From positions 1 to 27,885 of the IMG/VR virus record IMGVR_UViG_3300022932_000060: a stretch of DNA of 27,885 bases. One strand, written 5' to 3'. The stretch comes from a virus. Both the position numbers and the translations under genes were made by a program. The notes beneath the pieces are model-generated. The model did not search any database, was not told where the DNA came from, and saw only the letters and a program-made list of their open reading frames with translations. Shown piece by piece: positions 1-27,885 of the stretch (its first letter is position 1; each line of letters opens with the position of its first letter).

Positions 1-222
1 GTCGTTGACGAGAAGGCGAACTACTACACCGAGAAGCGTGGTGACACGTTGATCCGTTTCGCCGTCCCCCGTGAAATTGCCGAGGCGATCTCTGAAAATC
101 CAGAGCCCGGCCGCATAGACGGAGATGCAGCACCTGTAGTTCGCAACTCTGGCATCAACCGGAGAAAGCTCCGCAAGGCCGCCTATGTGCCGACAACCTT
201 CAAAGAATGGATCGCAGCATGA
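1..222 (+). CDS. Hypothetical protein, C-terminal part (5' end outside window)
   Basis: Reading frame 1 is open from the first base to a TGA at 220-222, giving 73 residues of the C-terminal end of a protein whose start lies upstream. The fragment is hydrophilic, with a Pro/Glu segment, a run of basic residues (NRRKLRKAA) and a terminus ending in FKEWIAA. I do not recognise the family. The stop overlaps the ATG of the next gene (ATGA at 219-222), which supports both being translated as a coupled pair. No function can be assigned. Confidence 0.6.
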   Translation, partial: VVDEKANYYTEKRGDTLIRFAVPREIAEAISENPEPGRIDGDAAPVVRNSGINRRKLRKAAYVPTTFKEWIAA

Positions 223-440
223 GCATTCGTTTGATCCAGGACCTGCATGCAGGCATCAGCCGCCGTGACTGGCAGTCCGTCGAAGCAGCAGCGAACCGCC
301 TCCGCGATGATGTCGAGAAGACGGTTGCCATCTTGGCCGGGACGGGCATTGGCAGTCTGCCAAACGATTATCCACTCTCCAAGCTTGCATCGGACGCGAT
401 CACCCCATCCCGCCAACCGAGGGAGGGGGGGGTTGAGTGA
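219..440 (+). CDS. Small hypothetical protein (73 aa)
   Basis: The ATG at 219 overlaps the stop of the preceding gene as ATGA, the junction type also used at 3957-4862 and in the minus-strand operon; an in-frame ATG at 207 is possible but less likely. The predicted protein is alpha-helical in its first half (SIRLIQDLHAGISRRDW, then a charged helix) and Pro/Ser-rich towards the C-terminus. No family is recognised. It belongs to the row of small accessory genes upstream of the terminase genes. Confidence 0.5.
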   Translation: MSIRLIQDLHAGISRRDWQSVEAAANRLRDDVEKTVAILAGTGIGSLPNDYPLSKLASDAITPSRQPREGGVE

Positions 441-482
441 AGACCAAAAATAAGCTAAGATATTGAAAGATTGGAGAATGAA

Positions 483-638
483 ATGAGTCTTATCTGGATT
501 TTGCTTATCGTGCTTCTGGTTCTGGCTGTAGCTGGCAACCCAAGCTTTGGCTATCATGGGTTCGGATGGGGTCCAAGCGGCATCATTGGCGTAGTTCTGG
601 TAGTCATCCTAATTCTCGTCCTAGTCGGGCGGATCTAA
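483..638 (+). CDS. DUF3309-family small membrane protein (51 aa)
   Basis: A 51-residue protein with two hydrophobic helices (about residues 3-17 and 33-49) separated by a short Gly/Trp/Pro-rich loop containing GFGWGPSG, ending in LVGRI. This length, the WGPSG turn and the GRI terminus match what I know of DUF3309, a family of tiny membrane proteins common in proteobacterial genomes and of unknown function. A good Shine-Dalgarno (TTGGAGAATGAA) precedes the ATG. It was probably acquired from a host; a membrane role is inferred from hydrophobicity only. Confidence 0.75.
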   Translation: MSLIWILLIVLLVLAVAGNPSFGYHGFGWGPSGIIGVVLVVILILVLVGRI

Positions 639-812
639 TCCGGGGCACTTTCCAAGCTTCCTAAAGCTCGCCGGGACGTACATGCCTATCCTCGTAGTTT
701 GCTGATGGACACCCTCCCTCCCCAGCATTTAGCGAAGAGCCTCAACCGCCCCGTTACTCATTTCGGTTGGAAGGATAGGAAGGCTAGAGCATAACTCAAA
801 CGGAGAATGGAA

Positions 813-1034
813 ATGAAGATCGCCTCATACCTGATTTATATCATATGCTATGAAACACTCGTGATTGCTGGAACGGGTTATGCCGTATTTGTATTGGGCC
901 ATAGTGGGTGGTGGTGGCTATTGGGCGTCTTGTTCAGCGCAGGATGCTGGAAGCCAGAGAGGTGGTCTGCGCTATGGGATGAAAAGATCGCCAACCAGTA
1001 CCGTATAAAGGACGCGGAAAGTTCCAAGGCGTGA
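813..1034 (+). CDS. Small membrane protein, unknown function (73 aa)
   Basis: GGAGA at 802-806 lies only one base before an ATG at 807 but six bases before the in-frame ATG at 813, so 813 (MKIASYLIYI) is the preferred start. Two hydrophobic segments (about residues 4-28 and 33-47) frame a GHSGWWWLLG turn, and the C-terminal ~25 residues are charged and presumably soluble. No family recognised. In the 174 bases between the previous gene and this start I see only a weak promoter-like pair (TTGGAA at 767, CATAAC at 790) and no confident signal. Confidence 0.6.
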   Translation: MKIASYLIYIICYETLVIAGTGYAVFVLGHSGWWWLLGVLFSAGCWKPERWSALWDEKIANQYRIKDAESSKA

Positions 1035-1041
1035 AAAACCA

Positions 1042-1272
1042 ATGACCGCACACACTGAGTTTAGGAAAGGCTCAAGCGTGTTTGTTCAGATGAAAGATGG
1101 GCGTAAGTTCAGCGACAAATACGAGAGCAAGAAGGCTAACTATGTTTTCTTGCGCAACACAGGAAGGATAGTCGCTTCTGAAATAAGGGCCATGAGTTTC
1201 AACAAATCAACGGAGAGATGCAATGAAATACGAAATCCAAGAAGTGGAAATGACCAACTGGATGAAAGGTGA
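1042..1272 (+). CDS. Small hypothetical protein (76 aa)
   Basis: The frame opens 7 bases after the preceding stop. The first ~55 residues (charged, with FVQMKDGRKF and a predicted beta pattern) look like a compact small domain; the last ~20 overlap the next gene by 50 bases. The ribosome binding site is poor. The long overlap and weak start make this less certain than its neighbours; it may be shorter in reality or not expressed. No homologous family is recognised. Confidence 0.45.
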   Translation: MTAHTEFRKGSSVFVQMKDGRKFSDKYESKKANYVFLRNTGRIVASEIRAMSFNKSTERCNEIRNPRSGNDQLDER

Positions 1273-1405
1273 AAAAGAGAAACGTTTCATTATAGAGGTG
1301 GCTCCCGGCATAAAGCTTAACTTTGATAGCATGTTCGAAGCCGTGCAGGGCTTGGCAGCTCTAAAGCATGTTTCTGAGTTGGAGAGGCAAGATGGAAGCG
1401 CATGA
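1223..1405 (+). CDS. Small hypothetical protein (60 aa)
   Basis: ATG 1223 has an excellent upstream site (ACGGAGAG, 1209-1216). The protein has a predicted beta-hairpin followed by an alpha-helix (residues ~37-55, MFEAVQGLAALKHVSEL). It resembles the small acidic or mixed-charge accessory proteins common in early phage regions, but I do not recognise the family. It overlaps the following gene by 14 bases. Confidence 0.55.
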   Translation: MKYEIQEVEMTNWMKGEKEKRFIIEVAPGIKLNFDSMFEAVQGLAALKHVSELERQDGSA

Positions 1406-1685
1406 GAAGGGACTGGAGGCTGCTCGTAATCTTCTAGTAATGGCTGACGGTGATGCTTACCCGTGGGATCACGTTGAAGCGTGCATCAAAGCCTATCTCT
1501 CCGCAAGCAATAAAGTCCTAGTGCCGCTTGAGCCTAGTCCTCAAGAGCAATGGACAGCCGCGATGAGATACCGGCATGACGCAGGTCTGCTTCCAGATAC
1601 GGATAGGCAGGCTCTAGTGAGAACAGCTCATTGGTGGCATGATGCTTGGGTTAACTCTATTCCCAACCCATTCAAGGATAAATGA
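1392..1685 (+). CDS. Hypothetical protein (97 aa)
   Basis: The ATG at 1392 is chosen over the ATG at 1368 because GGAGAGG (about 1380-1386) sits at ideal spacing before it. The predicted protein is mostly helical and Trp/His-rich towards the end (QALVRTAHWWHDAW). It contains a segment EQWTAAMRYRHDAGLLPD that suggests a small soluble helical bundle. No family recognised. It lies in a row of small genes leading to the terminase genes. Confidence 0.6.
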   Translation: MEAHEKGLEAARNLLVMADGDAYPWDHVEACIKAYLSASNKVLVPLEPSPQEQWTAAMRYRHDAGLLPDTDRQALVRTAHWWHDAWVNSIPNPFKDK

Positions 1686-1686
1686 T

Positions 1687-1848
1687 ATGAAGGAGGACGA
1701 TAGGCCTCGCAAGGGAAGTTGGGCACCTGGAGGCTATATGTGCAAGTGCATGGCCTGCAAAGAGGTGTTCCAAGGCGACAAGAGGGCTATGATGTGTGCG
1801 GATTGTGCCTATAACCTACCACTCAAGAGCCATAAGCAAAACGGATAA
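1687..1848 (+). CDS. Small zinc-ribbon-like protein (53 aa)
   Basis: The ATG at 1687 follows an AAGGA at 1674-1678. Two paired-cysteine knuckles (CKCMAC at about residues 19-24 and CADC at about 37-40) separated by 12 residues form a typical zinc-ribbon layout, with basic residues before and after. Such minimal zinc ribbons are often nucleic-acid or protein adaptors, but the specific role is unknown. It follows the previous stop by 1 base. Confidence 0.6.
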   Translation: MKEDDRPRKGSWAPGGYMCKCMACKEVFQGDKRAMMCADCAYNLPLKSHKQNG

Positions 1849-1854
1849 ACAGAG

Positions 1855-2046
1855 ATGACAGTAAAGTACACAGCAAACGACATCCGAAGCCTACGGGGCA
1901 TTGCTCTGGAGGAGATCCTGATGGAAGCCAAGGAGCGGTTCCCTCTTGTATCAACAGAGCCTTCCTGGATATCTGAGGCTACTATTGAGTGCAGGGTAAA
2001 GACATACATCATGGCTGGCTTGCTTCCTTCGGATTTTCATCCATAA
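1855..2046 (+). CDS. Small hypothetical protein (63 aa)
   Basis: It starts 6 bases after the zinc-ribbon gene. The Shine-Dalgarno is weak (ACAGAG). The protein is amphipathic and helical in its first half (ANDIRSLRGIALEEILMEAKERF) with a hydrophobic MAGLLPSDFHP end. I recognise no family. Its position directly before the terminase genes and the collinear spacing support it being expressed. Confidence 0.5.
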   Translation: MTVKYTANDIRSLRGIALEEILMEAKERFPLVSTEPSWISEATIECRVKTYIMAGLLPSDFHP

Positions 2047-2080
2047 TAATGGAACATCAAAAACTTAGGCGAGATTAACT

Positions 2081-2344
2081 ATGGGTGCCGGTGGGAGACC
2101 TCCAAAAGAGAAGAGCTTTGCTAATATGCTCAATATCGCCATCAAACAGGCGACTGAGGATGGGCGCGATAAACTACGCGCTGTAGCGGATGCTTTGCTA
2201 GACAAGGCCATGAGCGGCGATGTACAGGCCATCAAGGAAGTGGCAGACAGGCTTGACGGCAAGGTAGCACAGGCTATTGTTGGTGACAGCGAACACGATC
2301 CTATCGGAGTGATATTCAGGACCGTCTACGAAAAGGGTGAATAG
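2081..2344 (+). CDS. Putative terminase small subunit (87 aa)
   Basis: It lies directly upstream of, and overlaps, the large terminase gene (TAG stop at 2342-2344 shares its G with the GTG start of the next gene), the usual place for the DNA-recognition subunit. The N-terminus has GAGGRPPKEKSF, a basic Gly-Arg-Pro motif seen at the start of many small phage proteins in this position. A helical middle (residues 14-60) ends in a motif DRLDGKVAQAI that is common in such TerS-like proteins. The product is shorter than classic TerS (140-180 aa), so assignment rests on context and the N-terminal motif. Confidence 0.6.
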   Translation: MGAGGRPPKEKSFANMLNIAIKQATEDGRDKLRAVADALLDKAMSGDVQAIKEVADRLDGKVAQAIVGDSEHDPIGVIFRTVYEKGE

Positions 2345-3696
2345 TGGAGATTGAGCGCCGCATTCGCCCGTATCAGCAAGCATTCCACAGCTATCTCCTC
2401 AATACCCCTAAGGCCAGAGCTATCGAGATTGCCCATAGACGCTGGGGCAAAGACGAGATGGTTCTGGCTGCGACCTGTGAGCTTGCGCACCGCCGCGTAG
2501 GCTCTTACTGGCATTGCCTACCTGAGTTTGGCCAAGGCCGCAAAGCACTCTGGACAGCCGTTAACGCCCATACGGGCAAACGCCGCATCCATGAGGCATT
2601 TCCTCCAGAGATCTGCGACAACGTAAACGACCAGGAGATGTTCATACGTCTCAAGTGCGGATCAACATGGCAGATCATCGGTTCGGATCGCTATGACGCT
2701 ACAGTGGGCGCTGGCGTGGCGGGGATCGCCTATTCCGAGTGGGCATTGGCAAACCCTAGCGCATGGGCCTATCACCGGCCAATGCTGGAGGAAAACAACG
2801 GCTGGGCTGCATTTATCACAACCCCTCGTGGCCGCAATCATGCCTATAATATGTATCTCATGGCAAAGGATAACCCGCGATGGTTCGCTGAGGTTTCCAA
2901 TGTCCATGATACAGGCGCTCTCAGCCCTGAGCAGCTAGATGAAAGCCTCAAGGAATACATAGCCTTGTATGGTGATGACATCGGCAATGCGCAGTTCGAG
3001 CAGGAATATCTATGTTCGTTCAATGCCGCTATTCTGGGTGCGTTCTACGCTCGTGAGATGCTGGCTGTTCGCAAGGAAGGCCGGATTATCGCTGATCTGG
3101 AGCCGATAAAAGCACCGATCCATAGGGCTTGGGATATCGGGGTTAAGGATGATACAAGCATTTGGTGGTTCCAAGTGGTGGGAACTCAGGTGTTTATCCT
3201 TGATTGCTACTCACAGTCTGGGGTTGGTGTAGATCACTACGCTGACATCATCCACAAGAAGGCTGAGGAGCGTGGATGGGAGGATGGGATAGATTTTGTC
3301 CCTCACGACGCCAAGATTAAGGAATGGGGCACAGGCCGCACACGCGTTGAAACTATGCAGGAATTAGGCCTCCATCCCCAGCTAGTACCCCTCGCAAGCA
3401 AGATGGATGGCATCAACGCTGTACGCGTCACTCTTCCACGCTGCGTCTTCCATACAAGGTGCGAGGATCAGGGTATCTCGGCTCTGGAGCAGTACCGCAG
3501 AGAATGGGACGACGACAAGAAGGCGTTCAAGATCAGCGAAGTTCACGACTGGTCTAGCCATTTGGCCGACGCGTTCCGCTACTTTGCCATGTCCTGGCGC
3601 ACCATTCGAGAAAACGTTGTTGAAAGACACGAGCCGCCTCCTCCAGGCAAATTCCGCCCCCCTCCAATACCTACAGGGAGACAGGGGAGGGTGTAA
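2344..3696 (+). CDS. terL: Terminase large subunit (packaging ATPase and nuclease)
   Basis: The packaging motor protein that pumps DNA through the portal and cuts the concatemer. At 450 aa it fits the family. The N-terminal ATPase has a variant Walker A (HRRWGKD, residues 31-37), a Walker B-like strand ending in YSE (catalytic Glu at 132) and a coupling motif TTPRG (159-163). The C-terminal RNase H-like nuclease shows the three expected acidic residues at AWDIG (Asp264), PHDAK (Asp322) and HLADAFRY (Asp409). The C-terminal tail is Pro-rich (PPPPGKFRPPPIP). It starts at GTG overlapping the previous stop. Unusually, six tiny genes and a tRNA-like element separate it from the portal. Confidence 0.95.
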   Translation: MEIERRIRPYQQAFHSYLLNTPKARAIEIAHRRWGKDEMVLAATCELAHRRVGSYWHCLPEFGQGRKALWTAVNAHTGKRRIHEAFPPEICDNVNDQEMFIRLKCGSTWQIIGSDRYDATVGAGVAGIAYSEWALANPSAWAYHRPMLEENNGWAAFITTPRGRNHAYNMYLMAKDNPRWFAEVSNVHDTGALSPEQLDESLKEYIALYGDDIGNAQFEQEYLCSFNAAILGAFYAREMLAVRKEGRIIADLEPIKAPIHRAWDIGVKDDTSIWWFQVVGTQVFILDCYSQSGVGVDHYADIIHKKAEERGWEDGIDFVPHDAKIKEWGTGRTRVETMQELGLHPQLVPLASKMDGINAVRVTLPRCVFHTRCEDQGISALEQYRREWDDDKKAFKISEVHDWSSHLADAFRYFAMSWRTIRENVVERHEPPPPGKFRPPPIPTGRQGRV

Positions 3697-3723
3697 AAAC
3701 TTCTCACTATCCACTTTTCACTA

Positions 3724-3752
3724 TTGACTACTCTGGTTGATGGGTGTAGTTT
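3724..3752 (+). promoter_or_regulatory. Possible sigma70-like promoter
   Basis: TTGACT (3724-3729) and TAGTTT (3747-3752) are spaced by 17 bases in the 90-base gap after the terminase gene and before the next small gene. The -10 match is poor, so this is only a candidate for driving the tiny-gene chain. Confidence 0.25.
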
Positions 3753-3786
3753 CAAATCATCGAAACGCACACAACGGAGAATGAAA

Positions 3787-3960
3787 ATGACCGTAGAAGC
3801 CAAGAAGGAAACAATCCTCGCCTCCATCGAAGCTCGCGGTTGGTTTACCACCCAGATCTATTACAATGAAGCTGCCCAGCTTCGTGATGCTGGCTTGGTC
3901 AAGATCGGCACACGGTATTTCGTGGGCGGCAACGAGAAAATGGTATGGGTGGCGGCATGA
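3787..3960 (+). CDS. Small hypothetical protein (57 aa)
   Basis: GGAGA at 3776-3780 is six bases before the ATG at 3787; upstream in-frame starts (TTG 3724, ATG 3781) are therefore less likely. The leader ACGGAGAATGAAAATG is nearly identical to those at 471-485 and 800-815. The protein reads as helix, turn, helix, then a beta-hairpin (RDAGLVKIGTRYFVGGN), which could be a miniature winged-helix fold, but that is a guess from the pattern. It overlaps the next gene by ATGA. Confidence 0.6.
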   Translation: MTVEAKKETILASIEARGWFTTQIYYNEAAQLRDAGLVKIGTRYFVGGNEKMVWVAA

Positions 3961-4103
3961 GTAAATTGGTCAACCACGAGCAACTCAGGAGGGCGATGAC
4001 CGCCCTTCAAAGAGAGTTTATCCTAACCGACGATGAAGCCAGAAAAATGGCTTTGCTGGTAGCCGCTTCATACGGCATACTAGACCCAGAGGTCAGGAAA
4101 TGA
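3957..4103 (+). CDS. Small hypothetical protein (48 aa)
   Basis: Short frame delimited by ATGA overlaps at both ends (3957-3960 and 4100-4103), which is the main support. The product is helical and amphipathic (HEQLRRAMTALQREF, then DDEARKMALLVAASYGI). I recognise no family. It is one of six tiny coupled genes between the large terminase and the portal. Confidence 0.55.
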   Translation: MSKLVNHEQLRRAMTALQREFILTDDEARKMALLVAASYGILDPEVRK

Positions 4104-4444
4104 GCCTATACGACAGAATCCAGCGCAGCGATGCGCCTAAGAAATCCTCGCCGGGGGATAATACGACGCTGCCATGCAGAAATGCTGGGATTGCAGATGG
4201 CGGAATCCGGGTCGGGCAGTCGGACGCAGATGCCTCCTTGTCTGTTGTGAGAGAAGAGCAGTCAGAGAAGCCAGGAGTGGCAACGCAGCAGGTGAAAGCC
4301 CTGCACCTTCCCAAGCCAAAAATGGGCCGTCCCCGCACAGGCTACATCAAAGCAGAATACAACAGGCAATACAGCGCTGACTTACGCACCATCAAGCGCC
4401 TAGGGCTGGAGATAACGGTGGCAGAGTGGAGGAAGACGAAATGA
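4100..4444 (+). CDS. Small protein with AT-hook-like basic motif (114 aa)
   Basis: It is coupled to the preceding and following genes by ATGA overlaps. The first ~70 residues are low-complexity and polar, likely disordered. The C-terminal ~40 carry PKMGRPRTGYIK (about residues 73-84), with a Gly-Arg-Pro core like an AT-hook, followed by a basic helix (EYNRQYSADLRTIKRLGLEI). Similar GRPR-plus-basic-helix tails occur in small DNA-associated proteins of phages and plasmids. DNA binding is inferred from this motif only. Confidence 0.55.
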   Translation: MSLYDRIQRSDAPKKSSPGDNTTLPCRNAGIADGGIRVGQSDADASLSVVREEQSEKPGVATQQVKALHLPKPKMGRPRTGYIKAEYNRQYSADLRTIKRLGLEITVAEWRKTK

Positions 4445-4683
4445 ACCTCTGTGATTGCGAACTAAGTCATAACGGTTTGGGCCGATCAGGTCGTGAGTGT
4501 GATTGCCCCGCTGGAGACGGCGCTAGACCATGGGACACAGAGAGGGCGCTAAGAGTTGCGCTATTTGAATTCTACTCAACAGCGCATGAGACTTGGGCCA
4601 ACATTGATGCTAGGCGGGCAGTCGAGGGTATCACTCAATTTGAGCGCCCCTCAGGTAAACAATATCGGGAGAGTTTGAAATGA
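4441..4683 (+). CDS. Small cysteine-containing hypothetical protein (80 aa)
   Basis: The ATG at 4441 has a strong upstream GGAGGAAG at correct spacing and overlaps the preceding stop as ATGA; an ATG at 4426 lies inside that site and is rejected. The N-terminal ~25 residues hold two Cys-x-Cys pairs (CDCEL at residues 4-8 and CDCPAG at 20-25), a plausible metal knuckle. The rest is a helical region (RALRVALFEFYSTAHETWANIDARRA). No family recognised. Confidence 0.55.
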   Translation: MNLCDCELSHNGLGRSGRECDCPAGDGARPWDTERALRVALFEFYSTAHETWANIDARRAVEGITQFERPSGKQYRESLK

Positions 4684-4862
4684 GCATTACACCTGCACTA
4701 TTCGTCAAGCACTCACCAGCCATAAGCTCTCACGCTTTCGAATGGCTAGATGTTGAGCTTGCGGACCGGAAAGCCATGATGGACGTTGAGAACGCGGAAT
4801 ACGTGTTGTTCAAATACGTCCGGCCCAATATCGGGCGCAAATCAAAGGATGAGACGAGATGA
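4680..4862 (+). CDS. Small hypothetical protein (60 aa)
   Basis: It starts with an ATGA overlap at 4680 and ends with another at 4859. The sequence has a helical centre (HAFEWLDVELADRKAMMDVENAEYVLFKYV) and a basic tail (GRKSKDETR). No family recognised. The continuous chain of coupled starts from 3957 to 4862 indicates a single polycistronic message. Confidence 0.55.
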   Translation: MSITPALFVKHSPAISSHAFEWLDVELADRKAMMDVENAEYVLFKYVRPNIGRKSKDETR

Positions 4863-4963
4863 GTGAGATACCGGAAGACGTGATGAAAGAGGCTAAGGAC
4901 GCCTTCAAGAGCGTAGTTTCGCCCAATGGGCAAAGAGTTTGGAATGGTTGGCAGAGTGGTTGA
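4859..4963 (+). CDS. Possible tiny protein (34 aa) running into tRNA-like element
   Basis: An ATGA overlap at 4859 continues the coupled chain. The frame gives 34 residues and stops at 4961-4963, about 22 bases inside the tRNA-like element that begins at 4942. The first 20 residues form an amphipathic helix (IPEDVMKEAKDAFKSVV). The C-terminal residues are dictated by the tRNA-like 5' half, so either the gene was truncated by this element or the frame is only a remnant. Confidence 0.4.
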   Translation: MSEIPEDVMKEAKDAFKSVVSPNGQRVWNGWQSG

Positions 4964-5036
4964 ATGCAGGGACCGGCGAAGGCCCCACGGCACTAGATCA
5001 AAAGTAGTCGCGTACGTTCGAATCGTACACCATTCC
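4942..5036 (+). tRNA. Class II tRNA-like element (Ser-like body, abnormal anticodon loop)
   Basis: GAATGGT (4942-4948) pairs perfectly with ACCATTC (5029-5035). The A-box region TGGCAGAGTGGT (4949-4960) with D-stem GCA/TGC (4951-4953 and 4965-4967) is Ser-like. A T-arm of GTACG, loop TTCGAAT, CGTAC (5012-5028) includes a perfect B box. A long variable region with an ACTA/TAGT stem marks class II. The anticodon arm (4969-4985) has an A-G mismatch and the loop lacks the invariant U33, so no anticodon can be assigned with confidence. G4941 could pair with C5036. It may be a degenerate tRNA, a tRNA mimic or an att-related relic. Confidence 0.5.
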
Positions 5037-5067
5037 AAAGCCATCCGGGGAGCCAATCTCGGGTAAG

Positions 5068-5104
5068 AGCCTCGCAGCCGCGTCGTTACGGTTGTGGGGC
5101 TTTT
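5068..5104 (+). terminator. Intrinsic terminator between tRNA-like element and portal operon
   Basis: A 13-bp stem (5068-5080 with 5089-5101, including three G-U pairs) around an 8-base loop is followed by a short T run (5101-5104). It lies just downstream of the tRNA-like element and upstream of the portal promoter, so it probably ends the upstream small-gene/terminase transcript. Confidence 0.7.
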
Positions 5105-5112
5105 GTCATTGA

Positions 5113-5141
5113 TTGACGCGCAACGAGTGTTACTTTATAAA
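5113..5141 (+). promoter_or_regulatory. Sigma70-like promoter for portal/late operon
   Basis: TTGACG (5113-5118) and TATAAA (5136-5141) are separated by exactly 17 bases, close to the bacterial consensus. The start of transcription would fall near 5148, only about 16 bases before the portal ATG. It follows a terminator and overlaps a perfect palindrome, as expected for a regulated operon promoter. Confidence 0.65.
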
Positions 5142-5147
5142 GTAACA
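5128..5147. promoter_or_regulatory. 20-bp perfect palindrome, probable operator over the -10 box
   Basis: TGTTACTTTA at 5128-5137 is followed directly by its reverse complement TAAAGTAACA at 5138-5147. The TATAAA of the promoter lies across the centre, so a dimeric protein bound here would block RNA polymerase. The regulator is not identified, and I did not find a second copy in this window. Confidence 0.65.
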
Positions 5148-5163
5148 AACCTAGCGGGTGCAC

Positions 5164-7470
5164 ATGGCCGATAACGAAGCAACGGAACAAGCTGACTATG
5201 ATCCCTCCGTCGACAAGGAGAGTTCGAAGGCTTGGCTAAACCTCATCACCGATGCTGAGAAGGCCCTACAGGACTGGCAGGACCGCGCCGACAAGATTGA
5301 TAAGATCTATGCAGACGGCAACCGTCTATCCGCCACCGCTGACCGTCAGTTCTCGCTATTCTGGGCTAATCTCCAGGTTCTAGCGCCGTCAGTGTACTCC
5401 CGGCCTCCTGTGCCTGTTGTCGTTCCCCGCTTTCGCAACCGTGATCCTATCCGCCGAACCGCTTCCGAGCTTCTGGAGCGTGTCACCAACGTCCAGTTCG
5501 AAATGGAGGACGTAGACTCCACTATGCGCTTGATCCGTGATGATCTGGTGAGGGTTGGCCGTGGCGTTGCATGGGTTAGGTATGAGGACAAGCTAAAGCG
5601 TGAGAAGAAAAACGAACGCCTCTGTCTTGAGCATGTAGATCGACGCGACTTCCTCACCTCTCCAGCCCGTAAATGGGAAGAGGTTGATTGGGTTGCCCGC
5701 CGTGCTTGGCTCTCGAAAGAGGAAATGAAGGAGCGCTTCGAAGAGTATAGCCAAGATGCATACGAGTCAGCAGCTTATAACTCCGTCAAGCGTGATGAGC
5801 GAGACAGAGGCCATCGTGACCCTATCGAGAAGGCTGGCGTCTGGGAAATCTGGTGCAAGTCTGAAGACCGCGTTGTCTGGGTAACGGATGGCGTTGAGGA
5901 TCTGCTGGATGATGATAAGCCGCATCTCGACCTTGACAAGTTCTTTCCCTGTCCCAAGCCCGCCTATTCCACGGTACAGCCGGGGTCGCTCGTTCCTGTC
6001 CCTGATTACGTCTATTACCAAGACCAGCTAGCGGAGATCAATGAGCTTACGGGCCGCATCTCTGCGCTTGCCTCTGCTGTCCGCGTCAAGATGTTCTATC
6101 CTGGCGGAGGAGAGAAGGGCGACGTTCTAGAGACTGCAATGCGGATGAATGACGACTCCGCAATGATGATACCTGTCTCGAATTGGGCTGCGTTCGGTTC
6201 AGGTTCGGCGGATATCCTCGTTCCATTCCCCATCGACATGATAGCCAACACGATCAAGGTTTGCGTAGAGATCCGCAAGCAGCTTATCGATGACGTTTAC
6301 CAGATTACCGGCCTATCGGACATCATGCGCGGCCTCACTAATGCTAGCGAGACACTAGGCGCTCAGGAGCTAAAGAGCCAATACGGTTCCGTTCGTATCC
6401 GTGACAAGCAGGACGAGTTGGTTCGCATAGCCCGTGACCTTACGCGCCTCAGTGCAGAGGTGATGGCTGAGAACTTCGACAAGAAGACCTTGCTTGACAT
6501 GTCTCAGATGGATCTGCCCACGGATGCGGAGATCAAGAAGCAGGTCAAGGAAATCACCGACCAGCAGAAAGAGATTGCTGATGCTGCCAAGAAGCAAGTA
6601 GCCGATGCTCAAAAGAACCCGCAGATTATGGCGCAGGCGCAAGCCAATCCCGAAGAAGCTCAGGCCATGCTCCAACAGCTTCAAGAGCAAGCAAACCAGC
6701 AGATACAGCAGCTAGGCGAACAGGCTCAGAAGGTTGGCGAGACGGTTACGATTGATCAGGTCAAAAAGCTTCTGGACGATCAGCGGCTAAGACCATTCAT
6801 GTTCGATATCGAGACAGACTCGACTATTGCTCCTGACGAGAATGCTCAAAAGCAGCGGGCAACCGAGTTTATTACGGCTGTTGGTGGGTTCCTCAATCAG
6901 GCTATCTCTGCCGTCCAGCTTGTTCCTCAGACGGCCACTCTCATGGCGGACACGTTGAAATACGTTGCTAGCCAGTTCAGGGCAGGCCGTGAGCTTGACG
7001 CGACGATTGATGAATTTGCAGACCAGATGAAGGAAATGGCCTCTGCTCCCAAGCCAAATCCAGAAGCCGACGCAGCCCAAGCACAGCAGCAAGTTGAGGC
7101 GCAGAAGCTAGCGATGGAACAACAGAAGCTTGCAATGCAGCAGGAAGCCCATAAGGCCGACATTGAGACAAAGCAGGCCATCGCCAACGCTGATATCCAA
7201 AACAAAAGGGCTTTGACAGAGCATGAGGCTATGCTTTTGGATCGCAAATACGGCGAGGAAATTCAGTCTGTCATGGTCAAGAGGGCCGAGGGACAGGAAC
7301 AGCATTCCCAAAACATGCAGAAAAACACGCTTGAGATTGAAAAACTCAGGCTTTCAAACGAAAATATTGCTATAAAGGGTATCAACGACCAAGTTAGCGC
7401 ACAACAGCAGCTTGTGTTGAACGCGGAAAGTGCGGCTCAGAAGGCTAGCGAAAAGAAGGACGTAGACTAA
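5164..7470 (+). CDS. Portal protein (P22-like, about 768 aa)
   Basis: The dodecameric portal forms the DNA channel at one head vertex, docks the terminase and nucleates head assembly. Length, gene order (terminase, portal, scaffold, capsid) and the N-terminal wing region (WANLQVLAPSVYSRPP, then LIRDDLVRVGRGVAWVRYED) match long podovirus portals. Residues ~457-534 and ~629-762 are strongly Gln/Ala-rich predicted coiled coils, consistent with the long C-terminal barrel of P22-type portals. The start is taken as ATG 5164; GTG 5158 is an alternative two codons upstream, and neither has a strong Shine-Dalgarno. The stop overlaps the next gene as TAATG. Confidence 0.9.
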   Translation: MADNEATEQADYDPSVDKESSKAWLNLITDAEKALQDWQDRADKIDKIYADGNRLSATADRQFSLFWANLQVLAPSVYSRPPVPVVVPRFRNRDPIRRTASELLERVTNVQFEMEDVDSTMRLIRDDLVRVGRGVAWVRYEDKLKREKKNERLCLEHVDRRDFLTSPARKWEEVDWVARRAWLSKEEMKERFEEYSQDAYESAAYNSVKRDERDRGHRDPIEKAGVWEIWCKSEDRVVWVTDGVEDLLDDDKPHLDLDKFFPCPKPAYSTVQPGSLVPVPDYVYYQDQLAEINELTGRISALASAVRVKMFYPGGGEKGDVLETAMRMNDDSAMMIPVSNWAAFGSGSADILVPFPIDMIANTIKVCVEIRKQLIDDVYQITGLSDIMRGLTNASETLGAQELKSQYGSVRIRDKQDELVRIARDLTRLSAEVMAENFDKKTLLDMSQMDLPTDAEIKKQVKEITDQQKEIADAAKKQVADAQKNPQIMAQAQANPEEAQAMLQQLQEQANQQIQQLGEQAQKVGETVTIDQVKKLLDDQRLRPFMFDIETDSTIAPDENAQKQRATEFITAVGGFLNQAISAVQLVPQTATLMADTLKYVASQFRAGRELDATIDEFADQMKEMASAPKPNPEADAAQAQQQVEAQKLAMEQQKLAMQQEAHKADIETKQAIANADIQNKRALTEHEAMLLDRKYGEEIQSVMVKRAEGQEQHSQNMQKNTLEIEKLRLSNENIAIKGINDQVSAQQQLVLNAESAAQKASEKKDVD

Positions 7471-7961
7471 TGGGCGCTCCCGTCACCCTGGTATCAGCAG
7501 GCAATCAGGCAAACCCCGCTGGCGCTCCATACAGCGCCGCCAATCCTCTGCCAGTGGCGAGCTATAGTTCGTCCGGTACTGAGAATACGGCTCTTCCTCC
7601 AGGCCGAGCCCCCGCCGCCGCCTCTGTTCCTGTTGTCTCCAGTACTGAGGATTTCGCAAGGCTTGGCTCTATCGCCTTTGGTGGTGGTACAGCTACGGTA
7701 ACCTCTGTAACATCTGCTGCTGCGACCACACCTTTAAAAGCTGCCAACACTGCCCGAACCGGCATCACCATTGCAAATGATAGCACTTCGATCCTTTACG
7801 TTCTCATGGGTACAGGTACGGCAAGCGCGACGAACTACAGCTTTGCTCTCCCGGCCAAGGGAACCGTTCCGTCTGATCGCACCATCTCAGGCTATACAGG
7901 GGCAATTCAAGGCTTCTGGGTTTCCGCAAATGGTTTCGCAATGGTCACTGAGGTTGCATAA
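7470..7961 (+). CDS. Probable virion structural/decoration protein (163 aa)
   Basis: It starts in a TAATG overlap with the portal stop. The first ~65 residues are Ala/Pro/Ser-rich and likely extended. The second half (GITIANDSTSILYVLMGTG, then YTGAIQGFWVSANGFAMVTEV) is all-beta and resembles small structural proteins found beside portal genes in many phages. I infer a virion surface or head-associated role from composition and position; no precise family name can be given. Confidence 0.55.
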   Translation: MGAPVTLVSAGNQANPAGAPYSAANPLPVASYSSSGTENTALPPGRAPAAASVPVVSSTEDFARLGSIAFGGGTATVTSVTSAAATTPLKAANTARTGITIANDSTSILYVLMGTGTASATNYSFALPAKGTVPSDRTISGYTGAIQGFWVSANGFAMVTEVA

Positions 7962-8392
7962 TGCCTACTTCCATAACGCCGGTCCCTGTTGACCCAAACT
8001 CTATCCCGCTCCCAGCCATAGCTATGCCTCCTGGCGTAGCTGACACTGGTACACTGGGCACTAGCCCCCGGTATGCCTTGGGTGACCACACTCATGCTTC
8101 GAAAGCCCGCAAAGAAATAAAAGTAATGGGTTCGGCTGCGTCTACATATACTTGGACATACCCCGTCTCATTCGGCTCTGGAGTCGTCCCTATCGTCTCT
8201 GCAATCGTTCAGGTTGCGAGCGGCAATACGGATTTGTTCAACGTCCAGATCGTAGGCACACCGAGTAATACGCAGTGCACGTTCCAGATTAACCGCGTTT
8301 CCGCTGGCCTTTTGGCGCTTCTGCTTGGCGCATTGTCGCTTAATCCTACGCCTGTAGCCGCAACTCTTCACTGTATTGCATTGGAGCCATAA
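7961..8392 (+). CDS. Probable virion appendage protein with GDHTH motif (143 aa)
   Basis: TAATG-coupled at both ends. Residues 39-48 contain ALGDHTHASK, a short motif frequent in phage tail-appendage and collar-like proteins, where it ends the N-terminal attachment segment. The following ~95 residues are beta-rich (ASTYTWTYPVSFGSGVVPIVSAIV) with a hydrophobic Leu/Ala stretch near the C-terminus. It is likely a structural adaptor for the downstream SGNH protein; this is inference from coupling and motif. Confidence 0.55.
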   Translation: MPTSITPVPVDPNSIPLPAIAMPPGVADTGTLGTSPRYALGDHTHASKARKEIKVMGSAASTYTWTYPVSFGSGVVPIVSAIVQVASGNTDLFNVQIVGTPSNTQCTFQINRVSAGLLALLLGALSLNPTPVAATLHCIALEP

Positions 8393-8571
8393 TGGCTGGA
8401 GAGCTAACCACATTTGCTCTGTCTCAGGGCATCGGCCTAGTCACGGGAGCGGGGGTGCCTGACACGATCGTCATTGACGGCAAAACCTACAATCTCCTCA
8501 CCAGCCGCACGACCGGCGAATACTTAACCAGCCGCACGACCGGCGAGCCAATCTATGGGAGAGCCGCATAA
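8392..8571 (+). CDS. Small protein with TSRTTGE tandem repeat (59 aa)
   Basis: Fully enclosed by TAATG overlaps (8390-8394 and 8569-8573), which strongly supports translation. The C-terminal third consists of two copies of a 9-residue unit, TSRTTGE-YL and TSRTTGE-PI, produced by a near-exact DNA repeat with a 27-base period. No family recognised. It may be a linker or minor virion component of the cassette ending in the SGNH hydrolase. Confidence 0.6.
   Translation: MAGELTTFALSQGIGLVTGAGVPDTIVIDGKTYNLLTSRTTGEYLTSRTTGEPIYGRAA
8500..8546 (+). repeat. Tandem direct repeat, 27-bp period
   Basis: The 20-base unit ACCAGCCGCACGACCGGCGA occurs at 8500-8519 and again at 8527-8546. The period is a multiple of three, so the repeat expands the protein (TSRTTGE) without shifting frame. 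It looks like a recent slippage duplication. Confidence 0.9.
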
Positions 8572-10091
8572 TGCCTACCATTCTCACAAATGACCTCGAT
8601 TTCAAACGCCGTACTGCGAAGCTGCCGCTCGTAGGTTTGCTTGACACGGTCAAGTCCGACCAGTCGCAGATATGGACTATCGTGAGTGACAGCACGGGAG
8701 TTCAGGACAGCACGACACGTTGGCCTTTTCTCGTAGCCACAGCACAGGCAACCGAGCTTGCGTCCAAAGCCAAACGCTTGGAGTTTCGGCAGCTTCGCGG
8801 TACGGCTGAACCCACAATTTTTGAATATTACAAGCCCATCTTGCTATCGGCGGGTGCTGGACCTCGAGGCATTCAATTTTCGTCGGGCACACCACGTTCG
8901 AGGTTCATTTCCACTAACAATGTCATTGCGCGCACCGGCGAAGACATCGAAATTCTCATTGCTTTTGATCCGCTGAACAACTCTCCTGCCGCGTTCGCTG
9001 CAATCGGGGGGCAGCCGGGGGCTGGCGCTGTAGCGGCTTCGTCCCCGAGTTCGCGCGGGCCGTATATAACGCAGGAGACATCCGGTAATTACAGGCTCAA
9101 CTGGAATGAGAACGGAACCGGGACTGCTGGTTCGTTTGCAGACGGGGCAGGTCGTTGGGCCGAATGGACTGCCGCTCAGTTAGGCGTAGTGCCGGGCACT
9201 CCAGTCATCGTAAAATTCACTCTTGACGCGGATAATGGCTCTGGTGGTTGGACGGCAAAAGCCTACCCGATGACTTACAGTTCCTACTTCTCAAGCTCAT
9301 CAGTTAGCAATCCAGAGGTGCAGGTCTGGGGGACGGGGCTTGCCCCCACGACTACCAGTGTCTCGCCTACTGCGGCAGTAACTACCGTAAATAAGTCGGT
9401 TGCGAACATCGAGATCGGCGCCAGAGGTGATGTCACCAGCCCCTTTTATGGCACGGTTTATAAGCTTCAAATTCATGACGGCATTGACGGCCCGCTTATC
9501 CATAGCCCAAACATTGACGATTTCACCCGGTCTACACCAACAGCAACTAGCGTTATGGTCGGGTCTTCAACTCTATACGTCTACAATGGCGCAGCGGCGG
9601 GTAAGAATTTCTCGTGGTTCGCTGGTACTGCTGCGCCCGTCGATGCATTGCGCCCTTCAAGAATTTTCATACCTGGGTCTGCACTCACGACTATTTCAAC
9701 GGGCCACAACGAAGCGTTGCTTTTTGGGCTGGACATCAAGACTGCAATTGAAACGTTTATCACAACGACGACTTTGAGGTCCCCTTGCCAAGCCCTACAT
9801 ATGATCAAGCAAAACCCGGAATTGGACCTCACGTCCACACCCTCCGCCCAATACGCGACTGCTAAACTGCATGGTCAGCGCCAAGCGCAGATGGCAAACG
9901 TGGTTGCGATGAAGGGCGGTGTGGTTTCAGATGTTTATACTGCCTTTGAGACGCACCCAGACTGGAACCCAGCGGGCAATAGATTGATGAGTAGCACAGA
10001 CCCAGCGGTACACCCTTCCGCGCCAGACGGTTACACACTGGAGGCGTCGATTGTGGCTGTGGATTTCGGATTGGTCATACCGTTCATCTGA
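8571..10091 (+). CDS. SGNH/GDSL-type hydrolase with inserted lectin-like domain, virion-associated (506 aa)
   Basis: Residues 35-43 (IWTIVSDST-G) carry the block I nucleophile motif as SDS (Ser41). Residues 378-380 (GHN) match block III, and DPAVH (Asp477 and His481), followed by Pro, matches block V. Together these give an SGNH esterase/deacetylase core. About 250-300 residues between block I and block III are beta-rich and end in a LamG/concanavalin-like pattern (GTVYKLQIHDGIDGPLIHS), suggesting a sugar-binding insertion. The likely role is to bind and de-esterify host surface polysaccharide during adsorption, though substrate is unknown. It is TAATG-coupled to three small structural genes and lies between portal and scaffold, an uncommon site for an enzyme. 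No signal peptide is seen. Confidence 0.75.
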   Translation: MPTILTNDLDFKRRTAKLPLVGLLDTVKSDQSQIWTIVSDSTGVQDSTTRWPFLVATAQATELASKAKRLEFRQLRGTAEPTIFEYYKPILLSAGAGPRGIQFSSGTPRSRFISTNNVIARTGEDIEILIAFDPLNNSPAAFAAIGGQPGAGAVAASSPSSRGPYITQETSGNYRLNWNENGTGTAGSFADGAGRWAEWTAAQLGVVPGTPVIVKFTLDADNGSGGWTAKAYPMTYSSYFSSSSVSNPEVQVWGTGLAPTTTSVSPTAAVTTVNKSVANIEIGARGDVTSPFYGTVYKLQIHDGIDGPLIHSPNIDDFTRSTPTATSVMVGSSTLYVYNGAAAGKNFSWFAGTAAPVDALRPSRIFIPGSALTTISTGHNEALLFGLDIKTAIETFITTTTLRSPCQALHMIKQNPELDLTSTPSAQYATAKLHGQRQAQMANVVAMKGGVVSDVYTAFETHPDWNPAGNRLMSSTDPAVHPSAPDGYTLEASIVAVDFGLVIPFI

Positions 10092-10174
10092 CCCCGCCCG
10101 CCAACACCATTTGCGGGGGTAGACTTATATTCCACAGTTATGTAATATCGTTACGTTCAATCAGGAAGAACGAA

Positions 10175-10522
10175 TTGCGCCAAAGATACTGTAGAAACTG
10201 CTTCAACTGGCATCAGGTCGATGAATGGCCGCTGGAGTGCTATCCAGTTCAGCCAGCCAGATCAGATGCCTTCTCATTCCCTAACGTAATCTCCGACACA
10301 ACCGAACCGCTGGAACACCCCTTGACGGGTAAGCACTACACCAGCAAGCGGGAGTTTTCGAGGATTACCAAGGAAAGAGGCTACGAGGAAGTTGGCAACG
10401 ATTCTAACCGGCTCAAGCCCCCACCGTCTCCGAAGTCAGACAAAGCAGCAATCAAAGAATCCGTTCAGAAAGCCGTAGCGCGGTTCAAGAATGGCGAACG
10501 AGTCAACCTATCAGGAAGGTGA
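10175..10522 (+). CDS. Small conserved-type phage protein with CxxC motif (115 aa), TTG start
   Basis: AGGAAG about 10163-10168 lies at good spacing before TTG at 10175, and no ATG or GTG gives a better start. The N-terminus (RQRYCRNCFNWHQ) holds a Cys-x2-Cys knuckle; the middle is polar and the C-terminal 30 residues are basic and helical. Proteins beginning with a similar CxxC-W segment occur near scaffold genes in related phages, from memory. It may be a small structural or assembly factor; function unknown. Confidence 0.6.
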   Translation: MRQRYCRNCFNWHQVDEWPLECYPVQPARSDAFSFPNVISDTTEPLEHPLTGKHYTSKREFSRITKERGYEEVGNDSNRLKPPPSPKSDKAAIKESVQKAVARFKNGERVNLSGR

Positions 10523-10525
10523 CGT

Positions 10526-10768
10526 ATGCTAACTAACCATGGACAGCTAGATTGTTTAATCTCTTGCTTTCTGGACGACCGTAAGAGGTGCGACCTCATT
10601 GAAGAAGGCGCGAAATTGAAAATAAAGGCGGCAGCAATATGGGCTACAGGTAGTGAGCGCTCCCTCATCGCTGCCATCGAACAAGAATACAATAAGCTGC
10701 ATCGCCCACGAGGCTCTCTGATGACTCCTTGGGGTAAATCTGTCCTTATTAAGAGAACGAAAGCCTAA
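10526..10768 (+). CDS. Small hypothetical protein (80 aa)
   Basis: Strong ribosome binding site (AGGAAGGTG) 3 bases after the previous stop. The product is mixed alpha-helical and basic with two cysteines (residues 10 and 14, plus one at 22) and a helix (AAIWATGSERSLIAAIEQEYNKL). No family recognised. Located just upstream of the scaffold gene, from which it is separated by 18 bases. Confidence 0.6.
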   Translation: MLTNHGQLDCLISCFLDDRKRCDLIEEGAKLKIKAAAIWATGSERSLIAAIEQEYNKLHRPRGSLMTPWGKSVLIKRTKA

Positions 10769-10786
10769 TCAGGAAGGGCTAAAAAC

Positions 10787-11935
10787 ATGTCAGACGCACT
10801 AGCACCAGTCCCCACAGAAGCAGTCATTGAGCCGCAGGCACCAAAGACGCCTGAACTCGGGAGCCAAACCCCTGTCGCTGAAAAGCCAGAGGTAAAGGCT
10901 GAGCCTGAGAAGAAGGAAGTTCCCAAGTCCAACTCCGATGCTCTCAAGGCCGCAAGTGAACGGTTGAAGGCAAAGGCTGAAGCTGAATCAAAGGCTCCCA
11001 AGGCTAAAGAAGATACTCCCAAGGTAACTACCAAGGCAGACACTGAAGCTTCCAAGGTAGAGGCCAAGCCAGACAAGACACGAGATGAGACTGGTAAATT
11101 CCAGTCCACCTATGCGGAGGCGAAAGCTCCCGTAGCGCAGGAGCAGAAGGTTGAGACTGCCGCGCCTGAACGGCGTGTTTCGCTGGAGGCTCCTGCGCGG
11201 TTCAACGAGAACGGTAAGCGCGATTGGGCAACCACTCCCGATAGCGTCAAGGAAGAGGTCCTCCGCTCTCATCGTGAGCTTGAGGAAGGCCACAAGAAAT
11301 ACAAGGAAAGCGCAGACCGCTACGAACTTCTAAGGGAATATGATGACCTAGCCCGAAAGAATGGCCGGGAAGGCGTCCACGAGTCTCTAAAGCAGATCCG
11401 TGATATCGAGGATACATTCGCCCGCGACCCAATCCAGGGTCTCAAGAAGATCACTGATCACTTCGGGATTAGCCTACCAGCCGTCGCAGCGCATATTATG
11501 GGGCAGAACCCCAATCAGCAGGTGCAGGAGGCACATTCTCGCGTTCGGGAGCTTGAAGCCAAGATCCAGCAGATGGAAACGGCAGCTAAAGTTCCGTCGA
11601 TTGTGGAACAGTTTTTCACAGAACACGAAGATGCGAAAGATTATTCCGACGATATTGCTTTTGTGCTGGAACAAGGTATAGTCAAAGACCTAGATGCTGC
11701 TTACCAATATGTTAAGCGCTTCAAGCCGCAGGCCTCAAACGCAGCGGCATCCGGCCAGCCGGTCATCCCGGCAGAAAGTGCAGTGGCTCAAACCCAGGCA
11801 CCGGCTTTAAACCCAGCAGGTTCTAAATCGGTGTCAGGAGCGCCAACCGGGGGTGTAAGCCCCGCAGCAAAGCATCCTGTCCCAGCAAACAACCGTGAAG
11901 CACTCCAACGCGCGATGGCTCGCGCTAGAGCATAA
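10787..11935 (+). CDS. Scaffolding protein (382 aa)
   Basis: Placed directly before the major capsid gene with a good AGGAAGG site, and composed as scaffolds are. Residues 1-140 are Ala/Lys/Glu/Pro-rich and disordered, 150-280 are highly helical (SHRELEEGHKKYKESADRY; REAHSRVRELEAKIQ-like coil at ~245-260), then a flexible Ala/Pro/Ser segment, and a basic C-terminal helix (REALQRAMARARA, 370-382) suited to binding coat protein. It would direct procapsid assembly and leave or be recycled before packaging. No protease domain is seen. The assignment rests on composition and synteny. Confidence 0.75.
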   Translation: MSDALAPVPTEAVIEPQAPKTPELGSQTPVAEKPEVKAEPEKKEVPKSNSDALKAASERLKAKAEAESKAPKAKEDTPKVTTKADTEASKVEAKPDKTRDETGKFQSTYAEAKAPVAQEQKVETAAPERRVSLEAPARFNENGKRDWATTPDSVKEEVLRSHRELEEGHKKYKESADRYELLREYDDLARKNGREGVHESLKQIRDIEDTFARDPIQGLKKITDHFGISLPAVAAHIMGQNPNQQVQEAHSRVRELEAKIQQMETAAKVPSIVEQFFTEHEDAKDYSDDIAFVLEQGIVKDLDAAYQYVKRFKPQASNAAASGQPVIPAESAVAQTQAPALNPAGSKSVSGAPTGGVSPAAKHPVPANNREALQRAMARARA

Positions 11936-11944
11936 GGACAGACA

Positions 11945-12973
11945 ATGCCTATTAACCCGTTGAGCCACTATCAGCAGGTTCTTTCTATGGCCTTGGAAGA
12001 TCGTTCCAGAGGCTATGAAGACCTTGTATCGAACCAGATTGCACTCTTTGCGCTGATGAAGCGTAAGGGTCTAATCAAGAACTATTCCGGCCCACGTATC
12101 CGCGAAACCCTCCAGATCGGCAAGCCGACCGGCCAGTGGTATTCCGGCTATGACTTCCTCGACAATCCTCCGGTAGAACTCTTCAATGATGCCTACTGGA
12201 CGCCTAAGATGCTGGCTGTTCCGATCTCCCTCACTAATGAGGAAATCCTGAACAACGCTGGCGAAGCTCAGATCATGGACGTTCTGGAGTCCTATATGGA
12301 CGTTGCAGAAACGACCCTGGCTGAGACGCTGGAAACCGGCCTTTACTCTGACGGCACGGCCAACAATGGCAAGCAGATCACCGGCCTTGCGGCTGCTGTT
12401 CCGATTGTCACCAATACGGGCACATACGGCGGCATCGACCGTGGTACGTATGCCCTGTGGCGGACCACCACCTTCAACGCCCAGACCATGAACACTGCAA
12501 TTGGCACTCAGGTTAACGCGGCCACTATCCGCCCATTCCTGACCCAGATCTTCCTTGCCCGTTCTCGCGCTGGCCGTTCTGCCGATATTCTGCTGATGTC
12601 CAATGAACACTATGCCGCATACGATGCCTCGCTCGTAGCTGCACAGCGTATTACTGAGCGCAGCGGCACCGGGACCATGAACGCTCTTGGCTTCAATAAC
12701 CTCGCCTATGTCGGCGCTGGTCGCGAAGTCTCGGTTGTCATGGGTGGCGGTATCGGCTCGGCCATCCCGGCAAACACCACGTTCGGCCTTGAGTCTTCCT
12801 CGCTGCGTCTCCGCGTTAACCCGCTGCGCAACATGGATAAGCTCTTCCCTGGTGACGGCATGATGCCTATTAACCAGGACGCGATTGCGCAGTTCATTGG
12901 TTGGATGGGCGAGCTGACGATGACCAATCCACTTTTCAACTGGCGCTTCTACGACTCGGATCCAGCTACGTGA
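11945..12973 (+). CDS. Major capsid protein (342 aa, HK97-fold type)
   Basis: Shell subunit of the head. It follows the scaffold by 9 bases with an AAGGA site and shows the highly regular codon use typical of an abundant protein. The N-terminal helix (SHYQQVLSMALEDRSRGYEDLVSNQ) is followed by a beta segment (RIRETLQIGKPTG), and conserved-looking patterns VPISLTNEEILNN, ETLETGLYSDGT and ILLMSNEHYAAY. The C-terminal half (GREVSVVMGG, then NPLFNWRFY) resembles coat proteins of P22-like and other podoviruses of ~340 aa. The fold is inferred from these patterns. Confidence 0.85.
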   Translation: MPINPLSHYQQVLSMALEDRSRGYEDLVSNQIALFALMKRKGLIKNYSGPRIRETLQIGKPTGQWYSGYDFLDNPPVELFNDAYWTPKMLAVPISLTNEEILNNAGEAQIMDVLESYMDVAETTLAETLETGLYSDGTANNGKQITGLAAAVPIVTNTGTYGGIDRGTYALWRTTTFNAQTMNTAIGTQVNAATIRPFLTQIFLARSRAGRSADILLMSNEHYAAYDASLVAAQRITERSGTGTMNALGFNNLAYVGAGREVSVVMGGGIGSAIPANTTFGLESSSLRLRVNPLRNMDKLFPGDGMMPINQDAIAQFIGWMGELTMTNPLFNWRFYDSDPAT

Positions 12974-12996
12974 TCGGCTAAAAGGAGAATTATCAC

Positions 12997-13305
12997 ATGC
13001 CTATTCAATCTACCCCTTCTCTTGGCGGCTCGCTCAATACCAATGGGGGCCTTGTTGGCACCCTGCCGTATTACGACAGTGGCCGTCTCGTACCGTCCCC
13101 GCCGCTTGGAACTGTATTCAAGGCCATCGACGGCCACGATTACATCTTTGCGCAGGCTTCCGCAGCTATTGCCTCCAACGTGGCGGTAGTGCTTACGGAA
13201 CCGGCAATGACGATGGCAACCGGCGCTGGCGCTTGGACCTCTCCCACGGTTACGGGCGGGGTTCCAATCAACCAGTACGCATGGTTCAAGAAGACCGCAA
13301 TCTAA
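12997..13305 (+). CDS. Probable head decoration protein (102 aa)
   Basis: Strong AAGGAGAA site and a position immediately after the major capsid gene, the usual location of small cement/decoration proteins. The product is beta-rich with an N-terminal Gly/Ser/Thr segment (STPSLGGSLNTNGG), then VFKAIDGHDYIFAQASAAIASNVAVVL. It would stabilise the expanded head surface. No family motif is decisive. Confidence 0.6.
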   Translation: MPIQSTPSLGGSLNTNGGLVGTLPYYDSGRLVPSPPLGTVFKAIDGHDYIFAQASAAIASNVAVVLTEPAMTMATGAGAWTSPTVTGGVPINQYAWFKKTAI

Positions 13306-13311
13306 GCAATC

Positions 13312-13332
13312 AGGGGGCTGTCATGGCCCCCT
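13312..13332 (+). terminator. Hairpin after capsid/decoration genes (partial terminator?)
   Basis: A 7-bp G/C-rich stem (AGGGGGC at 13312-13318 with GCCCCCT at 13326-13332) with a 7-base loop lies in the gap after the decoration gene. There is no proper T run (TCCTCC follows), so it may only partly terminate or may protect the abundant capsid mRNA from 3' exonucleases. Confidence 0.45.
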
Positions 13333-13365
13333 TCCTCCATTCAGGCACCTATAAGGAATTCACCT

Positions 13366-14094
13366 ATGGCAAATGAAGCTAGCCGCATTGTCGCAACCTT
13401 CGAAAACTGGCCTGTTCCGAATGAGTCCAAGACCAAGGAAGAAGGCCGTCCAATCTTTGACGACATGGAAGTTGTCCGCATTCATATGAGCGGCGATCGC
13501 CTCCAGTCTCCTGTATTCCCTGCCAACTCTGAAGTATCAGGTGGTATTGAAGACCCGGAAACCGGCCTTACGCGTCCTGGCACCTATGCTGAGAAGTACG
13601 CCAAGCAGTATGAGCAGTTCAAGAAGGGCGAGCGCCAGACCAAGAGCGGCACACCTATTGAGGCCCTTCCTTTCCTCACCCCTGCCAAGATCAAGGAGCT
13701 TAAAGGCCTGAACATCTTCACGGCTGAGGCTCTTGCGGATCTGGACGGCCAGCCGCTCAAGTCTCTGGGGCAGGGCGGTCTTGACTGGAAAAACCAGACT
13801 CGCGCCTATCTCGACAACGCAGCAGGTTCCGCGAACGTGACCAAGATGGCTTCCGAACTTGAGTTCTACAAGGCAGAAAACGAGCGCCTCCGCAACGAGC
13901 AGTCTCAGTTCAACGGTATTATTGAGACCGAACGCCTGACGACCAATCTAGGCTACGGCACGGCTCTTGAGGGCAAGTCCGACGAAGAGCTTAAGGAATA
14001 CATCAAGGAGAAATCCGGCAAGCGTCCGCAGGGCAATCCTTCTCGCGCTACCTTGCTCGCTGTTGCTCAGGAATTGACCACCGAAAAGGAATAA
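13366..14094 (+). CDS. Virion-associated hypothetical protein (242 aa)
   Basis: AAGGA site at good spacing. The N-terminal half is mixed and polar (FENWPVPNESKTKEEGRPIF), and the region ~160-185 is a predicted coiled coil (ASELEFYKAENERLRNEQ). A segment EALPFLTPAKIKELKGLNIFTAEALADL resembles a helix-hairpin-helix-like turn, TPAKIKELKG-LNI. Proteins of this layout occur between capsid and neck genes in podoviruses, but I cannot name the family. A minor head or assembly role is inferred. Confidence 0.55.
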   Translation: MANEASRIVATFENWPVPNESKTKEEGRPIFDDMEVVRIHMSGDRLQSPVFPANSEVSGGIEDPETGLTRPGTYAEKYAKQYEQFKKGERQTKSGTPIEALPFLTPAKIKELKGLNIFTAEALADLDGQPLKSLGQGGLDWKNQTRAYLDNAAGSANVTKMASELEFYKAENERLRNEQSQFNGIIETERLTTNLGYGTALEGKSDEELKEYIKEKSGKRPQGNPSRATLLAVAQELTTEKE

Positions 14095-14097
14095 TCC

Positions 14098-14799
14098 TTG
14101 TCCTTTCTCACGTCTGCACAGAGTGCCGCAATCAGGTTGGGGGTTAATAAGCCCTCAGCCTTTTTCTCGTCAACGGGCCGCTTTGAGCAGGAGATTTGTG
14201 ACCTTGCCAATGAGGTGGTTACGGAGATCATCAAGGCGCATGACTGGCGCTCCCTCACCAAGCAGCAAGACATGGTTGGCGATGGTGTAACGACTGCCTT
14301 CGACCTCCCAATCGATTATGACCGGATGCCAAAGAACGCCGATGTAGGGCGCATGAACTGGTATACGTGGGGATATGTGGACGCGCCTAGCCTGAACTTC
14401 TGGAACGACCTTGTTAACGGTCTCGCCTCCCCAAGCCCCGGCTACTGGATCATGCTTGGCGGTCAGATGCAGTTTATTCCGCCTATTTCATCGGGGACCA
14501 CGGCTGAGTATTACTATATCTCCAAAGCCGCTATTGTCGATGGTGATACGAGCGTCAAAAAGAATTCCTTCACCAAGGACAATGACACGTTCGTCTTGGA
14601 TGAGCGTCTTCTAACGCTTGGTCTCATCTGGCAATGGCGAGCTATGAAGCGCTTGGATTATTCGGAGGATATGCGGAACTACGAAATCCGTATTGACCAG
14701 ATTTCCGCAGAGGACAAGGGCGCGAGAGTTATCCGTCTGGGGAACAACCTTATCGACTATAACGCCTCGTGGGCTTACCCTCGTTCGCTTGGTGTTTGA
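14098..14799 (+). CDS. Head-tail adaptor / neck protein (gp4-like, 233 aa), TTG start
   Basis: AAGGA at about 14086-14090 precedes the TTG at 14098, giving MSFLTSAQSAAIRLG. Length, helical start (FEQEICDLANEVVTEIIKAHDWRSLTKQ) and the central beta segment (TTAFDLPIDYDRMP, then YWIMLGGQMQFIPP) fit the P22 gp4/T7 gp11-type adaptor that extends the portal channel. A conserved-looking FVLDERLLTLGLIWQWRAMKR helix supports this. It lies just before the gp10-like tail gene, as in P22-like modules. Confidence 0.75.
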   Translation: MSFLTSAQSAAIRLGVNKPSAFFSSTGRFEQEICDLANEVVTEIIKAHDWRSLTKQQDMVGDGVTTAFDLPIDYDRMPKNADVGRMNWYTWGYVDAPSLNFWNDLVNGLASPSPGYWIMLGGQMQFIPPISSGTTAEYYYISKAAIVDGDTSVKKNSFTKDNDTFVLDERLLTLGLIWQWRAMKRLDYSEDMRNYEIRIDQISAEDKGARVIRLGNNLIDYNASWAYPRSLGV

Positions 14800-16701
14800 A
14801 TGAGGCAGGCTCTCATCCGCCAGCGAACCTCAGCGCTCAAGAGCTTTGCCGCTCCCGTTCAGGGATGGATTGCGAACACTAACCTTGCCATCAATCCAGG
14901 CAAAAATCTGAACGGCGCTTATCTTCTGGAGAACTGGTTCCCGACTGCAACAGGTGCGGAAGTGCGCCGTGGGTCTGCTCTATACGCCACTCTTGGCGGG
15001 GGAGATCTGGATGTTACGGCTATTTTTGACTACAATAACGGCAACATAAAACGGCTTTTCGCGTCCACGGAAACGACTGTCTACGACATCACAAACGTAA
15101 CCACTCCTGACAATTATCAATTGTGGACGGGCGAAGATGAGATTGTCACTGAGGACGGAGACAATATCGGCGGTTCTTCCACGGATGGCCTGAACGTCAT
15201 CAACGGTATGAGCGGCGGAAGCTGGATCACAACTCAATTTGCGACGACTGGAGGGGTTTTCCTCGTTGCCGTGAATGGTGAGGATCCACTGCAACTCTTT
15301 GACGGGTCCGAATGGTTTCCTATCGATGAAGACGATGTCTATATGCTCCTCTTCGATGCCCAAACCGATCCGTTCTTTGAGGGACAGACGCTAACCGGCG
15401 CTACCTCTGGGGCTACGGGTTTTGTCCTCCATGTTGAGCCTACGGGCGGCGCTACTGGCATTCTGTATATTACGGATGTGACAGGAACATTCCAGAATAA
15501 CGAAATCATCGACGGTACAGGAACTGCTGATCCAGACGGCTCGGCCACGGCAGATGGCGTTCCGCAGCCTTATTATGTCGGGATAACGGGAGTTGATACG
15601 TCTACCCTGTCCTACGTCTGGAGCTACAAGAACCGGCTATATTTCATCCAACGGGACAGCTTTACGGTCTGGTATCTGGACGTTGACTCCATCTCCGGGA
15701 CCGCTACGGCTTTCCCTATGGGTGGCGAGTTTTCCGAAGGTGGGAAGCTGCTGATGGGCTCTAGCTGGTCTCTGGATAGTTCTGGCGATGGTGGTTTGTC
15801 GGAACAATGCGTATTCATCTCGGATGAAGGACAGGTAGTCGCCTATCAGGGTTTCTCTCCTGCGCCTGACCAAGGCTGGTCGCGCGTCGGTGGCTATAAG
15901 ATCGGCAAGCCTCTTGGACCTCTGGCATATCAAAGAGCGGGCGGTGATCTGATCATTGCCACGGATATCGGTTATGTTCCCCTCTCCCAAGCCGTCAATA
16001 GAGACGTAGCCGCGCTTTCGCCTGCTGCCGTGTCCTATCCCATCGAAACGGAATGGAACGCCACTGTAGAGGAGCGTAGGGGCTTTCCTTGGCATTGCGC
16101 TATCTGGCCTGAGAAACAGATGGTTATCGTTGGAACTCCCACGAATGAAAACCAAACTTCTATGGTCTTTGCTGCCAATGCAAGAACCGGCGCATGGACG
16201 AAATTCACCGGATGGGATGTCACCTGCCTGTGTGTATTCGATGGTCGGCTGTTCTACGGGACGCGACAGGGGAAGGTGATTGAAGCCTACATTACCGGGC
16301 TTGATCAAGGTTCTCCGTATACCGCGACGTTTGTTCCGATGTTCAATGATTTCGGCAACCCCGCCTCGCTCAAGATCCCCAAGATTGCCCGGGCTAGACT
16401 CAGGGGCGCGAATGACGTTAACCCTCAGCTTTCCGTGATGCAGGATTATGTCATAAGCTTGCCTGCTGCTCCTGCCGCCAATCCAGTTGCGGTCGATGGC
16501 GTATGGGACGGCGCGACATGGAATGTAAGCACATGGGGAGGCAAGGTGGATAAGAAGATCCAGCAGGCTTGGACCTCTGTTTCGGGCATGGGATACGCGC
16601 TGGCCGCATCCTTGCAGATCACATCTGGCTCTATCGTGCCGATTGATACTGAGATTATCGATATAGAGGTTACGTTCGAGATTACGGATATAGTGGCGTG
16701 A
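14800..16701 (+). CDS. Tail nozzle / packaged-DNA stabilisation protein (P22 gp10-like, 633 aa)
   Basis: Forms the distal tail tube and closes the channel after packaging. The protein is almost all-beta with repeated propeller-like blades (FNYLENWFPT near residues 40-50; SYVWSYKNRLYFIQRDSFTVWYLD cluster at 271-295; GRLFYGTRQGKVIEA late), and it follows the adaptor gene directly, as gp10 follows gp4 in P22. Residues ~188-256 form a Gly/Thr-rich block (LTGATSGATGFV, then TDVTGTFQNNEIIDGTGT) that interrupts the blades and looks like an inserted module. The stop overlaps the GTG of the next gene. The start has no strong Shine-Dalgarno, suggesting coupling to the upstream gene. Confidence 0.8.
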   Translation: MRQALIRQRTSALKSFAAPVQGWIANTNLAINPGKNLNGAYLLENWFPTATGAEVRRGSALYATLGGGDLDVTAIFDYNNGNIKRLFASTETTVYDITNVTTPDNYQLWTGEDEIVTEDGDNIGGSSTDGLNVINGMSGGSWITTQFATTGGVFLVAVNGEDPLQLFDGSEWFPIDEDDVYMLLFDAQTDPFFEGQTLTGATSGATGFVLHVEPTGGATGILYITDVTGTFQNNEIIDGTGTADPDGSATADGVPQPYYVGITGVDTSTLSYVWSYKNRLYFIQRDSFTVWYLDVDSISGTATAFPMGGEFSEGGKLLMGSSWSLDSSGDGGLSEQCVFISDEGQVVAYQGFSPAPDQGWSRVGGYKIGKPLGPLAYQRAGGDLIIATDIGYVPLSQAVNRDVAALSPAAVSYPIETEWNATVEERRGFPWHCAIWPEKQMVIVGTPTNENQTSMVFAANARTGAWTKFTGWDVTCLCVFDGRLFYGTRQGKVIEAYITGLDQGSPYTATFVPMFNDFGNPASLKIPKIARARLRGANDVNPQLSVMQDYVISLPAAPAANPVAVDGVWDGATWNVSTWGGKVDKKIQQAWTSVSGMGYALAASLQITSGSIVPIDTEIIDIEVTFEITDIVA

Positions 16702-17078
16702 TCATTACGGATATCCAGGTTGCAAAATTCGTATCGGACAAGCTTGGCATTGGTCTTTGCCCTCCATGGACTGCTATGGGCATTGAAAAGGATGGCGAGA
16801 TCATCGGCGGGGTTGTTTTCAACATGTTCGAGGGCCGTGATGTGCATGTAACAGTCGCAGGAACTGGCTTCGGGAAGAATTTTCTACAAAGTGTAGGCCA
16901 ATACGTGTATGACCAACTAGGTTGTGCTAGAATGACGATAAAGACGGAACAATCATCCGTTGTTCGCATAGCAGAGAAATTGGGAGGTCAAAGAGAAGGT
17001 GTTCTCAGAGACCACTTTGGCGAAGGTCGTGACGCCGTGATTATAGGCATCCTCAAAAATGAATACCGTTTTCGGTAA
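16698..17078 (+). CDS. GNAT-like acetyltransferase-fold protein (126 aa), GTG start
   Basis: GTG at 16698 overlaps the previous stop as GTGA. The order MGIEKDGEIIGGVVFNMFEGRDVHV (beta hairpin), then FGKNFLQSVGQYVYDQLGCARM (helix in the acetyl-CoA loop position), then VVRIAEKLGGQREGVLRDHF and GRDAVIIGIL matches the small GNAT-like proteins often found beside tail genes in podoviruses. The acetyl-CoA-binding P-loop is not canonical, so enzymatic activity is uncertain. It may be a virion component or modify a structural protein. Confidence 0.7.
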   Translation: MIITDIQVAKFVSDKLGIGLCPPWTAMGIEKDGEIIGGVVFNMFEGRDVHVTVAGTGFGKNFLQSVGQYVYDQLGCARMTIKTEQSSVVRIAEKLGGQREGVLRDHFGEGRDAVIIGILKNEYRFR

Positions 17079-17092
17079 AAGGCAGGTGTATC

Positions 17093-18079
17093 ATTGTTAG
17101 CTCGCCAAAAGCTCCCGATCCAGTAGCAACTGCTAATGCTCAGTCCGGCATGAACCGCGATACTGCTATCTCGCAGATGCAGCTGAATGGCGTAAACCAA
17201 ATAACGCCAGATGGCAATCTGATGTATGAGCAGACGGGCAGTAATTCATTTGTAGACTCGCAGGGGCGGACGGTCTCCACGCCTCAGTTCACGGCCACAA
17301 CCACCCTATCTCCCCAGCAGCAGGCGATCAAGGATCAGACGGACGCGGCTAGCCTTAACCTCGGAACGCTTGCCAACAAGCAGTCAGCAGCCATTGGCGA
17401 GCAACTTTCCAAGCCGTTCCAGTTCAACAATGACGATGCTAGCAACTGGTCTTATGATCTCGCCTCCCAGCGGATTCTTCCCCAGCAGGAGAAGGCGGGT
17501 GCTGCTCTCCGTACCCAGCTCATCTCGTCCGGTATCCGCCCCGGAACGGCTGCTTACGATAGCGAAATGGCGCGACTGACGAACGCAAACACGGATCAAT
17601 TGAACCAACTTGCGTTGACTGGACGAGGGCAGGCGTACCAGGAGCAGTTGTCTCAGTACAACAACCCAATCAATACGATTTCCGCCCTCATGTCCGGTTC
17701 TCAGGTCGCAAACCCGCAGTTCGCTCAAACTCCTCAGTCTAGTGTGGCGGGCGTCGATTACACGGGCCTTGTTAACCAGCAATATCAAGCCAAAGTGCAG
17801 AACCAAAACGCTATGCTCGGGGGCCTTTTCGGGTTAGCTGGAGCAGGCATCAAGGCCATTCCTTTCTCTGATAGGCGCTTGAAAAAGGACATCGTTCCTA
17901 TGGGCCACAAGAAAGGCCTTCCTTGGTATGGCTTCCGTTATGTATGGGATGATGCCTCTTCGCCTCTTCGCTATTCGTTCATGGCGCAGGATGTGCTACC
18001 CGTCCGTCCTGAAGCCGTGCATCTTGATCCGTCAGGCTTCTATCGCGTAAACGTTGATATGATCTTGGAGGCTGCGTAA
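17093..18079 (+). CDS. Virion/ejection-type protein with C-terminal S74-like chaperone (328 aa), probable ATT start
   Basis: The frame is open from 17063 but holds no ATG, GTG or TTG until 17150. Translating from ATT 17093 (ribosome site GGCAGG at 17081-17086) adds SSPKAPDPVATANAQSG, which matches the N-terminal style of this phage family. The central region (TLSPQQQAIKDQTDAASLNLGTLANKQ) is helical and Gln-rich. The C-terminus (from about residue 258 of the 328) has FSDRRLKKDI, the Ser-Asp...Lys signature of the S74 intramolecular chaperone (Ser and Lys five apart), but only ~70 residues follow. S74 normally trimerises and trims spikes; here it sits on a probable internal or tail-tip protein. 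TAATG coupling links it to the next gene. Confidence 0.75.
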   Translation: MVSSPKAPDPVATANAQSGMNRDTAISQMQLNGVNQITPDGNLMYEQTGSNSFVDSQGRTVSTPQFTATTTLSPQQQAIKDQTDAASLNLGTLANKQSAAIGEQLSKPFQFNNDDASNWSYDLASQRILPQQEKAGAALRTQLISSGIRPGTAAYDSEMARLTNANTDQLNQLALTGRGQAYQEQLSQYNNPINTISALMSGSQVANPQFAQTPQSSVAGVDYTGLVNQQYQAKVQNQNAMLGGLFGLAGAGIKAIPFSDRRLKKDIVPMGHKKGLPWYGFRYVWDDASSPLRYSFMAQDVLPVRPEAVHLDPSGFYRVNVDMILEAA

Positions 18080-20046
18080 TGGCGGAACCCTTCATCTGGG
18101 GCGCAGGTGGCGCTAAACTAACTCCTGAGCAGCTTGCCTTGGCTCAGGCCGTATTGGCTCGCAAGCGTATGCAAGGCGTCGATACAAGCCCTGTGGGACA
18201 TTGGACTCAAGGAGCCGCTCGCGTAGCCGATGCATTGGGAGATGTCTTTCAGGAGCGCCGTCTTGCAGGCCAGCAGGACGAACTGAATACCTACAATCAA
18301 GAGCAGTCCGCTCCGCTTATTCAAGCCTTCAGCGGCAATCCTAGCGCCACTGTAGGCGCTGCTCAGCCAATAGGTTCCGATGCAGTAGCCTCCGCAAGCC
18401 CTGCCTCCGTACAGCCATCTGCGCTAATCGGTGAAGGACAGCAAGGCTTTATCAGTTCTCTTCTGCCAGCAGCGATGGAGGAGAGCAAAAGAACGGGAAT
18501 TGATCCTCGCATCATCGTAGGGCAGGCGGCGCTTGAGACGGGCTGGGGTAAGTCTGCTCCTGGCAATAACTATTTCGGCATCAAGTCTCACGGTCAGGCG
18601 GGTGGAAATACCCTTGCCACGACTGAGGTTATCAATGGCCAGCCCGTCCGCATCAACGATAGCTTCCGCGCCTATGGGAGCCCTGCAGAAAGCGTCAAAG
18701 GATACGGCGACTTCATCCTTGAGAACCCACGTTATCAGGGTTTCCGAACCGCTCAAGGCCTTGATGGTCAGTTATCTGCGTTGCAGTCATCCGGCTATGC
18801 CACAGACCCAAACTATGGGTCAAAGGTTGGTTCTATTGCCCGCGCCATCCAGCTGCCGGAAACCCCGCAGGCGGCTATCGCTCAAGCTGCGCCTGCCTCT
18901 GGATACGTTGACCCTATGGTCAGCACTACTAGCGCACAAACGGCTATGGCTCCAGAGCTTCCCGCGCCCATTAGTGTTTCGGCTCCTCCCGCCGTTGCAT
19001 CAGTACAGCTACCCGCTCCACAGCAGGTAGCGCAGAACACGCAACAGATACCTCCTGCCGCCATTGCTCAGGCTCTCCGGGTCATGGCTGACCCACGCGC
19101 AAACGAGGGAACGCGGCGCGTTGCTCAAGCCCTCATCGGCAAGGTTCAGGCCCAAGAGCAAGCCGCTCAGGAGCAATCCGTATGGATGCAGCGCCAGCAG
19201 TACGCCCAGCAGCAGCAAAATGCTGACCCGTTGCGCAACCTTCAGCTCCAGGAGGCGCAGATCAAGGTCAGGCAGATGCAAGACCCTAACGCGAATATTC
19301 CAGACGCGGTTAAGGCTCTTGATCTTCGCGCTCAAAGGGCGGGATTGCAGCAGGGTACTCCTGAATACAATAACTTCTTCATCACGCAAGGCGTTCGTCC
19401 TCCTTCGAATGTGGGAGCGCCGCCCGCTGGCTTCAAAATCGATTACGACGCCAATAACAATCCTGTCAGCATGTCACCCATTGCAGGAAGCCCCGCAGCC
19501 CTTGAGGCTGACGCGCGATCGCGTGCACTCGCTAACCAGCAAGGCGGCAAGGAAACCATTACCGGCGTGATCACCGATGCCGCAACAAAGGCGCGACAGG
19601 CTATAGATAACTCCACTCTCCCCGCCACGGGCACTATTGGTGGGCTTCTAAGCGGTATTGGAGAAACGGGAGCCGCTGAAGTTAAAAGACAGGTTGATGT
19701 TCTAAAATCAAACGCCACTATCGAGAACCTGAACGCCATGCGGGCATCGTCCCCTACAGGTGCCGCTCTTGGTGCCGTAAGCGACAGAGAAAACGCAATG
19801 CTTGCCGCAAAGGTTGGCGCTCTAGACCCATCCAGCCCTAACTTCAAGTCAGATCTTGAGGATTATGAAAGGACTATGCTCAAGACCATTCATGGCCCTC
19901 AAGCGGGTGAGAAGATATTCAACTCTACCCGCAAATCCGCAGATCCCGATATTGAGGCGGCTAGGGCCGCAATTGCCAAGGGTGCCAATAGGGACGCAGT
20001 CATCAAGAGACTTAAGGACGCCGGACTAGATACGGAGGGCCTCTAA
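18079..20046 (+). CDS. Ejection protein with FlgJ-like glucosaminidase (GH73) domain (655 aa)
   Basis: A virion protein expected to enter the cell envelope and open peptidoglycan for DNA entry. Residues ~122-258 form a GH73 domain: FISSLLPAAMEESKRTGID, then IIVGQAALETGWGKS with catalytic Glu153, NNYFGIKSHG (163-172) and SFRAYGSPAESVKGYGDF (195-212). The N-terminal 115 residues are helical and polar. Residues 260-400 are Ala/Gln/Pro-rich and probably extended or coiled. The C-terminal 250 residues are mixed helical. Internal virion proteins with a murein hydrolase domain are known in podoviruses. Overlaps both neighbours as TAATG. Confidence 0.8.
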   Translation: MAEPFIWGAGGAKLTPEQLALAQAVLARKRMQGVDTSPVGHWTQGAARVADALGDVFQERRLAGQQDELNTYNQEQSAPLIQAFSGNPSATVGAAQPIGSDAVASASPASVQPSALIGEGQQGFISSLLPAAMEESKRTGIDPRIIVGQAALETGWGKSAPGNNYFGIKSHGQAGGNTLATTEVINGQPVRINDSFRAYGSPAESVKGYGDFILENPRYQGFRTAQGLDGQLSALQSSGYATDPNYGSKVGSIARAIQLPETPQAAIAQAAPASGYVDPMVSTTSAQTAMAPELPAPISVSAPPAVASVQLPAPQQVAQNTQQIPPAAIAQALRVMADPRANEGTRRVAQALIGKVQAQEQAAQEQSVWMQRQQYAQQQQNADPLRNLQLQEAQIKVRQMQDPNANIPDAVKALDLRAQRAGLQQGTPEYNNFFITQGVRPPSNVGAPPAGFKIDYDANNNPVSMSPIAGSPAALEADARSRALANQQGGKETITGVITDAATKARQAIDNSTLPATGTIGGLLSGIGETGAAEVKRQVDVLKSNATIENLNAMRASSPTGAALGAVSDRENAMLAAKVGALDPSSPNFKSDLEDYERTMLKTIHGPQAGEKIFNSTRKSADPDIEAARAAIAKGANRDAVIKRLKDAGLDTEGL

Positions 20047-21632
20047 TGCCCGTTTCTTTCGATGATCTTATTCCGCAGCAAAAAAAGTCAAACCTGAACT
20101 TCGATGATCTCGTTCCGCAGGAGGGCGTTGGCGGTACTGCACTTGATATTGGCGCGTCCCTTGCCTCTGGCGTTGGACGTGGCGTTACGGGGCTCGCCGG
20201 ACTTCCCGGCACTGTTTCCGATGCGTTCAATAATGGCATGAGCTATATAACCGGATTGCCAAGACTGCCTCAGAGCCCACTAAGCGGCGAGGCCATTACG
20301 GGCGCTGCTAACTCGGTATCTGGCGGAGCTCTTGCTTATGACCCAAAAACAACAGCCGGTAAATATGCAGGAACTGTAGGGGAATTTCTACCGGGAGCGG
20401 CATTGGGCGGCGCTAACGTTGGCAATCTGGCTCGATTTGGCGTCCTTCCTGGTTTGGCAAGCGAAGCTGCTGGACAGGTAACCGAAGGCACATCGGCTGA
20501 GCCCTACGCTCGGATTGCGGCTGCATTAGTGGCCCCTGCCGCCCCAGCTTTAGCCGCTCGGGCAATCTCTCCTTTCTCTGGATCTGTTTCCGGTGAGCGG
20601 CAGGCTTTGGTTGACGCACTTCGTGCAGAAGGAGTTAATCCCACGGCGGGCCAAACAACGGGAAGCCGTGGCTTGAGGTTCGCAGAGAGCGAGCTGGGTG
20701 GCGCTACGGCACGAAACATGGCAGAAGCTCAGGGAAGGGCTTTCACTGAAGCGGCTACTGCTCGGGCTGGTCAACAAGGGATAGCATCACCCCAAAACAT
20801 GGCTGCTAATGCGGATCGCTTGGGGCAGGGATTTGAAGCCATCTCTGCACGTAACTCTATCGTTGCAGATCCGCAATTCGGACAAGGGATTGGCCGCGTA
20901 CTAAACGAATATGATAGGGTCTTGCCGTCTGCTCAAAGAGAAATTGTAGGCAATATGGCTGATGATATCATCGCAGTTGCAACACAAAATCAAGGATTGA
21001 TACCCGGCCCGGTCTATCAGGCAACACGGTCAAGGCTCAGCCGCATGGCTCAATCAGCCCGCAATTCAGATCCTGAATTTGCAAACGCATTGCGTGGCCT
21101 TAGGAACACTCTTGACGACTCGATGACGCGCTCTGTCAACCCTGCAGATGCGGCAGAATGGGCCACATTGCGTAGAGAGTATGGCAACATGAGAACTCTG
21201 GAAAGGGCCGCAGCGGGCGCAGGCGAGACAGCGGCAGAGGGATTTATATCTCCAGCTAAGTTGCGGCAGGCCGTCTCGACAGGAAGGCAGGGTCAATATG
21301 TTAGGGGCGCAGGAGACCTAGACGAGCTTGCTAGGGCCGGGCAAATTCTTACGCCTTTGCCAGACAGCGGAACGGCTTCACGCTTAGCAGTTCGCGGCCT
21401 TATGAGCGCCCCCGCTGCTGCTGGAGCAATTGCTGGCGGGGCTAGCGGAGACATCCTGACGGGTATTGCTGGAGCCGCAGCAGGCGCTGCTGTTCCGGCC
21501 TTAGCTGGAAGGGCGCTGATGAGCGGACCTGTACAACGATATCTCACCAACCAAGCCGCACCAAATATGAGTGTTATAGACGCTCGTATGCAAGCGGTTA
21601 TTGCGGCCCTTATAGCTAATGGCGGTAAATGA
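20046..21632 (+). CDS. DNA ejection (internal virion) protein, Ala/Gly-rich (528 aa)
   Basis: Begins with a doubled FDDL(I/V)PQ element (SFDDLIPQ at residues 4-11, NFDDLVPQ at 18-25), which I recognise as a recurrent N-terminal motif of phage ejection proteins. Hydrophobic Ala/Gly segments (GGTALDIGASLASGVGRGVTGLAG; PAAAGAIAGGASGDILTGIAGAAAGAAVPALAGRAL near 450-490) could insert into membranes. A long helical middle (190-430) is typical of unfoldable injected proteins. It follows the glucosaminidase-bearing ejection gene with TAATG coupling, so the two likely act together in crossing the envelope. Confidence 0.7.
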   Translation: MPVSFDDLIPQQKKSNLNFDDLVPQEGVGGTALDIGASLASGVGRGVTGLAGLPGTVSDAFNNGMSYITGLPRLPQSPLSGEAITGAANSVSGGALAYDPKTTAGKYAGTVGEFLPGAALGGANVGNLARFGVLPGLASEAAGQVTEGTSAEPYARIAAALVAPAAPALAARAISPFSGSVSGERQALVDALRAEGVNPTAGQTTGSRGLRFAESELGGATARNMAEAQGRAFTEAATARAGQQGIASPQNMAANADRLGQGFEAISARNSIVADPQFGQGIGRVLNEYDRVLPSAQREIVGNMADDIIAVATQNQGLIPGPVYQATRSRLSRMAQSARNSDPEFANALRGLRNTLDDSMTRSVNPADAAEWATLRREYGNMRTLERAAAGAGETAAEGFISPAKLRQAVSTGRQGQYVRGAGDLDELARAGQILTPLPDSGTASRLAVRGLMSAPAAAGAIAGGASGDILTGIAGAAAGAAVPALAGRALMSGPVQRYLTNQAAPNMSVIDARMQAVIAALIANGGK

Positions 21633-21668
21633 TGGTACGTAATAACATTACTAGACAAGGATATCCAG

Positions 21669-22499
21669 ATGCCACGTGACTCAGGTGGGAATGTCGTTGT
21701 TAACCGACAGCCAGCGGTCTCCGGTCAGACTGTATTGGCTGAACAGGTTAATGTGCCATTCGCTGATATTCAGGCAATGCTTAACCTTGTCGATTGGCGG
21801 GATGGTATCAGCCCGTGGACAGGAACGCACAACGCTAACAGCTTCAAGCTAACTGGCCTTGCTGATGGTGTGGCGCTCACTGATGCTGCGACGGTAGGCC
21901 AGATTGGCAATAAGCTGGACAAGAACGCATCTGGAGGTGTGAGCTTTGCCTCATCCTATGCCGCCTCTGCGACTGATCTATCCAAGCATATAGCCCTGTA
22001 CGGAACCACATACGGGCTATCGGTTACGGAAAATAGCCAGAATTACGTATCTGTTGCTGCTCACTCCTATTATGCAGGCTCTACGCTCACCTTTTCCATC
22101 TCCGCTTCTGGGGTTGCCAAGTCACTAGGCGATCTACAGGCCAACACAGCGGTATTCAGCACTGATGGCAACGCTACAGGGTCTATCTGGAGCGCATGGG
22201 GCTCTACCTCTGCTTTTGCGGCTATTGGCGCTCGTATCGAAACCAGGGGCGCTGCGCTATCTCGGGATTTCAACGCCAATGCAAACGCGGGCGAGGTTGG
22301 AACCTATGCGATGCTCCGCAAGACGACCGCTGGAGCCGTTGGACCTACGGCACTCGTAGCAGGCGCGGAACTTCAGTGGACGAACACAGCCGCAGACAAT
22401 ACCGGGCTTAACGTAGGCGCTGGGGTATGGATGTGCATGGGTTATAGCGCAGGGAACGGCGCTCCGGGTTCGGCAACGCTGTTCAAGAGGAATTCGTAA
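21669..22499 (+). CDS. Tail fibre / appendage protein (276 aa)
   Basis: Starts after a 36-base gap with an AAGGA site. The N-terminus (PRDSGGNVVVNRQPAVSGQTVL, then NVPFADIQAMLNLVDWRDGISPWTGTHNANSFKLTGLADG) is the classic start of phage fibre proteins that bind the tail, including the N-xxxxI-TGLA-like 'KLTGLADGVALTDAATVGQ' segment. The C-terminal ~190 residues are beta-rich and repetitive, as for a trimeric fibre. Overlaps the next gene (TAATG), which is a larger spike. Confidence 0.75.
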   Translation: MPRDSGGNVVVNRQPAVSGQTVLAEQVNVPFADIQAMLNLVDWRDGISPWTGTHNANSFKLTGLADGVALTDAATVGQIGNKLDKNASGGVSFASSYAASATDLSKHIALYGTTYGLSVTENSQNYVSVAAHSYYAGSTLTFSISASGVAKSLGDLQANTAVFSTDGNATGSIWSAWGSTSAFAAIGARIETRGAALSRDFNANANAGEVGTYAMLRKTTAGAVGPTALVAGAELQWTNTAADNTGLNVGAGVWMCMGYSAGNGAPGSATLFKRNS

Positions 22500-24019
22500 T
22501 GGATATTCGCATCAAGGATCTGCCATTCAATGCGGCTCCGACAAAAAACCTTCTTATCCCTACTGATCTAGCATCGGCTGGCGCGTCTACGGTTGAGGCT
22601 CTTGTTCTTTCCGGTCGCCCAACTGCCTCTCAAGCAGAAGCGGAAGCCGGTACAGAAGCCGTAAAGGCGATGACGCCGCTAACCACGGCTCAGGCTATCG
22701 AGGCGCTTGCCCTTGTGCCTGATGATGTAGGGGTGCAGGTTCAAGCCTATGCTACACAGCTTGCGGATCTATCTTCAAACCTGCTGAAGACGACTAAAAC
22801 AGGCGGCATTGATTATGGAATTGATATTGCCAGGACCGTGACTGGAACTTCAGCGATTGGGGTAAACTCCAACCTGATAAACATCACGGCGGACAATGCC
22901 GACATTACCGGACCTAACTTCCTTAATGGCATGACTATCCAGCATACTTGGGGAGGAGGGCAAGGCGGCAGACAGGCTCAATATGTTCTGTCAAATCAGA
23001 CGTCTGCGACCAAAGCAGAGAATGAAAACCGCAATTACGTTGCTGGCGGTGCTACGATTACCACCACTGGAGATGGCGGCGTTTCTCTAACTGAGGTAAC
23101 GTTCACAGGAACAACAACAAATGCCTCGGCAGTTGTCACTGTAGCCAACACAACTGGCTTGATAGTTGGCATGACTGTATTTGGCACAGGAATGCAGGGC
23201 GGCACGACAATCCTTAGCATCGTGGCCAACACTTCGATAACATTGAGCAAGAATGCCACTGCCAGCGGGGCGACTTCCCTTTTAGGCAGAGGTCCAAGAG
23301 GGGCTTATTTTGCTTATGCCTACGTGGCGCATGCCAAGCCAGGGGCGACCAATCTTTTGCAGATGGGCTGCTCAGAGGTTAATGTCATCATGGACCCTGG
23401 GTCGTCTACCCGTCATAAGGTGGGCTGGTCTATCGTGGGTCACGAAGCGGACTCTGTAGAGGGTTTCGCAACGAACGCTATGCTGCTGTTTGGTAACCAA
23501 GGGCCGACCATTCTGTGGCGGGATGGTATCCTATTCAGCGATATCAACGGCTACTTCCCGATCAAGTCAACCGGCTCCCTCCTGCGGTCTGTTACGGGCA
23601 CGGTTCTAGACGCCATCGATCTATCAGCCGTTACGGCCTCAGGAAGTCTTTTCAAGGGTCCGTCTGTCCGCATCAAGGATACTATCGGACTGGCGATATA
23701 TGGCGGCTCCGGTACTGTGGTTGTGCAGCCGAACGGCGCGAATGTTATGTCGTTCACTGGTACGTCAGGCGGAGATACACAAATCGTTTTGAACGGTCAG
23801 GGAGCGGGTGCGCCGCCATTCTTCGTTACATCCGGCCCCGCAACTGACATTGATTTTATCATCAGAGCCCAAGGCGCTGGAACGCTTGATGTAGACTTTC
23901 CCACGGCTACCACAGTGGGTGCGGCTGGTGCTGCAACGGCGCTACCTGCTACACCAGTAGGATACATTACAGTGAAGGTTAGCGGAACGGCTCGAAAGAT
24001 ACCGTTCTACAATACGTGA
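22499..24019 (+). CDS. Tail spike/fibre protein, receptor-binding candidate (506 aa)
   Basis: Residues ~39-70 (RPTASQAEAEAGTEAVKAMTP, then LTTAQAI) form the short stalk motif widespread in phage tail fibres. A middle beta-rich body follows, with residues ~200-262 a modular Thr/Gly block (FTGTTTNASAVVTVANTTGL, VGMTVFGTGMQGGTTILSI) often found in virion surface proteins. The C-terminal end VGYITVKVSGTARKIPFYNT fits a small closing domain seen in other fibres. It is the best receptor-binding candidate in the window. No catalytic motif is obvious. Confidence 0.8.
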   Translation: MDIRIKDLPFNAAPTKNLLIPTDLASAGASTVEALVLSGRPTASQAEAEAGTEAVKAMTPLTTAQAIEALALVPDDVGVQVQAYATQLADLSSNLLKTTKTGGIDYGIDIARTVTGTSAIGVNSNLINITADNADITGPNFLNGMTIQHTWGGGQGGRQAQYVLSNQTSATKAENENRNYVAGGATITTTGDGGVSLTEVTFTGTTTNASAVVTVANTTGLIVGMTVFGTGMQGGTTILSIVANTSITLSKNATASGATSLLGRGPRGAYFAYAYVAHAKPGATNLLQMGCSEVNVIMDPGSSTRHKVGWSIVGHEADSVEGFATNAMLLFGNQGPTILWRDGILFSDINGYFPIKSTGSLLRSVTGTVLDAIDLSAVTASGSLFKGPSVRIKDTIGLAIYGGSGTVVVQPNGANVMSFTGTSGGDTQIVLNGQGAGAPPFFVTSGPATDIDFIIRAQGAGTLDVDFPTATTVGAAGAATALPATPVGYITVKVSGTARKIPFYNT

Positions 24020-24028
24020 GGACAAGGG

Positions 24029-24178
24029 ATGGACGACAATAAGGCATTAAATGAGCTAGCAAGGGCTAGGCTTGCTTCGGAGATAGGTAGTTTGGTCATC
24101 GCCGCAATCGAAGCGCAGGCTGCTAGAGATCTAGCCCTCAAAAAGCTTAACGAGAAAGAGAAAAGCGCCGATGTATGA
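24029..24178 (+). CDS. Small helical protein (49 aa)
   Basis: GACAAGGG lies just before the ATG at 24029. The 49-residue product is one long charged amphipathic helix (ALNELARARLASEIGSLVIAAIEAQAARDLALKKLN), suggesting a coiled-coil. It lies between the spike and the lysis genes and overlaps the next tiny gene by 8 bases. No family recognised. Confidence 0.55.
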   Translation: MDDNKALNELARARLASEIGSLVIAAIEAQAARDLALKKLNEKEKSADV

Positions 24179-24281
24179 GCTTCTCCTCCAAAGCCGTCTT
24201 TCTGGCCAGATATCAGATATTCAATGGCAAGAGCATCTCAAAGATGAGGTATTTTGCGCATGGCTAAAGAGGAACACATGA
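24171..24281 (+). CDS. Tiny protein (36 aa) upstream of endolysin
   Basis: The frame MYELLLQSRLSGQISDIQWQ continues to a TGA at 24279-24281 that overlaps the endolysin ATG as ATGA. The sequence looks protein-like (LKDEVFCAWLKRN), unlike the competing 30-residue frame from 24175. It would couple translation of the previous gene to the endolysin. Function unknown. Confidence 0.5.
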   Translation: MYELLLQSRLSGQISDIQWQEHLKDEVFCAWLKRNT

Positions 24282-24940
24282 ACCGCACAGCCTTCTTTGC
24301 ATCCATTCGCAAGAACCCATTCGGAGGAAGCCTCACTCAGCCTCAGGTGATGGGTATCGACGCCATCCTTGACGAGTGCGAGAAACAGAACGTTAAGGAT
24401 CTTCGCCATGTCGCCTATATCCTCGCCACCCCTATGATTGAGACAGGCGGTAGCTTTGAACCCATCACTGAAAGCCTGAATTACAGTTCAGACGCCCTGA
24501 GGGCCAAATTCCCCAATCGTATCTCCGCATCTGATGCCGAGAAATATGGGCGAAACTCTCAGCATCCCGCCAATCAAGAGATGATCGGTAATATCATCTA
24601 CGGTGGAGAATGGGGAAAGAAGAACCTTGGGAACACTCAGGCGGGAGACGGGTTCAAGTATCGTGGCCGTGGCCTTTCCCAGGTAACGGGCCGTCGCCTC
24701 TATGAGATCTTCGGATATGCGGACAAGCCGGATGAGATGGCCCACATAAAGGCCAGCGCATATGCTATGGCCAAGGCTATGAAGGAAGGCACCTTCACGG
24801 GTGTGAAGCTTTCCGACTTCATCAACGCGACCAAGGAAGACTGGAACGGGGCTCGCAAGACTGTTAACGGAACAGACCGTGCTGCCGATATCGCCAAGCA
24901 TGCCAAGACCTTCTATGCGGCGTTGAAAGAGGCTTCCTGA
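24278..24940 (+). CDS. Endolysin, GH19 (chitinase class I-like) muramidase (220 aa)
   Basis: Cleaves the host peptidoglycan glycan strands at the end of infection. The ATG at 24278 has AAGAGG six bases upstream and overlaps the preceding stop; an in-frame start at 24254 is rejected. GH19 features are clear: AYILATPMIETGGSFEPITES (residues ~46-66) with two conserved acids, Glu55 and Glu65, and GDGFKYRGRGLSQVTGR (123-139), the hallmark of phage GH19 lysins. No signal peptide or SAR helix is seen, so export depends on a holin. It is followed without gap by the spanin genes. Confidence 0.92.
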   Translation: MNRTAFFASIRKNPFGGSLTQPQVMGIDAILDECEKQNVKDLRHVAYILATPMIETGGSFEPITESLNYSSDALRAKFPNRISASDAEKYGRNSQHPANQEMIGNIIYGGEWGKKNLGNTQAGDGFKYRGRGLSQVTGRRLYEIFGYADKPDEMAHIKASAYAMAKAMKEGTFTGVKLSDFINATKEDWNGARKTVNGTDRAADIAKHAKTFYAALKEAS

Positions 24941-25197
24941 TGTTCGGTATCCTTGATGCCTTCAAGCTCGGCTTAGGAGCTATTGGCGGGGCTGCTGTAG
25001 CGGTTCTGTTCTGTTATCTGGTTATCGTTCCATCCGCTAAGAACGACGCAAGGCAGGAAGAGCGGTCCGCTCAGCTTCAGAAGAGCATGGAACTCATTCA
25101 GCAAAGAGGCAAGGTAAATGACGCTTTGGAAAACATGGACGCTGGTGCTATTTGCAGGGAGCTTGGCGGGATGCTCGTCAACGGTGACTGCCAGTAA
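24940..25197 (+). CDS. Inner-membrane spanin (Rz-like, 85 aa)
   Basis: TGATG overlap with the endolysin stop. One N-terminal transmembrane helix (about residues 12-31, AIGGAAVAVLFCYLVIVP) is followed by a charged periplasmic coiled coil (DARQEERSAQLQKSMELIQQRG). This is the i-spanin layout, and the next gene, an Rz1-like lipoprotein, starts inside it at 25118. The pair fuses inner and outer membranes in the last lysis step of Gram-negative hosts. Confidence 0.8.
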   Translation: MFGILDAFKLGLGAIGGAAVAVLFCYLVIVPSAKNDARQEERSAQLQKSMELIQQRGKVNDALENMDAGAICRELGGMLVNGDCQ

Positions 25198-25333
25198 CAA
25201 CGGTGCGGGCTTCGAAAAGCTAGCCCCTTCCCCAGCCACTAGAACCTTTATCGTCAAGAACGATCTGCCATTTGCTCGTCAGGTAGCGGGGCATAATAAG
25301 ACGTGTGAAGCTCAGCCAGCCTGTAGAAAATAA
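25118..25333 (+). CDS. Outer-membrane spanin lipoprotein (Rz1-like, 71 aa)
   Basis: Starts in another frame 80 bases inside the Rz-like gene. A signal peptide (WKTWTLVLFAGSLAGC) ends in the lipobox LAGC with the lipid-modified Cys at residue 19, leaving about 53 residues in the periplasm. Overlapping Rz/Rz1 architecture is diagnostic of spanin pairs. The mature part has two further cysteines near the C-terminus (CEAQPAC), possibly allowing disulphide links. It overlaps the next gene as TAATG. Confidence 0.8.
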   Translation: MTLWKTWTLVLFAGSLAGCSSTVTASNNGAGFEKLAPSPATRTFIVKNDLPFARQVAGHNKTCEAQPACRK

Positions 25334-25551
25334 TGGACGCTCTACTAACCTCTCTAGCTGCTATTGGCGGTCTCCCGGCTATCATGCTGGGATTCATGAT
25401 ATTGGCCGTTGGTTATCTTTATAAGCGCATTGAGGCTCTCCAAAAAGAGAATGTCGATACGCTGAAGGCAGTGCTTCCTATCATTGAGAAAGCTCAGACT
25501 ACTTTTGATGCTACCCTTCGCGCTCTGTCGAAGAAAGGAGGCGGCGAATGA
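25333..25551 (+). CDS. Small one-helix membrane protein, holin candidate (72 aa)
   Basis: TAATG coupling to the o-spanin. A hydrophobic helix at about residues 6-30 (LAAIGGLPAIMLGFMILAVGYLY) is followed by a Lys/Glu coiled-coil (KRIEALQKENVDTLKAV) and a positively charged tail (SKKGGGE). The size and location in the lysis cassette fit a class III-type or accessory holin, but a second spanin-like or anti-holin role cannot be excluded. Confidence 0.6.
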   Translation: MDALLTSLAAIGGLPAIMLGFMILAVGYLYKRIEALQKENVDTLKAVLPIIEKAQTTFDATLRALSKKGGGE

Positions 25552-25730
25552 GTGTTCTATCGTGGCTGTCACCTAAAGTACGCAGGATAGAAGAGGAGAA
25601 GAAAGAGTTGAAACTTGAGCTAACTCAGGCCCTCATGAAACTTGACCGGCGTAGAGGTGAGGTCGAGCAGGTCGCGAATGACGTCATGAAGCTTATGCAT
25701 AGGAGGAGAGAAGACGATGGCAAGGATTAG
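25548..25730 (+). CDS. Small coiled-coil protein of lysis cassette (60 aa)
   Basis: ATGA overlap with the previous gene. No membrane helix; nearly the whole length after residue 12 is a charged helix with Lys/Glu heptads (RIEEEKKELKLELTQALMKL), ending in a basic RRRED-type tail. It may be a soluble partner of the one-helix membrane protein before it or the larger one after it. No family recognised. Confidence 0.55.
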   Translation: MSVLSWLSPKVRRIEEEKKELKLELTQALMKLDRRRGEVEQVANDVMKLMHRRREDDGKD

Positions 25731-26400
25731 ACGTTCACTCGTCGCATGGAGCCTAGCTGCCGCGCTAATCTCATTCGCCGCCCTATTCTATACGCTGCCC
25801 TATGAACGCTTCTTAGACTTAGCTCTAGCGGTTGCATTTGGAGTTTCCTTCGCTGGAACGGTCAAGTATGGCCGCGATGCTATCCTGTCTATCCGTACCG
25901 GCAGGGCTGGTGCTGAATTCCTCATTGTCTCCATCTTCGCCATGATGGCCACCATTCTTGGTCAGCGTATATGGGGTATTGTTCTAAGGATATATGACCG
26001 TCCCGATTGGCTGGTTAACTCTCCCCTCGCCATCCTTATCCCGTGGCTACTGTCTTGGGCGATGTCTCTTGCCCTCGTTGCGCCTGATATTGATTTAGAC
26101 AGGAGCGATGCTAAATCCGGCATCTGGAGGAGCGCCGCTCTATTTATCGGCGGAGCCTTGGCTGGCTTTGTCGTAGCTTCTTCCTTTGGCATGAAGGAGG
26201 CCGTTAACCTGTCTGACGTGACTATATGGCCTCAGTTCTCTAATCGGCCTCCTTGCCCCGCTGATAAGCCTGTATGGGTGTCATCCAAGGGAATTTACCA
26301 CATGCCAGACAGCATCTATCGAAGTAGCATTATTCCCCGCTGGTGCTTTGCTACGGCTGAGGAAGCTGAGAAGGCGGGATTCAAAGCTACCAAGAAATGA
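25717..26400 (+). CDS. Polytopic membrane protein with Ada-like Cys/His tail (227 aa)
   Basis: Five hydrophobic segments (about 8-26, 32-48, 66-90, 103-122 and 138-155) are followed by a soluble C-terminus with Cys180, VWVSSKGIYHMP (His195) and WCFATAEEAEKAGF (Cys210). The pattern Y-H-x-P ... C ... A-x-E-E-A-x-x-A-G-F is typical of the small Ada/metal-binding-like domains found at the end of some bacterial surface or membrane proteins. Role unknown: it may be a holin, an exclusion factor or a sensor. It overlaps the previous gene by 14 bases and ends just before a strong hairpin. Confidence 0.6.
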   Translation: MARIRRSLVAWSLAAALISFAALFYTLPYERFLDLALAVAFGVSFAGTVKYGRDAILSIRTGRAGAEFLIVSIFAMMATILGQRIWGIVLRIYDRPDWLVNSPLAILIPWLLSWAMSLALVAPDIDLDRSDAKSGIWRSAALFIGGALAGFVVASSFGMKEAVNLSDVTIWPQFSNRPPCPADKPVWVSSKGIYHMPDSIYRSSIIPRWCFATAEEAEKAGFKATKK

Positions 26401-26403
26401 AAC

Positions 26404-26423
26404 GGCCCTCACAATGGAGGGCC
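26404..26423. terminator. Hairpin between convergent transcription units
   Basis: A perfect 7-bp stem (GGCCCTC at 26404-26410 with GAGGGCC at 26417-26423) and 6-base loop lie between the late plus-strand genes and the minus-strand operon. The T-rich flank is stronger on the minus side (GTTTCATTT), so it can terminate from both directions. Confidence 0.65.
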
Positions 26424-26432
26424 TAAATCAAA

Positions 26433-26681
26433 TCATGGATCGCTGGTAGCGGCTTCAATTGGCATCACCTCCTTCCTTGCATCGGTCAAGTCATCACCAA
26501 TCATCTGATAAAGCTCAAGGAGAGCCATCAAGGCTTCCTCGACTTTTGCAGCGTATCTTTCGTCAGACTCGATCACTGGATGACTGACTAAAATAGTATC
26601 AATGATCTCTGTGCATGTGTGCGAACGGTCTAGTGCCTCATGCCAGTAGAATTCATCCCATTCCGTTGCCTTACCTGTCAT
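26433..26681 (-). CDS. Hypothetical acidic protein (82 aa)
   Basis: Last gene of the minus-strand operon. An AGGAGGA site lies just upstream of the ATG, and the start overlaps the upstream stop as ATGA. The product is acidic and helical (WDEFYWHEALDRSHTCTEIIDTILVSH, then a Leu-rich MALLELYQMIGDD helix). No family recognised. Confidence 0.65.
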   Translation of the reverse strand: MTGKATEWDEFYWHEALDRSHTCTEIIDTILVSHPVIESDERYAAKVEEALMALLELYQMIGDDLTDARKEVMPIEAATSDP

Positions 26682-27055
26682 CTCATTTCCTCCTGATGCG
26701 TTTCAAACCTACCCTCTCGACCCGGCAAATACGTATTCACTGCATAAGCTCTAGCTGGAAGAGGGTTTCCGTATATCGAGTCTAACTCATCACACTTAGA
26801 ATGCAGTGCGCTCAATACCGGATCTGTAGGGTTCCGAATGTATGCTGAGACAATCGCACTCCGTAGAATTCCTACCTTAGCTCTATCGTCCGATTGCAGT
26901 TGGCTCATATATCGATCTGGCGACCAGTGGCCTAAGTTGACTCGTCTCTGCGCCTCCTCTACGAATTCATCGTCAGATATTGCGGCCCAATCGGTCACTT
27001 CACATTCTCCACAACACCCCAAGCCAGAACACCAGCCGTTAGGATCAATACCCAT
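26678..27055 (-). CDS. Hypothetical protein with N-terminal cysteine cluster (125 aa)
   Basis: The first 20 residues hold CSGLGCCGEC, a possible metal or disulphide cluster; the remainder is mixed alpha-helical with a conserved-looking region (RVNLGHWSPDRYMSQLQSDD). The ribosome site is weak, and it follows the upstream stop by 12 bases. It overlaps the downstream gene as ATGA. No function can be given. Confidence 0.6.
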   Translation of the reverse strand: MGIDPNGWCSGLGCCGECEVTDWAAISDDEFVEEAQRRVNLGHWSPDRYMSQLQSDDRAKVGILRSAIVSAYIRNPTDPVLSALHSKCDELDSIYGNPLPARAYAVNTYLPGREGRFETHQEEMR

Positions 27056-27067
27056 ATCCAGAATATG

Positions 27068-27214
27068 TTATTTCTCATTGGGTTCATTTCTATCCATCTT
27101 TCCTAAAGCTGCATTTATGGCTTCGACAAATGCCACTCCGGGCCCAAGTTTACCACCGTGCCTTGAGTGCCATGCGGCCCAAGCCGCCGCAATCGTTTCT
27201 GGTGTAGCCTTCAC
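27068..27214 (-). CDS. Small hypothetical protein (48 aa), GTG start
   Basis: GTG at 27214-27212 is preceded by AGGAGAG and overlaps the upstream stop as GTGA. The product is helical with an Ala/Trp-rich start (PETIAAAWAAWHSRHGG) and an acidic C-terminus. No family recognised. Its regular position in the operon supports it despite its size. Confidence 0.6.
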   Translation of the reverse strand: MKATPETIAAAWAAWHSRHGGKLGPGVAFVEAINAALGKMDRNEPNEK

Positions 27215-27492
27215 TTTACTCTCCTAGCCTCACAGTATTCCTGAACCTTGCCAGACTCTCGTAGATCCCTCTCCAGAGCCGTTCCGACCTCTGCCGCCAC
27301 TCTGACAACCTCACGAGCCGTCATGTTGTATTCCATGCTAGCCCGCATCAATGCCCCGTCTACCCATGCCTGTGATACGTAGAGCTTGCACGTGGAGCGA
27401 TCTACTGCATAGACAGCAGCCTTCTCCAGATCGGTTAGAGCCATGGCTTGGGAGGATGATAGAAGGATTAGGAGTGTGATGGCGTATTTCAT
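27211..27492 (-). CDS. Small exported protein (93 aa)
   Basis: The start at 27492 (MKYAITLLIL) gives a clean signal peptide, residues 1-18, with an AMA cleavage site; longer upstream frames lack it. The mature ~75 residues are helical and contain two cysteines (35 and 87), which could form a disulphide in the periplasm. The start overlaps the upstream stop as ATGA and the end overlaps the next GTG as GTGA. An exported protein in this operon may act in the envelope, for example in superinfection exclusion; that is speculation. Confidence 0.65.
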   Translation of the reverse strand: MKYAITLLILLSSSQAMALTDLEKAAVYAVDRSTCKLYVSQAWVDGALMRASMEYNMTAREVVRVAAEVGTALERDLRESGKVQEYCEARRVK

Positions 27493-27725
27493 TTTGAACC
27501 CAGCCCTTTCGGTTCGGCAGAGGGGGCGCGGCGGTTCCATTTCTGGACCCGTTCGAAATCCCCTTCGCGGTCTGATATCGCGACCATGATGCCTTCGAGG
27601 AAGCATGTATCTTCAACCGCGTCGGCTTGGGGGTGGATGAAAGTGTCGCTACGACGGTTTGACAGATCCGCACTGCGCTCGAGGCGCTTCCCACAGAACG
27701 GACAGGATGAGAGCTTATCTGTCAT
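27489..27725 (-). CDS. Lar-like restriction-alleviation/zinc protein (78 aa)
   Basis: CPFCGKRL at residues 8-15, then His31, Cys41, and WNRRAP at 63-68 match the Lar-type layout (CPFCG ... C ... W-x-R-R), a small zinc-binding family that includes phage/prophage restriction alleviation proteins. The match is to general pattern only; the anti-restriction activity is not shown. The ATG at 27725 has a GGAG site and overlaps the preceding stop as ATGA. Confidence 0.65.
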   Translation of the reverse strand: MTDKLSSCPFCGKRLERSADLSNRRSDTFIHPQADAVEDTCFLEGIMVAISDREGDFERVQKWNRRAPSAEPKGLGSK

Positions 27726-27885
27726 GGCTGCATACTCCTGATGAGTTTCCGACCGGTGTTGGTGATTTCGTGATGATCGTAAAAGCCCTCGCGGGTGTTG
27801 CGACGGAGAACAAGGTTGGCCGCAACGAGGCGCTTGCACCAGTTTGCCGCGATCATCGGGGTTGCGCCGTTTGAACCCTGGACGT
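27722..27885 (-). CDS. Hypothetical protein, C-terminal part (5' end outside window), possible winged-helix
   Basis: An open frame on the minus strand from the window end to a TGA overlapping the Lar-like start (ATGA) gives 53 residues. The sequence IAANWCKRLVAANLVLRRNT followed by EGFYDHHEITNTGRKLI has the helix, helix, beta-wing, helix pattern of small winged-helix proteins. It would be the first visible gene of the minus-strand operon; its start and promoter lie outside the window. Confidence 0.55.
   Translation of the reverse strand, partial: VQGSNGATPMIAANWCKRLVAANLVLRRNTREGFYDHHEITNTGRKLIRSMQP

Follow-up and report, generated by a model that had tools for sequence, protein, structure and literature searches.

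In short-tailed phages, the search for genes that set host range is normally directed at the region right of the tail genes. The locus considered here raises the question of what a cassette of four coupled genes, the last of which probably encodes an SGNH hydrolase, is doing among the head genes of such a phage. The window, i.e., the whole 27,885-nucleotide stretch of DNA that was analysed (the 27.9-kb virus record IMGVR_UViG_3300022932_000060), derives from a podovirus-type phage that is kin to rhizobial phages. Its gene content comprises a terminase, a portal, a gene in the scaffold position, a major head protein (MCP), an SU10-type adaptor and a neck/amidase protein, in addition to an S74 structural protein, a glucosaminidase protein, a fibre and endolysin genes. 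The nearest cultured relative found is the Rhizobium phage RHph_I3_18 (portal 66%, MCP 90%). The region in question is organized as follows:

5158..7470, plus strand: portal protein, left border of the slot (phrog_12082 portal, E 4.6e-183; 66% to RHph_I3_18)
7470..7961, plus strand: cA, 163 aa, proposed virion adaptor (N-terminal tag of ~30 aa, LPPGRA...EDFAR linker, C-terminal beta-sandwich of ~90 aa)
7961..8392, plus strand: cB, 143 aa, proposed fibre or connector (GDHTH motif and a weakly Gp53-like_C / lectin-like domain)
8392..8571, plus strand: cC, 59 aa, proposed connector or anchor for the enzyme (MAGELT...LSQG N-terminus and repeated TSRTTGE)
8571..10091, plus strand: cD, 506 aa, probable SGNH hydrolase with a LamG-like insert at ~residues 90-310 (S41 in block I, G344 in block II, N380 in block III, D477/H481 in block V)
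10175..10522, plus strand: g10175, conserved gene, right border of the slot (phrog_21669)
10526-10768: small gene after g10175 and before the scaffold-position gene
10787..11935, plus strand: scaffold-position gene (phrog_25516, virion structural protein)
11945..12973, plus strand: major head protein (phrog_9953, E 1.2e-80; 98% to the related locus L007)

Inspection of the open reading frames bears out the earlier note in that the four consecutive genes are present as described and TAATG is found at all junctions of the cassette, including that between the portal and the first gene. Its placement of the cassette between portal and scaffold is accurate on the left, where cA directly follows the portal, but not on the right, where the conserved g10175 and the small gene downstream of it intervene; hence, the insertion point is more properly the portal/g10175 junction. 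Insertion of the cassette as one unit, which the note had also proposed, is supported. TAATG coupling was considered as a special mark of the cassette and rejected, since other late genes of the window use it too (at 18077, 20044 and 22497). GC content was likewise considered as a sign of recent import and lends it no support, with 53-58% in the cassette as against 53% in the window.

The nature of this junction becomes apparent from comparison with related phages. Portals homologous to that of the window occur in RHph_I3_18, the Bradyrhizobium phage ppBjS10J-1 and the Myxococcus phage Mx8, and the first two share with the window the order g10175-scaffold-MCP; however, in place of the four-gene cassette they contain a single small gene in the portal slot, a 142-aa protein in the case of RHph_I3_18. 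Homologues of g10175 come after the portal in both these phages, in the loci L007, L010 and L011, and in most relatives. A survey of portal relatives drawn from viral contigs and genomes, with mechanical ORFs as gene calls, yielded 61 non-redundant loci, in which portal and g10175 overlap at one extreme and lie 5.6 kb apart at the other (up to 6.1 kb in redundant copies). The gap between them exceeds 400 bp in 24 of these loci and 900 bp in 16 (26%), as compared with control junctions which exceed 900 bp in 0/59 (g10175/scaffold), 0/55 (scaffold/MCP), 1/48 (adaptor/neck) and 5/54 (terminase/portal) cases.

The slot is empty in many relatives, including most of the Rhizobium prophages examined. 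In L007, whose MCP is 98% identical to that of the window, it is occupied by a Phage_RBD_prop protein, i.e., a receptor-binding propeller; here, the homology to the window fades gradually past the first codons of cA and returns at g10175. Other occupants include an SGNH hydrolase of different sequence (L048, E 1e-15), a BNR_4 and Laminin_G_3 combination (L028), a tail lysozyme (L070), a macro domain (L040) and, in a more distant relative, a GP4 gp80-type fibre protein (L106, E 2.5e-30). Small proteins with GGxPVT repeats stand alone in the slots of L011, L029, L046 and L065, and recur inside longer proteins in L028, L010 and L040. The portal/g10175 junction is thus a cargo slot, and it has the appearance of a site, set among the head genes, where modules for host attachment are docked and exchanged. 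The adsorption role suggested previously for the cassette gains support from the presence, in the same slot of related phages, of receptor-binding or polysaccharide-active proteins. In a published comparison of related podovirus lineages, the core genes generally have the fibre genes on their right (PMC10386132), which makes the portal slot unusual, though not unique, as the SGNH genes of the phages phiM5 and tf (see below) are also found near the capsid gene. The window itself carries a conventional fibre gene elsewhere, at 21669-22499; hence, the cassette need not be its sole adsorption device.

With respect to the enzyme, the SGNH signatures reported in the earlier note are indeed located at S39-D40-S41, G378-H379-N380 and D477-xxx-H481 of cD. 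Direct searches with cD returned no SGNH match in Pfam at E <= 1 and no match in a sequence search of PDB chains; a scan of viral contigs with cD alone recovered no relative, and a second, alignment-based scan recovered known contigs only. A tblastn search, by comparison, retrieved hydrolases of Arthrobacter phages, and this homology supports membership of the 506-aa protein in the SGNH superfamily. In the alignment of cD with Shoya gp25, Casserole gp17 and L013, the DSTG, G344, HNE and the D, H and P of block V are invariant. Block I of cD reads SDSTG, with S41 aligned to the invariant DSTG (GDSTG in the relatives), and N380 of block III lies in GHNE. Block II is assigned by alignment only, with G344 as its putative glycine; the matching region of Shoya gp26 opens a Lipase_GDSL_2 match at profile position 36. 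In block V, DPAVHP of cD (DxxxHP) contains one residue more than the DxxHP of the relatives, and D477 and H481 align with their catalytic pair.

The Pfam cut-offs for Lipase_GDSL_2 are passed by Casserole gp17 (2e-11) and by Shoya gp26 (1.7e-9). The latter lacks the insert, and its alignment with cD covers the stretches that flank the insert at either end, residues 11-55 (weak alone) and 309-460 (E 1e-6). Further, a four-sequence profile of the cD family matches the GDSL lipase of PDB 3P94 with E 9e-4. On shuffling of cD, a comparable three-motif set arose once in 20,000 sequences, although the expression used demands D-x-x-H-P, which cD itself fails on account of the extra residue in block V. 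The block between motifs I and III, earlier described as lectin-like, shares homology with the LamG-like domains found in minor tail proteins of actinophages. The structure prediction that the earlier note had named as a check (AF2 on a 5-sequence alignment) failed for want of sequences, with a mean pLDDT of 41, and the model was set aside; the fold of cD is thus deduced rather than demonstrated. Taken together, cD is best seen as a putative, divergent member of the SGNH hydrolases in which a LamG-like domain interrupts the sequence past block I, and probably as a sugar-deacylating enzyme.

In contrast to cD, cA yielded a confident structural model, a beta-sandwich with per-block pLDDT of 92-98 from residue 71 onward. 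This C-terminal domain, some 90 aa in length, has confirmed relatives in 94 stretches of viral contigs; it corresponds to no Pfam family and no described PHROG. Its fold matches uncharacterised phage proteins, whereas the PDB gave nothing at E <= 0.001 and only beta-sandwiches of a general kind. A match of the cA profile to viral non-structural protein 9 among PDB sequences (E 0.11) was dismissed as chance. The cA-type domain is typically C-terminal, and the gene immediately after it often begins with MPLY, MPLF or MPYF. As the domain is common in phages and in many of them is encoded just ahead of fibre-like genes, it could be used as a marker in the search for unannotated adsorption proteins.

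The GDHTH motif of the second protein, located at residues 41-45 of cB, had been taken as typical of tail appendages. This proves to be a weak marker: the match of cB to Gp53-like_C (Pfam PF21882; 13.7 bits against a cut-off of 24.9, E 0.095) falls below threshold, as against which HTH/HEH is kept in the two cB homologues, one in the same slot of L007 (47%) and one in L196 (29%, E 5e-6). The L007 homologue matches Gp53-like_C over the same region (E 0.17) and cB matches a phrog lectin with E 0.049; a sequence search of PDB chains with the cB profile gave no match.

The cassette also recurs on other backbones. L196, found through the N-terminus of cC, is a podovirus-like contig with a different portal, in which the order cA-cB-cC-SGNH is kept with two TAATG couplings after endolysin genes; its cC homologue is a separate gene, and its cA-type protein has the same LPPGRA linker as cA but a different C-terminal domain. 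In L012 the module is present in part: downstream of cA come an unrelated 160-aa gene and then a protein in which the MAGELT N-terminus of cC is fused to a region with SGNH motifs, despite which it shows no Pfam SGNH match. The neighbouring genes include those for a tail tape-measure-like protein and tail fibres, with an O-acetyltransferase beside the module. Conversely, the first slot gene of L007 has a C-terminal domain in common with L196 (67%) and an N-terminus in common with the portal-slot group. The first ~30 residues give pairwise scores of 21-108 when portal-slot phages are compared with each other and of 12-23 in comparison with L012 or L196, the two ranges overlapping slightly. Similarity of the tag is thus highest among the portal-slot phages, and the N-terminus apparently goes with the backbone, the remainder with the module. 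As cD shows no significant similarity to the SGNH protein of L196 or to phiM5_14, these SGNH genes were probably acquired separately. Judged from these sequence comparisons, the module could be a mobile adsorption/deacylation unit with a backbone-specific docking tag.

We accordingly favor, with a probability of roughly 60%, the reading that the four genes constitute a mobile host-adsorption module residing in the cargo slot between portal and g10175. On this reading, cA would dock on the virion via its short N-terminal tag and present the beta-sandwich, while cB and cC would connect the parts or build a small fibre. The enzyme cD might ride on this assembly, with its LamG-like insert binding host surface polysaccharide and its SGNH site stripping acyl groups, probably O-acetyl, so that the phage could bind to, or get through, the O-antigen or exopolysaccharide layer. 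The assembly may sit at head, neck or tail, as gene order is by itself no guide to position in the virion. Counting against an adsorption module are the lack of a Pfam SGNH match and the non-canonical DxxxH spacing in cD, as well as the acceptance by the slot of genes that are not necessarily virion parts, such as those of L040 and RHph_I3_18. A more speculative extension, which we consider rather doubtful as a whole, is that the slot is a dedicated landing site for swappable adsorption modules: the MGAxVTLVxxG-type tag of the first protein would dock on the portal or neck of its lineage and display enzymes or receptor-binding domains near the head-tail junction, with exchange proceeding by replacement of everything downstream of the tag.

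The cassette could instead be a moron, i.e., accessory cargo outside the virion that acts, for instance, in lysogenic conversion or superinfection exclusion by altering host polysaccharide acylation from within the lysogen. There are temperate phages and prophages among the relatives, the O-acetyltransferase adjoins the related module in the prophage L012, and non-structural genes such as the macro domain sometimes enter the slot. However, the cassette is tightly coupled in translation to the portal, a late gene; cA-type domains immediately precede fibre-like genes in many phages; the LamG insert is shared with minor tail proteins; and the annotated occupied slots mostly contain recognizable virion-type cargo. 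These points render the moron reading unlikely. A reading that retains binding without catalysis, in which cD is an enzymatically dead SGNH-LamG lectin, draws on the extra residue of block V and the SDS rather than GDS of block I; yet the Ser, the block II Gly, the Asn and the His are all retained at aligned invariant positions, and the extra residue is in a loop that may tolerate change, making such a loss of activity improbable. Marginally less probable still is a lysis or cell-wall accessory, namely an esterase that would attack O-acetylated peptidoglycan as the phage leaves or enters the cell: endolysin genes adjoin the module in L012 and L196 and the portal slot of L070 holds a tail lysozyme, but the cassette of the window lies among head genes with no lysis gene nearby, and the LamG-like insert and the propeller and BNR cargo of relatives suggest glycan recognition.

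If the head operon does contain a second adsorption slot of high variability, then predictions of host range miss such genes in rhizobial podoviruses and those related to them. The most useful outcome is the slot-plus-tag hypothesis, the docking part of which is made testable by the common N-terminal tag.

Comparison with known systems places these proposals in context. Virion SGNH enzymes that deacetylate polysaccharide are experimentally established in other phages (PMC9569702, PMC8471582), including G7C as far as it is cited in these two papers, and esterase-active fibres or tailspikes have been reported (PMC13123978, PMC11654681). The role proposed for the cassette, SGNH de-acylation of host polysaccharide in adsorption with separate attachment parts, is that of Possum gp66 (PMC9569702), Aristophanes gp41 (PMC8471582), the Klebsiella prophage fibres (PMC13123978) and, going by those citations, G7C gp63.1. 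However, these are tail fibres or tailspikes with their own attachment region, whereas the cassette consists of four small coupled genes after the portal, and, unlike in these enzymes, the SGNH domain of cD is split by a LamG-like insert. SGNH adsorption proteins are usually located in tail-fibre clusters, as is the L012 module, in contrast to the cassette at portal/g10175. The split SGNH and LamG-like architecture is shared with gp25 of the Arthrobacter phage Shoya and gp17 of Casserole (24-28% identity), which belong to different backbones with the genes placed after tail/lysin or capsid genes; profiles of cA and cB had no match listed among the ORFs of these two loci.

The SGNH proteins gp14 of the Sinorhizobium phage phiM5 and gp63 of the Pseudomonas phage tf are encoded near the major capsid gene, the former annotated as detected in particles and the latter as a particle protein; their genes, however, come after the capsid gene rather than between portal and scaffold. 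Two small tf proteins near the SGNH particle protein (matched by organism name and protein length) have the cA-type fold, and the cA profile weakly matches the sequence of tf_61. The claim that the cassette is an undescribed adsorption apparatus is thus only partly right: SGNH deacetylases are well documented in phage adsorption proteins (PMC9569702, PMC8471582, PMC13123978), also beside head genes as in phiM5 and tf, and the points of interest here are the slot, the tag and the unnamed beta-sandwich domain.

The variable junction between the portal gene and g10175, in which the cargo differs between phages, also accepts genes that are unlikely to be virion parts, namely a macro-domain gene and a putative DNA methyltransferase gene in two of the portal relatives (L040 and L066). 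These genes and the other features considered here are:

L040:10271-10834, macro-domain gene, portal/g10175 slot
L066:9685-10776, putative DNA methyltransferase gene (judged by sequence alone), portal/g10175 slot
L011:6872-7111, L029:3296-3490 and L065:10235-10414, post-portal GGxPVT/GTPV repeat proteins of portal relatives
L199:5905-7155, SGNH esterase gene between the small and large terminase genes of the autographivirus Mesorhizobium phage Lo5R7ANS
window 7689-7958, C-terminal domain of the first cassette gene (cA), a phage beta-sandwich of ~90 aa
window 21669-22499, conventional fibre gene

The GGxPVT/GTPV repeat proteins (59-79 aa), which stand alone or lie within longer lectin/propeller proteins and whose repeats recur post-portal in the slot proteins of L028 and L010, are possibly another docking module. 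Internal repeats are seen in the third cassette gene, cC (TSRTTGE in the window, 8392-8571; SRVDGT/SRVDET in the unrelated backbone L196), and in L011 (RITDTGD/RITNTGD).

The terminase/portal junction is variable too, exceeding 900 bp in 5 of 54 relatives, and in the window it holds several small ORFs (3724-5158). The SGNH gene of Lo5R7ANS occupies a further odd position.

The window's fibre gene is related to Rhizobium phage RHph_I3_18 over ~100 N-terminal residues, the remainder having diverged. The cA-type beta-sandwich, for which there is no Pfam entry, is widespread in phages (94 viral-contig stretches), is usually C-terminal and is often directly followed by a fibre-like gene. The complete cA-cB-cC-SGNH order reappears at L196:3141-5415. 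This podovirus-like contig has an unrelated portal, and beside its copy of the cassette lie endolysin genes as well as another SGNH gene (2-1492). On another backbone, L012:6563-10560, a cA and SGNH-motif module, tail-fibre genes and an opposite-strand O-acetyltransferase gene all adjoin, placing acylating beside putatively deacylating functions.
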